Source: Hydrogenivirga caldilitoris
GTDB taxonomy: Bacteria; Aquificota; Aquificia; Aquificales; Aquificaceae
Length of the DNA stretch: 64,000 nt
Direction of reading: 5' to 3'
Assembly: GCF_003664005.1 (NCBI RefSeq)
Contig: NZ_RCCJ01000001.1
Span: 1,488,001 to 1,552,000 of the forward strand
A program made the translations under genes and the position numbers. The notes under the pieces are model-generated. The model saw only the letters and a list, made by a program, of their open reading frames with translations, was not told where the DNA came from and did not search any database. Shown here one piece after another: positions 1 through 64,000 of the stretch (its first letter is position 1; each line of letters opens with the position of its first letter).

Positions 1-52
1 TAACCCTTTTACTTAAGAGTTCCCTTCTTATATCTCTCTTTGTCTCTACCAA
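1..52 (-). CDS. 5-formyltetrahydrofolate cyclo-ligase, N-terminus only (window edge)
   Basis: Reading leftward off the window, a TTG at 52 opens a frame with no stop to base 1 (17 codons: MVETKRDIRRELLSKRV). It is preceded by GGAGGTGG about 8 nt upstream. The basic, helical start with a K-x(3)-R-R-E-L-L-x-K-R pattern is typical of 5-formyltetrahydrofolate cyclo-ligase (YgfA/MTHFS), which converts 5-formyl-THF to 5,10-methenyl-THF. Its place directly behind a 6S-like RNA supports the call, because ssrS-ygfA is a widely conserved gene pair. An in-frame GTG at 64 is an alternative start. Only 17 residues are visible, so the family call is an inference. Confidence 0.5.
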   Translation of the reverse strand, partial: MVETKRDIRRELLSKRV

Positions 53-63
53 TTCTTCTTCCA

Positions 64-81
64 CCTCCTGTTTCCAGGAGG
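64..81 (-). promoter_or_regulatory. Hairpin with GAAA tetraloop covering the ribosome binding site of the cyclo-ligase gene
   Basis: On the minus strand CCTCCTG and CAGGAGG form a perfect 7-bp stem closed by a GAAA (GNRA) tetraloop. The 3' arm contains the GGAGG that would serve as Shine-Dalgarno for the TTG start at 52. No T-run follows, so it is not a classical terminator. It could hold the ribosome binding site closed, or be a processing signal between the upstream RNA and the mRNA. Confidence 0.45.
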
Positions 82-98
82 AGAAGGCAAGTGGTGTT

Positions 99-263
99 AA
101 GGACCCACCCTGCCGTGACCTCCAGAGACTTCGTGGGCCTCTCGTCCTAAGGTGGGTACCCTCTCGGAGAGCCTTTAAAGACACCCCCGAAGCCGGGTTC
201 CCTTACAGCCCACTTGTAGGCCCCATTGATTATCCCTGGGCCACGCACAGGGCAGGAGGTCTT
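99..263 (-). ncRNA. ssrS: 6S RNA candidate
   Basis: The stretch directly behind the pheT stop folds as a long rod on the minus strand. The 5' end (AAGACCUCCUGCC, from 263 down) pairs with the 3' end (CACGGCAGGGUGGGUCCUU, ending at 99) as a closing stem. An inner CGUGG/CCACG stem follows, leaving an unpaired stretch on the 3' side. Further in are GUGGG/CCCAC and short hairpins such as CUCU-CCG-AGAG. The length (about 165 nt), GC-rich rod with an asymmetric central bubble, and a downstream folate cyclo-ligase start all fit 6S RNA, the RNA polymerase-binding regulator. The ends are estimated from pairing. There is no visible own promoter, so it may be processed from the pheT transcript. No reading frame explains the stretch. 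Confidence 0.62.
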
Positions 264-2581
264 TATCTTATTTCAACCTGCAGCTCTTCTCTCAACCTCC
301 TAACCAGCTGATCAATTAACTCGCTTACCTCCTCGCTTGAAAGACTTCCCTTCAGGCTCCTGAAGGTAATCCTAACACCTACACTCTTCTTGCCTTCCCC
401 TACCTTGGCATCCGCATAAAGGTCAAACACCATAACATCTTCCACCAAATCTCTAAGCTGAGATTTAATCTCATTTAATAATTTACTCACCGAGAGGTTT
501 TTGTCCATAACAAAAGCTAAATCCCTTATAACCGGAGGAAACTTGGATAGAGGGCTGTACTGAGGTAGAACAGACCTTGTAAAGGGCTCAAGTTTTAGCT
601 CGCACAATACCGGCTCTCCTCTGAGCTCAAGCTTCTGGGTCAACTCAGGGTGGAGCTTACCTACAAAACCCACCCTTTTACCATCAAACACAAGCTCAGA
701 CTGAACGTGGGGATGCAAAAATTCAAACCCTGAAGGCTCCAACTCAAAAGGTAACCCCTTACTCTCAAAGATACCTTGTACAACCCCAAGGAGACGAAGA
801 GGGTCCCACGACTCCCCAGGGTAATCATTTACAGAACCCTTCACAAGGATACCGAGTCTATCCTCTTCACCTTCCCTAAAGAATACCTTCCCCAGCTCAA
901 ATATAGCCAGGTCATAGTTATAGTGGCTGTCGTTAAATTTCGCCACCCGCAGAAGGGAAGGGATAAGAGAGCTTCTCATAAACCTCTGGGTGGGAACGAG
1001 AGGATTAAGTATGTCAACCGCAGGTTTATCCAAGCCCAGGAGGTTATAAAGGTCTTCCTCCTCATAGGAGATGTTTATTACTTCACTCAAACCTTTATCT
1101 ATTAAGTACTTTTTAATCTCCAGGTACTCATCCCTCCAGAGCTTTCCTGTTAAGGGTAACTTTAATGTATCCGAGGCATAGTAATCGTAGCCTTTCACTC
1201 TCATAAGCTCTTCAATTATGTCAACGTCACGGTCCAGGTCAAAGCTCCTATGGGAAGGGATTAAAACCTCAATACCGCATCTTTTTATCTCGTGAGGTAT
1301 CTCAAGAGCTGAAAGTATTGAAGAGGCTTCTTCATTCTTGTAGCTCTCCCCCGCGTACCTCATGAACTTTCCCATAGACAGAAATACCTTCTTGGGCTCG
1401 TACCTCTCCACATACAGGTCTTTTACTGCCGAGACCTCACCCCCTGCGGTTTTCAAGATATAGTCAACGGCTATATCCTGGGCTTTATCTACCCTTTCAA
1501 TATCTACATTCCTTTCAAATCTGTAGCTGCTATCCGTTTGGATGCCCAGCTTTTTGGAGGACCTCCTTATACGGGAAGGCTCAAAATAGGCTGCCTCCAG
1601 GAGAACGTTCTTCGTGCTTTCCACTACGCCTGTATCAAGCCCTCCCATAACACCCGCAACAGCAACAGGTCTTGAGCTGTCTGCTATGACAAGGACACAC
1701 TCCTCAAGCTCCCTTTTTTCCCCATCCAAGGTTGTTATTGTCTCCCCCTTCCTTGCACTCCTTACCACTATGCCTCCTTCTAGCTTGTCAAGGTCAAAAG
1801 CGTGTAAGGGTTGTCCCTCCTGGAGGAGAACGTAATTGGTAACATCCACGATGTTGTTTATACACCTGAGTCCTGATTGCCACAGTCTCTTTCTTATGCT
1901 GATAGGGGAGGGCTTAACGCTGACACCTTTAATAACTACACCCCGATAACGTTTACAGTCCCTATCCTCTATAGATATTTTCAGGTCTCCAAACTCTTGA
2001 AAGGTTTTGGTTTCGGTTGCCTTCTTGGTGAGACCAAGTAGGGCACTCAGGTCTCTTGCGAGCCCCCTTACGCTTAGCACGTCTCCCCTGTTAGGGGTTA
2101 TGTCAAGCTCCAAAATCTTCTCACCGAAACCCAGTAACTCTCCAGCATCCGTTCCCGGTCTTATATACTCGTCAAAGCTAAGAACACCTTCGCTGTGCTC
2201 CTCAAGTCCAAGCTCCTGGGCGGACAGCAACATACCCTCAGATGGAATACCCTCAAACTCTCTCTTGGTTATACATCTGTCGCCCACTTTGGAGTTAGGC
2301 AGGGCAACCACAACAACCTTGCCTTCGGAGAGGGTTAGGTCTCCGGTAACAACTGTTATACTCATACCCTCTGCAACTTCCACCCTTACGATGCACAGCT
2401 TTTTATTCTTGGGGTGGGGTTTAGTTTCAAGTATCTTTCCAAAGACAACGCCATCAAGTTCAAGCCCAAATTTTTCAACTGTGGTTTCCACACTTTTTAG
2501 GGAGAGTTCCTGAGCTACCTCTTCAGGAGCAAGACCTTCAAGCTCAACAAACTCAGAAAGCCAGCTAAAGGGAATTCGCAT
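263..2581 (-). CDS. pheT: Phenylalanine--tRNA ligase beta subunit
   Basis: This 772-residue protein is the beta chain of the alpha2-beta2 PheRS that charges tRNA-Phe. An EMAP-II-like tRNA-binding domain lies at about residues 39-150. It is followed by the B3/B4 editing region (about 210-370), the B5 domain (about 400-470), a catalytic-like core and a C-terminal ferredoxin-fold anticodon-binding domain (about 680-772, starting near the FPPVIRDLAFV motif). Length is normal for the family. pheS is not next to it in this window, so the usual pheST pairing is broken here. The ATG at 2581 has no Shine-Dalgarno but a TAAAAT hexamer ends 9 nt upstream, suggesting a leaderless message. The 6S-like RNA follows at once. 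Confidence 0.97.
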   Translation of the reverse strand: MRIPFSWLSEFVELEGLAPEEVAQELSLKSVETTVEKFGLELDGVVFGKILETKPHPKNKKLCIVRVEVAEGMSITVVTGDLTLSEGKVVVVALPNSKVGDRCITKREFEGIPSEGMLLSAQELGLEEHSEGVLSFDEYIRPGTDAGELLGFGEKILELDITPNRGDVLSVRGLARDLSALLGLTKKATETKTFQEFGDLKISIEDRDCKRYRGVVIKGVSVKPSPISIRKRLWQSGLRCINNIVDVTNYVLLQEGQPLHAFDLDKLEGGIVVRSARKGETITTLDGEKRELEECVLVIADSSRPVAVAGVMGGLDTGVVESTKNVLLEAAYFEPSRIRRSSKKLGIQTDSSYRFERNVDIERVDKAQDIAVDYILKTAGGEVSAVKDLYVERYEPKKVFLSMGKFMRYAGESYKNEEASSILSALEIPHEIKRCGIEVLIPSHRSFDLDRDVDIIEELMRVKGYDYYASDTLKLPLTGKLWRDEYLEIKKYLIDKGLSEVINISYEEEDLYNLLGLDKPAVDILNPLVPTQRFMRSSLIPSLLRVAKFNDSHYNYDLAIFELGKVFFREGEEDRLGILVKGSVNDYPGESWDPLRLLGVVQGIFESKGLPFELEPSGFEFLHPHVQSELVFDGKRVGFVGKLHPELTQKLELRGEPVLCELKLEPFTRSVLPQYSPLSKFPPVIRDLAFVMDKNLSVSKLLNEIKSQLRDLVEDVMVFDLYADAKVGEGKKSVGVRITFRSLKGSLSSEEVSELIDQLVRRLREELQVEIR

Positions 2582-2590
2582 AATCTTGTT

Positions 2591-2596
2591 ATTTTA
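2591..2596 (-). promoter_or_regulatory. -10-like element of pheT
   Basis: TAAAAT on the minus strand ends 9 nt before the pheT ATG, which would place transcription start almost at the start codon. No strong -35 box was seen. Confidence 0.35.
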
Positions 2597-2660
2597 ACAG
2601 AGGAATGCTAAATCATATAACTGCTAAAGAATATTAATTAGTAAGAATTTATAAAACTCT

Positions 2661-2677
2661 TTTATGAACTTCATAAA
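2661..2677. promoter_or_regulatory. Perfect 17-bp palindrome, possible PerR/Fur-type operator
   Basis: TTTATGAA-C-TTCATAAA is a perfect inverted repeat with 8-bp arms around one base. The inner TTATGAA-C-TTCATAA has the 7-1-7 layout of PerR boxes (TTATAAT-n-ATTATAA), with identical outer TTAT/ATAA. It sits about 10 bp upstream of a possible -35 box of the exported redox operon that encodes a cytochrome c peroxidase. A PerR/Fur-type regulator is encoded at 37669-38109. The regulator assignment is inference; the symmetry is directly visible. Confidence 0.5.
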
Positions 2678-2686
2678 GAATTTTTA

Positions 2687-2716
2687 TTGCGAATTATTAT
2701 CAGTTATGCATATTAT
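2687..2716 (+). promoter_or_regulatory. Candidate promoter of the cupredoxin / peroxidase operon
   Basis: TTGCGA (2687-2692), an 18-bp spacer and TATTAT (2711-2716) lie in the AT-rich 168-bp gap between pheT and the redox operon, just downstream of the palindrome. The match is only moderate, and other AT-rich hexamers are nearby. Confidence 0.3.
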
Positions 2717-2749
2717 CATAACAAGAATAGATATCAGGAGGGTGGCAAC

Positions 2750-3502
2750 ATGAAAGAAGTTAAGGCGGCACTCGTAGCGACTCTTTTATCCTTGTCTGCC
2801 ACGGCGATGTCCGTAGAAGAGAAAGGGCACTACAAGTTCAGGTACGTAAAGCATTTCCAAAGCTCTGTGACCCTTGCAAAAGCCACAAGTTCGGGAATCG
2901 TTGAAGGTAAGGTCGTTTACGTGGGTAAGAGGAAGCTGGAGAACAGGAAAAAACTTATAACAAAGGATAAGGAAGTGTGTGGAACAGGTTACAAGATTGA
3001 TGAAGTTTACGTTGTATCCGATGAAGGTGGTGTTAAAAACGCCGTCGTATTCATTGAGGGAGCGGGAAATCCCCCCAAAGAAACCGTAAAGCTCGTACAG
3101 GAGAAGTGTGAATTCCATCCCAGGGTCATAGCTATGGGTGCAGGGTCCACGCTGGAGGTGGTAAACAACGACACAGTAAAACATGAGGCTAACGGTGTGC
3201 AAGACTTTGAAACCATATTTCAGCTATCACAGCATAAGAAGGGTATGGTTGACAGGGTTGAGCTAAAAAAGCCCGGAGTGGTTGAGGTAACCTGCAACAT
3301 ACACGGGTGGATGAAAGCTTGGGCTGTGGTTATAGACAGCCCATACTACGCGGTAACCGATGAGAAGGGGAGCTTCAAGATAAGTGGATTACCTCCGGGA
3401 AACTACAAGCTCAGGCTATGGCACGAAGGTTTTGGAGAGAAAGCCCTTAACGTGAAGGTAGAAGAGGGTAAGCCCACAAGCGTAGTCTTTGAGCTCAGGT
3501 AG
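2750..3502 (+). CDS. Exported cupredoxin-like protein with carboxypeptidase-regulatory-like domain
   Basis: This 250-residue protein has a signal peptide (residues 1-20, ending near SATAMS). It then has a cupredoxin-like region in which H145, C182, H185 and M188 (motif CNIHGWM) match a type 1 copper site. A C-terminal beta-sandwich starts near residue 199 (DEKGSFKISGLPPGNY), typical of the carboxypeptidase regulatory-like fold. Proteins of this build are often labelled methylamine-utilisation-like and sit beside MauG/cytochrome c peroxidase genes, as here. The start ATG at 2750 is chosen for its AGGAGGGTGG site; an upstream in-frame extension lacks signal-peptide logic. It is probably a periplasmic electron carrier or substrate of the next gene's product. 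First gene of a four-gene operon. Confidence 0.75.
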   Translation: MKEVKAALVATLLSLSATAMSVEEKGHYKFRYVKHFQSSVTLAKATSSGIVEGKVVYVGKRKLENRKKLITKDKEVCGTGYKIDEVYVVSDEGGVKNAVVFIEGAGNPPKETVKLVQEKCEFHPRVIAMGAGSTLEVVNNDTVKHEANGVQDFETIFQLSQHKKGMVDRVELKKPGVVEVTCNIHGWMKAWAVVIDSPYYAVTDEKGSFKISGLPPGNYKLRLWHEGFGEKALNVKVEEGKPTSVVFELR

Positions 3503-3512
3503 GAGGGTAGAA

Positions 3513-4631
3513 ATGAAAAAGGGTATTCTTTTTGCCTCTCTGGTAGGCATACTTTTCACACTCGGAAGCGCAGATTCAGCTAAAAGACCTAACATAAGTC
3601 CTTTACCAGACAAGCCACCAGAACCCAAAGATAATCCGAGCACACCTGTTAAGGTAGAGCTTGGCAAACTCTTGTATTTTGACCCGAGGCTCTCCGGAGA
3701 TGGAAGTACCTCCTGTGCTACATGCCACGACCCTAACCAGGGATGGGCAAAGAAGAGGTTTATGTCTCCAGCCTATCCCGAGAACAAACATTTCAGACAC
3801 TCACCTACGGTACTGAACGCAGCATACAACACCCTCATGTTTTGGGATGGAAGGGCAAAAAGCCTTGAAGAACAGGCAAAAGGTCCAATAAAGTCTCCCT
3901 TTGAGATGAACCTAAACTATGACCTCTTGGAAGAGAGGCTGAAGAAGATACCCAAGTACCGTGAGCTTTTTTCACGAGCTTTCCCTGGGGAGAAGAATCC
4001 GGTGAACATAGAGAACGTAGTCAAAGCCATAGCAGCCTTTGAAAGGACCATCGTATGTAACGACTCTCCCTTTGACCTATACATGAAGGGAGACAAGAAG
4101 GCCATGGACGAGGTTCAGGTAAAAGGAATGGAACTGTTCGTAGGAAAGGCGGGCTGCGTACAATGCCATAACGGTCCTAACTTTACAGACAACAAATTTC
4201 ACGTAACTGGAGTACCAAAGAACAGAGTTGAAGATGAAACCCTCGTGAGGGTAACAAGAAACTTCGTTTTAAGGGAGCACGGTTTTAAAGACCCGGATAA
4301 GATAGACAGAGACCTGGGAAGGTACTTCATAACTAAAGATGAGAGAGATAAGGGCTCCTTTAAGACACCGACGCTTAGGAACGTATCCCTTACTCCACCC
4401 TATATGCATAACGGCGTATTCAAGAGTTTGAGGGAGGTGGTTGAGTTCTACAACCAGGGAGGCGGAAATGTTCCCAACAAGGACCCGCTGTTAAAACCCC
4501 TGAACCTGAGTGAGGAAGAAAAGGAAGCCCTTGTGGCTTTCCTTGAAGCTTTGACCTGCAACACGGTTCCTCAGGTAGAGGAGCCTGAACTTCCAAATTA
4601 TGAAGGAGAAACTGCAAAGGGAGGTGGTTGA
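3513..4631 (+). CDS. Di-heme cytochrome c peroxidase (CcpA/MauG family), exported
   Basis: The 372-residue protein has a cleavable signal peptide (about 1-20) and two CXXCH heme sites, C68-ATCH and C215-VQCH. The family signature TPTLRNVSLTPPYMHNG is near the C-terminus. Such enzymes reduce hydrogen peroxide in the periplasm using electrons from cytochromes or cupredoxins; MauG relatives instead oxidise protein side chains. The ATG at 3513 has AGGAGGG upstream. The gene follows the cupredoxin gene by 10 bp and is followed by a phosphoesterase gene 1 bp after its stop, so co-transcription is clear. Whether it is a true peroxidase or a MauG-like modifier cannot be decided by eye. Confidence 0.9.
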   Translation: MKKGILFASLVGILFTLGSADSAKRPNISPLPDKPPEPKDNPSTPVKVELGKLLYFDPRLSGDGSTSCATCHDPNQGWAKKRFMSPAYPENKHFRHSPTVLNAAYNTLMFWDGRAKSLEEQAKGPIKSPFEMNLNYDLLEERLKKIPKYRELFSRAFPGEKNPVNIENVVKAIAAFERTIVCNDSPFDLYMKGDKKAMDEVQVKGMELFVGKAGCVQCHNGPNFTDNKFHVTGVPKNRVEDETLVRVTRNFVLREHGFKDPDKIDRDLGRYFITKDERDKGSFKTPTLRNVSLTPPYMHNGVFKSLREVVEFYNQGGGNVPNKDPLLKPLNLSEEEKEALVAFLEALTCNTVPQVEEPELPNYEGETAKGGG

Positions 4632-4632
4632 T

Positions 4633-5652
4633 ATGAAGATAAGCAGGCGTCAACTCATCAAGGTATCAGCAAAAGCTGGTATGGCAGCATTCACCGCTTC
4701 TGCCCTATCACCGCTTATGGGTGTGGTGAATGTGGTGGAGGCAAAAAGCTCCAGAAAGAGCAAGATAAGCCCCTTTAATTTTGTGGTAATAGGGGACACT
4801 CACCTCTATGAAATGCCCGACCACAGGTTTGATAAAACCTTCTCCAGAGCTATTAACGACATACTTAATATGAACCCTAAGCCAGACTTCGTCCTCTTTA
4901 TAGGAGACCTTGCCCAATTCGGGAAGGTAGCTGAACTTGAAAAGGGAAAAAGGTTCTTGGATAAGCTTGATAAAGCCGGCATAAAGTACTTCATAATCCC
5001 TGGCGAGCATGACTGGTACCTTGACATGGGGGAGACCTGGAGAAAGATGTTTGGAAAACCATACTGGAGCTTTAATCACAGAGGGGTTCATTTCATAGGT
5101 ATGAACTCCATACTGGTGAGAGACTACTGGACTGCACGGAATATGTCTCCCGAAGAGAGGATGCTTGCCATAGCAGAACTTGAATGTCATATATGCGGGC
5201 TGTGGGGTGTAAGGGAAGAACAGCTTGAGTGGCTTGAAAGAGATGTTAAAAACCTCAGCCCAGATACACCTGTTGTTGTGTTCACCCACTCACCTCTCTG
5301 GAATTACTACCCAAGGTGGAACTTTCAGACGGAGGACGCCCCACAGATTAGGGAGATCCTTTCCAAGTTTGAAAAGGTGATAGCCATCCACGGACACGTC
5401 CATCAGGTTGTCTACAACAAAACAGGAAACATGGTCCACATAGGAAACCTTGCAACAGCTTGGCCCTGGCCCTACCCACCTGTTGAACTTCCCTATCCCA
5501 AGATAAGGATGCTTAGGGTTGACCCAGGTGATATATACGATGGTGTTGGCTTTGCAAGCACTTACATAGACGATACCTTCCTGGGAAAGATGAGGTATCA
5601 CACCTGGGCTGAGCTTATACCTGACGATTTGAAGGATGGTGTTCCACTTTGA
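4633..5652 (+). CDS. Tat-exported calcineurin-like metallophosphoesterase
   Basis: This 339-residue protein begins with a twin-arginine signal (SRRQLIK, residues 4-10, then a hydrophobic stretch). Metallophosphoesterase motifs follow in order: GDTH, GDLAQFG, GEHD in place of the usual GNHD/E, THSPLW and HGHVHQ. This predicts a dinuclear-metal phosphoesterase folded in the cytoplasm and exported to the periplasm. The start ATG at 4633 has GGGAGGTGG upstream; an upstream in-frame ATG would bury the Tat signal. It lies between the di-heme peroxidase and a cytochrome c gene. Its substrate is unknown, and a phosphatase inside a redox operon is unusual. Confidence 0.85.
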   Translation: MKISRRQLIKVSAKAGMAAFTASALSPLMGVVNVVEAKSSRKSKISPFNFVVIGDTHLYEMPDHRFDKTFSRAINDILNMNPKPDFVLFIGDLAQFGKVAELEKGKRFLDKLDKAGIKYFIIPGEHDWYLDMGETWRKMFGKPYWSFNHRGVHFIGMNSILVRDYWTARNMSPEERMLAIAELECHICGLWGVREEQLEWLERDVKNLSPDTPVVVFTHSPLWNYYPRWNFQTEDAPQIREILSKFEKVIAIHGHVHQVVYNKTGNMVHIGNLATAWPWPYPPVELPYPKIRMLRVDPGDIYDGVGFASTYIDDTFLGKMRYHTWAELIPDDLKDGVPL

Positions 5653-5668
5653 TTAGGGAGGTGGTGAT

Positions 5669-6142
5669 ATGAGAGTCTTAAAGGCAGGATTCATCTTGGG
5701 CGCTGGCGTTTTGGCGGGGCTTTCCATAAGCCTCTTTATGAACGTAGCTGAAGCAAGGAAACCCTTCTCTCAGCAAGACCTAAAGCTGATGAATGAGGAA
5801 CTATTAGCTCTCGTGAAGAAGGGAGATCAGCTCTGGCACGACCCAAAGCTTGGTAAGAATGGGCTTACCTGTGCCAACTGTCACCCAGATGGGGCAAACT
5901 CAAATCCTCACACCTTTCCAAAGTTTCAGGACAACGTTGGCAAAGTTGCAACCCTAAGGGAGATGATAAACTGGTGCATAAAGAAACCCCTGGAGGGAAA
6001 GGAACTTCCTGAAGACAGTGAAGAGATGAAAGCTCTTGAAGCTTATGCGATTTACATGTACCGTGGATATCCTCTCAAGCCTGGAGATAATACGAGAGAG
6101 TATCCACCTGTAAAGGTAGAATCTGGTGCAGGTTACCCCTAA
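5669..6142 (+). CDS. Exported monoheme cytochrome c, SoxA/TsdA-like
   Basis: The 157-residue protein has an N-terminal signal or anchor (residues 7-29) and one heme site, C68-ANCH. After the heme site the pattern TFPKF...TLREMINWCIKKPL...DSEEMKALEAY resembles the cytochrome domain shared by SoxA and TsdA. It is preceded by GGGAGGTGG and ends the operon. It likely carries electrons to or from the di-heme peroxidase and cupredoxin. A related monoheme protein is encoded at 57198-57641. Confidence 0.8.
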   Translation: MRVLKAGFILGAGVLAGLSISLFMNVAEARKPFSQQDLKLMNEELLALVKKGDQLWHDPKLGKNGLTCANCHPDGANSNPHTFPKFQDNVGKVATLREMINWCIKKPLEGKELPEDSEEMKALEAYAIYMYRGYPLKPGDNTREYPPVKVESGAGYP

Positions 6143-6150
6143 AGCCTCTT

Positions 6151-6170
6151 GGCTCCTCCTGTGGGGAGCC
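6151..6170. terminator. Hairpin between convergent units, possible bidirectional terminator
   Basis: GGCTCC and GGAGCC pair around a short loop in the 39-bp gap between the cytochrome c gene and the convergent TauE-type gene. A second copy of the GGAGCC arm at 6178-6192 offers an alternative pairing. No long T-run follows. This is the only convergent gene pair in the window that does not overlap. Confidence 0.45.
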
Positions 6171-6181
6171 GCTCCTACTTT

Positions 6182-7111
6182 CTAAAGGAGCCTTATACCG
6201 AAAGTTCTTTCAATCCAGGCTCCAAGTGTGTACCCGAAACCTATGTACAGGAGTAAAATTCCAAGAGCGAGCCTCAGTTTTCGCTCTTTCAAGACTCGTG
6301 AGAGATGGGGACCGAGGAGTGAGCCGGTCATAACCCCAAGAACCTCTATAACAAGAAGCTGTAGGTCTATCTTTGCACCAAGATTAAGATAGTTTCCGGC
6401 ACTAACGGTCATCGTTACAAGTATGGATAGAGCACTCGTGCCGGGAACGAGGAACATGGGCAAACCCATAACCGATACCATAAAAGGTACAAGGAGAAAG
6501 CCACCCCCCACACCAAGGGCGGAGGATATCACTGCAACAACAAAACCAGCAACAATCGGAGTTATCGGATTGAAAGTGTAGCTGGCTCCTAAAAACGCAA
6601 GCTCTACTCTGAAGAGTGAAACACCCCTGGTCCTCAGATCCGACCTTCCCTTCTCTTCTATCCTTTTCTCCACGTCTCTTATATCCTTACCCTTACTGAA
6701 AACGTCGTAAAAAACCTTAAAAGCCACCACAAGTGTAAACAAACCAAAGATTGGTTTATAGCTCTTTAAGTCTGGCAGGAACTTGTAGGATAAGGTTGAA
6801 CCCACAAAAGCTCCTATTATGCTGCCTATACCCAAGAGGAAACCGAGGATAAAAATAACCCTCCTCTGCTTCCAGTAGGAGGGGACGGATATGAGGGTTG
6901 AGGTGAGAATGAGGAGCTGGTTCATCAGCTTTATGCTGTTAGCCTGAGGGATTCCAAAGATTGATATATGTCCAACACCTGCGAGTATACCACCCGCTGC
7001 CCCCACGGTGGAAAAGACGAGACCCACGAAGAAACTCCATAGAAGTGCAAGGAGCGGGTTTATCTCCACGCCGAATAGCTCTGAAAGCATGGAATACAAT
7101 TTTAAATCCAT
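6182..7111 (-). CDS. TauE/SafE-family permease (sulfite/sulfonate exporter-like)
   Basis: This 309-residue membrane protein has about eight hydrophobic helices in two halves separated by a charged cytoplasmic loop (about residues 125-155). The repeated glycine-rich starts ([14 protein letters not shown] near residue 34 and [14 protein letters not shown] near 195) mark the two TauE/SafE halves. Family members export sulfite, sulfonates or related anions, or act with sulfur metabolism; the substrate cannot be read from sequence. The ATG at 7111 lies 12 bp from the divergent Nudix start. Confidence 0.85.
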
Positions 7112-7123
7112 AATATAACAACC

Positions 7124-7534
7124 ATGGGTGTAAAGACACCTTACCTTGCCACCGATGTGGTTATAAGGTTGTGGAAGAAGGGGGGCTTCAGGGGGATAGT
7201 CCTGATAGAGAGAAAGAACCCTCCCGTGGGGTTGGCTCTTCCAGGAGGCTTCGTAGAGGTTGGAGAATCCGTTGAGGAAGCTGCGGTCAGGGAGGTAAGG
7301 GAGGAAACAGGGCTTGAGGTAAAGTTATCTGGGCTGTTAGGGGTTTACTCCAAACCTAACAGGGACCCAAGGTTTCATGTGGTTTCCGTTGTATTCGTCG
7401 GAGACGCTGAAGGAGAGCCAAAGGCAGGAAGCGATGCAAAGGTGGTAAAAATCTTTAAGCTTGAGGATATACCCCTTGAAAGGTTGGTTTTTGACCACAG
7501 AGAGATCATTCTTGACTTTCTTCGGCGAGCGTAA
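7124..7534 (+). CDS. Nudix hydrolase (ADP-ribose pyrophosphatase-like)
   Basis: The 136-residue protein has a complete Nudix box at residues 42-64 (G-x5-E-x7-RE-V-x-EE-x-G-L), the metal-binding motif for hydrolysis of nucleoside diphosphate derivatives. LPGGF just before the box and a proline-containing region after it fit the small ADP-ribose / nucleotide-sugar pyrophosphatases, but substrate is not fixed by this. Its last 29 nt overlap the 3' end of rnr on the other strand. The start has no Shine-Dalgarno, and TATAAC lies just upstream. Confidence 0.9.
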
Positions 7535-9623
7535 GCTCTATCTTGCCCCTTTCCTCATCAACAGCCAAGACCTTTACCTTGACCACATCCCCAAGCCTGT
7601 AAACTTTTCCCGTTCTTACACCAACGAATCTATGGGCTGGCTCGTCAAACACGTAGTCGTCATCTGTGAGGGTGTTTATCCTCACGAGACCTTCAACCAA
7701 GGTTTCTCTGAGCTCCACAAAGAAGCCGAACTGCACTACACCCGTTATGACTCCTTCAAAGACCTCTCCCAGTCTTGAGCGCATATAGCGAGCCTTCAGT
7801 ATATCTATAGCTTCCCACTCAACCTCATCAGCAAGCCTCTCCTGAGCAGACAGGTGTTCTCCAGCTTCTTCTAAGTACTCAATGAGCTGGTCGTAGTTTA
7901 CCTCCTCGCCCCTTAGGGATAACTTCAGGAGCCTGTGAACTATGAGGTCCGGGTATCTCCTTATGGGAGAGGTAAAGTGGGCATAATGTTCCGAGGCAAG
8001 CCCAAAATGACCGAGGTTGTGGGGGCTGTACTTAGCTCTACTCATAGCACGGAGGGTCAAAAACCTAACTAGCTGTTCTTCAGGTTTTCCCTCAAAGTCC
8101 TCTATTATCTTCTGAAAGAATTTGGGTGTAAACTCCTTCGGTTTTTTGACCGAATAACCGAGACCGTTCAGAATCTCCAAGAGGTTCTCCACCCTTTCTT
8201 CATCGGGAGGTTCATGAATACGATAAAGGCAAGGATAACCAACGTTTTCAAGGTGTAAAGCGACGGTTTCATTGGCGGATATCATAAACTGCTCTATTAT
8301 TCTGTGAGCAACGTGTCTTTCATAAGGAACCACAGCAGTTGGTTCTCCATATTCGTCAACTATCACCTCAGCCTCAGGCAAGTCAAAGTCTATGCTCCCC
8401 TTTTCCCATCTCCTTCTACTGAGGACTCTGTAAAGGTCCTCCATCATTCGCAAGGGTTCAACCACATGGGGAAACTTATCCTCAAGGGCAGGGTCTCCCA
8501 CGATTATAGAGAGAGCCTCATTGTAGGTGAGCCTTGCTTTGCTCCTTATTACACTTTCGTAAACGTCATATGAAACCAGTTCACCCCTCTCATCAAAAAC
8601 CATCTCACAGGTGAAGGCGAGCTTATCTTCATTGGGTCTTAGGCTGCATAATCCCGCAGATAGCTTCTCAGGAAGCATGTGAAGTGCCCTGTCAGGTAGA
8701 TAGAAGGTGAAACCCCTCTTGTAGGCTTCTTCGTCAAGGGCTGTACCAGGCTTAACATAATAAGAAACATCGGCTATATGGACAAAGAGCCTGTAATATC
8801 CCTCTTCTGTTCTCTCAATAGCAACGGCATCGTCAAAGTCTCTAGCCTTTTCAGGGTCTATAGTAAAACATACCTGTTCCCTGAGGTCCCTACGTCTGGC
8901 TATTTCTTCCTCAGGTATTTCCTCAGATAACCGCTCTACTTCTTCAAGAACCTCAGATGGGTAATCTGTAGGCAGGTTGTACTTCTTTATGAGGAGGTCT
9001 ATCGCCAAGAACCTCTCTTCAGGATGTCCTATAACCTCTTTTACCTTAACCCGAGCAGGAGACTTCCCGTTAGGGAAGGTAGTAATCTTAGCTACTACCA
9101 CGGTTCCGTCTTTGTATCTTTCACACTCTTTATTAGAGAGTAAGAAAGTTATGTGGGTATTTTGGTCTAAAGGCTCAAGCAAACATCGCTTTTTGTCCCT
9201 TTTAACCTTTCCAACAACCTCGTGTCTTGCTCTCTTTAGTACTCTTTCTATCCTAACCTCTTTCTTTCCCTTAAACTCAACTACCCTTGCCTTGACCACA
9301 TCTCCAGCAAGAACCTTTTGAAGCTCAAAGGGAGGTATGTATATGTCCTTTTCCCTACCTTCTACTTCAAGAAAACCAAAGCCTGCCGGATATGGTATGA
9401 CCTTACCAACTATCTCTTCCTCTTCACTGTACATGAATTTACCGTTTACAACCTTAACCTTGCCAGCCTTTTTAAGGCTTTTGAGTATCTTTTTAAGGAC
9501 CTTTCTCTGCTTCTTATCTATACCCAAGAGTTTAGCCAATTGGAGAAAAGCAAACGGCTTTTTCTTGCTCCTTAGTAAGCTGATTACTTCCTTCTCGCTT
9601 ATTAACTTTTCTTTTTCCTCCAT
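7506..9623 (-). CDS. rnr: Ribonuclease R (RNB-family 3'-5' exoribonuclease)
   Basis: This 705-residue protein has an N-terminal winged-helix-like region (about 1-60) and cold-shock OB domains (about 65-220). The RNB catalytic domain starts near [15 protein letters not shown], whose aspartates bind the catalytic metal. A C-terminal S1 domain lies at about 617-700. It degrades structured RNA 3' to 5'. The length fits RNase R rather than shorter RNase II. The ATG at 9623 has no Shine-Dalgarno but an exact TATAAT ends 9 nt upstream. The 3' end overlaps the convergent Nudix gene. Confidence 0.95.
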
Positions 9624-9632
9624 GTGCTTTAA

Positions 9633-9638
9633 ATTATA
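9633..9638 (-). promoter_or_regulatory. -10 element (TATAAT) of rnr
   Basis: An exact TATAAT on the minus strand is followed by 9 nt and then the rnr ATG, so the transcript should start at or next to the start codon. Confidence 0.5.
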
Positions 9639-9668
9639 GGGTATCTTCCGATTTATTAACTCAGTGAG

Positions 9669-10433
9669 ATGGACCCAGGAGCATTAATAGGGATAGGCGG
9701 AGCCTTTATAATGATCGTTATCGCCATAGTTATTGGCGGTAGTCCGGCTGCCTTTATAAACATACCCTCCATATTCATAGTTGTTGGGGGAGGTATGGCA
9801 GCAACGATGGGAGGTTTTCCCCTAAAGGAGTTTATAAGAGGTGTAGCCTCTATAAAGGATGCTTTTTTATGGAAACCTCCGGATGCGATGGAAACGGTTG
9901 AATTCCTCTCAGAGATCGCCACAAAGGTTAGGAGAGAGGGCATACTTGCCCTTGAGTCTGAGATAGAGCTTTACTACGAGAGAGACCCCCTTCTCGGAGA
10001 TATGATAAGGATGCTCGTTGACGGACTTGAGCTTGAGGAGATAAAGATAAGTGCGGAAGGTGCCATAGCTCAGCTTGAAGATAAACTTGGAACTAACGTT
10101 GCCGTATGGGAAAGACTGGGAGACCTCTTCCCGGCTTTTGGGATGATAGGTACATTGATAGGCTTGATACAGATGCTAAAGAACTTGAATGACCCTTCCG
10201 CCCTAGGACCGGGAATGGCCGTTGCTCTGATAACAACCCTGTACGGAGCTATTCTCGCTAACGCTTTCGCTATACCTATTGCCACAAAACTCAAAAAGGT
10301 GAAGAATACGGAGATCCTCTTCAAAACCATATACCTTATGGCTATTGAGGGTATTCAGAAAGGTGTAAACCCCAACATACTCAGGCAGGAGCTTTCTATA
10401 ATGCTCGGGCTTGAGGTCACCGAGGAAGTCTGA
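9669..10433 (+). CDS. motA: Flagellar stator protein MotA
   Basis: The 254-residue protein has four membrane helices: two near the N-terminus (about 5-50) and two after residue 150 around the conserved segment ending LANAFAIPIATKLK. A large charged cytoplasmic loop between them contacts the rotor. It forms the ion-conducting stator with MotB. The TGA stop overlaps the ATG of motB1 by one base, so translation is coupled. No flagellin or rotor genes are in the window. Confidence 0.95.
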   Translation: MDPGALIGIGGAFIMIVIAIVIGGSPAAFINIPSIFIVVGGGMAATMGGFPLKEFIRGVASIKDAFLWKPPDAMETVEFLSEIATKVRREGILALESEIELYYERDPLLGDMIRMLVDGLELEEIKISAEGAIAQLEDKLGTNVAVWERLGDLFPAFGMIGTLIGLIQMLKNLNDPSALGPGMAVALITTLYGAILANAFAIPIATKLKKVKNTEILFKTIYLMAIEGIQKGVNPNILRQELSIMLGLEVTEEV

Positions 10434-11140
10434 TGGCTACCAGGAAGAGGCCGGAGGAGTGCCCAAAACCTCCAGCCTGGCTTACCTCTTTCGGGGATTT
10501 GATGTCTCTACTCCTGACCTTCTTTATACTCCTTTACTCTATGAGTATCATATCCTTGGAAAAGTTCTACCAGGTTTTGAAGGGTCTCGTGGAAGCTTTT
10601 GGTGGGAGGCAGGTTGTTTTTGCTGAAGGTGGGGCACTTAAAGCTTCCCGAATACCTGTACAGTTTGAAAACATGCACTACAGAGTTAAGAAGTTTGCAG
10701 AGCTGAAAAAAGAGATAACCCAAATAAAGAAAGAGCTTATGGGAATGGGGATAGAGGCTGACTATCTGGTCACGGGAACCTGCATGAAACTCAGGGTAAA
10801 TACGAGTAAGCTCTTCCCCCTTGGCAGTGAGGAACCCTATCCCCAGGCTAAGGAACTTTTCCTGAACATGTGCACAAGATTGAAACCCTTTTCTCTACCC
10901 ATAACCTTTGAAGGCTATACGGACAGTATGCCTGTATCAAATCCAAGGTTTCCTTCCAACTGGGAGCTATCTGCCATGAGAGCCGTAAGCGTTTTGAAGT
11001 TGTTTGCCAGCTGTGGATATCCCCAGGAGATACTCTCAGCGGTGGGGCGCGGAGAATACCATCCTATAGCTCCCAACGACACACCAGAAAATAGAGAGAA
11101 GAATAGGAGGATAGAGTTTTGTATAAAACTGAACCCGTGA
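10433..11140 (+). CDS. motB1: Flagellar stator protein MotB, first copy
   Basis: The 235-residue protein starts with a basic cytoplasmic tail, then one membrane helix carrying the essential proton-accepting aspartate D22 (SFGDLMSLLLTFFILLYSMS). A C-terminal OmpA-like peptidoglycan-binding domain (about 110-232) has the EGYTDSMP and NRRIEF motifs. It anchors the stator to the cell wall. It overlaps motA by one base and is followed 8 bp later by a second motB gene, a tandem arrangement also known in Aquifex. Confidence 0.94.
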   Translation: MATRKRPEECPKPPAWLTSFGDLMSLLLTFFILLYSMSIISLEKFYQVLKGLVEAFGGRQVVFAEGGALKASRIPVQFENMHYRVKKFAELKKEITQIKKELMGMGIEADYLVTGTCMKLRVNTSKLFPLGSEEPYPQAKELFLNMCTRLKPFSLPITFEGYTDSMPVSNPRFPSNWELSAMRAVSVLKLFASCGYPQEILSAVGRGEYHPIAPNDTPENREKNRRIEFCIKLNP

Positions 11141-11148
11141 GGTGAAGT

Positions 11149-11823
11149 ATGGCTTTTAAGAAGAAGGAAGAGTGTCCGAAACCTCCAGCCTGGCTTACCT
11201 CCTTCAGCGACCTGATGTCTTTGCTTTTAACCTTCTTCATTCTCATATACGCGATGAGTAGCCTTGATGTTGCCCAGCTTGAGAGATTTATATCCTACTT
11301 CCAGCCGGAGAGAAAGATGTTTGTAAGAAAGACCTCAATACTACCGCCAATCGCTCCCCCTCCGAAAGAGGTTGCCCTTCAGATAAAAAGAAGGGTCCAG
11401 AAAGTCCTCCCACCATGGGCTTTCCAGATAGTTATAACCGCTGACTTTGTCAAGCTAAGGCTCTTTGACAAGGTCTTCTTTGAAGATGGTGCTTACCAGC
11501 TTACCCCAAAAGCCCAACAGGCACTGACCGAGGTTGCAGGTGTTCTTAAAAAACTCCCTGAAGATGCTTACATAAGGGTTGAGGGACACGTGAGCAGTTT
11601 GGTTGACGTGAAAGGAGCGGTAGTCAGAGACAGGTGGGAGCTGTCCGTTAGAAGGGCTACGGAGGTCGTGAGATTTTTACAGACTCAGGGTATTGAACCA
11701 GATAGGTTATCTGCAGCCGGGTACGGCGATACGAAACCCCTCTATACTTGGAAACAACCCATCCTATTGGAGAGGAACAACAGAGTTGAGATATACATAA
11801 ACCTGAGCAAACCGAAAGAGTGA
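11149..11823 (+). CDS. motB2: Flagellar stator protein MotB, second copy
   Basis: The 224-residue protein is a paralogue of the preceding motB. It has the same CPKPPAW start, a membrane helix with the ion-binding aspartate at D21, and an OmpA-like domain (about 110-220, EGHVSSL and NRVEIYI motifs). Its linker between helix and OmpA domain differs strongly from the first copy (PERKMFV...PPIAPPPKEV). Both copies keep the aspartate, so both should be able to conduct ions. They may form mixed or alternative stators. Confidence 0.92.
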   Translation: MAFKKKEECPKPPAWLTSFSDLMSLLLTFFILIYAMSSLDVAQLERFISYFQPERKMFVRKTSILPPIAPPPKEVALQIKRRVQKVLPPWAFQIVITADFVKLRLFDKVFFEDGAYQLTPKAQQALTEVAGVLKKLPEDAYIRVEGHVSSLVDVKGAVVRDRWELSVRRATEVVRFLQTQGIEPDRLSAAGYGDTKPLYTWKQPILLERNNRVEIYINLSKPKE

Positions 11824-12098
11824 TGAGGATATACCTAACTATCCTGTTTATCGTTAGCTTCGCTTTGGCGGAGGACGTGTGCAAGAAAGTTTCCAGATAT
11901 GCCGTGGAGTGCTTTGAAAAGAAGAGCAGGGGAGAGCTTAAAAGCTGTGAAAAGGTTGAGCCTGAAAGCGGGAACGAGGCTATTAGGAAGCTCTACAAAA
12001 AAGCGTGCAATTACGGTTGTATTTCGGAGAGTCTTTATGAGGCAAACATGGTTGCAGACCTAATTTACGATGAATGCACAAAGCTCATCGGTTTCTGA
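11823..12098 (+). CDS. Small exported cysteine-rich protein, unknown
   Basis: This 91-residue protein has a signal peptide (residues 1-17, ending VSFALA). The mature part contains five cysteines (CKKVSRYAVEC, SCEK, ACNYGC, DEC) that could form disulfides. It starts with ATGAG overlapping the motB2 stop (TGATG), so it is translated with the stator operon. A similar small Cys-containing exported protein lies at 54224-54550. The last 14 nt overlap the convergent symporter gene. No function is recognised. Confidence 0.65.
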   Translation: MRIYLTILFIVSFALAEDVCKKVSRYAVECFEKKSRGELKSCEKVEPESGNEAIRKLYKKACNYGCISESLYEANMVADLIYDECTKLIGF

Positions 12099-13464
12099 AG
12101 AGCTTAAAGAGGAGGCTCACCACGGTGTAGGCGACAAAACTTGCAAAGAAGCCAGATATCAGAGCGAACTCACTCTTTAGAATATACTCCATGTAGACCC
12201 AGAGGAGAAAACCAGACAGGATCGATGCAAACGCCGAGTAGGGATTAGAACCTTTAAAATGAAGGGCAGCAACGAGGGGAACAAAGAGGGATACAAGGCT
12301 GAGGGCGGAAGAGCTACCTACAAGGTGGTATATGGAATCTCCGGAAAGGGCAAAGGCGAGGGATACAAGGGACACAATTAACACACAGAACCTCGTGAGC
12401 CAGAGAAAACCTTTATCTGTGAGTCCTCTCAGGAGGGGTTTGAATACGTTTTCGCTCAGAAGTGATGCCGGAGCAAGTATGGCAGCGCTCGCCGTACTCA
12501 TGATAGCTGAAAGAAGGGCTCCGAAAAAGAGTATCTTAACGGGGAAGCTGGAGTACTCCAGTATCATGGTGGGAAGCATAAGCTGGGGATCAGAGCTCAC
12601 AAGCTCAGGGTACTTAACCCTTGCAAAGACAGCCAGAACGAGAGGTATCATGGCAACCGTAAGGTACATAAAGCCCGCAAGAATTGAAGCGACAACCGCA
12701 ACCCTTTCACTCTTAGCAGACATAAGCCTCTGAAACACATCCTGCTGGGGGATAGAGCCGAGACCGATCGTTATCCAGGCTGATACGTAAAGAAGAACGT
12801 CCTTCAGTGTCGGCTCTGGGAAAAACCTGTAGTAATCCATCGGCTGAGAGGCAAGGACTGGAAGCACCTGAGAAAAACCAGAGGAAACTTCATAGAGAAC
12901 CGCAAGGAGACCGAATATTATCATCAGGGTTTGAAAGAAGTCCGTGAGAGAAACAGCCCACATCCCCCCCATAAAGGTGTAAAGGAGAGCCACCCCGAAG
13001 CCCACAAGTATGCCTACCGAATGAGGTACACCAAGAATGAGGTGGAGAATTATACCCACCGCAACCATCTGAGCTGCTATCCAACCGAAGTAAGAAAAAA
13101 CCATCATGAGGCTTGCGAGAATTTCAACCTTCCTGCCGTAGGCGTTACGGTAAAGGTCTCCTATGGTAAGGAGGTTCATTCTGTACAGCTTCTTCGCAAA
13201 GAAGAGACCTATAAGTATCAGGCACAGAGAAGCTCCGAATGGGTCCTCTATTACACCGTAGAGTCCCTCACTCGCCATAACCGAGGAGGCTCCGAGAACA
13301 GTCTCAGAACCAAACCAGGTGGCAAAGGAGACAAAGGTGACCATGTAGAGGGGTAGGCTCCTGCCCGCAAGGATAAAATCCCTTGAGTTTTTAACGAGGG
13401 TGCTTGCAAAAACACCTATGAGTATGGTTCCAAGTATGTAGAGGACTATGAACCCCAGCAGCAC
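12085..13464 (-). CDS. Sodium:solute symporter (SSS family)
   Basis: This protein has about 459 residues and 12-13 hydrophobic helices. The early [31 protein letters not shown] segment is typical of SSS-family (proline/pantothenate/acetate-type) sodium symporters. No ATG exists before the first helix. The start is taken as GTG at 13464 (then [11 protein letters not shown]). Longer in-frame extensions would run into the divergent pdxJ gene and are not protein-like. The substrate cannot be named. The 36-bp gap to pdxJ must hold both promoters. Confidence 0.85.
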
Positions 13465-13500
13465 GAGGAAAATTTTAATCCAAGAGTTAAAATAAGCTCT

Positions 13501-14241
13501 ATGAGACTTGGAGTTAACATTGACCACGTAGCCACCCTCAGGCAGGCACGCAGAACCTTTGAGCCAAGTCCGGTGTTTGCAGCCCTTATAGCCCAGCAGG
13601 CTGGAGCAGACCAGATAACACTCCATCTCAGGGAGGACAGGAGGCACATACAGGACAGAGACCTTGAGCTGATAAAAGAGCTCGTTATAGTTCCTGTAAA
13701 CCTTGAGATGGCTCCTACCCATGAGATGAGGGAGATAGCCCTCAGGGTTAAGCCCGACAGGGTTACCCTCGTCCCTGAAAAAAGGGAAGAGATAACAACG
13801 GAGGGTGGCTTGGACGTAAAGGGTATGGAGGACTATCTGCGGGACTACATAAAACCCCTCAAGAGTGAGGGTGTTGAGGTCTCCTTATTTATAGACCCTG
13901 AAGAGATTCAGGTTGAGGCAAGCCACATAGCCGGAGCGGACGCTATAGAACTCCATACCGGGACTTATGCGAACCTTTGGAACGAACACAGGTTCTCTGA
14001 GGCGAAGGATGAGATAGAGCGACTGAGAAAAGCGGGTAAACAGGCTAAAGAGTTTGGTTTAAGAGTTTACGCAGGACATGGACTAACTTACCAGAATGTT
14101 AAAGGTATCCTTGAACTATCGGATATAATTGAGGAGTTGAACATAGGACATTCCATAATTGCAAACTCAGTCATCTTTGGACTTGAAAGGGCAGTGAGGG
14201 AAATGATTGAAACCATTAGAGGGGGTAGGAATGGGATATAA
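13501..14241 (+). CDS. pdxJ: Pyridoxine 5'-phosphate synthase
   Basis: The 246-residue TIM-barrel enzyme condenses 1-deoxyxylulose 5-phosphate and 3-amino-1-hydroxyacetone phosphate in vitamin B6 synthesis. Recognisable motifs are [15 protein letters not shown] at the start, then LREDRRHIQ and the [10 protein letters not shown] region near residue 195. TAAAAT lies 7 nt upstream of the ATG with no Shine-Dalgarno, consistent with a leaderless message. The end overlaps the galU start by 11 nt. Confidence 0.96.
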
Positions 14242-15130
14242 AACGGTAAGGAAAGCGGTTCTCCCGGTGGCTGGATGGGGTACAAGGTTCTTACCCGCAA
14301 CGAAGGCTATGCCCAAGGAGATGTTTCCCATAATTGACAAACCCGTAATCCAATTCATAGTTGAGGAGTTACTTGAAGCCGGGATTGAGAATGTTATCTT
14401 TATCACAGGTAAACACAAAAGACCAATAGAACACCACTTTGATATAAATACGGACCTTGAGAGACATCTTGAGGAGGCGGGCAAAGAAAAGGTTTTAAAA
14501 AACATAAGGGAAGTGAGCCACATGATAAATCCGATATACGTAAGACAGAAACAACAGCTGGGTTTGGGACACGCTGTACTTACTGCCGAGCCGGTTGTTG
14601 GAGAAGAGCCTTTTATAGTTTCCTTGGGAGACATAATCCTTGAGAAGGGAAGCGAAAACCTTAAAAAGATGCTGGAGTTGTACAACAGGTTTGGTAGGAG
14701 TGTCATAGCCCTATTTGAGGTACCAGAAGAAGAGGTAAGCAAATACGGTATAGCCCGAGTAAAGGAATCCAGCGAAGGAGCTTTGATAATTGAAGACCTT
14801 GTTGAAAAACCCTCACCCAGAGAAGCTCCCTCAAACTTAGCTATAGTTGGGAGGTACATATTCACCCCCAGGATATTTGCGAAGCTGAGAGAAACAACGC
14901 CCGGCAAGGGAGGAGAGATACAACTGACCGATGCCATGAAGCTCTTACTTGAAGAGGAAGAGATCTTAGCCTTCAAGATAGATGGGAAGGTGTACGACAC
15001 CGGAAACCCCTTAGATTACCTCAAAACTGTCTTTGAGTTCGCCTTAAAGCGTGAGGACATAGGTGAGGAGCTTAGAGAATTTATAGCGAACACACTCAAT
15101 AAACAAAACCAATTGATAGATAAACCTTAA
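14231..15130 (+). CDS. galU: UTP--glucose-1-phosphate uridylyltransferase
   Basis: This 299-residue nucleotidyltransferase has the motif [22 protein letters not shown] near the N-terminus and GLGHAVL near the middle. It makes UDP-glucose for polysaccharide and lipopolysaccharide synthesis. The start ATG at 14231 has GAGGGGGTAGGA in front, which is better than an in-frame upstream codon inside pdxJ. It overlaps pdxJ by 11 nt. Its 3' end overlaps the convergent bamA-like gene by 35 nt. Confidence 0.95.
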
Positions 15131-17723
15131 ACTTTGAAGTCGGCTCCTCTACCTTGCTCAGAGGTTTTGCCACATCCAATCTTATAAAACCCGCTGGGGT
15201 GTTTACCCCCACGGCTGTTCCTACGTCATACTTTAGGTTGTGAAGGGCTTCTGAAAAGGTATCGGCTGCATTTCCGGAATCGGTGTACAACCCCAGCCAC
15301 AGGGGTTCCCTTAAGACAAACAGAAGCTCCAGCCTCCCGAAGAGGAAGGTTCTCCCTCCCTCTGGTGAGCCTATAGATTCAAAGTCGTAACCCTTCATAT
15401 CTCTTAATCCCCCCAGGAAGAAACGGTCAAAGATGGGCGCTTCCTTGCCGGTCCAGCCTCCGGCAAGTTTCCCGTTCACAGACAGTCCCTTTATCACTTC
15501 CCTGAGTATAAAGTTATTCACCTCCACTCTATAGTACTCCCTGTCACCGCTGACCCTTGAAACTCTGAAACTATTGTGGGTCAAGTTTTTAGGGTTTACC
15601 AGGTCGTCTCTTATCTCCCTCACTAAAAAGAAACCAAACCTCCTTAAATTGAATCTCCCGGCACCGGTTCCGCTCACATCGTTTCTTGTTCCAGAATAGA
15701 AGGCACTCATGGAGAACCACCTGCTCAACCTGTAACCTACGGATACAAGATGACCATCACTTTCAAGGTCATAGTTGTTGTGAAACTCAAGTCTGCGAAA
15801 GGCAGAGATACTGGCAAAATACTTCCGTGAGAAGAGGAACTTATCGGACAGCTCCGCTTCGTAAGTTTCATACTTCTGGCTTTTTGCCCCCTTCAGGCTG
15901 AGTATAATTCCTACCCCAAAGAGGTTCTTTAGCTTTACACCCCCCTCAACCTTGAGCTTTTCTTCAGTGTTGTAGCCACCTGAGAGTTCAAAGAGACCCC
16001 TCTTGTCCTCCCGAACTTCTACGAGTCTGTAAACCCTCTTGCTCTCCCTGTCCACAAAGTTCTCAGTCCTGACACCTACGTAGTTCTCACTCTGTATAAG
16101 GTTCCATAGGCTCTCCTCCTCAGCCTGAGTGGAGTAGAACTCCTCCTTCACAACGGTGTAATAGATCTCCTTGAAATGCGTCTTTTCATTTCCGTAAACC
16201 AGGAGTTCTCCGTACCTGTACCTCTCCCCTTTGTTAACCGAATAAAAGTAGGTAAGGTACATATTATCCTTATCCTCAGAGACATCAATCTTCACCGAGA
16301 AGTCACCGTCAAGGTAGCCTTCTGACTTAAGAAAGTCCATTATATCCCTGTTAAGCTCTTCTATATAGTTGCCTTCAAATATCCTGGGGGTTAGAGCGTT
16401 ATATCTGCCAATTATCTCCTCAATGCGTTGGTCTTCTCCGGTATAGTGGACGCCTCTTAGCCATACCCTCTTTCCTCGGATGTAGTCAACCACAAGATAA
16501 ACCTGTTTCCTTTCTCTGTTTATATCTTCGTAGAGCTTTACCTGAGCGGTAAGATAGCCTTCACTGCGCACCTTATCTAGGAAGGACTGAACTCTCTGCT
16601 CTATAAGCTCTCTATCATAGTCATCCGGCAATCTGATCCCCTTGAAACCAAGCACCTTAAGTGAGTAACGCTGCCCCTCTTCTATTAGAAACCTTATACC
16701 TCTTTCCCCAAAGGCGTAGTCAACCTTAACATCAAAGAAACCTTTATCCCTGTAAAATCTGATAATGTCGTTCTTGCTCTTTTCCAAGAAAAAGATGTCC
16801 ACACCGGGCGTGTCCAGGTCAAGGAGTGAAAGTAGAGTTTTCCCATCAAAGTGAGAGTTCCCTTCAAAAACTATGTTGTAGTGGCTTCCTTCGTTAACGA
16901 TGTATCTGGGAAACGCAACCGACCCCGAGCCGAAGAGGGCTTTTGTTACAGCTATTGGGTGGGATATCAGGTTTGACATCCCGCGAAACAGGGGTATAAA
17001 GGACCTGAGCACACTCCTCTTTGCTCCTTCAACACCTGGAAAAAGGACGCGAGGAAAGGAAGAACTGAGCTTCTCCTTCTCAATACCATCGTAATATACG
17101 GAGCTTTCAAGGAAACCCTTTTTCCTGTAAAAATCGTATAAGTTTCTAACACCCTTCCTTGCAGCTTCTTCATTGAAGACATCACCGATTAAAAGCCCTG
17201 TTTCATAGGTAAGTCTGTCCTCGGGGAAACTCTTTGCGCCAAAGAATTTAGCTCCTTTAAAGAAGTATAGGTCTCCCTCCCTAACTTTAAACTTAACACG
17301 TGCGTAGCCTCTTTCATCTATGTCAATCTTTATATCCACATCCGCATCAAGAAAACCTTCCCTTGAATAGAAGAGTTTCAGAGTTTCCCTTGCGCTATCG
17401 GGGTCAAAGTTAACCAGCGCCTCACCTTCACGGACAAGAACTATATTCTCTATCTCTTCATCGCTTACGAACCAGTTACCCTCAATCTCCACCTCTTTGA
17501 CTATAGGGTACCTCTCCACGTAAATGACAGTATCTGGACCAACAGTACTTATCCTGATATCCTTTACATCCTTGAGCCTCTGAAGAGCCCAGAGCACGGG
17601 GGCTAAGCCTTCTTTCTCAAGGATTTGAGAGAAGTTATTGTTTCTGAGAGGATAGTTAGACTCAATAAACACCTTAGGAAAGGCCGAAGAAATCAGGAAA
17701 AGCAGCAGCAATATGTATTTCAT
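15096..17723 (-). CDS. bamA: Outer membrane assembly protein, Omp85/BamA family
   Basis: The 875-residue precursor has a short signal peptide (about 1-19), then several POTRA-like repeats over roughly residues 60-500. A C-terminal 16-strand-type beta barrel follows. The GGLRDMKGYDFE segment matches the conserved (V/L)RGY/F motif in barrel loop 6, and the chain ends in an aromatic beta signal (YLSIGFVY). It inserts outer membrane proteins. It is longer than typical BamA (about 800), with an extra segment near residues 235-280 between POTRA repeats. A TamA-like role is possible. The ATG at 17723 starts the signal peptide; longer extensions invade the purB promoter. Confidence 0.9.
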   Translation of the reverse strand: MKYILLLLFLISSAFPKVFIESNYPLRNNNFSQILEKEGLAPVLWALQRLKDVKDIRISTVGPDTVIYVERYPIVKEVEIEGNWFVSDEEIENIVLVREGEALVNFDPDSARETLKLFYSREGFLDADVDIKIDIDERGYARVKFKVREGDLYFFKGAKFFGAKSFPEDRLTYETGLLIGDVFNEEAARKGVRNLYDFYRKKGFLESSVYYDGIEKEKLSSSFPRVLFPGVEGAKRSVLRSFIPLFRGMSNLISHPIAVTKALFGSGSVAFPRYIVNEGSHYNIVFEGNSHFDGKTLLSLLDLDTPGVDIFFLEKSKNDIIRFYRDKGFFDVKVDYAFGERGIRFLIEEGQRYSLKVLGFKGIRLPDDYDRELIEQRVQSFLDKVRSEGYLTAQVKLYEDINRERKQVYLVVDYIRGKRVWLRGVHYTGEDQRIEEIIGRYNALTPRIFEGNYIEELNRDIMDFLKSEGYLDGDFSVKIDVSEDKDNMYLTYFYSVNKGERYRYGELLVYGNEKTHFKEIYYTVVKEEFYSTQAEEESLWNLIQSENYVGVRTENFVDRESKRVYRLVEVREDKRGLFELSGGYNTEEKLKVEGGVKLKNLFGVGIILSLKGAKSQKYETYEAELSDKFLFSRKYFASISAFRRLEFHNNYDLESDGHLVSVGYRLSRWFSMSAFYSGTRNDVSGTGAGRFNLRRFGFFLVREIRDDLVNPKNLTHNSFRVSRVSGDREYYRVEVNNFILREVIKGLSVNGKLAGGWTGKEAPIFDRFFLGGLRDMKGYDFESIGSPEGGRTFLFGRLELLFVLREPLWLGLYTDSGNAADTFSEALHNLKYDVGTAVGVNTPAGFIRLDVAKPLSKVEEPTSKFKVYLSIGFVY

Positions 17724-17734
17724 TTTCTTAAATG

Positions 17735-17742
17735 AGTATAAT
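17735..17742. promoter_or_regulatory. Overlapping divergent -10 elements of bamA and purB
   Basis: TATAAT (17737-17742, plus strand) ends 9 nt before the purB ATG. TATACT (17740-17735, minus strand) ends 11 nt before the bamA ATG. The two hexamers share four base pairs within a 28-bp intergenic gap, so RNA polymerase cannot occupy both at once. Confidence 0.45.
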
Positions 17743-17751
17743 GTAAAAGCC

Positions 17752-19053
17752 ATGATAGAGAGGTACACCAGAAAGGAAATAGGAGAGATATGGTCTGAAA
17801 GGAACAAGTTTCAGAAGTGGCTTGAGGTTGAGATAGCAGTCTGCAGAGCCTGGGCGAAGCTGGGAAAGATACCAAAGGAAGCACTGAAAAAGATAGAAGA
17901 CAAGACCCGAATAGACGAAGAAACTCTACAGAAGATAAGGGAATATGAAAGGGTTTACAAGCATGACGTTCTTGCTTTTGTCTCCGCTATTTCGGAGCAG
18001 GTAGGAGAGGAGGGAAGATTCATACATCTGGGTCTCACCTCCTCAGATGTAATAGATACAGCCCTCGCCCTTTTGATGAGAGAGGCTCTGGACGTTCTCC
18101 TAAAGGATATAGAGCTTGTAATGGAGGAGCTCAAGAGGTTAGCCTATGAGCACAAAGACACGCTTATGATAGGTAGAACCCACGGTGTTCACGCTGAGCC
18201 AACAACCTTCGGTATAAAGATGGCGGTCTGGTACGACGAGATGAGGAGGAACAGGGAAAGACTTCTCATGGCAAAGGAAAGGGTCTCCTACGGGAAGATA
18301 TCTGGTGCGGTGGGGACTTACTCTAACGTTCCTCCGGAGGTTGAAAGGTTTGCATTAGAGGAGCTGGGACTTAAGGCGGAGCCAGCTTCAACCCAGATAG
18401 TTCACAGGGACAGACATGCAGAGTTAATTAGCGCGATAGCCATAACAGCCTCCTCCCTTGACAAATTCGCCACCGAGATAAGGCACCTTCAAAGGACAGA
18501 AGTCCTTGAAGCACAGGAGCCTTTTACGGAGGGACAGAGGGGTTCTTCAGCGATGCCCCATAAGAAGAACCCGATACACTCAGAAAGGATATGTGGGCTT
18601 GCAAGGGTCATAAGGTCAAACCTTATAACCGCTCTTGAGAACGTGGTTCTGTGGCATGAAAGGGACATATCCCATTCCTCGGCAGAAAGAGTTATACTCC
18701 CGGATTCAACGATCGCCCTTGACTACATACTGAACCTTTTTTACGAGATACTGCAGGGTCTTGTAGTGGATAGAGAGAGAATGCTAAAGAATATGGAGCT
18801 CTCCAAGGGTCTATACTTTTCATCAAAGGTTCTAGTGGCTCTGACTGAAAAGGGATTGGCAAGGGATAAAGCCTATGACCTTGTTCAGAGAGCTGCCATG
18901 AAAAGCTGGAACAGTGACAAGAGTTTCAAAGAGGCTCTCATGGAAGAGCCGGAAGTCAATAAGCTCCTTTCTAAGGAGGAGATGGAAAGGCTATTTGACC
19001 TCTGGGAATTTGTAAAACACAGGGACTATATATTTAAGAAGGTTTTTGGTTAA
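17752..19053 (+). CDS. purB: Adenylosuccinate lyase
   Basis: This 433-residue fumarase-superfamily lyase acts twice in purine synthesis: SAICAR to AICAR, and adenylosuccinate to AMP. The superfamily signature GSSAMPHKKNP is at residues 264-274, with TSSDV and GRTHGVHAEPT earlier. The start ATG at 17752 (MIERYTRKE) is the family start and sits 9 nt behind an exact TATAAT. The stop shares the palindrome TTAA with the stop of the convergent gene. Confidence 0.97.
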   Translation: MIERYTRKEIGEIWSERNKFQKWLEVEIAVCRAWAKLGKIPKEALKKIEDKTRIDEETLQKIREYERVYKHDVLAFVSAISEQVGEEGRFIHLGLTSSDVIDTALALLMREALDVLLKDIELVMEELKRLAYEHKDTLMIGRTHGVHAEPTTFGIKMAVWYDEMRRNRERLLMAKERVSYGKISGAVGTYSNVPPEVERFALEELGLKAEPASTQIVHRDRHAELISAIAITASSLDKFATEIRHLQRTEVLEAQEPFTEGQRGSSAMPHKKNPIHSERICGLARVIRSNLITALENVVLWHERDISHSSAERVILPDSTIALDYILNLFYEILQGLVVDRERMLKNMELSKGLYFSSKVLVALTEKGLARDKAYDLVQRAAMKSWNSDKSFKEALMEEPEVNKLLSKEEMERLFDLWEFVKHRDYIFKKVFG

Positions 19054-20492
19054 GTTATAAGCTCCTCAAGCCTCTCCCGAAGAGCCTGATAGGTTGCCTG
19101 TCTTATAAGATTCCTTATATCAAGCTCCTCAAACACCTTTTCAACCTCTCTCCTAACGACATCTGCCACCATGTCTCTTATATCCAACATCCTTTCCTCA
19201 AGAGCCCTCGCTACCGCTTCCCTGATCCTATCTTCAGAGAGAGCCTTTATAACAGCACTTTCCACAAGCCTATCCAGGTCTTTGCCGGATACGGATACAC
19301 TTGATACAGGCTGGGTTACCTCCTCCTCAATCTCCTCCTCTTCAACCTGTTCCTCTTCAACTTTTGCCTCTTCACTCTCAATAATACCAGCTAAAGCTTC
19401 AAGGGCAGGCATGGGCTCCTCTTCGGTTATAGCCTCCTCTTCCTGGAGTTCAAACTCAGGCTCTTCAGTCACAGCTTCCATAGATTCCTCAATCCTTGCC
19501 TCAAGTTCCTCAGCGGAAGGAATCTCCTCTTCAAACTCCTCAGGCTGAGCTTCCTCTTGGTAAGCCGTAGTTGTTGGGATAGTTTCAAGTTGCTCTTCTA
19601 TAAGCTCCTTTATCTTTGCAGGGTCTGTATCCCTTGATATTGATACCTTTCTCTCAAGAGGTATCCCCTCCACATTTATGGGGAACAGGTCATCAACAAG
19701 TATTATGTAACTCTTCTGGGACATATTTTCATCGTTTGCAAGTTCAATAAGCCCCTTCTCCGCTATAACCCCAGATATAGCATCAAAGACAACCACAGAG
19801 GCGTCCTTCCCCTCCTCTATGGCTTGCTTAACCGTTTTTACGTTCACGACTTCATGGGTACGCCCGAAAGCTGCCTTTATGGAGTCTATCAGGGTCTGGT
19901 CAAAGGAAACTATGAGTATCTTACCTGTACCTACAACCGGGGTCTCCGTTTTAGGTTTTTCAGGGGGGCTTTCAACAACCTCCTCCTTGACTTCCTCTAT
20001 GCCAGTTTCAAATTCCTGGAGAGCTTCCTCCATGCTCTCCGCCAGTTCTTCCACGGTCTCCTCTGCCTCGTACGCTGTTGGTTCAATCTCAAATTCGGGA
20101 ACCTCGGCAGTCTCCTCAAAGGGCTGTTCTACCACCTCAGAGGCAGCTTCCTCTACGGGAAATTCAAGGAGTTTATCGGCTATATCCTTGGGTGAAGAAT
20201 CCCTTGGAACAAGAAGCTTCTGAGGTACTATTATGTTCCCTTCGTCCACAGGAAACAACTCGTCATAGAGTATCACGTACCTTGCGTTGCTAAATTTCTT
20301 AGTGTACAGGGTGTTTATATCCTCCTCTGAAATAGCTCCAGATATAGCATCGTATACCACACCTTCAATGTCAGAAGGCATAACCTTTATAGCTTCTTCG
20401 CTGTTCTTGGCAACGTAAACCTCGTGCTCCGAGAGGGCCTTTTTCAGGTCCTCCGTAAGGGTCTTGTCAAAGGAAACTATAAGTACCTTCAT
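19050..20492 (-). CDS. Protein with two receiver-like domains, acidic linkers and a C-terminal helical tail
   Basis: This protein of about 480 residues begins with MKVLIVSFDKTL, a receiver-like beta-alpha fold of about 115 residues. A second copy starts near residue 190 (KILIVSFDQTLIDSIK). Both copies keep the dipeptide pattern V-Y/F-DAISG, whose aspartate may sit where response regulators are phosphorylated, and both have an LVPRD / ISRDTDP segment. Long glutamate-rich linkers follow each copy. The final 85 residues are amphipathic helix (SGKDLDRLVESAVIKAL onward). The start ATG at 20492 follows GGTGAGGTGTGGGG. It overlaps the downstream end of purB by 4 nt and follows a membrane protein gene. 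No known family recognised; a signalling scaffold is a guess. Confidence 0.75.
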   Translation of the reverse strand: MKVLIVSFDKTLTEDLKKALSEHEVYVAKNSEEAIKVMPSDIEGVVYDAISGAISEEDINTLYTKKFSNARYVILYDELFPVDEGNIIVPQKLLVPRDSSPKDIADKLLEFPVEEAASEVVEQPFEETAEVPEFEIEPTAYEAEETVEELAESMEEALQEFETGIEEVKEEVVESPPEKPKTETPVVGTGKILIVSFDQTLIDSIKAAFGRTHEVVNVKTVKQAIEEGKDASVVVFDAISGVIAEKGLIELANDENMSQKSYIILVDDLFPINVEGIPLERKVSISRDTDPAKIKELIEEQLETIPTTTAYQEEAQPEEFEEEIPSAEELEARIEESMEAVTEEPEFELQEEEAITEEEPMPALEALAGIIESEEAKVEEEQVEEEEIEEEVTQPVSSVSVSGKDLDRLVESAVIKALSEDRIREAVARALEERMLDIRDMVADVVRREVEKVFEELDIRNLIRQATYQALRERLEELIT

Positions 20493-20503
20493 GTCCCCAC
20501 ACC

Positions 20504-21094
20504 TCACCTTTTGCTTAATCTATGCCTAAGTATATTGTCCACCAGTTTCTTCATCTCATCTACACTTTCTTCAGGAATTACCTTCAAGGTAGCCATGGTA
20601 AGTCTTAGGGCTTTCAGGCGATTGAGGAGCTCCTCCGTGACACCCCCTTTCTCCGCAAGCTCAAACTCCCTGAGGGTAAAGTAGAATATACTGAAGTATA
20701 GCAGCACACTGGCTACCAACAGTCCAGTGTAAAGGTTGTTCTGTCCAACGAAAGCCAGATACTCCAGCAGATCAACCTTCCTTACGTACATGTAAAGGGT
20801 TCCTTCCTGAAGGGGCATTGAGATATGGACGTACATCTTCCTTTCAATCGGTGAAGCAACGTTGGAGCTGACAAACTTACCCGAAGGCTCCTTTGCATAC
20901 ATGATTATCGTGTGCTTGGGATAAGGTATGTCAACCTTTTCAATACCCTCCCTGACACCTATAAAGAAGGAACTAACGTTTGCGAGTATCTTTGAGTCCC
21001 TATCGTAAAGGTAGGCTGTGAAGGATATGTATATAGATGAGAGAACGAACACAAGTAGGAACAACCATAAAAAGAACACAAACGGTTTCCTCAT
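20504..21094 (-). CDS. Membrane protein with two helices around a periplasmic domain, unknown
   Basis: This 196-residue protein has membrane helices at about 7-30 and 120-142, flanking an external domain of about 90 residues. A cytoplasmic tail (about 143-196) is predicted helical and ends LRHRLSKR. The topology is that of a sensor without a kinase or HAMP domain. The gene lies 1 nt after pmbA and ends 11 nt before the tandem-receiver gene, so it may work with that protein. No family recognised. Confidence 0.7.
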   Translation of the reverse strand: MRKPFVFFLWLFLLVFVLSSIYISFTAYLYDRDSKILANVSSFFIGVREGIEKVDIPYPKHTIIMYAKEPSGKFVSSNVASPIERKMYVHISMPLQEGTLYMYVRKVDLLEYLAFVGQNNLYTGLLVASVLLYFSIFYFTLREFELAEKGGVTEELLNRLKALRLTMATLKVIPEESVDEMKKLVDNILRHRLSKR

Positions 21095-21095
21095 C

Positions 21096-22427
21096 TCAGC
21101 TTCCCCCCACCGTCACGTCCGCCACGAGAATTGACGGGGAACCAACGTTCCCGTAGAACTTTAAATCGTTCCCCACGGCAACTATTTTATTCCACAGGTC
21201 CAGGATATTTCCAGCAACGGTAACACCCCTCACAGCGTGGTAAGGCTCTCCATTCTTAAACAGGACTCCGGAAGCTCCCAAGGAAAACTCCCCAGAAACG
21301 GGATCGGTAGTGTGAAGTCCCATAAGGTCTGTAACCAGAAGTACCTGTTCTTCCATGCCAAGCAACTCTTCCAGGCTATAACCTCCCGATTCCACATACA
21401 GGTTCGTTATGCCGGACACAGGGAGCGTTTTAAAGCTTCCTCTTTCAGAATTCCCCGTTGGCTCCTGAGAAGACAGGGTCGCTGTGTATAAACTATGAAG
21501 AAAACCTCTAAAAACTCCTCTGTCAATTACAACGTTCCTGTTCCGGGGAACACCCTCAGCATCGTAGGGTGTCGTCAAAAACCCCTCTTTAAGAGTCCCG
21601 TCGTCCACCAGTGTAAAAAGCTCGTTTGCAACAACCTCGCCCGTACGGTCTTTAAGCAGCGTCTTGCCTTTCACCAGAGAGTCCCCAAGGAACATGCTTG
21701 AAAAGGCATCCATTAGCATAGCGAAGCTCTCTCTGAAGAATACAACGGGCATGACTTTCGTATCCATGGGTTTTGGGTTAAGGAGAGAGGTACTTTTAAA
21801 AACCACATCTGCAGCTATCTCCTCTGGATTGAGTTTGGAGAACCTCCTTTCTCCCCTGAATTCCCAGGATATAGCTGAGTCCTCACCCTCCTGAGCAAGG
21901 GCTGCGATCATAGCTGTATAGTAGGTACCTTCATAACCAAATTCAACCCCGTAAGAGTTCACAAGGTTAACCTCAAACACACCTTCGGTGAAAGCTGCCT
22001 TTCTAACCCCCTTTATCCTTGAATCCATAGATTTAGCGTTCCTTTCAAGACTCAAAGTGAACTCAATCTTTTGCTCCAAAGGCAGCTCCACTCCTTCTTT
22101 ATCAAATACGGATTCTGTCTGAGAATTTTTAAGTGTTTCTAAAAACAGATTCCCTTCATCGGGGTTCTGGAGCTCGCAGGCTTGTATAGCCTTCTCCACA
22201 ACGTCTCTGAGGCTTTCCTCCTCAAGCTTCGTTGTGTATGCAAACCCAATCCTTTTTTCTCTAAGGACTCTTATGCCAACGCCTGATTCTTCCGAACTTG
22301 AAAGATTCTCCAGGTCTTCATCGGATACCTCTACCTTTGTCTTTTTAACCCTCTGATGGAACACCTCATATTCGTAGCCGGGTTTTATGAACCTCTTTAC
22401 TATCTTTTCAATCTCTTTCATCTTCAC
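21096..22427 (-). CDS. pmbA: TldD/PmbA-family metalloprotease, PmbA type
   Basis: The 443-residue protein has the fold and length of TldD/PmbA proteins, which form a protease involved in maturing modified peptides and removing CcdA-type peptides. Visible family features are the N-terminal VEVSDEDLENLSSSEESGVGIRV segment and the C-terminal GNSERGSFKTLPVSG and GEFSLGASGVLFKNGE regions. It lacks the HExxxH that marks TldD, so it is the PmbA partner; no tldD is nearby. The first codon may be GTG at 22427 or ATG at 22421. It belongs to the pgsA1-dnaC unit. Confidence 0.88.
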   Translation of the reverse strand: MKMKEIEKIVKRFIKPGYEYEVFHQRVKKTKVEVSDEDLENLSSSEESGVGIRVLREKRIGFAYTTKLEEESLRDVVEKAIQACELQNPDEGNLFLETLKNSQTESVFDKEGVELPLEQKIEFTLSLERNAKSMDSRIKGVRKAAFTEGVFEVNLVNSYGVEFGYEGTYYTAMIAALAQEGEDSAISWEFRGERRFSKLNPEEIAADVVFKSTSLLNPKPMDTKVMPVVFFRESFAMLMDAFSSMFLGDSLVKGKTLLKDRTGEVVANELFTLVDDGTLKEGFLTTPYDAEGVPRNRNVVIDRGVFRGFLHSLYTATLSSQEPTGNSERGSFKTLPVSGITNLYVESGGYSLEELLGMEEQVLLVTDLMGLHTTDPVSGEFSLGASGVLFKNGEPYHAVRGVTVAGNILDLWNKIVAVGNDLKFYGNVGSPSILVADVTVGGS

Positions 22428-22434
22428 AATTTTA

Positions 22435-23142
22435 CTATACCCTCCTTCTGTCCCTTCCCTGTATGTAAACCACTCTGGTCATCTCATATATGCGGGAAAC
22501 AGCGCTATGCCCAAGTCTCTCTGACATAAGGGCTTTTGGCGAATCTTCGTCTTCAGAGCCCTTTTTTACCTTTTTGTTCTTCTTCTCTTCTCCCGACAGA
22601 GAGAAGTTTGTAGTGATTATTGTGCTTTTGAGGTTGTTGTACCTGTAGGAAATTATGTAGGATATAAGCTCCCTCTGCCATTCGGAGAGTCGTTCGCTCC
22701 CAAGGTCATCAAGCACTATAAGAGGTTTGTTTAGTATGACTTTTATAGCCCTGTTTGTCTTCCCCTCGTCCATAAGTGATTTGAGTTTGTATATAAGGTC
22801 CTTGGTATCAAAGAATGCACCCTTTATACCCTTCTCCCTGTATATCTTTTTCAATACACCCACAGCAAGGTGAGTTTTCCCAACACCCGGTGGTCCTATC
22901 AGTGTCAGTCCGTAACCCTCTTCAGGATTAAAGGAGGAGGCGAATATGTAGGCTTCTTTGTAAGCTTCATTCTCTGAGGGGGTCTCATATTCATAATTCT
23001 CCAGTTCAGCACCCCAGAAGCGCTTTGGTATCCCAAGAACCCTGTTTATATCCTCCCCGGAGAATCTGCACTCACAGGGTTTTACGCCGCCCTTCTCCTT
23101 AACAAAACCGGTTCCGCCACATATAGAGCACTTCTCTTCCAT
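22435..23142 (-). CDS. dnaC: DnaC-type replicative helicase loader ATPase
   Basis: This 235-residue AAA+ protein has a short N-terminal zinc-type cluster (C5, C8, C23, C25). The Walker A motif GPPGVGKT is at 83-90, Walker B follows (LIVLDDLG), and sensor-like TTNFS comes later. This matches the DnaC/DnaI/IstB group, and the solo chromosomal context without a transposase supports helicase loader over IstB. A lysine-rich insert lies near residues 185-200. It loads DnaB helicase at replication start. TAAATT ends 7 nt before the ATG. It sits between pgsA1 and pmbA. Confidence 0.9.
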   Translation of the reverse strand: MEEKCSICGGTGFVKEKGGVKPCECRFSGEDINRVLGIPKRFWGAELENYEYETPSENEAYKEAYIFASSFNPEEGYGLTLIGPPGVGKTHLAVGVLKKIYREKGIKGAFFDTKDLIYKLKSLMDEGKTNRAIKVILNKPLIVLDDLGSERLSEWQRELISYIISYRYNNLKSTIITTNFSLSGEEKKNKKVKKGSEDEDSPKALMSERLGHSAVSRIYEMTRVVYIQGRDRRRV

Positions 23143-23152
23143 TACGAATAAT

Positions 23153-23653
23153 TTATGCCTGGAGGGGCTTCTTCAGATAAGTTTTAACGTAGTCATAGAA
23201 GGATACGTAGGCTAAACCCACCGCCGTCCACAGGAGGTAATGACCCAACTGAGAACCCCCTATGAGGGCTATCAACGCCAGAAACTCTACTAAGGTTTTC
23301 ACCTTCCCAAGCTGGGAAGCACCGAGAACCACCCCTTGAACGGCAAGCAAGCTCCTGAAAAAGGATACGCTCAGCTCACGAAGCAGTAAGAGTATAACTG
23401 GAATAGAACTTACAAGACCAACCTCCACGAGGGCAATAAGAATAGAAAGGACGAATATCTTGTCTGCAAAGGGGTCAAGGAGTTTACCCAGTTGATTGCC
23501 TCCCCCGTTCTTCCTGGCCACTTTACCGTCCACGAGGTCTGTTAAGGCACCCAAAAGAGTGAGCAGCAGGGCTGCTGTAGAACTTCCCTTTAGAATACTC
23601 ACCGCTATAGGTATTACGAGAAGAACTCGCAGCAAGGTCATAAAATTTGCCAT
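23153..23653 (-). CDS. pgsA: CDP-alcohol phosphatidyltransferase (PgsA-like), copy 1
   Basis: The 166-residue membrane enzyme carries the complete CDP-alcohol phosphotransferase motif D-x2-DG-x2-AR-x8-G-x3-D-x3-D (DLVDGKVAR ... LLDPFAD). It probably makes phosphatidylglycerol phosphate from CDP-diacylglycerol and glycerol 3-phosphate, but other head groups are possible. It is short for PgsA (usually about 180-190). A second copy lies at 28504-29064. An exact TATAAT ends 8 nt before the ATG. First gene of a five-gene minus-strand unit. Confidence 0.85.
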   Translation of the reverse strand: MANFMTLLRVLLVIPIAVSILKGSSTAALLLTLLGALTDLVDGKVARKNGGGNQLGKLLDPFADKIFVLSILIALVEVGLVSSIPVILLLLRELSVSFFRSLLAVQGVVLGASQLGKVKTLVEFLALIALIGGSQLGHYLLWTAVGLAYVSFYDYVKTYLKKPLQA

Positions 23654-23671
23654 ATGGTTAAATTATAGGCT

Positions 23672-23929
23672 ATGGAGTTTCTTCTTTCATTCACAGCAGG
23701 CATACTCACAGGTTTACTTTACAACGAGCACATCTACAGACAAGCAACAAACTTCCCCAAGAGTAACCCCTTAAAGGGTTTCTGGTTGCGACTTACGCTT
23801 ACCGGACTCGTAGCTCTCGTCATTGCAAAGAGCTGGGGAGCTCAAGCCCTGCTAACTTTTGTAGCCGGAAACTTGCTTGCACGCCTTGTTCACACCTTCC
23901 TGAGAGGATTTCCAGTTGTAAGATATTAG
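23672..23929 (+). CDS. Small membrane protein, unknown
   Basis: This 85-residue protein has three hydrophobic stretches (about 2-18, 41-54 and 57-75) separated by a basic loop. The gene is divergent from pgsA1 with an 18-bp gap and is followed directly by a second small membrane protein gene. The short polytopic shape is reminiscent of AtpI/AtpR-like ATP synthase accessory proteins, but nothing fixes that. Its start lies very close to the shared TATA region. Confidence 0.6.
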   Translation: MEFLLSFTAGILTGLLYNEHIYRQATNFPKSNPLKGFWLRLTLTGLVALVIAKSWGAQALLTFVAGNLLARLVHTFLRGFPVVRY

Positions 23930-23930
23930 T

Positions 23931-24308
23931 GTGGAAGCTTTGAACAATATAATTAAGCTGATAAATGAACCCCTCGTCCAGTTCTTCCTATGGGTTGCAG
24001 TGCTATTCATTATAGCCAGCATCTTCGTTGACAGGAGGCTTTCCTTCTGGATATCCTCAGTGGGAGCAACCTACTTCTGGACAAAGAGCCAAGACCCTAA
24101 AGTCGCCTTGAAGGCGTGGCTCATAGTTTTAACCGTTTTTGTAATTATCCTCGTGCTGAAGTATATCTTTAACCTCAACGTTGTCCTCCTTCTAAAGGGA
24201 AGGAAGAGGTGTCCCATGTGCTATGAAGAAGCCCACAGGAAGGCAAAGGTATGCCCTTACTGTCATTACCAATTCGTAGATGAAGTGAAAGAGAAGGTAC
24301 AGAGTTAG
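23931..24308 (+). CDS. Membrane protein with C-terminal zinc ribbon, unknown
   Basis: The 125-residue protein has three hydrophobic helices (about 16-32, 36-50, 60-80). It then has a cytoplasmic zinc-ribbon-like C-terminus CPMC...CPYCHYQF with two CxxC pairs 14 residues apart. The start is GTG at 23931, one base behind the stop of the preceding gene, suggesting coupling. Zinc-ribbon tails of this type occur on many small membrane proteins of unknown role. Confidence 0.65.
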   Translation: MEALNNIIKLINEPLVQFFLWVAVLFIIASIFVDRRLSFWISSVGATYFWTKSQDPKVALKAWLIVLTVFVIILVLKYIFNLNVVLLLKGRKRCPMCYEEAHRKAKVCPYCHYQFVDEVKEKVQS

Positions 24309-24359
24309 AGCTTGATATAAAGGAACAAGCAGATAGATTAAATAACTGAGGTGTCAGAG

Positions 24360-24524
24360 ATGGGAGTAAGAGAACTTATTGAGGTTATGAGAGCCGAAGC
24401 CCTGAACAGAATGAAGGAAGAAAGAAAGAGGAGAAGAGAGCAGCTGAAGGTGAAGCTCTCCCTGCTCCAGAAAGAAAATCAGGACAAGGCTCCTGGGCTT
24501 GAAAGGAAAGGTGGGCTATTGTAA
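24360..24524 (+). CDS. Small charged protein of 54 residues, unknown
   Basis: ATG at 24360 follows a GAGGTG site. The 54-residue product starts MGVRELIEVMRAEALNRM and is highly charged and helical, with KEERKRRREQ in the middle. It has no cysteines or membrane segment. The frame closes at TAA 24522-24524, inside the -10 box of the tRNA operon. Codon use resembles the neighbours. No homologue recognised; small but plausible. Confidence 0.5.
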   Translation: MGVRELIEVMRAEALNRMKEERKRRREQLKVKLSLLQKENQDKAPGLERKGGLL

Positions 24525-24527
24525 AAT
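24499..24527 (+). promoter_or_regulatory. Promoter of the tRNA-Ala / tRNA-Lys genes
   Basis: TTGAAA (24499-24504), a 17-bp spacer and TAAAAT (24522-24527) form one of the best sigma-70-type promoters in the window, 17 bp before the first base of tRNA-Ala. The whole promoter lies within the end of the small gene at 24360-24524, whose stop codon is part of the -10 hexamer. Confidence 0.55.
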
Positions 24528-24544
24528 GTATAGCTCAGCCAGAA

Positions 24545-24620
24545 GGGGCCGTAGCTCAGCTGGGAGAGCGCCGATATGGCATGTCGGAGGTCACGGGTTC
24601 AAGTCCCGTCGGCTCCACCA
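24545..24620 (+). tRNA. tRNA-Ala (anticodon GGC)
   Basis: The 76-nt cloverleaf includes an encoded CCA end. The acceptor stem GGGGCCG/CGGCTCC contains the G3-U70 pair that identifies alanine tRNA. The anticodon loop ATGGCAT gives anticodon GGC on a CCGAT/GTCGG stem, and the T arm has GGTTCAAGTCC. First of two tRNA genes. Confidence 0.96.
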
Positions 24621-24633
24621 GGAGCTGGTCTAA

Positions 24634-24706
24634 GAGCCGGTAGCTCAGTCGGTAGAGCAACGGCCTTTTAAGCCGTGGGTCCCGGGTTCGATCCCCGGCC
24701 GGCTCA
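24634..24706 (+). tRNA. tRNA-Lys (anticodon TTT)
   Basis: The 73-nt cloverleaf has acceptor stem GAGCCGG/CCGGCTC with discriminator A. The anticodon loop CTTTTAA on an ACGGC/GCCGT stem gives anticodon TTT, and the T arm has GGTTCGATCC. No CCA is encoded (TTTT follows), so the end must be added enzymatically, unlike the tRNA-Ala 13 nt upstream. Confidence 0.96.
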
Positions 24707-24737
24707 TTTTCCTTTAAATAGGCTAAAATCCTTATCC

Positions 24738-25310
24738 ATGATAAACGAAAACGTGTCCATAGCTCTTGTACATTACCCGGCCATGGACAAGGAGGGTAAA
24801 CTCATAGTTACCTCCTTCACCACAATGGACCTCCATGATATAGCCAGACCCGCCAGAGCCTACGAAGTTAGGAGCTTTTACATAGTGCAGCCTATAGATG
24901 CCCAGAGGCTGGTTATAAAAAGACAGATAGATTACTGGCTTTCTGAGGAGGGCAGAGCAGCAAATCCCACAAGGTACGAGATAGTTCAACTTGTGAGGTT
25001 GAAATATACGCTTGAGGAAGTGGTTGAAGATATTGAAAGGGAAAGGGGAAAGAAACCTATTCTGGTTGGAACAGACGCCAGGAAGTATCACAAAACGATA
25101 GGCTACGCAGAGTTGAAGAGAGAAATAGAAGATAGAGAAAGGGAGTTCCTTATAGTCTTCGGAACCGGTTACGGACTGCCGCCAGACCTTATGAGAACCT
25201 TTGAGTACATCCTTGAGCCCGTTTACGGAGCTGGTGATTGGAACCACCTGTCCGTTAGGAATGCAGTTGCTATCATACTTGATAGGCTTTTCAGTAAGAA
25301 CAGGTGTTGA
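24738..25310 (+). CDS. SPOUT-type (alpha/beta knot) RNA methyltransferase
   Basis: This 190-residue protein has the trefoil-knot pattern near its C-terminus: LIVFGTGYGLP, then a proline-containing EPVYGAGDWNHLSVRNAVAIILDRLF. That segment provides SAM binding in SPOUT methyltransferases and resembles the family of predicted SAM-dependent RNA methyltransferases found in Aquificales and deltaproteobacteria. GTDARKYHKTIGY in the middle is also characteristic. The target RNA is unknown. The start ATG at 24738 is 31 nt behind tRNA-Lys; a TAAAAT at 24724-24729 ends 8 nt before it, so it can be leaderless. An upstream in-frame start would lie inside the tRNA. Confidence 0.8.
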   Translation: MINENVSIALVHYPAMDKEGKLIVTSFTTMDLHDIARPARAYEVRSFYIVQPIDAQRLVIKRQIDYWLSEEGRAANPTRYEIVQLVRLKYTLEEVVEDIERERGKKPILVGTDARKYHKTIGYAELKREIEDREREFLIVFGTGYGLPPDLMRTFEYILEPVYGAGDWNHLSVRNAVAIILDRLFSKNRC

Positions 25311-25313
25311 GGG

Positions 25314-26393
25314 ATGTTATACCACTTAGCTTTGCTTCTAAAGGAACACTTCTTCCTATTTAACGTTTTCAAGTACATAACATTTCGCTCTTTCACGGCG
25401 ATACTGCTTGCTTTCTTCATAACCCTCCTCCTTTCCCCCACCTTTATGAGAAGGTTTGAAAGTGTACAGAGGCTCTTGGGCGGTTATGTCAGAGAATATA
25501 CCCCTCAGCACCATGAAAATAAAAAGTACACACCTACTATGGGTGGGATTGTGATAATAACCGTTATACTTCTGTCTTCGGTTCTCTTGATGAGGCTTGA
25601 TATCAAGTATACCTGGGTCCTTGTGTTTGCAACTCTCTCATTTGCCCTGATAGGCTTGGTTGATGACTGGAAGAAGCTAAAGGATAAGAAGGGTCTATCT
25701 ATAAAGGTAAAGCTCCTATCCCAAGTCATCTCTGCCTTTGTTATATCAATCCTTATATTCCACTGGGTTGATCTGGAGACGAAACTTTACTTTCCCTTTT
25801 TCAAGGAACTTACCGTAGACCTTGGCTGGCTTTACATACCTTTTGCTATGTTTGTGATAGTAGGTACAGCAAACGCTGTTAATCTAACAGATGGACTTGA
25901 TGGGCTCGCCATAGGACCCTCTATGACCACCGCAACTGCCTTCGGTGTTATAGCTTACGTTGTAGGACACTCAAAGATAGCTCAGTATTTAGGTGTCCCC
26001 CATGTTCCTTACGCGGGAGAGATGACTGTATTTTGCTTTGCGATAATAGGTGCCGGGCTTGGATTCCTGTGGTTCAACGCTTATCCAGCACAGGTGTTTA
26101 TGGGAGATGTTGGTGCTCTTGGTCTGGGAGCTGCGCTTGCTACTACTTCCATACTGGCAAAATCGGAGTTCCTGTTAGCTGTGGCAGGTGGTGTTTTTGT
26201 CTTTGAAACTGTGACCGTGATACTCCAGATAATCTACTTCAGAGCCACGGGAGGTAAGAGACTCTTTAAAAAGGCTCCCTTTCACCATCACCTTGAGGAA
26301 CAAGGGCTTGATGAGCCAAAGATAGTTGTTAGGATGTGGATAATCTCAGCCCTACTGGCCATAGTATCGGTAGCCATGCTCAAACTCAGGTAA
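25314..26393 (+). CDS. mraY: Phospho-N-acetylmuramoyl-pentapeptide transferase
   Basis: The 359-residue polytopic enzyme (about ten helices) transfers phospho-MurNAc-pentapeptide to undecaprenyl phosphate to make lipid I. Active-site motifs are [31 protein letters not shown] and the cytoplasmic [14 protein letters not shown] loop. It starts 3 nt after the methyltransferase stop. It stands outside any mur/fts cluster. Its last 8 nt overlap the convergent DUF2227 gene. Confidence 0.97.
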
Positions 26394-26874
26394 GCCTCTT
26401 AAGAACACTTGATAAACCATCAAGGATTATATGAACAACGTCAGCACAAAGTATGCCCAGTACGAAGTACATACTCTTTTCACTCCTGAAAAGCTCGTTC
26501 AGGTAGGGAAAGGGGTTAAAGTTGGTAAGAGCCAAGGCAAGACCCTTGTCAAGAACAGAAACCACCCCTAATAGGAAAAAGTAAAGAAAAATAACTACGG
26601 ATATAAGATACAGAAGCCTTAGAAGGCTACCTATAACCGGTATGTGGGATATGCCTCTATGCTGAGATAAACTCTGATAGGGATACCATAAACACCTTAA
26701 GAAGCTCCATCTCTTTGTGGGTTTGGAGTTTGGAAGGTCAACATCGGGGGAGAGAAGGAACGTACCAACCATATACCCTGCCCCAAAGGGTATATAGAGC
26801 TCCTTAGGGAGGAAGTATAAAAACCCAGGTAGAGCAACCAGGTTTATAAGGTCATGGGTTTTACCCAGCGCCAT
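26386..26874 (-). CDS. DUF2227-like membrane metal-binding protein
   Basis: The 162-residue protein has an N-terminal GKTHDLIN segment, [11 protein letters not shown], a QHRGISHIP motif and a late [11 protein letters not shown]. These histidine/aspartate motifs in hydrophobic context match the DUF2227 (uncharacterised metal-binding, YdjM-like hydrolase) group. Function is unknown; a membrane-bound metal-dependent phospholipid hydrolase is one possibility. AGAGGATAAG precedes the ATG. It overlaps the recJ end by 14 nt and ends the long mutL-to-recJ array. Confidence 0.75.
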
Positions 26875-28507
26875 TCTTATCCTCTACGTCTATAAGGTTT
26901 ATATCCCCGTCCACTATTGAGTAAGCTACCCTAACCCTATCTCCCAGCTTGAGATTTTCAAAGATAAGGGGTTCCCAGCATACCGCTTCCCTGCTCCCAA
27001 GCTTTAGTTTTGCCCTGTTTCCTCTCACCTGTATGTCCCTAATTTGAAGTTCCTCCGATAGAAACACGGGAATAGGATTTTTTTCTCCATAGGGTTCAAG
27101 CCTCTCTATGCTCTTTAAAATTTGAGCCGTTATTTGGGAGATAGGCAGCTCGGTGTCTATGTACAGCGGGGGGAGTTCCCTGGGTACATGGCTAAAAAGC
27201 TCATCAACGTCTCTGCTGAAGGTTTCCAGCAATCTGCTTTCTAAAGTTAACCCTGCAGCCTGCATGTGTCCGCCCCATTTCACAAACATATGGGACAACC
27301 TGCTGAGTCCCTCATACACATCTATCCCTTCTATGGACCTGACAGAGCCAACCGCATGATTTTTCCCTTTAGAGAACACGGCAACAGGTTTTCCGAGCAG
27401 GTTTGAAAGTCTGCCGGCAACTATACCCAGAACACCTACATGCCAGCCTCTGCTCCACAGGGAGATAAAGTTTTTATTGGAGAGTTCAATAGCCTTCTGA
27501 TAGGCTTCTTTGTAGACACGGTCTGTTATAGCCCTCCTCTTCAGGTTTACCCGCTCTATCTTTCTTGCCAGCAGCTCCGCTCTCTTTGGGTTTTCCTCAA
27601 TCAAAAGCTCAAGGGCAAGCTTAGGGTTGCTCACTCTTCCAGGGGCGTTTATGCGGGGGGCTATTGAGTAGGCTATGTCTTTCGCAGAAACCTTTTCACC
27701 TATACGGGATATGCTGAGCAGAGCCTTTATACCCGGTTTATCAAGGGAGCCGTTGGCGACACTTTCAAGAACGGACAAACCTTTGCTGACGAGTATCCTG
27801 TTGGTCCTGTTCATGGGCATGACATCTCCAACCGTTCCGAGGGCAACGAGGTCAAGGAGGAGTCTCACATCCATATCAACGCCTAAACGTTTTGCAAGCA
27901 CAGCGCCCATATAGAAGCATATCGCCGAGGAGGAGAGCTCCTTCATTTCCTTCGGTACGCCTTCAGAGGCCTTGGGATTTATCAAGATAGCTTTTTCGGG
28001 CTTTCTCTCGGGGACATTGTGATGGTCTATAACTACGACATCTATGCCCGTCCTGTCTATTTCATCAACCGCCGAGGTTCCGTTGTCTATCGTTATAAGG
28101 AGGTCCCCGTACTTGGAAAAGATGCTTATAAGTTCACCGTTAAGTCCGTAGCCTGTCCCTCTGTTTGGGAGCACTGGAACGACCCTTGCACCGGCATTCT
28201 TTAAAACCTGATAAAGTATCGCCGTACCAGTTATACCATCAACATCGTAGTCTCCAAAGAGAACGATCCTCTCCCCGCTCTTCACAGCTCTGAGAATCCT
28301 CTCAACCCCTTCCTCCACATTGGGAAGCAGGTTGTAGGGGAGAAGGTGTTTCAGTTTCAAGTCAAAGAGTTCCCTATGGGAATCTTCATACCCTCTGTTC
28401 ACTATAAGCTGAGCCAGAAACTCTCCGTAAGTCTCTATAAGCTGGGCAGGTGGCTTTAAAGAGTAACTTAGAACGTACCACTCCTTACCGGATACACCCC
28501 TCATCAT
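26861..28507 (-). CDS. recJ: Single-stranded-DNA-specific exonuclease RecJ
   Basis: This 548-residue DHH-family enzyme degrades single-stranded DNA 5' to 3' in recombination and repair. Motifs seen are FGDYDVDGITGTA near residue 75, ITIDNGTSA, VVIDHHNVPE, and the DHHA1 region with KWGGHMQAAGLTL near residue 405. An OB-like C-terminus follows. Its ATGATG start overlaps the pgsA2 stop by 4 nt (ATGA). It is in line with mutL and recA in the same array. Confidence 0.96.
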   Translation of the reverse strand: MMRGVSGKEWYVLSYSLKPPAQLIETYGEFLAQLIVNRGYEDSHRELFDLKLKHLLPYNLLPNVEEGVERILRAVKSGERIVLFGDYDVDGITGTAILYQVLKNAGARVVPVLPNRGTGYGLNGELISIFSKYGDLLITIDNGTSAVDEIDRTGIDVVVIDHHNVPERKPEKAILINPKASEGVPKEMKELSSSAICFYMGAVLAKRLGVDMDVRLLLDLVALGTVGDVMPMNRTNRILVSKGLSVLESVANGSLDKPGIKALLSISRIGEKVSAKDIAYSIAPRINAPGRVSNPKLALELLIEENPKRAELLARKIERVNLKRRAITDRVYKEAYQKAIELSNKNFISLWSRGWHVGVLGIVAGRLSNLLGKPVAVFSKGKNHAVGSVRSIEGIDVYEGLSRLSHMFVKWGGHMQAAGLTLESRLLETFSRDVDELFSHVPRELPPLYIDTELPISQITAQILKSIERLEPYGEKNPIPVFLSEELQIRDIQVRGNRAKLKLGSREAVCWEPLIFENLKLGDRVRVAYSIVDGDINLIDVEDKNGAG

Positions 28508-29064
28508 TGCCGTCTTTCAATTATACGTTTACTTATCAGGAAGATTAAGCCTCTTACACCGTAATCAATACCAGATACGACTATAAGGGCGAGGGAGACA
28601 AACTGCAAGACGCCGAATAGGTTAAGCGCCCCTTTGCTTGGGTATAAGTTAGCTAAAAACCCCACAACTACTGTTACTGAAAGGATAAAGGTTGTCATCT
28701 TCCCGGACACCGAAGGTTCAGGTACAAAGCCGTACCTTCGCAGGGCAAGCGAGCCAGCTATTAAAAACAGGTCTCTTATAACCAGGACGTAAAGCACTGA
28801 AGAACTCGCTCTTATCTCAGTGTAAAAGGTTACCGAGAGCAGCCCAAAAAAGAGAAGGAACTTGTCGGCAATCGGATCAAGAAACTTGCCCAGAAGAGAC
28901 TGAAGTTTGAATAACCTCGCTATGGTTCCATCCAGGGCATCTGTAAGGGCAAGCAGGAAGAACAGAACCGCCGATTCTTTCTCCTGTCCTCTGTAGGCAA
29001 GGAGTAAAACGTAGGGTGACAGAACAAGTCTGAGTATGGATAATAGGTTGGGTACATTCCTCAT
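28504..29064 (-). CDS. pgsA: CDP-alcohol phosphatidyltransferase (PgsA-like), copy 2
   Basis: The 186-residue membrane enzyme has the complete CDP-alcohol phosphotransferase motif (DALDGTIAR, then FLDPIAD after the fixed spacing). Length fits phosphatidylglycerophosphate synthase better than the shorter copy at 23153-23653. GGAGAAGGT precedes the ATG, which overlaps the cmk stop as ATGA; its own stop overlaps recJ. Which copy makes phosphatidylglycerol and which another lipid cannot be told by eye. Confidence 0.87.
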   Translation of the reverse strand: MRNVPNLLSILRLVLSPYVLLLAYRGQEKESAVLFFLLALTDALDGTIARLFKLQSLLGKFLDPIADKFLLFFGLLSVTFYTEIRASSSVLYVLVIRDLFLIAGSLALRRYGFVPEPSVSGKMTTFILSVTVVVGFLANLYPSKGALNLFGVLQFVSLALIVVSGIDYGVRGLIFLISKRIIERRQ

Positions 29065-29720
29065 ACCTTCTCCTTAATTAGTTCCAGTATTTGTGAAAGA
29101 ACCTCTTCTACACTCCTACCGGTGGTGTCAATGATTACAGCATCAGGCGCAGGTTTAAGGGGGGCAATTTCTCTCTCCATATCCCTCTTATCCCTTTCAA
29201 TTATCTCTGTCAGTATCTCATCGTAGTTTGCCGTTTTTCCAAGCTTCTTCAACTGCTCGTAGCGTCTCCTGGCTCTTTCTTCGGGGGTGGCCGTTATAAA
29301 AAGTTTGAGCTCCGCATCGGGAAATATGTTTGTTCCTGCGTCTCTTCCTTCAACCACAGCCTGCCTCTCCCCTATGACACTTCTGAAGAGCTCGTTTATA
29401 TACTCCCTGAACTCTTTAACAGTACCAACCAAGGAAGCCATCTTTCCAACCCTTTCATCCCTAAGCTCCCCTTCCAGCCGTTTCCCTCCGACCTTCACAA
29501 CGGTTTCGCCCACCATGGGTATGATTTCCAACTCGGTGAGGAGAGATTTCAGGTCCTCCCAGCTCAGCGAGAAATTCTCTCCCTTGCCCCTTAGCAATAG
29601 ATAACCGGCTGCCCTGTAAGCCGTGCCCGTTTCAAGATAGGGAAGGTTTAACCTGACAGAAAGCTCTCGGGCAACGGTGCTCTTCCCACTTCCTGCGGGA
29701 CCGTCTATCGTTATCTTCAT
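29061..29720 (-). CDS. cmk: Cytidylate kinase
   Basis: The 219-residue P-loop kinase has GPAGSGKST at residues 7-15, ETGTAYRAAG (the CMP kinase YLxTGxxYR motif), EGRDAGTNIFP and the LID region ERARRRYEQL. It phosphorylates CMP and dCMP. TAATAT ends 8 nt before the ATG, 11 nt after the pilT stop, so it may have its own start inside the array as well as read-through. Its stop overlaps pgsA2. Confidence 0.96.
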   Translation of the reverse strand: MKITIDGPAGSGKSTVARELSVRLNLPYLETGTAYRAAGYLLLRGKGENFSLSWEDLKSLLTELEIIPMVGETVVKVGGKRLEGELRDERVGKMASLVGTVKEFREYINELFRSVIGERQAVVEGRDAGTNIFPDAELKLFITATPEERARRRYEQLKKLGKTANYDEILTEIIERDKRDMEREIAPLKPAPDAVIIDTTGRSVEEVLSQILELIKEKV

Positions 29721-29731
29721 GGAGAGATATA

Positions 29732-30823
29732 TTAAAACTCAGCACCAGAGGATATACCTCTCAGTTTGAGCTCAAGGTCCGAAGGTTTGGTTGCATAGAG
29801 AACCGCAGTATGGAAGTCTATCAAGCCCTTTCTATAAAGCTCCTCAAGATGCTGGTCAAAGGTCTGAGTTCCGTACGCGGCTTTGCCCTTAGCAACCAGG
29901 TCTGGTATCTCATCTATCCTGTTAGGGTCAAGTAGGGCTTCCTTTATAGCTCCTGTATTAAGCATCACTTCAACGGCAGGGATTGAACCTTTCCTGTCAG
30001 CTCTGGGAAGCAACCTCTGGGAGAAGACAGCTATCAGCGTCCCTGCAAGCATCTGTCTGATCTGGTCCCTCACCTCAAGCTTGAACATACCTATGAGCCT
30101 GTTCACCGTCTCCTTCGCATCAAGGGTGTGCAAGGTTGAAAACACGAGGTGCCCCGTTTCGGCAGCTTGAAGAGCTATCTCTGCCGTTTCCGTATCCCTT
30201 ATCTCACCTACCATTATTACATCCGGGTCCTCCCTCAGGGCTGCTCTGAGACCCCTGGCAAAACTCTGGGTATCTATACCGACTTCCCTCTGGACTATGA
30301 AGCAGTTTCTGTCGTTAAGCACGTATTCAATAGGGTCCTCAATGGTAACTATGACTCTCTTAAAGTTTTTGTTTATCTCCTCTATGATAGAGGCTAAGGT
30401 TGTGGATTTACCTGAGCCGGTCGGTCCTGTAACAAGGATAAGCCCTTTGGTGTGGGATAGGGCTGTCTTTAGCATGACCTCGGGCAGATTAAGACTCTTG
30501 AAGGGTGGTATCTGGAAGGGAATTACCCTAAAGGCCATTCCAGAGGTTCCCCTCTGCTTGTAGACGTTGACCCTAAACCTTGACACCTTGGGAAGGGAGT
30601 ATGACAGGTCTATCTCTCCGAGCTCTTCAAACTCTTTGCTCTTTCTCTCATTCTTTCCGACAACCTCTTTCAGGAACAGTCCGAAGTGCTCCTCTGTGAT
30701 AATCGGGAAATCCTCATCCACGTGGAGCTTCTTGTGAATCCTGTAAACGGGTTTAGCTCCGACCTTTATGTGGATATCGGAAGCTTCTAAATCAATTGCC
30801 TTCTTCAGTATCAGCTGTAACAA
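29732..30823 (-). CDS. pilT: Type IV pilus retraction ATPase PilT
   Basis: The 363-residue secretion-type ATPase has Walker [10 protein letters not shown] at 133-141, the Asp box with [10 protein letters not shown], Walker [13 protein letters not shown] and the His box [15 protein letters not shown]. The short N-terminal domain ([12 protein letters not shown]) and absence of a zinc tetracysteine cluster fit PilT/PilU rather than PilB. The C-terminal [18 protein letters not shown] differs from the classical AIRNLIRE box. The start is TTG at 30823 inside the end of recA, backed by GGGAGGTGG about 8 nt upstream. No other pilus gene is in the window. Confidence 0.92.
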
Positions 30824-31829
30824 GACCTACCACCTCCCTGACTTTCCTCTCTATCTCTTCAGCAAGCTCAGGGTTTTCGCTTAGATACCTCTTTACCTGT
30901 TCCTTGCCCTGACCAAGCCTCTGCTCGCCGTAGCTGTACCAGGAACCGCTCTTTGTAAGTATGCCCTTGTCCGTAGCAACGTCAATAAGGTCGCAGAGTC
31001 TGCATATTCCCTCACCGTAAATCATGTCAAATTCCGCTTCCTGGAATGGTGGAGCCAGCTTGTTCTTCACGACTTTAACCTTAACCCTGTATCCAACCTT
31101 ATCGTTCCCTTCCTTTATGTCTCCTGTTCTCCTTACCTCAAGCCTCATGTCGGAGAAGAACTTCAGAGCGCGCCCTCCGGGCGTAGTTTCCGGATTCCCA
31201 AACATAACCCCTATCTTCTCCCTTATCTGGTTTATGAATATGAGGGCTGTGTTGCTCTTGTGGACTATTCCCTTGAGCTTCCTCAGAGCCTGGGACATAA
31301 GTCTGGCTTGCTTTCCAACCTGAGCCTCTCCCATCTCACCCTCAAGCTCGTCCCTTGGAACGAGGGCAGCAACGGAGTCAACAACTATCACATCAACGGC
31401 ACCGCTGTTTATCAAACTTTCCGCTATCTCAAGAGCCTGCTCTCCGTAGTCCGGTTGAGATATGTAAAGGTTTTCAACATCAACACCAAGAGCCTTTGCA
31501 TACTTTGGGTCAAGGGCGTGCTCCGCATCTATGAAGACTGCGACACCTCCCTTCTTTTGAGCCTCAGCTATAACATGTAAAGCGAGCGTTGTCTTACCGG
31601 AAGATTCAACTCCGAATATCTCTATTATCCTACCCCTTGGTATACCCCCTATCCCCGTGGCTATGTCAAGGGCGAGGGAACCTGTCGGTATGACGTCAAC
31701 CTTGATAGTTTCAGCCGCACGGAGTGGCATTATCGCCCCTTTACCGAACCTCTTCTCAATGTTCGCAATGGAAGCTTCTAAAGCTTTTTTCTTTTCGTTC
31801 AAGGCTTTTTCTACAGTTTCTTGAGCCAT
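30792..31829 (-). CDS. recA: Recombinase RecA
   Basis: The 345-residue protein has Walker A GVESSGKT at 73-80, the MAW-type signature [14 protein letters not shown], and the DNA-binding loop region with [17 protein letters not shown]. It catalyses strand exchange and, in many bacteria, SOS induction. There is no intein. GGAGG lies upstream of the ATG, 3 nt after the gatC stop. The end overlaps pilT by 32 nt. No LexA-type operator was recognised nearby. Confidence 0.98.
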
Positions 31830-31832
31830 ACA

Positions 31833-32117
31833 TTAAACCTCCACAATTCTTGGAACCACGAAGAAGCCGTTCTCCCTTTCAGGAGCGTTTTTGAGGGCTT
31901 CCTCATGGGTAAGAGACCCTTTAGGTTCATCCTCTCTCATAGGGGTCTCTTCAATGTTTTGAAGATAAGGCTCAACTCCTGAGGTGTCAAGCTCCTCAAG
32001 TTGTTGAACGAAGCTAAGTATATCTCCAAGCTGCCTGCTGAACAGTTCAACCTCTTCCTCGGTTAACTTCAACCTTGCCAACAGGGCTATCTTTTGAACC
32101 CATCCCCTATCTACCAT
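31833..32117 (-). CDS. gatC: Aspartyl/glutamyl-tRNA amidotransferase subunit C
   Basis: The 94-residue protein has the GatC pattern: VQKIALLARLKLTEEEV at the start, FSRQLGDILSFVQQLEELDTSGVEP in the middle and MREDEP near the end. GatC stabilises the GatCAB complex that converts misacylated Glu-tRNA-Gln or Asp-tRNA-Asn. gatA and gatB are not nearby. TATATT ends 8 nt before the ATG, in the 17-bp gap behind mutL. Confidence 0.93.
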   Translation of the reverse strand: MVDRGWVQKIALLARLKLTEEEVELFSRQLGDILSFVQQLEELDTSGVEPYLQNIEETPMREDEPKGSLTHEEALKNAPERENGFFVVPRIVEV

Positions 32118-32134
32118 AAGTAATAAATATAACC

Positions 32135-33427
32135 CTAAAAACTCCTGCCGAGTTTCTCGTATATTTCCTTCAAGTGCACCATGTAATATATCGGTCTACC
32201 ATGGGGACACACGTGGGGATTCTTCAGGTTCTTCCAAGCCTCAATGAGCTCCTCCATCTGCCTCTGGGTTAGTCTTTCCCCAGCTTTTAGGGCGGACCTG
32301 CACGCTAAACTGTCGGCACGTTGAGTTTCACCCAGGCTCTCGTAGTAAAGCCTCTCAGATATGAGGTGCTGGTCAAAGAAGTAAAGGTAATCGCCTCTCT
32401 GTGCCAGGATAAGTGTGTCATTGAGCTGACCTAAAATCTTGAACTCCGTTTCATACTTTGGGACTTCTTGCTCTAAGTAAGAAAACTCAATCTCAGCACC
32501 CCTTCCAACCAAAGCACTCCTCAGTAAGGAAAGGGTCTTCCTCTCCTTAAGGAACTTCGCTTCCTTTTTCTTGGGGTGAACGTTAAAGTCAACCATGAAG
32601 GGAGGAAGGTCAATAAAGATTACAGCCTGTGTCCTATAGCCCAGGGTTTTTTTAAGAAACTCCTTCAGAGTTCTCATACTGACAGGCTTTGAGTTTATGA
32701 ACACATGAAATTCCCCATGAGAAACGTTTCTTCTCACATAAGCTCGTAATTTCAAAAACTCCCTCTCCTCTCTGATAAGCTCAAACTTCCCCCCAAAGAG
32801 TTCCTCAATCCGCTTTCTCTCCTCAGAGGGTTTCAGGCTAAGAACTTCCCTGGCGTTGGAGAAAAACAAGAACTCAACCTCCGGGTTTACGAGGGCATAC
32901 TCCCTGATAAGTTGGAGTATTTTCCTCCTCTCCGTATCTTCCCTCCTCAGAAACTTTCTCCTTGCGGGAACGTTGAAGAAGAGGTCTCTGACCTCAACCT
33001 CTGTGCCAACAGGCATACCCCTCTTAACCTTTGAGACCACCTTACCCCCTTCAACTTCTATTTCGTAACCTTCTTTTTCCTGAAAGAACCTTGAACTTAT
33101 CCTCAACCTGCTAACAGATGCTATGGAATGGAGAGCTTCCCCTCTGAAGCCGTAACTTGTGAGAGTCAAAAGGTCCTTCTCGCTCTCTATCTTGCTGGTA
33201 GCTCCCTCTAAAACCACCTTATCTACGTCCTCCGGATGTATGCCTATACCGTTGTCCCTGACAAGTATGAGCCTCTTTCCTCCCTTTGAAGTTTCAACCT
33301 CTATCTTTGTAGCGTTAGCATCAAGGGCGTTCTCCAAAAGCTCCTTCACCACGTCAGCAGGGGACTCTATAACCTCTCCTGCTGCTATCCTGCTCCTTAC
33401 CTCCGGAGGGAGAATCTTCACAAACAT
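32135..33427 (-). CDS. mutL: DNA mismatch repair protein MutL, endonuclease type
   Basis: This 430-residue GHKL ATPase has ELLENALDANAT, DNGIGI and TSYGFRGEALHSIASVS in the N-terminal third. A short C-terminal dimerisation domain carries the endonuclease motif DQHLISERLYYE (from about residue 352) and CPHGRP, plus ACRSALKAG. These mark MutL proteins that nick DNA themselves, as in organisms without MutH. It is shorter than most MutL (about 600), like the known Aquifex protein. TATAAC ends 9 nt before the ATG. It heads the mutL-gatC-recA array. Confidence 0.96.
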   Translation of the reverse strand: MFVKILPPEVRSRIAAGEVIESPADVVKELLENALDANATKIEVETSKGGKRLILVRDNGIGIHPEDVDKVVLEGATSKIESEKDLLTLTSYGFRGEALHSIASVSRLRISSRFFQEKEGYEIEVEGGKVVSKVKRGMPVGTEVEVRDLFFNVPARRKFLRREDTERRKILQLIREYALVNPEVEFLFFSNAREVLSLKPSEERKRIEELFGGKFELIREEREFLKLRAYVRRNVSHGEFHVFINSKPVSMRTLKEFLKKTLGYRTQAVIFIDLPPFMVDFNVHPKKKEAKFLKERKTLSLLRSALVGRGAEIEFSYLEQEVPKYETEFKILGQLNDTLILAQRGDYLYFFDQHLISERLYYESLGETQRADSLACRSALKAGERLTQRQMEELIEAWKNLKNPHVCPHGRPIYYMVHLKEIYEKLGRSF

Positions 33428-33436
33428 AGTTGTAAT

Positions 33437-33442
33437 GTTATA
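33437..33442 (-). promoter_or_regulatory. -10-like element (TATAAC) of mutL
   Basis: TATAAC on the minus strand ends 9 nt before the mutL ATG with no Shine-Dalgarno between, as expected for a leaderless transcript that would cover the repair gene array. Confidence 0.4.
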
Positions 33443-33465
33443 GTCTCCCTGGTGTTAGTCAATCA

Positions 33466-33481
33466 GGTGGCAAGTGCCGCC
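33466..33481. other. GC-rich hairpin in the mutL / YkgJ-like intergenic gap
   Basis: GGTGGC-AAGT-GCCGCC forms a 6-bp stem in an otherwise AT-rich 127-bp divergent gap. It is followed by A-runs rather than T-runs on the plus strand, so it is not a clear terminator for either strand. It may be an operator or incidental. Confidence 0.3.
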
Positions 33482-33554
33482 AAAAAGGGATTGATAAATC
33501 TATAAATTTTAAAATTGCAGGCTTTTAAAAAAAGTTTAAATTACTCCCAAAACC

Positions 33555-34151
33555 ATGGGGGAAGACAAACCAGACCGACGGTCCCTGGAGGAGATAATTT
33601 ATGAGGTTTATCGGACAACCCAGGATTTGGAGCTGGGATGTGCCGAGCTTAACTGTTTCATGTGTGCAAAGGGAGGTAAGAAAGAGCCGGAGTGTAGCAA
33701 GTTAAATGAAGCGGTTGTCCTACTCCCAGGAGAAAACAGGATAATTGAAGAGCTTAACGGAGCCGCCTTCCCGGAGGTTAACCTTAACGGAATGAGCGTG
33801 GGCTTCCTACTTCCGGAACAGGACTGTCCCTTTAACAGAGACGGGTGGTGTGGTATACACGGTAAACACCCCATAGACTGCAGAAGTTACCCCATAGTCC
33901 CGAGTATAAATGAGAGGGGAGACCTGATAATATCCATATCGGTAAAGTGCCCTGCTACACCTTCGTGGAACTTCATAAGGACGTGGGTAGAGATATGGAG
34001 AAAGCTGTGGGAGGTAGTTCCCGAAGAGTGGTTCAAATTCTACTCCGAGGTCCCCACAAACCTGCTGAAGCCTATAGTAAGGTTTAAAGCGGAGGAAAAG
34101 TCTACAATCATACCCACCAGCGTTGCGAATACAAACCAGGACAAAGTATAG
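33555..34151 (+). CDS. YkgJ-like cysteine-cluster protein
   Basis: The 198-residue protein has cysteines at LNCFMCAKGG, PECSK, QDCPFNRDGWCGIHGKHPIDCRSYP and VKCPA. The middle CPF...WCGIH...CRSYP motif is typical of the YkgJ family, thought to bind zinc or an iron-sulfur cluster; some relatives act as flagellin lysine methylases. Function here is unknown. No Shine-Dalgarno precedes the ATG. The last 112 nt overlap the convergent permease gene, the largest overlap in the window. Confidence 0.75.
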   Translation: MGEDKPDRRSLEEIIYEVYRTTQDLELGCAELNCFMCAKGGKKEPECSKLNEAVVLLPGENRIIEELNGAAFPEVNLNGMSVGFLLPEQDCPFNRDGWCGIHGKHPIDCRSYPIVPSINERGDLIISISVKCPATPSWNFIRTWVEIWRKLWEVVPEEWFKFYSEVPTNLLKPIVRFKAEEKSTIIPTSVANTNQDKV

Positions 34152-34942
34152 AGCAGGACAAGCTTCCTAGGTAGGAAGCTAAAGAGGGCTGCTATAGTTG
34201 GGATACATATCCCGGAGGAGGCAAGCATAAAGGTAAGAACCTGCCCATCGCTCATCCCCATATCCCTCAGAGACCTGCCGATGGGAACCTCCTCTCCGGA
34301 GCAGACGTAAACAGGCACGGACAACAGACTTATCAGGGGATATGAAAGGATAGAGCCGGAGAAGGAGGCTATAAGGTTCGGAGGAGTAAGAACCTTAATC
34401 AGAGCCGCTATCGCAAGACCTAGAAGAAGGTATTTTCCTGTGGAAAAAAGCAGGGAACGAAGGTTCCTAACAAACAAGTGCTTACTATTCACCCTTGAGC
34501 CAGAACCTTGAAACAGCGGGAGACTAAGATGCTTTTTGAAAACAAGAGAAGAAAGGTAGGCGATGCTCATAGCGTAGAGCAGAGGAAACGCAACCCTAAA
34601 GAGGGTCATCTCCATACCGAGCATCCCGGCGGTCAGAACTAAAACCACAGGGGAGAGAACGGGAGCAGTAACCAGAAAAGCCACAACCGGCGCGTAACTC
34701 TTTCCAGAAAGGCTGTCTATGGCTCTGGCAATCGGTATCATGGAACAGGAACATACAGGAACCGTTGCACCCAGCATTGCGGCAAAGAATGGGGCTAAGG
34801 GACTGGAGAGGAGCTTCCTGCTCAAAAACCTATCTCCAACAAAGGTTTGAAGTGTAGCCCCAGCCAGGGCAGCCAAGAGAAAGTAAGGCAGTACATCCAG
34901 GGTATAATCCCAGAAAACCTTCAGAAATTCCAGGTGTATCAC
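34040..34942 (-). CDS. Predicted permease, UPF0718 (YraQ/ArsP-like) family
   Basis: The 300-residue membrane protein has about eight helices and two family motifs: VPVCSCSMIPIARAI in the first half and VPVYVCSGEEVPIGRSL in the second. Related proteins include ArsP, which exports organoarsenicals, but substrate is not given by the sequence. It starts inside the yebC stop (ATGA overlap). Its C-terminal helix region is encoded opposite the end of the YkgJ-like gene. Confidence 0.85.
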   Translation of the reverse strand: MIHLEFLKVFWDYTLDVLPYFLLAALAGATLQTFVGDRFLSRKLLSSPLAPFFAAMLGATVPVCSCSMIPIARAIDSLSGKSYAPVVAFLVTAPVLSPVVLVLTAGMLGMEMTLFRVAFPLLYAMSIAYLSSLVFKKHLSLPLFQGSGSRVNSKHLFVRNLRSLLFSTGKYLLLGLAIAALIKVLTPPNLIASFSGSILSYPLISLLSVPVYVCSGEEVPIGRSLRDMGMSDGQVLTFMLASSGICIPTIAALFSFLPRKLVLLYTLSWFVFATLVGMIVDFSSALNLTIGFSRFVGTSE

Positions 34943-35691
34943 GCCTCTACTTGCTGAAGAACCTCCTCGGGAACCTCAAAGTTAGCTATAACCTGTTGAA
35001 CGTCTTCCAGGTCATCCAAGGCATCTATGAGCTTAAGGACTCTCTTTGCCGTTTCGGCGTCTGAAACGGAAACGGTGGAGACCGGTATCCAGGTTATCTG
35101 GGCTTTCTCAACGGGAACGCCCAACTTTTCAAGCTTCTCCTTTACCTCATAAAGCTCTTCAGGAGAGGTGTAAACCTGGTGAATCTCCAAGCCACTCTGG
35201 ACATCTTCAGCTCCCGCCTCTACAGCCTTTTCAAAGATTTCTTCCTCAGAAATATCACTTGCCGGCACCTCTATGTAGCCTTTCCTCTCAAAGAGGTAAG
35301 ATACACAACCGGAAGAACCCAGACTGCCACCGTGTTTTGAGAATGCATGTTTTACCTCGGCTGAGGTTCTGTTTCTGTTATCTGTAGTAGTGATAACCAT
35401 AACGGCAACACCACCAGGTCCGTAGCCCTCGTATATGACCTCCTCGTAAGACTCACCCTCAAGTTCACCGCTACCCTTCTTTATAGCCCTCTCTATGGTT
35501 TCCATGGGCATGTTTGCCTTTCTGGCCTGTTCTATTGCAGTCCTTAGCCTGGGGTTGAACTCAGGATTCGGACCGCCCAACCTTGTAGCAACCGTTATCT
35601 CCTTTATCAGCTTGCTAAAGAGTTTCCCTCTCTGAGCGTCTATCTTCGCCTTTTTATGCTTAATCTGAGCCCAGTGGCTATGTCCTGCCAT
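34939..35691 (-). CDS. yebC: YebC/PmpR-family transcriptional or translational regulator
   Basis: The 250-residue protein has the invariant start MAGHSHWAQIKHKKAKIDAQ, then GGPNPEFNPRLRTAIEQARKANMP and the GYGPGGVAV segment. YebC proteins act as DNA-binding regulators or, as shown for some, help ribosomes at proline stretches. GGAGG precedes the ATG. It is followed by the permease gene with a 4-nt overlap. Confidence 0.96.
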   Translation of the reverse strand: MAGHSHWAQIKHKKAKIDAQRGKLFSKLIKEITVATRLGGPNPEFNPRLRTAIEQARKANMPMETIERAIKKGSGELEGESYEEVIYEGYGPGGVAVMVITTTDNRNRTSAEVKHAFSKHGGSLGSSGCVSYLFERKGYIEVPASDISEEEIFEKAVEAGAEDVQSGLEIHQVYTSPEELYEVKEKLEKLGVPVEKAQITWIPVSTVSVSDAETAKRVLKLIDALDDLEDVQQVIANFEVPEEVLQQVEA

Positions 35692-35715
35692 AACTTAACC
35701 TCCAAGTGGAATAAT

Positions 35716-36330
35716 TTAATAAAACTTCCTGCTCAAGTCTATACTCTTGGAATACTTCATTCCTCGGAATAAAAAATCCCTGAAGTATCTGAAGTTGAGC
35801 TGCTCCTCATCAATACCGGTAGCCAAAGATAGGCACTCCAGAAACCTTCTCTTTCCGCCCCTACCGAAGGAGAGGGTAAGGAAGGGGATAACGTTACCCT
35901 CCCTGTCCCTCAGAACTATCAGTGGCACAATAGCCATTATCCAGAGCAATTCACCCTTTCTGAGATTCACCTGTACGGTTCTGTTATCAAACCTTTGGAT
36001 AGCCCTATCCTCTTGGAGTTCAAGGGTTGAGAAGGAACTCATGGCTCCGCGGAAAAAGAGGTTAATCAGGCTGAAGGAGTCTTCACCGTAATAGTGCTTT
36101 AAAAAGGAGTCGTAAACCTTGAAGAAAAGGATAAAACCCAGTAGAAAGACCAGTAAATTCATAGGGAGCGCTCCGTTACCGCTGAAATGAACAATCCTGT
36201 TGAATACGTAACCCATAGCGATGGAGGGCATAAATATGTATAGGAAGACCAAGAAAGGAACCAAGAAAAGCCCCCAGGAGAGCAAGAGGTTTCCCTTTCT
36301 ACCTACACCTTCAAGCCTACACTCTTTCAT
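35716..36330 (-). CDS. Membrane protein of unknown function
   Basis: This 204-residue protein has hydrophobic helices at about 17-36 and 57-72 and a short hydrophobic strand near 130-140. Its soluble C-terminal half holds ATGIDEEQLNFRYFRDFLFRG. It may be a two-helix protein with a PH-like cytoplasmic domain, but this is only shape. The gene lies 24 nt upstream of yebC and is divergent from lysA by 31 bp. No family recognised. Confidence 0.65.
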   Translation of the reverse strand: MKECRLEGVGRKGNLLLSWGLFLVPFLVFLYIFMPSIAMGYVFNRIVHFSGNGALPMNLLVFLLGFILFFKVYDSFLKHYYGEDSFSLINLFFRGAMSSFSTLELQEDRAIQRFDNRTVQVNLRKGELLWIMAIVPLIVLRDREGNVIPFLTLSFGRGGKRRFLECLSLATGIDEEQLNFRYFRDFLFRGMKYSKSIDLSRKFY

Positions 36331-36361
36331 TTAAAATATTTTCCCTCCAGAGGAGGAAGGA

Positions 36362-37624
36362 ATGCTTGATGAAAAGGTGCTTAAGGAGTATAACCCATAC
36401 CTGGAAGTAAAAGATGGAGAGTTATATTTAGAAGGCGTATCGCTGAAAAGTTTAGCTCAGGAATTTGGAACTCCCCTCTACGTTTACAGTGCCTCTTACA
36501 TAAGGGATAGAATAAAAGCTTACAAGGAAGCCTTTTCGGGAGCTCTTATATGCTACGCCGTGAAGGCTAACTTCAACCCAGAAGTAATAAGGGTGGCTGG
36601 GGAAGAGGGTGCTGGAGCAGACATAGTCTCCGGGGGTGAGCTTCTTGCCGCTTTGAAAGGCGGAATTGACCCTGCAAAGATAGTTTACGCAGGTGTGGGA
36701 AAAACCGTTCCGGAGCTTGAGTTAGCGGTGGAAAAAGAGATACTTATGTTCAACGTGGAGTCCAGGGACGAGCTTTACGTCCTTGATGAGATAGCTGGAC
36801 GGCTGGGAAAGAAGGCACGCATAGCCATAAGGGTGAACCCGGACGTTGACCCCAAAACCCACCCCTACATATCCACGGGCATGAAGAAGAGCAAGTTCGG
36901 TGTCAACTTTGAAACCGCAAAGGAGGAGTACAGGCTCGCAAGGGAGCTTAAGAACCTTGAAATAGTTGGAATACACTGCCACATAGGTTCCCAACTGCTT
37001 GACGTATCTCCCTACAGGGAAGCTGTTGAAAAGGTGGTGGGTCTATATAGAGAGCTTACAGAGGAAGGTTTTGAGATCAGATACTTGGACATAGGCGGCG
37101 GTTTAGGTATAAAGTATAAACCTGAGGACAGAGGACCCTCACCTCATGAACTCGCTAAGGAGGTCCTGCCACTGCTTGAGGGTGTTGAGGCACAGCTTAT
37201 TCTTGAACCGGGCAGGTCTATCACCGGCAACGCCGGTCTTCTAATATCCCAAGTCCAGTTCCTAAAGGACAAGGAGATCAAACACTTCATAATAGTGGAT
37301 GCAGGAATGAACGATCTGGTAAGACCGGCTATATACGATGCTTACCACCACGTAGTACCAGTGGAAAGTAAGGGGAGAGAACACATAATAGCCGATATAG
37401 TAGGTCCCATATGTGAGACGGGAGACTTCCTTGCCAGGGACAGGAGGATAGAATGGCTGGAAAGGGGGGATTACATAGCGGTACTTTCAGCAGGGGCTTA
37501 CGGCTTTGCAATGGCATCCCACTACAACGTCAGACCCAGACCAGCTGAAGTTCTGATAGAGAATGGCTCTTACAGACTTATACGGAAGCGTGAGAGTTAC
37601 GAGTATATACTCAATACTATATGA
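36362..37624 (+). CDS. lysA: Diaminopimelate decarboxylase
   Basis: The 420-residue PLP enzyme makes lysine from meso-diaminopimelate. The cofactor lysine is in CYAVKANFNPEV, with HIGSQLLDVSPY, DIGGGLGIKY, EPGRSITGNAG and the C-terminal CETGDFLARDR and AGAYGFAMASHYN motifs. GAGGAGGAAGG precedes the ATG. It stands alone, 44 bp before the Fur-type regulator. A second asd-aspC pair for the same pathway lies at 40795-43016. Confidence 0.97.
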   Translation: MLDEKVLKEYNPYLEVKDGELYLEGVSLKSLAQEFGTPLYVYSASYIRDRIKAYKEAFSGALICYAVKANFNPEVIRVAGEEGAGADIVSGGELLAALKGGIDPAKIVYAGVGKTVPELELAVEKEILMFNVESRDELYVLDEIAGRLGKKARIAIRVNPDVDPKTHPYISTGMKKSKFGVNFETAKEEYRLARELKNLEIVGIHCHIGSQLLDVSPYREAVEKVVGLYRELTEEGFEIRYLDIGGGLGIKYKPEDRGPSPHELAKEVLPLLEGVEAQLILEPGRSITGNAGLLISQVQFLKDKEIKHFIIVDAGMNDLVRPAIYDAYHHVVPVESKGREHIIADIVGPICETGDFLARDRRIEWLERGDYIAVLSAGAYGFAMASHYNVRPRPAEVLIENGSYRLIRKRESYEYILNTI

Positions 37625-37633
37625 AAAGGATTA

Positions 37634-37661
37634 TTGAAAAATAAGGGCAATTTGTTATATT
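37634..37661 (+). promoter_or_regulatory. Promoter of the Fur/PerR-type regulator
   Basis: TTGAAA (37634-37639), a 16-bp spacer and TATATT (37656-37661) are followed by only 7 nt before the ATG, so the transcript should be leaderless. The overlapping inverted repeat TTATT-GAAA-AATAA (37631-37644) covers the -35 box and could be an autoregulatory site. Confidence 0.45.
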
Positions 37662-37668
37662 TATAGCC

Positions 37669-38109
37669 ATGGAATTGAAGGAAAGTATGCTTGAGAACTT
37701 TATAGATAAGTGCCGTGAATCGGGGCTTAAGATCACACCCCAGAGGGTAGCCGTTTACGAGATACTCCTAAAGTCCCACAATCACCCTACGGTTGAGGAG
37801 ATATACGAGGAGGTTAAGAAGAGATACCCATTCGTATCCCTCGCCACAGTTTACAGGACTGTTGAAACCCTTGAGCAGATGGGACTTGCCAAGAAAGTCT
37901 GTTACTGGGGAAGCTCTGCCAGATACGATGCCAACACAGACGAACACCATCACCTCATATGCATGAACTGTGGAGCCATAAGGGACATCTACATGGAGGA
38001 GAAGATAGACATACCGAAAGAGCTTGAGGGTTTTGAAACCTCCGGTTACTCGGTGAATGTTTACGGTCTGTGTCCAGAGTGCAGGGAGAAGGCTCAACCC
38101 TCCATGTAA
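37669..38109 (+). CDS. perR: Fur-family regulator, PerR-like
   Basis: The 146-residue protein has the Fur winged-helix domain (ITPQRVAVYEILLKSHNHPTVEEIY, then SLATVYRTVETLEQMGL) and a C-terminal metal-binding and dimer domain. The latter includes DEHHHLICMNCGAI and GLCPEC, two CxxC pairs that bind structural zinc. The D-E-H-H-H cluster and N-terminal layout fit PerR or Fur; the split cannot be made safely by eye. It may control the peroxidase operon at 2750-6142, whose palindrome has PerR-box geometry. The last 16 nt overlap accA on the other strand. Confidence 0.85.
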   Translation: MELKESMLENFIDKCRESGLKITPQRVAVYEILLKSHNHPTVEEIYEEVKKRYPFVSLATVYRTVETLEQMGLAKKVCYWGSSARYDANTDEHHHLICMNCGAIRDIYMEEKIDIPKELEGFETSGYSVNVYGLCPECREKAQPSM

Positions 38110-39044
38110 GCTCCTAGGGATTTAAACTTGTTTACCCTTTCCGAGATAAGGGTATGAACATCCTTTGAGCAAAGTTCCTGCAGACATCTCCTTATATGGT
38201 ATCCAACTATATAAGCTGCCCCTTTGTGGTCCCAGTGAGCTGCGCCGAAAGGCTCCTTTATAATACAGTCAACAACACCAAGCTCATAAAGGTCTTTCGC
38301 CGTCAATTTAAGAGCCTTTGCAGCTTCCTTTACCCTGTCCTGTTCCTTCCAGAGTATAGCTGCACACCCTTCGGGAGAGATCACGGAGTAGTAAGCGTTT
38401 TCCATTATACATACCCTATCAGCAACACCAAGGGCTAAGGCACCACCACTTCCACCCTCACCTATAACTACGGCAACGGTAGGAACTTTGAGATAACCCA
38501 TGGTGAGCATGCTCTGGGCTATAGCTTCTGACTGTCCCCTCTCCTCTGCACCTATACCCGGGAAAGCTCCAGGCGTATCTATGAACGTTATAACAGGCAT
38601 TTTGTAGCTCTCAGCAAGCTTCATGACCCTTATAGCCTTCCTGTAACCTTCTGGATGGGGCATACCGAAGTTTCTCTCTATCTTTTCCTGCGTTCCCCTG
38701 CCCTTCTCATGTCCTATTACACAGACAGGCTCTCCCCTGAAGTAACCAAATCCGGCTACTATGGCTTTGTCATCTCCAAACCTTCTATCCCCATGAAGCT
38801 CTATAAAGTTCTTTATAAGGTACTTGATGTAATCAAGGGTATGAGGTCTTCTTGGGTGTCTTGCAAGTTGAACCCTTTCCCAGGGTGAGAGGTCTGAATA
38901 GGTCTTCTTCGCTTTACTCTTAAACTCCCTGTAAAGACTCCTCAGCTCTCTTTCAACCTTTTTATTCCCGCTGCGGTACAAAGCCGCAAGGTTATCTATC
39001 TTTTCCTTTAAGGCAAGGAGCTTTTCTTCATATTCGTAATACAT
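38094..39044 (-). CDS. accA: Acetyl-CoA carboxylase carboxyltransferase subunit alpha
   Basis: The 316-residue crotonase-fold protein transfers carboxyl from biotin to acetyl-CoA with AccD. Motifs include QLARHPRRPHTLDYI, GDRRFGDDKAIV, MPHPEGYRKAIRVM, FIDTPGAFPGIGAEERGQSEAIA and GEGGSGGALALGVADRV. Length is standard. The ATG is preceded by GAGGGG, with an exact TATAAT 24 nt upstream, so this gene has a normal short leader. Other acc genes are not nearby. Confidence 0.97.
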   Translation of the reverse strand: MYYEYEEKLLALKEKIDNLAALYRSGNKKVERELRSLYREFKSKAKKTYSDLSPWERVQLARHPRRPHTLDYIKYLIKNFIELHGDRRFGDDKAIVAGFGYFRGEPVCVIGHEKGRGTQEKIERNFGMPHPEGYRKAIRVMKLAESYKMPVITFIDTPGAFPGIGAEERGQSEAIAQSMLTMGYLKVPTVAVVIGEGGSGGALALGVADRVCIMENAYYSVISPEGCAAILWKEQDRVKEAAKALKLTAKDLYELGVVDCIIKEPFGAAHWDHKGAAYIVGYHIRRCLQELCSKDVHTLISERVNKFKSLGAYMEG

Positions 39045-39110
39045 CTATTTACCCCTCAAAGCTCGTTAATTATAACTCAGTGGAGTGCCAAGTATAGATT
39101 GAGTATAGTA

Positions 39111-39139
39111 TTGTCATATTTTATAAGCAGTATTATATT
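39111..39139 (+). promoter_or_regulatory. Promoter of the TPR-protein gene
   Basis: TTGTCA (39111-39116), a 17-bp spacer and TATATT (39134-39139) lie upstream of a GGAGGA ribosome site at about 39152 and the ATG at 39165. This gives a conventional leader of roughly 20 nt. Confidence 0.45.
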
Positions 39140-39164
39140 AATAAGGCGGATGGAGGAAGAAGAC

Positions 39165-39644
39165 ATGGAATACACTGAAAGAGAAGCCCAAAGGCTCTTT
39201 GAAGAAGCGTACACCTATCACATGATGGGGGATATAGATAGGGCTATAGAACTGTACAAACAATCTATTGAAGTTCAACCTTCAGCAAAAGCCTATACCT
39301 TCCTCGGATGGGCGTTCAGCATGAAGAACGATTATGAGAAAGCCATTGAGTACTGCAAGAAAGCTATAGAGATAGACCCAGATTTCGGAAATCCATACAA
39401 CGACATAGGTGCATACCTTATTGAGCAAGGCAGGTTTGAGGAAGCCATCCCCTGGTTGAAGCAGGCTATCGTTGCCAAGAACTACGATGCCAGGCACTTT
39501 CCTCGGATTAACCTCGCCAGGATATACCTCGCTACGGGTAGGCTTTACGATGCCCTTGAAGAGGTTGAAGAGGCTCTAAAGTTAGAACCGGACTATAAAC
39601 CCGCCCACGTTCTCAGACATCAGATCCTTGGGATGCTAAACTGA
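39165..39644 (+). CDS. Tetratricopeptide-repeat protein
   Basis: The 159-residue cytosolic protein has three to four TPR units: AYTYHMMGDIDRAIELYKQSI, then AKAYTFLGWAFSMKNDYEKA and NPYNDIGAYLIEQGRFEEAI, and a final unit ending LKLEPDYKPAH. Such repeats bind protein partners; the partner is unknown. The ATG at 39165 has GGAGGA upstream, and an in-frame upstream start lacks a site. The last 32 nt overlap gph. Confidence 0.82.
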   Translation: MEYTEREAQRLFEEAYTYHMMGDIDRAIELYKQSIEVQPSAKAYTFLGWAFSMKNDYEKAIEYCKKAIEIDPDFGNPYNDIGAYLIEQGRFEEAIPWLKQAIVAKNYDARHFPRINLARIYLATGRLYDALEEVEEALKLEPDYKPAHVLRHQILGMLN

Positions 39645-40251
39645 GGAGCTCCTCCGGTCTATTCAACAGATAATCGGGTTTCAGGGAGTTTAACCTGACG
39701 TATCCCCACTTGGCAAGGGCTGTTTTTGTCCCAGCTTTTCTGCCCGACTCTATATCAGCCTCGGTATCTCCTATCATAAGTGCCTCCCCAGGCTCAATCC
39801 CTATAAACTCCAAAGCCTTCAGTATCGGAAGTGGGGAGGGTTTCTTTTCGGAGAAGGTGTCACCCCCTACCACAAGCTCAAAGAAGTCCAGAAGTTCAAG
39901 CTTCTCAAGAATTCTGAGGGAAAGTTCCTCCAGCTTGTTTGTAACCACCACAAGCGGTACTCCTCTTTTTTTCAGAGCTTGGAGGGTTTCAGGTATGCCT
40001 GGGTATGGTCTCGTATAAACAACCGGGTTGCCAACGTAATACTTCCTGAAAACTCTTACATACTCCTCTCTGAAGTCTTCCCCCAGAACCTGCTCAAGGA
40101 GAGCCTTCACACCTCCACCTATGAGCCTGCGTACATTTTCAGGCATCTTCTCTGGCATACCGAGTTCCTTTAACGTCTCCTGGAGAGCCAGGGCGATATC
40201 ATCCGCCGAGTCTATAAGTGTACCGTCAAGGTCAAAGAGGTATGCTTTCAT
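39613..40251 (-). CDS. gph: Phosphoglycolate phosphatase-like HAD hydrolase
   Basis: The 212-residue HAD enzyme has FDLDGTLIDSADD (nucleophile aspartate), VVTNK, the lysine in KKPSPLP and MIGDTEADIESGRKAG. The cap domain with LIGGGVKALLEQ fits Gph, which removes 2-phosphoglycolate from DNA repair or carbon fixation. PpaX-like pyrophosphatase is an alternative. It overlaps the thioredoxin-like lipoprotein gene by 4 nt (ATGA). Confidence 0.87.
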   Translation of the reverse strand: MKAYLFDLDGTLIDSADDIALALQETLKELGMPEKMPENVRRLIGGGVKALLEQVLGEDFREEYVRVFRKYYVGNPVVYTRPYPGIPETLQALKKRGVPLVVVTNKLEELSLRILEKLELLDFFELVVGGDTFSEKKPSPLPILKALEFIGIEPGEALMIGDTEADIESGRKAGTKTALAKWGYVRLNSLKPDYLLNRPEELLSLASQGSDV

Positions 40252-40763
40252 GCACAGCCTTTCCGTTTGACGTAAGTGTTCACATCTTCGTTTTTATAAG
40301 CTCCTGTTTTCACATAATCAATTATGCAGACGAGCTGTGTTGGATATACATACCCAGGTATTTGAAGGATTATATTGCCGTCCTTATCGTAGAATATCAG
40401 ATTTGGGAAAGATAAGGCGTTCAGGGTTTTGGCGAGCTCGTTTTCAGAGGTCTCTATAAGCCTCCCGCCAAAGTTCGCTTCAACCGGTGAGTAACTCTCG
40501 TAGAGTATCTTATAAAGGTCTATATCCTTAAGGGCTTCCTGTAAACTCTTCTCGGTGTTTATATCTTTGTCCAGTTGCTTGCAGTATATACAGCTCTTGC
40601 TCTCCACAATTAGAAGGGCATACTCTTTTTTGGGGATTATCTTTTTCTTCTCAACCTTCTCTTTTACAGGTCTGCTTGGTGAGGAGTTGGAGCTGTCCTT
40701 ACTTTCACAGGAAAACAATCCTAAAAAAAACAAAAGGGTTAGAAGAGGAAAAACTTTCAGCAT
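40248..40763 (-). CDS. Thioredoxin-fold lipoprotein
   Basis: The 171-residue protein has a lipoprotein signal with lipobox GLFSC, a serine-rich and lysine-rich linker, and a thioredoxin-like fold. Its redox motif CIYC lies in LLIVESKSCIYCKQLDKDI, with a cis-proline-like SFPNLIFYD later. It resembles the SoxW/DsbC-like periplasmic thioredoxins. The ATG at 40763 follows AGGAGGACC; an upstream GTG is less likely. It is translated with gph, an odd pairing of a periplasmic redox protein and a cytosolic phosphatase. Confidence 0.78.
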   Translation of the reverse strand: MLKVFPLLTLLFFLGLFSCESKDSSNSSPSRPVKEKVEKKKIIPKKEYALLIVESKSCIYCKQLDKDINTEKSLQEALKDIDLYKILYESYSPVEANFGGRLIETSENELAKTLNALSFPNLIFYDKDGNIILQIPGYVYPTQLVCIIDYVKTGAYKNEDVNTYVKRKGCA

Positions 40764-40794
40764 CTTAACGGTCCTCCTGTTCACTAATAAAGAT

Positions 40795-41979
40795 TTAGTC
40801 TTTCTGGGCTAACTTTTCAAGGGTTTCCCTGATTCTCTCTATCCCTTTCTCTATGTTGTTCATGCTCGTCGCGTAGGAGAGCCTAAGATAGCCCTGAGCA
40901 CCAAAGGCTGAGCCCGGCACACAGGCAACCTTACCTTCTTCAAGCAGGAACTGGGTGAGTTTCAGGTCAGAGCCGAGCTTTTCCGCGTAAAAGGAAAAGT
41001 CAGGAAAGATGTAAAAAGCTCCCTTGGGTTTGAAAACCTTGACCTCGGGTATCGTGAGGAGCAACTCGTAAGCCCTGTCTCTACGTCTCTGAAATTCCGT
41101 TTTCATCCTACTCACGTATTCTTTAGCTTCCGGATTTCTGAGGGCTTCTAAAGCACCGTACTGGGCAAAGGTGGTTACGTTTGAAACCGTCTGGCTGTTA
41201 AGGTTAGCTATTACCTTGGCGTACTTCTCAGGGCAGGCAACGTAGCCAACCCTCCAACCCGTCATTGAGTAAGTCTTAGAGAAAGCGTTTACGGTAAAGG
41301 TTATATCTCTGACCTCCTTGGAAAAGGAGGCAGGGCTCACAAACTTATCCTCATACACAAAAGCCTCATAGCACTCATCGGATATCAGGAATATTCCCCT
41401 CTCAAGGCACAGCTCGGCGATACGTTTTAGCTCCTCCTGGGAGTAAACCGCACCCGTAGGGTTGTTGGGAGAGTTAAGCACTATCGCTTTAGTCTTATCC
41501 GTTATGTATTCGGCGACCAGCTCGGCTGTGGGTGAGAAGCCTTCCTCCTCTTTAAGGGGAACCTCTATAGGGACGCCTCCGAGGAGCTTTATCTGTTCGG
41601 GATAGGTAACCCAGTAAGGTGAGAGGAGAAGAACCTCGTCTCCATCGTTGAGGATGCTCATGAATATAAGGAATAGGACCATCTTTGCACCTGCGGACAC
41701 AACTATCTCGGAAGGTTTATACTCAACTCCATTCTCACGGTAGAGCTTCTCGGCGAGAGCCTCCCTGAGCTCCGGAATCCCCGCTGAAGGGGCGTACTTG
41801 GTCTTTCCCTCCATGAGAGCTTTTGTACAGGCTTCCTTAACAAAGTCCGGAGTATCAAAGTCTGGCTCTCCTGCACCGAAACCCACGATGTCAACGCCTT
41901 TAGCTTTGAGTTCCTTTGCCTTTGCCGTGATAGTAAGAGTTGCAGAAGGCTCTAACTGAGCTACCCGTCTTGAGAGCAT
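40795..41979 (-). CDS. aspC: Aspartate aminotransferase (class I/II, PLP)
   Basis: The 394-residue enzyme has GFGAGEPDFDTPDFV, NSPNNPTGAVYS and the PLP lysine in VNAFSKTYSMTGWRVGY, with LRLSYATS near the end. This fits the thermophilic aspartate aminotransferase subfamily (I-gamma); related enzymes can use prephenate. An exact TATAAT ends 6 nt before the ATG, immediately behind the asd stop. The pairing with asd suits aspartate-family amino acid synthesis. Confidence 0.93.
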   Translation of the reverse strand: MLSRRVAQLEPSATLTITAKAKELKAKGVDIVGFGAGEPDFDTPDFVKEACTKALMEGKTKYAPSAGIPELREALAEKLYRENGVEYKPSEIVVSAGAKMVLFLIFMSILNDGDEVLLLSPYWVTYPEQIKLLGGVPIEVPLKEEEGFSPTAELVAEYITDKTKAIVLNSPNNPTGAVYSQEELKRIAELCLERGIFLISDECYEAFVYEDKFVSPASFSKEVRDITFTVNAFSKTYSMTGWRVGYVACPEKYAKVIANLNSQTVSNVTTFAQYGALEALRNPEAKEYVSRMKTEFQRRRDRAYELLLTIPEVKVFKPKGAFYIFPDFSFYAEKLGSDLKLTQFLLEEGKVACVPGSAFGAQGYLRLSYATSMNNIEKGIERIRETLEKLAQKD

Positions 41980-41993
41980 AGGAAAATTATAGC

Positions 41994-43016
41994 TTACACA
42001 AGCCCTTCCTTAACAAGGAGCTCAGCTATCTGAACAGCATTGGTAGCCGCACCTTTCCTTATATTGTCCGCAACGACCCACATGGCAAGTCCGGGTGTGA
42101 AGGCTATATCCTCCCTGACCCTTCCCACGAAGACCTCGTCCCTTCCGGCTGCATCTATTGCCGTTGGGTAAGCCCCACCGTGAGGGTCGTCAACCACCAC
42201 AACTCCGGGAGCCCTTGAAAGCAGCTCTCTTGCCCTCTCGGGAGATATCGCTCTTTTGGTCTCTATATGGACAGCCTCCGAGTGGGAATAGAAGACGGGA
42301 ACTCTGACCGCAGTGGCGGAGACCTTTATGTTATCGTCGTGCATTATCTTCCGTGTTTCGTTGAGCATTTTGAGCTCTTCCTTGGTGTAGTCGCTGTCCA
42401 TGAACACGTCTATGTGGGGGACGGCGTTAAAGGCTATCTGCTTGGCTATGTGCTTGGGCTCCGGAATCGGTCTTCCCTCGCACCAGGCTCTCGTCTGTTC
42501 TTCAAGCTCCCTTATCGCCTTTGCTCCCGCTCCAGAAACCGACTGGTAGGTGGCTACAACGACCCTGTTTATGCCAGCCTCATCGTATATGGGCTTTAGA
42601 GCCACGACCATCTGTATGGTGGAACAGTTAGGGTTGGCTATTATCCTCTTCTTATCAAACATGTGAACGTCTTGGGGGTTTACCTCAGGCACCACGAGAG
42701 GAACATCGGGGTCCATCCTCCATGCTGAGGAGTTGTCCACCACGACAGCACCATCCTCGGCGAACTTAGGAGCGAACTCCTTGCTTATGCTCCCTCCAGC
42801 CGAAAAGAGGGCTATGTCTATACCTTTAAAGTTGGGCTGTTTGTTTAAAGCCCTTACCTCGTGCTCTTCTCCTTTGAAGGTGAGCTTACTTCCCTCGGAA
42901 CGCTCAGAGGCGAATAAGATAAGCTCATCAACGGGGAAATTTCTTTCCTCAAGAACCTTTAAGAAGGTTCTTCCCACCTCACCTGTGGCACCTACTATCG
43001 CTACTCTGTAACCCAT
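41994..43016 (-). CDS. asd: Aspartate-semialdehyde dehydrogenase
   Basis: The 340-residue enzyme reduces aspartyl phosphate to the semialdehyde for lysine, threonine and methionine. It has VAIVGATGEVGRTFLKVLEER, the catalytic cysteine in IANPNCSTIQMVVAL, and the substrate region ATYQSVSGAGAKAI. Length is standard. An exact TATAAT ends 9 nt before the ATG and no Shine-Dalgarno is present. Confidence 0.97.
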   Translation of the reverse strand: MGYRVAIVGATGEVGRTFLKVLEERNFPVDELILFASERSEGSKLTFKGEEHEVRALNKQPNFKGIDIALFSAGGSISKEFAPKFAEDGAVVVDNSSAWRMDPDVPLVVPEVNPQDVHMFDKKRIIANPNCSTIQMVVALKPIYDEAGINRVVVATYQSVSGAGAKAIRELEEQTRAWCEGRPIPEPKHIAKQIAFNAVPHIDVFMDSDYTKEELKMLNETRKIMHDDNIKVSATAVRVPVFYSHSEAVHIETKRAISPERARELLSRAPGVVVVDDPHGGAYPTAIDAAGRDEVFVGRVREDIAFTPGLAMWVVADNIRKGAATNAVQIAELLVKEGLV

Positions 43017-43025
43017 GGGGAAAAA

Positions 43026-43031
43026 ATTATA
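43026..43031 (-). promoter_or_regulatory. -10 element (TATAAT) of asd
   Basis: An exact TATAAT on the minus strand is separated from the asd ATG by 9 nt (TTTTTCCCC), so transcription should begin at about the start codon. Confidence 0.5.
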
Positions 43032-43048
43032 TCTCCATTTAAGGTCGG

Positions 43049-43177
43049 TTAAAGCCCTTCAATCCAGTTGAGTATCTTGCCTACAACTTCTTCATCTTTG
43101 CCAAGTTGTCTAAGAAGTGGGGTATGAGACCGACAAAGTTTCTCTACTATTTCAAAACCGGAAGACCGCTGGGAACC
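43049..43177 (-). pseudogene. Fragment of a lost gene between the MauG-like gene and asd
   Basis: A minus-strand frame open from 43177 down to a TAA at 43049-43051 reads like real protein, ending ...LGKDEEVVGKILNWIEGL. It has no ATG, GTG or TTG start and enters from a different frame than the overlapping MauG-like gene. It looks like the C-terminus of a gene whose front part was removed. The source family is not recognised. Chance is possible given only about 42 codons. Confidence 0.35.
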
Positions 43178-44454
43178 CTATCGGGTATGACTTTTTCAAG
43201 CTCATAAACCTGCGGACTCGTAAGGGAGTTGAGGAAGGCTACGAGATAATCAACCTCCTGGGATGTGAGTTGGACAGGTTCTATATCAAGGGTTGATAGT
43301 ATTTCCGTTATGGTCGCTTCGTCATTTTTCAGGGTAGAGGCGAGTTCGGGGGGAAGCCCGTTCTCTATCGGGTCGTAGTTACGAAGGTAGAACTCAGGGT
43401 TTGTGTGATGAAGAATTGCTTTCCTCAGGTCTCTATACGCTCCGTTGTGGAAGTAGGGGGAGGTAACCGCAACGTTTCTAAGGGGAGGTGTTCTGAACTT
43501 GAACTTATCCTCCTCTCTTCCGGTGACGTTGAACCTTCCGTAGTCAAGCCCGTTTCCGTCCTTCCCCGGACCGAACTGGGGGACTCCTATGTTGTGAAAC
43601 TTCTGGTCGGTAAAGAGCGTCCCGCTGTGGCAGGTGTAACATTTTGCCTTTCCATAAAAGAGCAGTGCCCCTACCTTAGCTTCGTATGAGAGGACATCAT
43701 CGTCTCCCTTCAGATACCTGTCCCACGGGCTATCCGTGAGCGTGAAAGCCTCCTTTTCAAACTCCGCAATGGCGTTAGCGTAGTCCGCTATGGTGTATGT
43801 TCTGTCTCCGTAAGCTGTTCTGAATAAGTCTCTGTATTCTGGTATAGAAAGGAGCCTGTTCATTATTCCGCTCCATATAGCGGGGAAGTCATTATCACCA
43901 ATCTGGGCAAGCTCGTTTTGAGTTCCATCGGAGGCAACGTCCCCAGCCCTTCCCCTCATCTCGTCCCTTGAGGTCGGCGGAAAAAGAGCCTGAGCGGCGA
44001 GGACGTCCTCAATCCCATCGGGCAAAAGGTCTTCGGCAGGCGTTGATAACCTTCCTTTTAGCTCTTCAACCCTCGCGTCCCAGAACATCGTCCTCCAGTC
44101 CTCATGCCCTCTGTTGAATATCTCAGGAGCGTTTCTGGGGATGAAGGGTCTTCCAACCCCGGGTCTTCTCTCAAGGCACTCTCCGCTCCCTTTGGTTCCA
44201 ACAGATAAGGGAAGGCAGTCCCCTGTTCCAAATCTCGGGTCGTGGCATGTAGCACAGGAAATATCCTTATTCCCACCGATGACCTTGTCAAAGAAGAGCA
44301 TCCTCCCGAGGGCTACCTTATCGGGGTCAGTTTCGGGTTTCTCTATTGGTTTTAGCCCGTGCTTTTTAATGAGACCCCTTAGCTCAGAATCAACAGGCTC
44401 CTCCCCGCCGCAGGAGAGGAGTAGGGAGAAGAGAATAACTACCAAAAAGAACAT
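43147..44454 (-). CDS. Di-heme c-type enzyme of the MauG/cytochrome c peroxidase family, lipoprotein
   Basis: The 435-residue protein has a lipoprotein signal (lipobox LLLSC, cysteine 15). Its two heme sites are C67-ATCH and C272-YTCH, and the family segment TPPLRNVAVTSPYFHNGAY follows. It is longer than the peroxidase at 3513-4631, with an insertion between the hemes (about residues 75-200) including two extra cysteines. Family members either reduce peroxide or oxidise residues of a partner protein. It starts 2 nt after an exported lipoprotein gene, hinting at an enzyme/substrate pair. Its role is not fixed by sequence. Confidence 0.88.
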   Translation of the reverse strand: MFFLVVILFSLLLSCGGEEPVDSELRGLIKKHGLKPIEKPETDPDKVALGRMLFFDKVIGGNKDISCATCHDPRFGTGDCLPLSVGTKGSGECLERRPGVGRPFIPRNAPEIFNRGHEDWRTMFWDARVEELKGRLSTPAEDLLPDGIEDVLAAQALFPPTSRDEMRGRAGDVASDGTQNELAQIGDNDFPAIWSGIMNRLLSIPEYRDLFRTAYGDRTYTIADYANAIAEFEKEAFTLTDSPWDRYLKGDDDVLSYEAKVGALLFYGKAKCYTCHSGTLFTDQKFHNIGVPQFGPGKDGNGLDYGRFNVTGREEDKFKFRTPPLRNVAVTSPYFHNGAYRDLRKAILHHTNPEFYLRNYDPIENGLPPELASTLKNDEATITEILSTLDIEPVQLTSQEVDYLVAFLNSLTSPQVYELEKVIPDRVPSGLPVLK

Positions 44455-44456
44455 GG

Positions 44457-45548
44457 TTAGGGTGTGCAGGATACCTTTTCTATGTAGAGGGCGGGTATCT
44501 CATCGTTTGTAGAAGGTGGAGTATTTGAAGCTCCCGGCGGAGATTCAAAGGAGTGGTTTTGAAAATCTGTCCCTGGTCCATCAAACTTTATGTAAAATGA
44601 AGATATGTTTGTCATCCAGACTTTATATTGTGTGCCCGTATCAGGATCGCATGGACTAACATAAAAGGGATTACTGCCAGCCTGAAGCTGTGTGCCGTTG
44701 TTAAAGTAAGTATCGCTTGTTCCATCTGAAAAAAAGGTCAGTGTTCCATCGGTGTATAAAGCAACATCTCCGCTATTGCCGAGAGTGGCATCAACTTGTT
44801 GAGCTTGGTAATTGCTTGATGAATCTTTTAATCCGATACTTGGGGTTGCATTGCTCACATACCAGCCTGCAAACCTTGAAAACGTTGTTGTATCCACTAT
44901 ACCTGCCACAGTGTATTCAGATGGTGTTCCACCCGTTGTATCTCTAATTTCCCAGATGCATGCCCACCAATTCTGATAAGTTTGCGTATCCACCTTGACG
45001 TCAACCCTCGGAACTACGGTTATGAAAGAGGCAAGTATATTCCCTGTTGGATCAGGACTACTCGGATTTCCAGATATGGCACCTCCCAAAGCCCGCCCAA
45101 AAGCCAGCGCTAACTCTCTACTTGCCCACCCACAATTTGATTTTGATTTTTTGTCAAGATTTATGTTGTAAGTTTTGCTTCCTATAGTCACTGTCCCGCT
45201 TATCTTGTCTCCGGATATGTTCCCATCAAAGTTCACTGTAACAGATTGGTCATTTAAATCGTTCCCGCTCACTTGACCTGTAAAGGTGGTTCCGCTTGCA
45301 GTTCCGCTGTAACTTCCTCCCCAGATATAGCCAGATACCCAAGCCTTTCCGGTAACTTGAGCACCATTTTGATTTATTTCTAAGCATATTGGACCTTCTG
45401 CCGGACTTCCAGATGTAGGTCCAGATTGATCAGTATAAGACCCTTCCCAGACTCCTGATATTGTCTCTCCACCACCGCCCCCTCCTCCGCATCCAAACAG
45501 AGCCAGAGAAACTAACGATACTCCTGCAAGTAATCTTTTACCACTCAT
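44457..45548 (-). CDS. Lipoprotein with polyglycine linker, unknown, partner of the MauG-like enzyme
   Basis: This protein of about 363 residues has a lipobox (ALFGC) followed by seven glycines. Next comes a beta-rich domain (SGVWEGSYTDQSG ... GTASGTTFTGQVSG) like a lipocalin/calycin sandwich. The C-terminal half is rich in Trp, Tyr and Thr, with WWACIWEIRD and four more cysteines. Base composition is clearly more A/T-rich and codon choice differs from neighbours, suggesting transfer. GGGAGGTG precedes the ATG at 45548. It ends 2 nt before the di-heme gene. No family recognised. Confidence 0.7.
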   Translation of the reverse strand: MSGKRLLAGVSLVSLALFGCGGGGGGGETISGVWEGSYTDQSGPTSGSPAEGPICLEINQNGAQVTGKAWVSGYIWGGSYSGTASGTTFTGQVSGNDLNDQSVTVNFDGNISGDKISGTVTIGSKTYNINLDKKSKSNCGWASRELALAFGRALGGAISGNPSSPDPTGNILASFITVVPRVDVKVDTQTYQNWWACIWEIRDTTGGTPSEYTVAGIVDTTTFSRFAGWYVSNATPSIGLKDSSSNYQAQQVDATLGNSGDVALYTDGTLTFFSDGTSDTYFNNGTQLQAGSNPFYVSPCDPDTGTQYKVWMTNISSFYIKFDGPGTDFQNHSFESPPGASNTPPSTNDEIPALYIEKVSCTP

Positions 45549-45620
45549 AACACTCACCTCCCGTTGTTGTCTGTCTTTAGTCTAAGTTCACAAAATCAAC
45601 AGGTAAAGGGAATTTTCACC

Positions 45621-46478
45621 TTAAAAGTCAGTATTTATATCAATTCCGTTACATCCGTTCCCAACGGCTTTTCCGTGACCGCAGGAGGTGTAGTTCACAA
45701 CGACGTTCTGGCGCTCGGAAGGATTCTGGGAGCAGCTTGCATTTATCCTTATAGTCCCTCCCGCCGGTGTGTCTGCGTTCATACACATGCCCGACTGCCA
45801 GTTTTCAACAACAAACACGTATTTGTAGGAAGGTATCGCGGAGCACACTATCTTTCCGTTCCACACTCCCCTGTCCCATCTCAAACCCGTGGGTCTCTTA
45901 GGCTTGAAGGTCAAATTTTCCGCCTCGCAGGTTATCCCGTAAACCGTCCAGAAATACCTCTTAAAGAGGTATTCGTCCTTGGCAAAATGGTATTCCGAGT
46001 CTATGTCAAGCACGTAGTAGTCGTATCCTCCGTACTTGAGAGGTTCCCGTGAACACCCCGCAGGGGTAAATATTCCCGTGCAAAAATCAGCCCCACTATA
46101 AGGGTTGCCGTCGTTGTTATCTCTGACGCTGACCCTTCCTGAAAGCTCATAACCCCTGAAGTTGCACTTAAAGGTGTAGACTACGTGAACGGGAAATCCG
46201 TCTCTGTCTGCGTCCGTTGGTTGTCCTGTAAAAGTCCCCGTGCAGTTCCTCCTTATCTCCTCAGGCGTAAGACCGAGTCTGTGACCAATGTTTACGTCAA
46301 GCCTTATATCGGGGACATAGACTTCAACCGAAGAGATGCTGTAATGGAAGTTGTGTCCGAACTCGGTCATCAAAAGAACTTTCTCAAGGGGAAATTGAGC
46401 GGCAGGGTTCTGAGCCTTCAAACTTCCAACAGCTAACAGAAAAGCCGCTACACCGAGGGAAAGCCTCCCGTCCCTCAA
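45621..46478 (-). CDS. Exported cysteine-rich protein, unknown
   Basis: The 285-residue protein has a signal peptide (about 1-22, ending GSLKAQ) and a mature part with about ten cysteines, consistent with disulfides in the periplasm or outside. Beta-rich segments alternate with short aromatic patches (YFWTVYGITCEAE, YKYVFVVENW). The start is TTG at 46478, overlapping the mqnC stop and backed by GGAGG 5 nt upstream. It is co-translated with mqnC but has no evident link to quinone synthesis. No family recognised. Confidence 0.65.
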   Translation of the reverse strand: MRDGRLSLGVAAFLLAVGSLKAQNPAAQFPLEKVLLMTEFGHNFHYSISSVEVYVPDIRLDVNIGHRLGLTPEEIRRNCTGTFTGQPTDADRDGFPVHVVYTFKCNFRGYELSGRVSVRDNNDGNPYSGADFCTGIFTPAGCSREPLKYGGYDYYVLDIDSEYHFAKDEYLFKRYFWTVYGITCEAENLTFKPKRPTGLRWDRGVWNGKIVCSAIPSYKYVFVVENWQSGMCMNADTPAGGTIRINASCSQNPSERQNVVVNYTSCGHGKAVGNGCNGIDINTDF

Positions 46479-47560
46479 TCAAACCTCCTCACTATCCTGT
46501 AGTAGGTATCCCTCTGGGCAGGTATAAATCCGGCGTCCCTGATAGCCTGAACCATGTCCTCTACCTTGGGGATGCTCACTTTAAAGTCCGTTGAGGAGAT
46601 GACGTTCTCCTCTATCATCACCGAGCCGAGGTCGTTTGCCCCGAAGTGAAGTCCAATCATACCAACGGGCATGGTCTGGGTCACGTGGGAACTTTGAATG
46701 TTCTCAAAGTTGTCAAGGTATATCCGTGAGAGAGCGAGAACCTTGAGGTAGTAAACGCTTGAGGCAGGTTCAACGAAGTCAAGCTCGGTATTCCCTCTCT
46801 GGAAGGTCCAGGGGATAAAGGCGGTAAAGCCTCCCGTCTCGTCCTGAATTCTCCTGACCCTTTCAAAATGCTCAATTATGTGCTCAATACTCTCAAGGTG
46901 ACCGAACATCATCGTCGCCGTGGTGGTCATTCCGAGTTCGTGGGCGGTCCTGTGAACCTCCTCCCACTCCTCCACAGAGCACTTCCCGGGAGATATCTGC
47001 TTTCTCACCTCCTGGGAAAGTATCTCAGCACCACCTCCGGGAACGGACATCAAGCCCGCATCCTTCAGTCTCTGCAAAACCTCCCTTATGCTGAGTTTCT
47101 CAAGCTTTGAAAGATAAACGATTTCCGGAGCGGAAAAGCAGTGTATCTGTATCTGGGGGAATCTCTCCTTTATTGCAGAAATCATCTCCTCGTAGAATCT
47201 CAGGGGAAGGTCGGGGTTTATGCCTCCCTGCATGAGGAGCGTCGTCCCGCCCCAATCAACGAGCTCCTGAACCTTTTGTAGTATGGTTTCAAGCTCCAAG
47301 GTATAAGCGTCGGAGTCGCTCTTCCTCCTGTAAAAGGCACAGAATTTACACCCTGCTATGCACACGTTCGTGTAGTTCACGTTCCTGTCTATAACAAAGG
47401 TAACTACGTTGTTGGGATGCTTCCTTTTCCTGATTAGGTTGGCGAGCATTCCGAGGGTGGTTAGGTCTGAGTTTCTGTAAAGCTCCAGTGCCTCTTCGGG
47501 AGTAAGCCTCTCGCCGTTTATAACCTTGTCCTTTATGTAATCTAACGATAAAGTCTTCAT
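46475..47560 (-). CDS. mqnC: Cyclic dehypoxanthinyl futalosine synthase (radical SAM)
   Basis: The 361-residue radical SAM enzyme has the cluster motif CIAGCKFCAF near residue 68, MQGGINPDLPLRFYEEM, HCFSAPEI, VPGGGAEILS and a late SVMIEENVISS. This matches MqnC of the futalosine route to menaquinone-type quinones, rather than MqnE or CofH. GGAGGAAGCGGA precedes the ATG. The other mqn genes are not in the window. Confidence 0.93.
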   Translation of the reverse strand: MKTLSLDYIKDKVINGERLTPEEALELYRNSDLTTLGMLANLIRKRKHPNNVVTFVIDRNVNYTNVCIAGCKFCAFYRRKSDSDAYTLELETILQKVQELVDWGGTTLLMQGGINPDLPLRFYEEMISAIKERFPQIQIHCFSAPEIVYLSKLEKLSIREVLQRLKDAGLMSVPGGGAEILSQEVRKQISPGKCSVEEWEEVHRTAHELGMTTTATMMFGHLESIEHIIEHFERVRRIQDETGGFTAFIPWTFQRGNTELDFVEPASSVYYLKVLALSRIYLDNFENIQSSHVTQTMPVGMIGLHFGANDLGSVMIEENVISSTDFKVSIPKVEDMVQAIRDAGFIPAQRDTYYRIVRRFD

Positions 47561-47576
47561 TCCGCTTCCTCCGGAG

Positions 47577-48065
47577 TTACTTTAATTCCTTCTTTAAATC
47601 TCTCGTCATCGCCTCTTCGTAATTATAAGGGCATTTTTCGGGTATGTTAAAGTCTTCGGGGTCGTAGTCGCTGTTCCTGAGCCATATTTCAAGTTTACTC
47701 CGTGCTCTTATCCAGGCTCTTTCTATTTCTTCTGAAAGCTTGTTCCTGAGACTCGGATATTCCTTCAACATAGCTCTGATTCTGGTTCGTGAATTCTCCA
47801 CACTCCTGATCCAGCTTCTTCCCCCATCAGTTCCCACTAAGTTCTTGAAGTTATCCCATTTGTAGAGATGCTCTAAGATGATCGCAAGGTAGCTTATACA
47901 TGTGTCAAGGTATCTCCTTCCCATATCCTCTATCTCCTCAAGGAGGTTCTCCCAATCCACGAGGTCGTAAGCTTTCTCTTTCAGAAGCTGAAGGTTAATA
48001 TCAACCCATCGGGGGAAGTCTTTATCGTAAAGCTCCTTAAGCTCCTCTTTGCTAACGGTTTTCAT
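47577..48065 (-). CDS. DUF29-family protein
   Basis: The 162-residue protein has the DUF29 pattern: LYDKDFPRWVDINLQLLKEKAYDLVDWENLLEEIEDMG, ISYLAIILEHLYKW, GGRSWIRSVENSRTRIRAML and a final CPYNYEEAMT. The fold is all-helical. Its role is unknown; copies are frequent in cyanobacteria and thermophiles and spread by transfer. TATATT ends 7 nt before the ATG. It lies upstream of mqnC by 16 nt. Confidence 0.85.
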   Translation of the reverse strand: MKTVSKEELKELYDKDFPRWVDINLQLLKEKAYDLVDWENLLEEIEDMGRRYLDTCISYLAIILEHLYKWDNFKNLVGTDGGRSWIRSVENSRTRIRAMLKEYPSLRNKLSEEIERAWIRARSKLEIWLRNSDYDPEDFNIPEKCPYNYEEAMTRDLKKELK

Positions 48066-48122
48066 GCTCTATAATATAAGCCCATTACCGGGAATTTTTC
48101 ATCCTTCCAAGCAGAATCGGCT

Positions 48123-48380
48123 CTATCTTCCCAGCTGTCTGCACACGTTCAGGTGGGCTATAAGCAAGGTGTTTACACCTTCATTCTTTGCTATCTCCCT
48201 CAGACTCATACAGCAAAGCTTTACGTTCTCATCTTCCTTCAAGGAAGGAACTCCTCCGTGGGCGTATCTGCCGAGGATATGTCCGCAGTCTATCACCTGC
48301 CCATGATAACTAATGAGACCGTTGTAAAGGGTTTGGGAGAAGAGTATAAGAGGAAGAAAAAGTAAGAGAAGAACCTTCAA
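48123..48380 (-). CDS. Small exported protein, unknown
   Basis: The 85-residue protein has a clear signal peptide (MKVLLLLFLPLILFSQ). The mature part of about 70 residues has four cysteines (VIDCGH, KLCCMS, NVCRQ) and several histidines, but no CXXCH. The start overlaps the preceding gene's stop by 4 nt (ATGA), so translation is coupled. No family recognised. Confidence 0.55.
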   Translation of the reverse strand: MKVLLLLFLPLILFSQTLYNGLISYHGQVIDCGHILGRYAHGGVPSLKEDENVKLCCMSLREIAKNEGVNTLLIAHLNVCRQLGR

Positions 48381-49270
48381 CGGTATCCCCCTTCATAGCC
48401 CGGAGGCATACCCTGACCGGGAACTCCCATAGGTTTGTAGTCCTTCGGGACGGAGAAGAAATTTTTGGGAAGATTCTTTTTAGTAACGGACTTGACCGTT
48501 TCAACACTGACTGCATCACCCATGCCTATCAAAGAGGGCATCTTTGTTTCTACCATTACAGGTGCACCGTACTTTTCGTAAAGCTCCCTTACCTTCTTAT
48601 AAGCGTCCCTGACCATCTTTTTAGCCTTCTCCCTATCCGCTTTAAGCTTTCCTGAGCTCTCAATATCCTTTTCTAAAACCCTGAACATATTCTCCAACTG
48701 CAATAATCTTGCCTCCAAGAGATGTTTATCCTTAGCCAACCACTGGGTCATCACTATATCCTGTGGAGTGTCTCCAGAAAAGCCTTTTACCTTCGTTATT
48801 ATCTTTCTCGCCTTCCACTTACCCACATTTTTGAACTCGTTAGTTACCTTTAAGTTCTGGGCTGGCTTGCAGTTTCCCTCGTCATCACAATCGTAGAACC
48901 ACAGTAAAAATAGAGCGGCGGCGATTCCCTCCATCTCCTGCTCCCTGTAGGTCTTGGTCTCCGGAAACATGGAGTATATGACAGCCTCCTTACCCTTGTA
49001 AATTAGGAGTTCTACCTCTTCCCTCTTCTGTATCTTGGGTTCCGTCTTCATCTGAGGCATGTTCTTCATGAAGGGTAGCATCTTGGACATATCCGTCTTC
49101 ATCTCAATGGTGCGTACCTTCTTCACATACCCGTCAGCTATATACTCTATCTCCTTACCCTTCTGCTCTCCCATGGGCATCTTTGAGTGGATTTCCTTCT
49201 CAATCACGTAAACGGGAATGGAAAAGCCAAAGGATACGAGTCCGATGATAAGCAGAGCTAATTGCCTCAT
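48377..49270 (-). CDS. Exported protein, possibly DUF4412-like, unknown
   Basis: This protein of about 297 residues has a signal peptide (MRQLALLIIGLVSFGFS) and a methionine- and lysine-rich body with LLIYKGKEAVIYSMFPETKTY, a layout seen in DUF4412-type envelope proteins. A coiled-coil-like helix lies around residues 195-245. The C-terminus is rich in proline and glycine (GQGMPPGYEGGY). AAGGAGGGAG precedes the ATG at 49270. It belongs to a run of exported unknown proteins. Confidence 0.6.
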   Translation of the reverse strand: MRQLALLIIGLVSFGFSIPVYVIEKEIHSKMPMGEQKGKEIEYIADGYVKKVRTIEMKTDMSKMLPFMKNMPQMKTEPKIQKREEVELLIYKGKEAVIYSMFPETKTYREQEMEGIAAALFLLWFYDCDDEGNCKPAQNLKVTNEFKNVGKWKARKIITKVKGFSGDTPQDIVMTQWLAKDKHLLEARLLQLENMFRVLEKDIESSGKLKADREKAKKMVRDAYKKVRELYEKYGAPVMVETKMPSLIGMGDAVSVETVKSVTKKNLPKNFFSVPKDYKPMGVPGQGMPPGYEGGYR

Positions 49271-49286
49271 ATCACTCCCTCCTTTA

Positions 49287-49709
49287 TTAGAATTCCCCAA
49301 ATATTAATTTGTTTGGATCTTCATCAGATAGTTCAATGCCTTTGGAGAGAAGATACCTCTCAAGATTTCCCTCGTCCTTCAGAGGCGTTAATTTCTTCTC
49401 ACCTTCAGGGGTTTCCCAGAGTACCGAGTAAGAGTCACCCCTGACCACGACATCTGGGTTGAGTTTCCTAAAGCCTCTGTCCCCCATAACCTTTAAAAAG
49501 GTATCCTCTTCAAGAGCCAGTACGAACAAGGGGTAGTCCTTTTTCACCTCTTGGGAATCTTCAACGGTTGTACCTAATTTCCTGAACACTTCAAGCATAG
49601 CTTCAGCCACGGCATCACCGAAATCCTTCTCCGTAAGATTATCCTCCCCCGTAAACCAAAGCTCAAAACTGTCTTCATAAGAATTGAGCTCAAGCTTGAA
49701 GAACTTCAT
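49287..49709 (-). CDS. Cytosolic protein of unknown function
   Basis: The 140-residue acidic protein has no signal peptide or membrane segment. The mix of short strands and helices (KFFKLELNSYEDSFELWFTGED, then AVAEAMLEVFRKLG) gives no recognised motif. TAAATT lies 6 nt before the ATG. It sits between two exported-protein genes and ends 16 nt before the next start, suggesting co-transcription. Confidence 0.55.
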   Translation of the reverse strand: MKFFKLELNSYEDSFELWFTGEDNLTEKDFGDAVAEAMLEVFRKLGTTVEDSQEVKKDYPLFVLALEEDTFLKVMGDRGFRKLNPDVVVRGDSYSVLWETPEGEKKLTPLKDEGNLERYLLSKGIELSDEDPNKLIFGEF

Positions 49710-49718
49710 GGTAATAAT

Positions 49719-50387
49719 TTACCTCTCCACCAAACTTTGAGGTACAGTTATGGGCTGCCAGTAAGGTGTATGGGGTATCCTCTTTAGTCTCCCCTCGTTT
49801 ATAAGATTGTGTATGTGCACAGGCACCGCTGGATTCGGCTCAAAATCGTATAGGTAGTAGAGAACCTTAACCCTGGGAATAACCCCAGGGGTCATAGCGA
49901 TGGGAACTTCTATGGAGTCTTCATAACTCGTTTCCGCTTTTCCTTCACCCAAAGCCTTAAGGACTTCCACCAGAACTCTGCTCCCTGCCGCGTTGTTAAG
50001 GTAGTTTTCCATCTCTCTGTTCCTCTCCTCAAGCCCAGAGGGACTGTAGTCCGAGGGCTGTTCCTGTCTGTGTCCAAAGATATAGTAAGGGTCTGAGTAT
50101 ATGTCTGCGTGGTAGCCCCTGTATGTGTCTGACCAGACCACTATGGTGGGTATGTAAGTGTCTTCGCTTTTCGTTTCCAAGAACACCCACACGCAGGTCT
50201 TTGGTGGCTGTGGGTCTACACCTGTTGGTGAAACATAACCTTTCACACCCATAGCCATCATTGGAGGAATCATAGGCATTCCACCCTCAAGACCAAGAAC
50301 TTCAATATGTCCACAGTATTTGAAACTTTTCATGGGCTGAGCTAGAGAAAGACTTATTAATGCTAAGCACATAAGAAGGAATCCCAT
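49719..50387 (-). CDS. Exported protein of unknown function
   Basis: The 222-residue protein has a signal peptide (MGFLLMCLALISLSLAQ). Its mature part has two cysteines, a methionine- and proline-rich patch (MPMIPPMMAM), a Tyr-rich region (DTYRGYHADIYSDPYYIFGH) and a C-terminal IPVTVP-like end (PITVPQSL). GGGAGGT precedes the ATG. First gene of a four-gene run of unknown proteins. No family recognised. Confidence 0.6.
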   Translation of the reverse strand: MGFLLMCLALISLSLAQPMKSFKYCGHIEVLGLEGGMPMIPPMMAMGVKGYVSPTGVDPQPPKTCVWVFLETKSEDTYIPTIVVWSDTYRGYHADIYSDPYYIFGHRQEQPSDYSPSGLEERNREMENYLNNAAGSRVLVEVLKALGEGKAETSYEDSIEVPIAMTPGVIPRVKVLYYLYDFEPNPAVPVHIHNLINEGRLKRIPHTPYWQPITVPQSLVER

Positions 50388-50443
50388 GTCTTACCTCCCT
50401 GCCTTAAATAATACTTTTTTCAACAGGCATAAATATGTGAACT

Positions 50444-51622
50444 TTACCCTCTCTTTACTCTGTAAAACTTCTTCTTCCCTACCTGAACTTTTAGTTCCCC
50501 ATCCAGTGTTACCTTCTGGTAGGGATCGGTTATCTTCTCAAAGTTAACCTTAAGCCCCCCACCCTGTATCACCCTTCTACCTTCATTCTTGGAGGGAACC
50601 GCACCAAGCTTCAGGATAAGGTCAAGAGCTGTAAGTTCCCCTTCGGGAATTACAACTACGGGGGCATCCTCGGGAAACTCTCTCCTGGAGTAGGTGCTTT
50701 CAAACCACTCCCTTGCCTTTTTGGCTTCCTCCTCCGAGTGGAACCTCTTAACTATGAGCTCAGCGAGGTGTTTCTTGGCCTCCATCGGGTGCCACTCTCT
50801 CTTCATCCTCTCTATCTCTTCCTCCGTGTAGTCCGTCAGGAGGAGGTAGTAATCCCACATGAGCTCGTCAGATATGGACATGAGCTTTCCGAACATGGTT
50901 TTGGGGTCTTCAGTTATCCCTACATAGTTTCCGTAGGATTTAGACATCTTCCTGACGCCGTCCAGTCCCACGAGCAGAGGGAGGGTGATGCAAACCTGCG
51001 GCTCCTGTCCGTACTCCCTCTGGATGTCCCTACCTATCAGGAGGTTAAACTTCTGGTCTGTCCCACCGAGCTCAACGTCCGCCTTTATAGCCACCGAGTC
51101 GTAAGCCTGAAGGAGAGGATACAAAAACTCGTGGATGTATATGGGAACTCCCTCCTTGAAACGTTTTGAGAAGTCGTCCCTCTCCAACATCCTCGCCACG
51201 GTGTACTTTGCGGCAAGCTTTATGAGTCCTTCAGTTCCGAGTTCCTGAAGCCACGTGCTGTTGAAGACTATCGTCGTCCTTTCGGGGTCCAGAACCTTAA
51301 AGACCTGATGCTCGTAGGTCTTTGCGTTTTCAAGGACCTGCTCCTTCGTGAGGGGTGGTCTGGTCTCCGACCTTCCCGTCGGGTCTCCTATCATGGCGGT
51401 GAAGTCTCCGATTATGAAGTAAACCTCGTGACCAAGTTGCTGGAACTGCCTGAGTTTCTGAAGCAGGACGACGTGTCCCAGGTGAAGGTCAGGAGCTGTC
51501 GGGTCAAAGCCTGCCTTTACACGTAGGGGTCTTCCCTCTTTTAATTTTTTCAGCAACTCCTCCTCTTCAATTATCTCCACCGTTCCCTGCTTTATAAGTT
51601 TGAGCTGCTCCTCCGGACTCAC
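50444..51622 (-). CDS. tyrS: Tyrosine--tRNA ligase
   Basis: The 392-residue class I synthetase has [12 protein letters not shown] (HIGH motif), [11 protein letters not shown] (KMSKS) and a C-terminal S4 RNA-binding domain ([19 protein letters not shown]). The insertion pattern fits the TyrRS-Z type. The start is GTG at 51622, with an exact TATAAT ending 9 nt upstream and no Shine-Dalgarno, so a leaderless GTG message is likely. It follows the IorB-like gene by 17 nt. Confidence 0.96.
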
Positions 51623-51631
51623 GGGAGAAAG

Positions 51632-51637
51632 ATTATA
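51632..51637 (-). promoter_or_regulatory. -10 element (TATAAT) of tyrS
   Basis: An exact TATAAT on the minus strand lies in the 17-nt gap between the IorB-like stop and the tyrS GTG, ending 9 nt before that codon. Confidence 0.5.
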
Positions 51638-51639
51638 TC

Positions 51640-53739
51640 CTAATATCCTAAGATACTGTAGTAAGGAAGCTCCGTAATGGGCTTGCCCGTTATTCGGAAG
51701 AGGGCGTTTGCCACCGCGGGAGCTATCGGTGGGAGTCCGGGCTCTCCTATCCCTCCCATAGGTCCCTCCGAGCGGACGATGTGAACCTCTATCTCCGGAA
51801 CATCTTCCATTCTGAGTATAGGGTAGGTATCAAAGTTCCTGTTTACGGCAAAGCCGTCCTTGAACTTAACCCCTTCGTAGAGGAAGGCGCTCAGACCCAT
51901 CAGGATAGCACTCTCCATCTGCTGGACAATGAGTTCGGGGTTTACTACCACGGGTCCGAGGTCAATCGCACAGACGACCCTGTGAACCCTAACCCTCCCA
52001 TTCTCAAGGGAGACCTCGGCAACCTCAGCAACGTGGCTCCCGAATGAGAAATGGTAAGCTATACCCAGGGCTTGACCCTCCCTGGGACCCTTATGCCAGC
52101 CGGACGCCTCAGCAACTTTTTCAATAACTCCCTGCGCTCTCGGATTCGTTTCAAGAAGCTCAAGCCTGAGCTCCACGGGGTCCTTTCCGCCGATATGAGC
52201 AAGCCTGTCTATGAAGGTTTCAAGGATGAAGGCGTTGTGGGTACTCCCTACCGAGCGCCAGAACCATACGGGTATGGGTATATCGGATTTCACAAACTCA
52301 ACGTGAACGTTGGGTATCTCATAGAACATATTCGCCACGCCTTCTACGGCGGCTCTGTCTATCTTCATGGGTCTTCCAGCCCACTCAAAGACAGCCGGGA
52401 CGGCTATCTTGAAGTAGAGAGAGTTCGGCTTTCCTTTTTCATCTACGGAGCCTCTGAGCTTAGCGGCACACATCGGTCTGAACCAGCCCGACTGGACATC
52501 GTCTTCCCTCGTATAGAAGAGCTTCACAGGTCTTCCCGTCTTCTTCGCTATCTTGAGAGCTTCCGCCACAAACTCGGCATTTGACTTCCTCCCGAAGCCT
52601 CCACCCAAGTAGGTGGTTATCACCCTTATACTGCTCTCCGGCAGACCCGTGATTTTTCTGGCTTCCCTCAGGACGGCGGTCTGGCTCTGGGTAGGAGCGT
52701 GTATAACGCACTCCTTTCCATCAATCTTAACCGTGCAAGACATAGGCTCCATGCAGGCATGGTACAGGTACGGAAGCAGGTAAGTCTCCTCAACCTTTCT
52801 CTCAGAGCTCTCATAAGCGGTATGGGGATTCCCCTCTCTCCTTGCAACAAGACCTCTTCTCTTCAGGAGCTCAAGGTAATCTCGCTTCAGGCTGTCCGTA
52901 TCCCTTATCGGACTTTCTTTCCACATGACCTTTAGCTTCCCCTTTGCTTCAAGAACAGCCTCCGGACTCTCACCGCAGACCGCTACACCCTTCCCGACCT
53001 TAAAAACGTGGGTAACTCCCTTTATCCTCTTAACTTCAGAAGCGTTGAAGGAGAGGGCTTCCGAGCCGAAGGGGGGTCTTTCTATAACGGCGTAGAGCTG
53101 TCCCTCGTAGAAGTAATCAAGCCCGAACCTCGCTTCCCCGTTTACTTTCTCCTCTAAGTCTATCCGCGGAAGGGATTTTCCTATGTACCTGAACTCCTCG
53201 GGGGTTTTCAGCTTAGGGGAAGGAGGAACGGGAAGCTCCATAGCTCTGCCCGCAAGTTTCCCGTAAGCCACTTTCCTTCCCGTTTTCCGGTCAAGGACGT
53301 ATCCCAGCTCAGCATTCAGCTCGCTCTTTGGAACCTTCCAGAGCTCAGAAGCAGCCTCAAGGAGCATCTCCCTCATAGCAGCTCCTGCGGAGCGCATTAT
53401 CTCGTACATGTGCCTTATGCTCGTGCTCCCTCCCGTGAGCTGCATTCCCATGTAAGGGTCTATGTAGAACTTCCCTGCGGGTGCCGGTCTGACCCTGACC
53501 CTCTCCCAGGGGAAGTCAAGCTCCTCAGCCACAAGCTGGGCGATACCCGTGTAAACACCCTGCCCCATCTCGGACTTGTTCACGAATACGGTAAGATAGT
53601 TATCCTCGGAGAGGTTGAGCCAGAGCCTGGGTGAGTGTCTTCTAAGCTCGCTCGCTTTAACTATCTGGAAACCCTTCGGCGTTGCAGCCACTATCAGACT
53701 GAGACCACCAAGCTTGAAGAACTCTCTCCTCGTAATCAT
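51640..53739 (-). CDS. Molybdopterin-binding subunit of an IorB/aldehyde-oxidase-type hydroxylase, Tat-exported
   Basis: This protein of about 699 residues starts with a twin-arginine signal ([10 protein letters not shown]). It belongs to the xanthine oxidase/IorB group: [20 protein letters not shown], the [10 protein letters not shown] molybdopterin motif and the catalytic glutamate in [14 protein letters not shown]. It should carry the Mo cofactor and oxidise an aldehyde or N-heterocycle in the periplasm. The ATG at 53739 overlaps the small subunit stop (ATGA). There is no FAD subunit, so electrons probably leave through a cytochrome c. Confidence 0.88.
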
Positions 53740-54182
53740 CGGAGCATCTCCGAAGCCCTCATTATAGCCCTGATTATCCGCGGGTAAGTCCCGCACCTGC
53801 AAAGGTTCCCGTTCATAGCTGAAACTATCTCCTCCCTCGTGGGTCTGGGATTTTTACTCAGGAGTGCGTAAGCCTGAACTATCTGACCGCTCTGACAGTA
53901 TCCACACTGGGGAACTCCCACCTCCTTCCAGGCTATCTTGACCGGATGATTTCTGGGTATGCCCTCAACGGTGGTTATCTCCTTCCCCTCAGCGTTCTTA
54001 ACTGGAAAACTGCAGGAACGGACGGGCTCCCCATCTACGAGAACGGTACAGCTACCGCAGATAGCCTTAAGACAACCAAACTTGGTTCCGGTGAGTCTCA
54101 GATGCTCCCTTATCACCCAGAGGAGGGGTGTTTCGGGAGACACGTTCGCCTTATAAACCTTTCCGTTTACCCTTAACTCCAT
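53736..54182 (-). CDS. [2Fe-2S] small subunit of the IorA-type hydroxylase
   Basis: The 148-residue protein has a plant-type ferredoxin cluster (CLKAICGSCTVLV...C) and a second helical cluster domain (CGYCQSGQ...NLCRCGTYPRI), the standard pair of molybdenum hydroxylase small subunits. It lacks its own signal and is presumably exported with the Tat-tagged large subunit. GGGGGAGAG precedes the ATG. First gene of the pair. Confidence 0.92.
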   Translation of the reverse strand: MELRVNGKVYKANVSPETPLLWVIREHLRLTGTKFGCLKAICGSCTVLVDGEPVRSCSFPVKNAEGKEITTVEGIPRNHPVKIAWKEVGVPQCGYCQSGQIVQAYALLSKNPRPTREEIVSAMNGNLCRCGTYPRIIRAIMRASEMLR

Positions 54183-54223
54183 CTCTCCCCCGTTACCAAA
54201 GTATAGTTAAAATTTAGGTAATC

Positions 54224-54550
54224 ATGATGTACATGATTTATGCCATACTGCTTTCAGCTCTCCTGCTTTCCTGTGCAAAGAAGAGAGACTTTGAGAGGGT
54301 TGATTACGGAGAGTACGAGAGGTGCATGGACGCCATAGCCATATACGACAGGTGTGCCAACCCAGGAACGAGCTGTGAACTTCATGCGAAGAAGGTCTCA
54401 GTTATACTGGAGGAATCAAAACTCACCCCCGACCAGAGAGCCTTTGTAGTTAGAACCTGTTACAGGGTATGTTCTAACAGAAAAGCTTACTACGAGAAGG
54501 TGAAGCCAAAACTTATGGAAGACTGCTCTAAACTTCTTAATCCAAGGTAA
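54224..54550 (+). CDS. Small lipoprotein with cysteine pairs, unknown
   Basis: The 108-residue protein has a lipobox (LLLSC near residue 17) and about six cysteines in the mature part (ERCMD, DRCAN, TSCEL, RTCYRVCS, EDCS), with a helical profile. The pattern resembles the small exported protein at 11823-12098 (paired cysteines, terminal EC/DC). TAAAAT lies 10 nt before the ATG. The last 14 nt overlap mtnC. Function unknown. Confidence 0.6.
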   Translation: MMYMIYAILLSALLLSCAKKRDFERVDYGEYERCMDAIAIYDRCANPGTSCELHAKKVSVILEESKLTPDQRAFVVRTCYRVCSNRKAYYEKVKPKLMEDCSKLLNPR

Positions 54551-55205
54551 CTTCATAAAAGCTCCTCACCTGGGGGTAGGGGAAGTCTTTTATCGGCTCG
54601 TTTTCCCCTTCCCTTGCAAATCTCACGACCTTCATACCGGCTTTGGCGGCAGCCTCTATCTCTTCGGGATTGTCTGATAGAAAGAGAATCTCTTCCGGCT
54701 TCAGTCCGAGCTCCTTCGCTATCCTTTTGTAAGACTCCGGGTCCTTCTTGTTCCCTATCCTTGTGTCAAAGTATCCGCAAAATAGGTAATTAAGGTCTCC
54801 GTGTTCGGTATGACCGAAGAGGAGCTCCTGAGCCTTCACAGAGCCTGAAGAGTAAACGTATACAGGAATTCCCCTCTCGTGCCACTCCTTGAGCTTCTCG
54901 TAAGCGTCCTCGTATATGTGTCCCTTTAGCTCACCGCTCCTGTATCCCTCCTCCCATATGAGTCCCTGAAGCTCTTTTAGGGGTGCTACCTTCCTGTCCT
55001 CCTCTATCCATCTCAGGAGGGTCTCTATCGGGTTTCCCGGCTCTATCTCCTGAACTTCCCTGAGAATTCTCTGAACCTCCGGGTCATCGGGGTGTTTCCG
55101 GACAAAGTCCCTGAGCTTCTTCTTTGAGTAAGGGAAGAGAACTTCCTTTACGAAGGAGAGGGAGGAGGTTGTTCCCTCTATGTCGGTGAGAATAGCCTTA
55201 ATCAA
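54537..55205 (-). CDS. mtnC: Enolase-phosphatase E1 (methionine salvage)
   Basis: The 222-residue HAD enzyme carries ILTDIEGTTSSLSFVKEVLFPYS, YVYSSGSVKAQELLFGHTEHGDL and the acidic FLSDNPEEIEAAAKAG. It converts 2,3-diketo-5-methylthiopentyl phosphate to the acireductone. The start is TTG at 55205 overlapping the mtnD end by 8 nt, backed by GAGGGG. With mtnD it forms the last steps of the salvage pathway. Confidence 0.94.
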   Translation of the reverse strand: MIKAILTDIEGTTSSLSFVKEVLFPYSKKKLRDFVRKHPDDPEVQRILREVQEIEPGNPIETLLRWIEEDRKVAPLKELQGLIWEEGYRSGELKGHIYEDAYEKLKEWHERGIPVYVYSSGSVKAQELLFGHTEHGDLNYLFCGYFDTRIGNKKDPESYKRIAKELGLKPEEILFLSDNPEEIEAAAKAGMKVVRFAREGENEPIKDFPYPQVRSFYEVTLD

Positions 55206-55752
55206 GGGATACTATCCCCTCGTACTTGGGAAACTTCTTGGCTATGTCCGAGCCGGTGTAGTTGGCTACCCAGCCCTCGGGAGTGGTGAAGAGCCTTATG
55301 CACTTGAAGTTGGGGCTCTCTCCCATGTCAAACCAGTGGGGTGTGTTGGGAGGTACGCTTATAAGGTCTCCGCCCTCGCAGTGAACAACGTAAACCTTAT
55401 CGTTCGGGTGAAGGTAAAAGACGCCGTCTCCGTAAACGAAGTACCTCACCTCAAAGTCCGAGTGGGTATGCTCATCAAGGAACTTGTTTCTTAGCTCTTC
55501 CTTCTTGGGGTTATCGGGTGTGAGAGCTACCACGTCGCAGGATTGGAAACCGAACCTTATCATGAGCCTGTTTATCTGGTCTCTGAAGGCGTCCAGGACC
55601 TCTTCCTCCCCCGCATCCTCGTTCAGGGGAGCGCTCGGTTCCCACCTCTCAAAGAGAACGTTTATATCGGAAAGCCTCTCGGCTATCTCCTGCGGGTCCT
55701 CTACCTTCTCAAGAAGCCTTCCTTCCTCATCAAATATCAGAAGCGCGCTCAT
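55198..55752 (-). CDS. mtnD: Acireductone dioxygenase
   Basis: The 184-residue cupin has the metal-binding EHTHSDFEVRYFVYG and the late PPNTPHWFD. The enzyme makes the 2-keto precursor of methionine (Fe form) or an off-pathway product (Ni form); the metal cannot be told by sequence. An exact TATAAT ends 8 nt before the ATG. It is divergent from hemB by 20 bp and overlaps mtnC. Confidence 0.94.
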   Translation of the reverse strand: MSALLIFDEEGRLLEKVEDPQEIAERLSDINVLFERWEPSAPLNEDAGEEEVLDAFRDQINRLMIRFGFQSCDVVALTPDNPKKEELRNKFLDEHTHSDFEVRYFVYGDGVFYLHPNDKVYVVHCEGGDLISVPPNTPHWFDMGESPNFKCIRLFTTPEGWVANYTGSDIAKKFPKYEGIVSLD

Positions 55753-55760
55753 AAAGTTTT

Positions 55761-55768
55761 ATTATAAA
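55761..55768. promoter_or_regulatory. Overlapping divergent -10 elements of mtnD and hemB
   Basis: TATAAT on the minus strand (55766-55761) and TATAAA on the plus strand (55763-55768) overlap within a 20-bp gap, 8 nt before the mtnD ATG and 4 nt before the hemB ATG. Confidence 0.4.
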
Positions 55769-55772
55769 TACT

Positions 55773-56771
55773 ATGGTGAGAGTTGTGTCCGAATTTCCAA
55801 AACACAGACCGAGGAGACTGAGGAGAAACGAGAACATCAGAAGTCTCGTGCGTGAGAACCACCTGACCCTTGACGACCTCATATACCCGATATTCATTCG
55901 CTACGGAGAAAACATGGTTGAAGAAGTTCCCTCCATGCCCGGAGTTTACAGGTATTCAGTTGATAGAGTGGCGGACGCGGTAAAGGAGGCGAGGGACCTG
56001 GGAATAAAGGCGGTTATACTCTTCGGCATACCCGAGCACAAGGACGAGGTGGGTTCGGACACATGGAGCGATGAGGGGATAATCCAGAGAACCCTTCGGG
56101 TTTTAAAGAAGGAAGTTCCCGAGATGTACCTTATAACCGACGTCTGCTTTTGCGAGTACACCTCCCACGGACACTGCGGAGTCCTGCACGATCACGAGGT
56201 GGACAACGATGCTACCTTAGAGAACCTTAAGAAGCAGGTCGTGTCCCATGCCGAGAACGGGGCGGACATGGTTGCACCCTCGGGTATGATGGACGGGATG
56301 GTAAGAGCTATAAGGGAAGCCCTTGACAGCGCAGGATACACCCACATACCCATAATGGCTTACTCTGCAAAGTTCGCCTCCGCCTTCTACGGACCCTTCA
56401 GGGACGCTGCAGAGAGCGCTCCTTCCTTCGGAGACAGGAGGAGCTACCAGATGGACCCTGCCAACTCAAGGGAGGCTCTGAAGGAAGTCTTACTGGATGT
56501 TCAGGAGGGAGCGGACATAGTTATGGTAAAGCCAGCCCTCGCTTACCTTGACATAATCTACAAAGTAAAGGAGCATACCCTTCTTCCCGTATGTGCCTAC
56601 AACGTGAGCGGTGAGTACTCAATGGTCAAAGCCGCAGGAAAGCTTGGGTGGATAGATGAAAAGAAGGTTATGGTAGAGACGCTTCTCTCTATGAAGAGGG
56701 CGGGAGCGGATATGATAATCACCTACTTCGCCAAGGAAGTTGCTCAGATGATAAATAAGGGCGAACTGTAA
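55773..56771 (+). CDS. hemB: Delta-aminolevulinic acid dehydratase (porphobilinogen synthase)
   Basis: The 332-residue TIM-barrel enzyme makes porphobilinogen for heme. Zinc-type cysteines are in [17 protein letters not shown]. The Schiff-base lysines are in AYSAKFAS and [11 protein letters not shown]. The N-terminal [18 protein letters not shown] is the usual start. Demand for heme is high here, given at least four c-type cytochromes in the window. The GTG right after ATG could also start the protein. Confidence 0.97.
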
Positions 56772-56829
56772 ATCAGATTACAGACACATACTACCAGAGG
56801 CACTACCCTTTAATCAGGAGGTGAAAGCT

Positions 56830-57186
56830 ATGAACAAGGTTGCTATAGTAGTGCTTGCTGGTAAGGAAACCCATGAAAGTCTCGGAAGGGTAGCCAACGC
56901 TTTAGAGGCTGTGAAGGAATTTAAAGAAGCTGGTGATGAGGTTGTCCTTATATTTGACGGAGCCGGTACAGAGTGGGTGGGTGAGCTGTCCAAAGAAGAG
57001 CATTTACTAAACCCCCTTTACAAGGCAGTTAAGGACAGGGTTAAAGGAGTGTGTAGCTTTTGTGCGAATGCCTTTGGTGTAAAGGAAGAGATAGAGAGGA
57101 CGGGAGCACCCCTTTTAAGCGAGTACGATGGACACCCAAGCTTTAAACATCTGATATCTGAAGGTTATCAGGTAATAACCTTTTGA
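56830..57186 (+). CDS. DsrE-like family protein
   Basis: This protein of about 118 residues begins MNKVAIVVLAGKETHESLGR and alternates strands and helices with VVLIFDGAGTEWVGEL and VCSFCANAFGV, as in the DsrE/F/H-like fold. Two cysteines (CSFC) lie near residue 80. DsrE proteins often carry sulfur. A role in sulfur transfer is likely for a sulfur oxidiser but not shown. GGAGGTG precedes the ATG at 56830. It overlaps the cytochrome c gene region by spacing only (11 nt). Confidence 0.7.
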   Translation: MNKVAIVVLAGKETHESLGRVANALEAVKEFKEAGDEVVLIFDGAGTEWVGELSKEEHLLNPLYKAVKDRVKGVCSFCANAFGVKEEIERTGAPLLSEYDGHPSFKHLISEGYQVITF

Positions 57187-57197
57187 GGGGGTTAGAT

Positions 57198-57641
57198 ATG
57201 AGGAAGTTAGTTTTTGTAACACTTGTCAGTGGTATCGTGGGTCTTTCCTTCTCCCAGATGGATAGCGTAGAAAGTATGAAAGCCATGGCTATGGAGAACA
57301 TGAAGAGATTTATGAACATGCCATCCGAAAAACGTAAAGAGTATGTGAAGAAAAAGGAAGAGGAAGCCTATGAGAGAGGCAAGAAGCTCTACAACGCTTA
57401 CGGATGTTCCGGATGCCATCCGGGCGGTGGAAACGTGAGCGGTAAGGTTATGGGCATGCCAATCCCCTCCTTAAAGGGTGTGAAGGAGAGGTTTCCCAAA
57501 TTTAAGGCTGGAAATGACCAGGTAATAACACTCAGCGACATGGTAAACAACTGCATAGTTATGTTTGCAAACAAAAAACCCTTACCCCTCGCAAGCAGAG
57601 ATATGAGAGCACTGACCTACTTCGTATCAAAATTGAGGTAA
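57198..57641 (+). CDS. Exported monoheme cytochrome c
   Basis: This 147-residue protein has a signal peptide (1-20), a long charged helix (about 21-65) and one heme site C70-SGCH. It then has TLSDMVNNCIVMFANKKPL...SRDMRALTYFVSKL, the same SoxA/TsdA-like tail as the cytochrome at 5669-6142. GAGGGGGTTAGAT precedes the ATG at 57198. It is placed directly after the DsrE-like gene, which suggests a sulfur-linked electron carrier. Confidence 0.8.
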   Translation: MRKLVFVTLVSGIVGLSFSQMDSVESMKAMAMENMKRFMNMPSEKRKEYVKKKEEEAYERGKKLYNAYGCSGCHPGGGNVSGKVMGMPIPSLKGVKERFPKFKAGNDQVITLSDMVNNCIVMFANKKPLPLASRDMRALTYFVSKLR

Positions 57642-57665
57642 TGGGTAATATAATAGGAGTCTAAC

Positions 57666-58001
57666 ATGAGGTTTTACGGTATACCATCTGAGGACAGGGT
57701 TCTTGAGATAGTTAACGGTATAAATTCTGGGGAATGGGTTTTTGAGGACGTAAAAGGAGGAAATAGAGAGATACTTGACGCCTCCTCAGTAAAAGAGAGG
57801 CTAAAAAAAATTATCGGGGAAGTTAAGAGCTGGAAGGAACAACTCACAACCCTTGCCAAGGGAACCGTTTTTGTATTTGTCCATGAGCCGGAAGACCCCA
57901 AAGCCTTTAAGATATACGATACCTCCTCCCTCGGATGCTCCACGGAGCTAACCCCTCCAAGGTGGAGGGTATATATAAAGGAGCTTGAGGGAAAAGTATG
58001 A
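57666..58001 (+). CDS. Cytosolic protein of unknown function
   Basis: The 111-residue protein lacks signal and membrane segments and has mixed alpha/beta character, with a single cysteine in SSLGCSTELTPPRWRVYI. TATAAT (57649-57654) and AGGAG lie just upstream of the ATG, so it has either a short leader or Shine-Dalgarno initiation. It is followed with no gap by the small membrane gene. A shadow frame on the opposite strand is not supported. No family recognised. Confidence 0.55.
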   Translation: MRFYGIPSEDRVLEIVNGINSGEWVFEDVKGGNREILDASSVKERLKKIIGEVKSWKEQLTTLAKGTVFVFVHEPEDPKAFKIYDTSSLGCSTELTPPRWRVYIKELEGKV

Positions 58002-58293
58002 ATGGACAAAGTATTTTACGAAATAGGTAAGCACTTCCTTTCCGTAGGTCTTGCGGTTATAGTCTTCATACCCCCTAAAAACGGCGGCGGTTGGGTTTTG
58101 CATATGGTTGTTTCTTATACTCGGGCTATTCTTATATTCATGGGAGGAAGAAAAGATGGAAGTTAAGATAGATTTCAACACATTCGCCCTTGCGCTTGGT
58201 ATAACGGCTATTTTCATAACTTTTGCTCTCATCAGTATCAACAGGCTATATCAGGAGCGTAAGGGAGAAAAAAACCCTTTGAACTCGCTATGA
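58002..58293 (+). pseudogene. Small membrane protein of about 96 residues, interrupted by an apparent +1 frameshift
   Basis: The frame starting at 58002 (MDKVFYEIGKHFLSVGLAVIVFIP) reads to a TAA at 58166 but turns non-protein-like after the ATACCCCCTAAAAAC run at 58068-58082. If one base is skipped there, the chain continues LKTAAVGFCIWLFLILGLFLYSWEEEK and runs through MEVKIDFNTFALALG to 58293, giving three membrane helices. Options are an indel, a sequencing error in the C5/A5 runs, or programmed +1 shifting at CCC-CCT-A. It overlaps lplA by 4 nt. Confidence 0.5.
58156..58293 (+). CDS. Small single-helix membrane protein, possible independent product
   Basis: ATG at 58156 has GGAGG 8 nt upstream. 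The 45-residue product MEVKIDFNTFALALGITA... has one membrane helix (about 9-27) and a charged tail. It may be a separate gene translated in the lplA operon, or the C-terminal third of the frameshifted protein at 58002-58293. Its last 4 nt overlap the lplA start (ATGA). Confidence 0.45.
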   Translation: MEVKIDFNTFALALGITAIFITFALISINRLYQERKGEKNPLNSL

Positions 58294-59339
58294 AGATATA
58301 CAGAGCAGGCAGGCAGCCCAACCTCCGTTCCATAACCCTATTCCACGCGATGGCAAGGCTGGGCTATGAGGGTCTCATAATAACCTCTCCTGCAGAAACT
58401 TACGTGAGCGTAGGGTACTTTGACAAAACCCAGGACATAGTTGACCTGAAAAAATGCAGAGATATAGGAATACCGATTATAAGAAGGGAGGTCGGTGGAG
58501 GGGCGGTTCTCTTAGATGAAAGTCAGGTCTTCTACCAGTTAATCATCAAAAGACGTTCCGAGAAACTGCCTTTCAAGATAGAGGAGGCTTACAGGAAATT
58601 CTCCGTCCCGGTAATAGAGACTTACAGACGGCTTGGTGTAGAAACAGAGTACAGACCCATAAACGATATAGTGGTCAAGGAGAGCAAAAAGAAGATAAGC
58701 GGTCAGGGGGCTGCGGATATCGGAGACGCTTTCGTCTTCGTGGGCGGGATATTACTCAGGTTCAACACGAGGCTGATGTCCCAACTCTTCCGGGTTCCAG
58801 AGGAGAAGTTCAGAGACAAGCTCCACAAGAGCCTTGAGGAGAACATAAGCTGGGTGGAGAGAGAGACAGGAAGACTTCCTAGCTACGAGGAGGTGGAGGA
58901 GATACTTATAGAGGAGTTCTCTAAGTTCCTTGACTTTGAGGAAGAGTCCGAAATACCGCCGGAGGCGGTCTCTTTAGCCGATAAACTTAAAGAAGAATTT
59001 ACCTCCGAGGAGGTCTTACTTGAAGAAACAGGAAGGAAGCACAGAGCTATAAAGATAAGGGAAGGGGTCTTCGTGAGGAACTCCGTTCACAAGGCAAGAG
59101 GAGGACTCCTAAAAGCGGAGATTCAAATATGGGAGGGCGTGATTGAGAAGGTGAGGATATACGGAGACTTTACCCTCTATCCGAAGAGTGCTCTCAGGGA
59201 ACTTGAAGAGAGTCTTGAAGGTGTCCCTTTTGAAGAGGAAGCACTCAAAAAGAAGCTGGAAGACTTCCTAAAAAAGGAGCACGTGGAGTTCCCAGGTGTT
59301 GGTCTTGAAGACCTCATGAGTCTTCTTTATGAGAGCTGA
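58290..59339 (+). CDS. lplA: Lipoate--protein ligase A family protein
   Basis: The 349-residue protein has RREVGGGAVLLDESQVFYQLI and KKISGQGAAD, the lipoate-binding glycine motif and catalytic lysine of LplA/LipB-like ligases. A C-terminal accessory domain (about 235-349) completes the bidomain form able to activate free lipoate. Its targets may be the glycine cleavage H protein or, in sulfur oxidisers with an sHdr system, lipoate-binding proteins; no such gene is in the window. It overlaps the small membrane gene by 4 nt. Confidence 0.85.
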   Translation: MKIYRAGRQPNLRSITLFHAMARLGYEGLIITSPAETYVSVGYFDKTQDIVDLKKCRDIGIPIIRREVGGGAVLLDESQVFYQLIIKRRSEKLPFKIEEAYRKFSVPVIETYRRLGVETEYRPINDIVVKESKKKISGQGAADIGDAFVFVGGILLRFNTRLMSQLFRVPEEKFRDKLHKSLEENISWVERETGRLPSYEEVEEILIEEFSKFLDFEEESEIPPEAVSLADKLKEEFTSEEVLLEETGRKHRAIKIREGVFVRNSVHKARGGLLKAEIQIWEGVIEKVRIYGDFTLYPKSALRELEESLEGVPFEEEALKKKLEDFLKKEHVEFPGVGLEDLMSLLYES

Positions 59340-59343
59340 GTCA

Positions 59344-59373
59344 TTGAACTAAGACCTTAAGAAATCGGATAAT
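59344..59373 (+). promoter_or_regulatory. Promoter of the DUF1122-like gene
   Basis: TTGAAC (59344-59349), an 18-bp spacer and GATAAT (59368-59373) end 8 nt before the ATG at 59382, with no Shine-Dalgarno between, consistent with a leaderless message. Confidence 0.4.
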
Positions 59374-59381
59374 TCTCTGTC

Positions 59382-60002
59382 ATGCTGGCGTTTCTTGTGG
59401 ATAAACTCAAGAAGGGATTCAAAACCGAGGAGGGACTACTTTTAAGGGCAGATGCAAAAAAGGGGAGATTTGCAGAGGAGATAAACCTTGACATTTATTT
59501 AAGGAAGGGAAACAGAGAGAGTCTCTTGCTTCACGCTAAGCTTTTCTTAGGCAGGGGACATTACAGAGAGTGGATAGAACTGTTCGGCTTAAGAAGGGAG
59601 GTCTATGGAAAACCCTTTTTCGGTTCTAAACTGGAAAGTCTAATCCTTGACCTCTTCGCACCTCATACAGGACGACTCTTCGTTGAATACTTTGAAGACT
59701 TAGAAACAGCAAGGGAGTTAAAGTTGGGGGTTCCACCACCCCTTTCCAGGCTCGGTTTTGAGCTCGCCAAGAGAGGATTCACCTATGTCAGAGACTGGTA
59801 CATACCTGAAGGATTGATGGAAGGGGGGCACAAACTTCAGGGGGAGAAAACGAGCGACCTGGAGGTTCAGAGAAGAAGAATTGAAAGGTTGAGGAGAGAG
59901 CTTGAGGAATTTCTCAAGAGCAGCGGGAATGAAGAGGTTAAGGCTATAGCCATTGAACGGTTTAAAATATTTGAGAGTTTATGGGCACAGAAATCCTTAT
60001 AA
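59382..60002 (+). CDS. DUF1122-like protein
   Basis: The 206-residue protein has HTGRLFVEYFEDLETARELKLGVPPPLSRLGFELAKRGFTYVRDWYIPEGLMEGG near its middle, matching my memory of the DUF1122 group found in thermophilic archaea and Aquificales. A C-terminal basic coiled helix (RRRIERLRRELEEFL) follows. The function is unknown; an acetyltransferase-like fold has been suggested for the group. The last 22 nt overlap the exchanger gene. Confidence 0.65.
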   Translation: MLAFLVDKLKKGFKTEEGLLLRADAKKGRFAEEINLDIYLRKGNRESLLLHAKLFLGRGHYREWIELFGLRREVYGKPFFGSKLESLILDLFAPHTGRLFVEYFEDLETARELKLGVPPPLSRLGFELAKRGFTYVRDWYIPEGLMEGGHKLQGEKTSDLEVQRRRIERLRRELEEFLKSSGNEEVKAIAIERFKIFESLWAQKSL

Positions 60003-60955
60003 GCGTAATCAAACTGGTTTTTGGTCTGGCTATCCTGGTGAAAGGTGCTGACCTTCTTATCACCGGAGCTTCAGGATTAGCGAGGAGAGCTGGAATACCT
60101 GAGTTCGTCATAGGTCTTACCCTAGTCGCCTTCGGAACTTCCCTACCGGAGCTTACGGTGAACGTACAGGCAAGCCTTCAGAAGGCTTCGGAGATAACCC
60201 TGGGAAACGTAATAGGCTCAAACATAGCCAATATCCTCTTGATACTCGGCATAGCAGGTATCATAAGACCTTTATCAATACACAAGACCTTTGTAAAGAA
60301 GGAGATACCTCTGAACTTCCTGAGCATTCTGGTTCTTTTTGCTATGGTATCAGATAAGCTCCTTGACGGGAGCTCCCAGTCTTTAGTGTCTCGTTCCGAA
60401 GGGCTTGTCCTTGTGACCACCTTCATGGGTTACCTTTACTTCCTCGCAGCCTTTTTAGAAAGGGACGAAGTTGAAGAGCAAGAAGTGCAAATAGGTTATG
60501 CGAAGGGAACAGCTTTCATAGTTCTTGGACTTGCAGGGCTGATATTCGGTGCCAACTGGACTGTTAGCGGAGGTGTGAACCTTGCCCTTGCCTTGGGAGT
60601 AAGCCAAGCGATAATAGGTCTCTTCCTGATAGCGGTAGGCACATCGCTCCCCGAGCTTCTAACCTCAGCTGTGGCAGCCTATAGAGGGAATTCGGATATA
60701 GCTATAGGGAATGTAGCCGGTTCAAACATATTTAACGTTTCCCTCGTTCTTGGTGCAAGCGCCCTCGTAAATCCCATACCAGTGCCCGAAAGAGTTTTCA
60801 AAGACCTGGTCGTGCTCTTCATAGCCACTTTCCTGTTGCTGGTGTCCAATTATACTGGTAGGCGGTACACGATATCCAGGTGGGAAGGAGGTCTATTTTT
60901 ATTAATTTATACGGTATACGCTCTATACTCTTGGTATGTGGAGATCACCCAATGA
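59981..60955 (+). CDS. Sodium/calcium exchanger family protein (CaCA, YrbG-like)
   Basis: The 324-residue membrane protein has ten helices in two inverted halves. Each half carries an alpha repeat: GTSLPELTVNVQASLQ...GNVIGSNIANILL in the first and GTSLPELLTSAVAAY...GNVAGSNIFNVSLVLG in the second. The acidic residue of PEL and the following GNxxGSN bind the cation. The exchanged ions are probably Ca2+ for Na+ or H+. It overlaps both neighbours. Confidence 0.93.
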   Translation: MGTEILISVIKLVFGLAILVKGADLLITGASGLARRAGIPEFVIGLTLVAFGTSLPELTVNVQASLQKASEITLGNVIGSNIANILLILGIAGIIRPLSIHKTFVKKEIPLNFLSILVLFAMVSDKLLDGSSQSLVSRSEGLVLVTTFMGYLYFLAAFLERDEVEEQEVQIGYAKGTAFIVLGLAGLIFGANWTVSGGVNLALALGVSQAIIGLFLIAVGTSLPELLTSAVAAYRGNSDIAIGNVAGSNIFNVSLVLGASALVNPIPVPERVFKDLVVLFIATFLLLVSNYTGRRYTISRWEGGLFLLIYTVYALYSWYVEITQ

Positions 60956-61164
60956 GAGGTAAGGATATAGCAGCCCTTACGGTGGGTCTGAACCTCGTGG
61001 GGGGAATAATAGCAGGTCTTTTGGTGGGCTACTTCGTGGATTGGGGAGCCGAGAACTGGTTCGGTGTGAAGACCTCTCCCTGGGGATTACTGATTTTCTT
61101 CTTCATAGGTATAATCTCCGGCTTCAGGAACGCTTACAGGGACATGAAGAGGCTTGAAGATTAG
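60952..61164 (+). CDS. AtpZ-like ATP synthase accessory membrane protein
   Basis: The 70-residue protein has two membrane helices and the sequence GLNLVGGIIAGLLVGYFVDW, then SPWGLLIFFFIGIISGFRNAYRDM. This is the pattern of the AtpZ/ATPase gene1 family, which sits with F-type ATPase genes and may act in Mg2+ or Ca2+ supply. Here no ATPase genes are adjacent; it is translated with a Ca2+/cation exchanger (ATGA overlap), which is suggestive. GGAGATCACCC precedes the ATG at 60952. Confidence 0.75.
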   Translation: MRGKDIAALTVGLNLVGGIIAGLLVGYFVDWGAENWFGVKTSPWGLLIFFFIGIISGFRNAYRDMKRLED

Positions 61165-61166
61165 TC

Positions 61167-61172
61167 TATAAT
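61167..61172 (+). promoter_or_regulatory. -10 element (TATAAT) of the DUF481 gene
   Basis: An exact TATAAT 9 nt before the ATG at 61182 lies directly behind the AtpZ-like stop codon. Confidence 0.45.
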
Positions 61173-61181
61173 ACCAAGCCC

Positions 61182-61901
61182 ATGAGGAAAGCTGTTCTGA
61201 TGACACTGGTTTCAGTCTGCCTGGCATACCCCTCTGAAAGTTCGGAAGAAAAGCTCTGGAGTATCCACATAGAATTTTCTTACGTTAGCACTTCTGGTAA
61301 CGTAAGGACCCAAACACTCTCAGAGAAGCTTGAGATAAAAAGAGAAGGCAGGGTGCACAGAGTCTTTCTGAAAAACTCAGCCCTGTACGCTACCCAGGAG
61401 GGAAGCGAAACAGCAAACAGGATTGACGCAAGCGCGAGGTATGAGAGGCTCTTTACAAAGAGGTTCTTCGGCTTCCTAACCACAGGATATGAGAGGGATA
61501 AATTCTCAGGATACGAGTACAAGCTCAACGGTGGTCCAGGTATAGGTTATGACCTTTTAAAAACCAAGAGACACGAGCTAAAGCTCCTCATGGCTACACC
61601 TTACTACTACAACAAAGTAGAAAACGACGGTGTGGACAATTATGCATCTGCGAGGGCAGAGGTATACTACCAGTGGAACATAAGGGAAAATCTGAAGTTT
61701 AAAGAAAGTGCAAACTATTTGGTAAAGCTCTCGGACACAAAGACCTACTTCTTAAACTCAGAAACCTCCCTTGAGGTGAAAGTGAACAGCTACATCTCTT
61801 TAGGTGTAGGGTATAAGGTGGCTTACCAGAACAAACCCCCTGAGCCAGGAATAAAGAGGACAGATACAACCTTCTCAACCTCACTGATAATTGACTTTTA
61901 A
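61182..61901 (+). CDS. DUF481-family outer membrane beta-barrel protein
   Basis: The 239-residue protein has a signal peptide (1-16) and a beta-barrel-like pattern of alternating residues: SYVSTSGNVRTQTLSEKLEIKREG, SARYERLFTKRFFGFLTTGYERDKF, GGPGIGYDLL and the final FSTSLIIDF with a terminal aromatic. This matches DUF481 (YdiY-like salt-induced outer membrane proteins). Function is unknown. The stop shares TTAA with the convergent transporter gene. Confidence 0.82.
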   Translation: MRKAVLMTLVSVCLAYPSESSEEKLWSIHIEFSYVSTSGNVRTQTLSEKLEIKREGRVHRVFLKNSALYATQEGSETANRIDASARYERLFTKRFFGFLTTGYERDKFSGYEYKLNGGPGIGYDLLKTKRHELKLLMATPYYYNKVENDGVDNYASARAEVYYQWNIRENLKFKESANYLVKLSDTKTYFLNSETSLEVKVNSYISLGVGYKVAYQNKPPEPGIKRTDTTFSTSLIIDF

Positions 61902-62791
61902 ATCCTCCTGAAGAGAACAGAGAGCAAGACCCCAAGTATGTTCTGGGAGAGGCTGAAAACCGCCGAAGGGAGGGCTGAAAGCTGGGAGAAGAACTTCAGA
62001 GCGAGCACCGTTGAGAGCCCAGAATTCTGCATACCAACCTCTATGGAGAGGGTTTTGGCAAGTTTGTTATCAAGCCCGGCAAGCTTCCCGAAAAGGAAAC
62101 CCAAAACAAAGCCTGTAAGGTTGTGAAGGATGACAACACTAAGTATGAGAAGGCTTACAGCCTGTAATTTCTCCTTGTTGAGGGCGAATATAACAGCAAT
62201 TATAAGGGAAATGGCCGTTATGGACAGGTAGGGGAGTAAGCTCTCAATTTTTACAAGTTTTTCCTTCACAAAACCTCTTATGAGCATCCCTCCCAGGACA
62301 GGAAAGACCACAACCTTCAGGGTGGTAATAGCCATATCCAGAAAGGGTACCGGAACCAGTTTACCTGCCAGTAGCCACGTCCAGAGAGGTGTAAAGATAG
62401 GTGAGAGTAGGGTGGACACCGTGGTCATAGATATGGAGTAGGAGAGCTCCCCACCCGATATGTAAGTCATAAGGTTTGAAGCTGTCCCACCCGGTGCAGA
62501 GCCAACGAGAACAACACCGACGACGAGCTCAGGGCTCAAACGTAAAAGCTTTGCAAGGAGGAAACCCGTCAAAGGCATGACTGAAAATTGGAGGAGGGCT
62601 CCATATAGGATTATTTGAGGTCTTTTAAATATTCTCTTAAAATCCTCTGGGGTAAGCGTTATACCCATGCTTAGCATTATCACTATAAGGAGGGGAACAA
62701 TCAGGGGTTTTAAGGGTCTGAAGAGCTCATCAAAGAAAAAGCCAGCAAGGGAAAAGGAGAAAAGGACAATAAGAAATACTACACTCTGCAT
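61898..62791 (-). CDS. Bile acid:sodium symporter (BASS) family transporter
   Basis: The 297-residue membrane protein has nine to ten helices, with SMGITLTPEDFKRIFKRP at the first core helix and GSAPGGTASNLMTYISGG, the BASS signature. Bacterial members move organic acids such as pyruvate or pantoate with sodium; substrate is not given here. It is divergent from purC by 17 bp. A TAAAAT ends 9 nt before its ATG. Confidence 0.9.
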   Translation of the reverse strand: MQSVVFLIVLFSFSLAGFFFDELFRPLKPLIVPLLIVIMLSMGITLTPEDFKRIFKRPQIILYGALLQFSVMPLTGFLLAKLLRLSPELVVGVVLVGSAPGGTASNLMTYISGGELSYSISMTTVSTLLSPIFTPLWTWLLAGKLVPVPFLDMAITTLKVVVFPVLGGMLIRGFVKEKLVKIESLLPYLSITAISLIIAVIFALNKEKLQAVSLLILSVVILHNLTGFVLGFLFGKLAGLDNKLAKTLSIEVGMQNSGLSTVLALKFFSQLSALPSAVFSLSQNILGVLLSVLFRRI

Positions 62792-62794
62792 GGG

Positions 62795-62806
62795 ATTATA
62801 ATTTTA
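62795..62806. promoter_or_regulatory. Interleaved divergent -10 elements of the BASS gene and purC
   Basis: TATAAT on the plus strand (62797-62802) ends 6 nt before the purC ATG. On the minus strand TAAAAT (62806-62801) ends 9 nt and TATAAT (62800-62795) ends 3 nt before the BASS ATG. All lie in one 17-bp gap. Confidence 0.45.
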
Positions 62807-62808
62807 GA

Positions 62809-63516
62809 ATGCCAGAGAAAGTAAAAAAGCTCTACGAAGGAAAGGCGAAGGTCGTTTATGAGACGGAGGAACCTGACAAGCTCTTACTCTACTTCAAAGA
62901 CACCACCACAGCCTTTGATGGGGTTAAGAAGGCAGAGCTGAAGGGAAAGGGCTCCCTCAACAACACCATATCAAGTCTTATCTTTGAAATCTTACACAGA
63001 TACGGTATAAAGACCCATTACATCCAGAAACTTTCCGATAACGAGATGCTCGTCTGGAAGGCTGAGCGCTTTCCTGTTGAGGTTGTTGTCAGAAACTTTG
63101 CCGCGGGAAGCGTAGTAAAGAGACTCGGGTTCAAGGAAGGTCAGAGATTTAAAGAACCTCTGGTTGAGTTTTTCTACAAGAGTGACGAGCTTCACGACCC
63201 CTTAATCTGCGAGAGCCATATAGAGCTGATGGAGCTCGCCCCTACGGAAACTATCCCACTTATGAAAGAGACAGCCCTTAAGGTAAATGAAATTCTCTCA
63301 GGCTTTTTCAAAGAGCACGGTATAACCCTTGTAGACTTTAAGCTTGAATTTGGCAAGCTACCTGATGGGAGCGTTGGTATAGTTGATGAGATATCCCCTG
63401 ACTCAATGAGACTATGGGATTCGGAGACGGGCGAGAAGCTTGATAAGGACAGGTTCAGGTTTGACCTGGGAGACCTCCTTGAAGGATACAGGGAAATCCT
63501 AAAACGCATATCATAA
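62809..63516 (+). CDS. purC: Phosphoribosylaminoimidazole-succinocarboxamide synthase (SAICAR synthase)
   Basis: The 235-residue enzyme joins CAIR and aspartate in purine synthesis. It has LYEGKAKVVYET, GKGSLNNTISSLIFE, VEVVVRNFAAGSV, LVDFKLEFGKL and the signature DEISPDSMRLWD. The single-domain bacterial length is normal. The start follows an exact TATAAT by 6 nt. purB of the same pathway is at 17752, so purine genes are scattered. Confidence 0.97.
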   Translation: MPEKVKKLYEGKAKVVYETEEPDKLLLYFKDTTTAFDGVKKAELKGKGSLNNTISSLIFEILHRYGIKTHYIQKLSDNEMLVWKAERFPVEVVVRNFAAGSVVKRLGFKEGQRFKEPLVEFFYKSDELHDPLICESHIELMELAPTETIPLMKETALKVNEILSGFFKEHGITLVDFKLEFGKLPDGSVGIVDEISPDSMRLWDSETGEKLDKDRFRFDLGDLLEGYREILKRIS

Positions 63517-63528
63517 CACAAACTGAGC

Positions 63529-63556
63529 TTGACAGTCTCAATAGGTGAGCTAAATT
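63529..63556 (+). promoter_or_regulatory. Promoter of dnaG
   Basis: A perfect TTGACA (63529-63534), a 16-bp spacer and TAAATT (63551-63556) lie in the 51-bp gap behind purC. The transcript would start within a few bases of the dnaG ATG at 63568. Confidence 0.5.
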
Positions 63557-63567
63557 CTCAAAAGGTA

Positions 63568-64000
63568 ATGCCCTCGGATATAGACGAGCTAAGAAGAGAA
63601 TTAGATATCGTTGATGTCGTATCCGACTATATACGTTTAGAAAGAGCCGGCAACAACTACAAAGCTAACTGCCCCTTCCATCCCGATAAGACTCCCTCCT
63701 TTTACGTTTCACCCTCCAGGCAGATATTCAAATGCTTTGGGTGTGGTGTTGGTGGAGACGCCATAAAGTTCGTATCCCTGTATGAGAACGTGTCCTACAT
63801 AGAGGCTGCGAGGCAGCTTGCTAAGAGGTACGGAGTAAAGCTGACCATAAGGGAAGAGTCCCCAGAGAACAAAAAGGTTTACGAGGTTCTTGAACAGGTT
63901 GCAGAGTTTTACCACTCAAAACTCAGGGAGGACAGAAAGGCACTTGATTACCTTAGAGATAGGGGCATAGACAGCTCAACGATAAAGAAGTTCCACCTTG
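63568..64000 (+). CDS. dnaG: DNA primase, N-terminal part (runs off the window)
   Basis: From ATG 63568 a frame of 144 codons is open to the window edge. It starts MPSDIDELRRELDIVDVVSDYI and has the zinc-binding CHC2 domain, NCPFHPDKTPSF...FKCFGCGVGGDAIKFV, at about residues 36-70. The following helical linker is typical of DnaG before the TOPRIM domain, which lies outside the window. It makes RNA primers for replication. AAAGG weakly precedes the ATG. Confidence 0.95.
   Translation, partial: MPSDIDELRRELDIVDVVSDYIRLERAGNNYKANCPFHPDKTPSFYVSPSRQIFKCFGCGVGGDAIKFVSLYENVSYIEAARQLAKRYGVKLTIREESPENKKVYEVLEQVAEFYHSKLREDRKALDYLRDRGIDSSTIKKFHL

Follow-up and report, generated by a model that had tools for sequence, protein, structure and literature searches.

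The 64,000-nucleotide stretch analyzed here (the window), part of a 1.75-Mb Aquificota chromosome, encodes a di-heme enzyme of the His type, whose branch is uncharacterised, next to an orphan lipoprotein partner. We tentatively favor the reading that the enzyme is a membrane-anchored envelope di-heme peroxidase of the His/His type that is co-expressed with this two-domain lipoprotein. The lipoprotein gene (44457–45548, minus strand; 363 aa with residues counted from the ATG at 45548; nine Trp, six Cys, and one His) is followed after 2 nt by the enzyme gene (43147–44454, minus strand; 435 aa), and all features of the two genes given below are on the minus strand. Both ORFs carry a lipobox, in agreement with the first-pass annotation, which had described an exported lipoprotein ending 2 nt before a di-heme lipoprotein enzyme. 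The lipoprotein had also been called Trp- and Cys-rich; among the 59 ORFs of the window, its Trp content was indeed high (2.5% vs. 0.9%, rank 4 of 59), whereas its Cys content was only moderate (1.6% vs. 0.8%, rank 10). The proposed resemblance to the MbnP/MbnH layout holds; in the MbnP/MbnH pair that we fetched, the partner gene comes first and the genes overlap by 8 nt. The neighbors of the pair are mqnC, lipoprotein genes, and asd, and neither a mau operon nor methylamine dehydrogenase genes were present. Just upstream of the lipoprotein gene, 45621–46478 (minus strand) encodes an exported Cys-containing protein of 285 aa with no Pfam match; within the genus, its homologs were found in G000, G002, G005, and G016.

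The enzyme matched PF03150 (CCP_MauG) with 134.5 bits in a profile search (cut-off, 25.6; E = 6e-39), and it is with certainty a member of this family, a di-heme c-type enzyme of the peroxidase superfamily and a predicted lipoprotein. The lipobox Cys15 (LLLSC; 44410–44412) was invariant in six orthologs. The first heme motif, CATCH (residues 67–71; 44242–44256), corresponds to the peroxidatic heme, and the second is CYTCH (residues 272–276; 43627–43641). In the alignment, Trp125 (44080–44082) corresponds to the inter-heme Trp found in MauG and bCCPs, Gln155 (43990–43992) to the conserved distal-pocket Gln103 of MauG, and Glu165 (43960–43962) to the acid-base Glu113 of MauG. Since the distal residues Gln155, Pro159, and Glu165 as well as Trp125 were conserved across the aligned Aquificota enzymes, the peroxidatic site looks intact. 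An equivalent of MauG Trp199 was also considered and was dropped, the position not being conserved in the comparison MauG. Separately, Trp244 in an SPWD motif was Trp in all eight Aquificota enzymes and Phe in every other CCP_MauG protein compared.

Where MauG has its axial ligand Tyr294, the enzyme has His350 (43405–43407), which was invariant in its clade, that is, in 13 proteins comprising eight Aquificota orthologs, four Roseobacter enzymes, and one protein of an Hxs cluster. This position is Tyr in MauG, MbnH, a Rhizobium enzyme, and the second di-heme enzyme of the window, and Met in classical bCCPs, so that the Met ligand of the second heme typical of the latter is replaced by His350 here. 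As His349 is Ala in the Hxs-cluster protein, His350 is the more likely of the two to be the ligand. In PDB, the C-terminal stretch of the enzyme matched 3orv best, an entry that has His where other MauG entries read Tyr. In a tree, the His-type proteins, including the Roseobacter enzymes and the Hxs-cluster protein, formed a separate clade with 100/100 support, although the Hxs and MbnH rows were long-branched.

To the curated subfamily models, the enzyme scored 131.6 bits for TIGR03791 (MauG; cut-off, 443.85), 138.6 bits for TIGR04039 (MbnH; cut-off, 362.85), and 318.8–319.1 bits for TIGR03981 (cut-off, 340). All three values are below the cut-offs, and TIGR03981 is still the best-scoring curated family. 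The controls, MauG of a mau operon (554.1), MbnH encoded beside MbnP (503.3), and the Hxs-cluster protein (367), each exceeded their own cut-off, and the models thus told the subfamilies apart well. The orthologs scored 307.6–339.8 bits for TIGR03981 (340.2 with neighbors), that of G002 just reaching the cut-off. No hxsA, hxsB, or hxsC of a His-Xaa-Ser system was found in the window or, above background, in the genome, where the best HxsC score was 48 (cut-off, 267.9), equal to those of generic radical SAM proteins of control genomes.

The MauG-like chemistry that the first-pass annotation had assumed for the enzyme is thus not supported, because of His350, the low scores for the MauG and MbnH models, and the separate clade. 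In BthA, the Y463H exchange removed the near-infrared bis-Fe(IV) feature, yet the mutant still reduced H2O2 when given an external donor; the bis-Fe(IV) feature was reportedly lost in MauG Y294H as well (PMC6405878). Since BthA Y463H kept peroxidase turnover without bis-Fe(IV), peroxidase activity is, by analogy with these mutants of other enzymes, more likely for the window enzyme than tryptophan oxidation via bis-Fe(IV). Enzymes that carry this His naturally may behave differently from such mutants. For RoxA and PA2077/PA2078, a distant His is likewise listed as a ligand of the second heme, and PA2077/PA2078 are oxygenases or diol synthases (PMC4496055); other oxidative chemistry is possible for the window enzyme because bis-His second hemes are listed for PA2077/PA2078.

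A second cluster lies at 2687–6142 (plus strand). Its Tyr-type di-heme enzyme (3516–4631) scored 272.9 bits for TIGR03791 and 257.5 bits for TIGR04039, both below cut-off, and is much nearer to MauG than the 43147–44454 enzyme. It is neighbored by genes for an exported CarboxypepD_reg/cupredoxin-like protein, a metallophosphatase, and a SoxA/TsdA-type cytochrome c. If the window encodes a MauG-like modifier, the 3516–4631 enzyme is the better candidate.

The lipoprotein had no match in Pfam above cut-offs, in NCBIfam, or in PDB by sequence or profile, and no relatives of it were found on plasmids. Its lipobox Cys20 (ALFGC; 45489–45491) is followed by a Gly-rich tether and two modeled domains. 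The N-terminal domain (residues about 31–134; 45147–45458) has eight predicted strands, and the C-terminal domain (residues about 135–363; 44460–45146) is confidently modeled as two helices followed by beta strands. The AlphaFold model of the whole protein (pLDDT of 77) comprises an N-terminal domain of eight strands and a beta domain at the C terminus; modeled alone, the C-terminal domain reached a pLDDT of 86.5. In Foldseek searches against PDB, the N-terminal domain had no usable match (GFP, TM-scores of 0.10–0.15; fatty-acid-binding proteins, TMt of 0.39–0.47 with rmsd of 6–12 Å), and because of these poor matches we call it just barrel-like. The C-terminal domain had no match, and MopE, CorA, and MbnP were absent from the first 50 entries. 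Homology to MbnP was rejected: the lipoprotein gave no TIGR04052 match at E ≤ 1 and an hhalign probability of 0.65%, while a control MbnP scored 152.6 (cut-off, 140), in line with the earlier impression that the protein does not look like MbnP. A TIGR04052 search of 12 genomes also gave no match, a result of little weight since its built-in controls were silent too.

The proposed target of the enzyme was a patch reading WWACIWEIRD. In the lipoprotein, WWACIWEIR (residues 194–202; 44943–44969) lies within a predicted long strand. Ten homologs share seven Trp (34, 70, 76, 141, 194, 195, and 199) and five Cys (the lipobox Cys20, 55, 139, 300, and 361), so that Trp194, Trp195, and Trp199 of the patch are invariant and Cys197 is not. 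Four genomes in which the lipoprotein occurs but the enzyme does not (G038, G044, G051, and G105) have retained all seven Trp, the patch included, and no Trp was specific to the enzyme-linked lipoproteins among the ten homologs. These four genomes, with a listed completeness of 100% for G044 and G051, contained no His- or Tyr-type di-heme enzyme that could act in trans: their CCP_MauG proteins were Met-type bCCPs in nine of nine cases, indicating that no MauG-type enzyme acts on the lipoprotein there. As the Trp are equally kept without the enzyme and none is specific to linked partners, the patch looks structural, judging from sequence conservation, rather than like an oxidation target.

True MauG/MbnH-type tryptophan oxidation of the patch, perhaps making a kynurenine copper site, is therefore very improbable in our judgment. 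The layout of the pair, the superfamily membership, and the conserved inter-heme Trp and distal residues of the enzyme are what it has in its favor, against the His at the Tyr294 position, model scores far below those of real members (554 and 503 bits), and a Trp patch that is invariant in genomes without such an enzyme. The copper site of CorA/MopE consists of two His and kynurenine (PMC3912023), whereas the lipoprotein homologs have 0–3 His each with no conserved position among the ten. A MopE/CorA-type copper site was accordingly rejected as a candidate, and copper binding of that type is unlikely for want of a conserved His.

We surveyed 136 Aquificota genomes, including 17 of the genus of the window, and found the long enzyme in eight and the C-terminal domain of the lipoprotein in ten. 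Within the genus, five genomes had both genes, none had only one, and 12 had neither; in all five, the genes were adjacent (in G010 via L004), 1–2 nt apart or with a short overlap, and the gap or overlap was at most about 20 nt. Linkage in the genus exceeds what chance would give. Outside the genus, one genome had both genes, two had only the enzyme (G055 and G097, with unrelated neighbors), four had only the lipoprotein (likewise with unrelated neighbors), and 112 had neither (Fisher p = 0.12, uncorrected for kinship and not significant). The naive phylum-wide p value for co-occurrence was 7e-7, nearly all of which came from one genus, and joint gain and loss is to be expected for two genes in one operon. 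The genome with both genes outside the genus (G096) belongs to another family; there, about 49 nt separate the lipoprotein stop from the end of its contig, the enzyme start lies 3 nt from the end of another contig, and the orientations match. The pair is probably adjacent in G096 across this contig break; adjacency is likely and unproven, because the contig ends do not overlap. The co-occurrence of homologous pairs, suggested earlier as a check, thus gives a mixed picture, with conserved linkage within the genus and loose coupling outside it.

Co-location may also be a coincidence, the site downstream of mqnC being a variable lipoprotein-gene slot that the enzyme merely shares. The slot is variable in the genus, since other genomes hold a different, unrelated lipoprotein family there (SDCNQ.GYDIYLGYY; L094:604–1425, L096:2–580, L098:2649–3122), and in G010 it holds this family (L004:5121–5939) plus the pair. 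Both genes were also found alone outside the genus. However, co-presence and co-absence were perfect within the genus, the spacing was close in all five genomes, and the probable adjacency in G096 concerns a locus that is not beside mqnC. On balance, we consider coincidence unlikely.

Another reading is that the two proteins form an enzyme/substrate pair without MauG chemistry, in which a His/His enzyme would oxidize the lipoprotein, at an aromatic or other side chain, once during envelope maturation. A dedicated operon with the partner gene first, as in MbnP/MbnH, MopE/SACCP, and CorA/CorB (PMC3621798, PMC3912023), is consistent with it, as is a His-type relative within an HxsA/HxsB/HxsC peptide-maturation cluster. 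In addition, Tyr127 and Tyr308 were invariant in the linked lipoproteins, whereas the four unlinked lipoproteins have Phe or Thr there, but these differences are weak and coincide with one deep branch. The occurrence of each gene without the other, the lack of any Trp specific to linked partners, and the loss of bis-Fe(IV) upon the Tyr-to-His change in BthA also argue against a substrate role. We regard such a pair as possible, if somewhat unlikely. The new enzyme/substrate pair of the first-pass annotation stands as a real gene pair and a possible partnership, without MauG-like tryptophan modification. A broader version, in which His/His CCP_MauG proteins would be a third functional branch beside the Met-type peroxidases and the Tyr-type MauG/MbnH and would oxidize dedicated partners (HxsA-type peptides and the window lipoprotein) without bis-Fe(IV), seems doubtful to us.

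In the peroxidase reading that we favor, the two genes would be expressed together as a small unit of the envelope, with the enzyme as a membrane-anchored di-heme c-type peroxidase from a His/His-ligated branch of the CCP_MauG superfamily. The first heme would react with H2O2, with His71 on the proximal side and Gln155, Pro159, and Glu165 on the distal side, and electrons would enter via the second heme, probably bis-His (His276 and His350), and then pass through Trp125. The lipoprotein, fast-evolving, two-domain, and presumably stabilized by disulfides, would be anchored in the same membrane and work with the enzyme, serving in docking, in ligand binding, or as an electron supplier. Against this reading, the same genome also encodes a Met-type bCCP, and the presence of another plain peroxidase would have to be explained. 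In addition, one His-type relative occurs in a peptide-maturation cluster, which argues for an ability of the His branch to act on proteins.

The label "MauG-like" has been given to many di-heme proteins and leads readers to assume tryptophan chemistry. By its residue at the Tyr294 position, the window enzyme is set apart from MauG/MbnH, and a different reaction is predicted for it. As a natural Y-to-H enzyme, it can readily be set beside the mutants MauG Y294H and BthA Y463H, and the genomes lacking the enzyme provide a natural control for claims on the lipoprotein tryptophans.

Compared with known systems, the enzyme shares with MauG the CCP_MauG fold family, the inter-heme Trp, and the distal Gln, Pro, and Glu, but Tyr294 is replaced by His and the mau operon is missing. 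The gene order is that of MbnP/MbnH (TIGR04052/TIGR04039), with the di-heme enzyme directly after its partner, although MbnH has the Tyr ligand. MopE/SACCP and CorA/CorB are also encoded as a partner together with a di-heme enzyme (PMC3621798, PMC3912023), whereas CorA and MopE bind copper through two His and a kynurenine, and the window lipoprotein lacks a conserved His and gave no match by sequence or by fold. RoxA and PA2077/PA2078, which act on rubber and fatty acids, share the His ligand proposed for the second heme; by way of difference, the window enzyme has trivial scores for the NCBIfam RoxA/RoxC models (<20 of 900–1000 bits) and conserves the peroxidase-type distal Glu. The Roseobacter "cytochrome c peroxidases" (Ruegeria, Phaeobacter, and Roseivivax plasmids) are 38–41% identical to the window enzyme and belong to the same His clade, but a lipoprotein partner does not adjoin them and their inter-heme Trp is replaced by His. 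The plasmid relatives L065, L066, L067, and L087 thereby combine this His with the His ligand, unlike MauG, MbnH, and bCCPs, and the Phaeobacter relative adjoins a CRTAC1-family gene. From TIGR03981, the His-Xaa-Ser system-associated MauG-like proteins, the enzyme differs in its score below cut-off, the lack of Hxs genes, and an identity of about 35% to the fetched example, yet it matches this family over its full length, has the same ligand-position His, and falls into the same clade.
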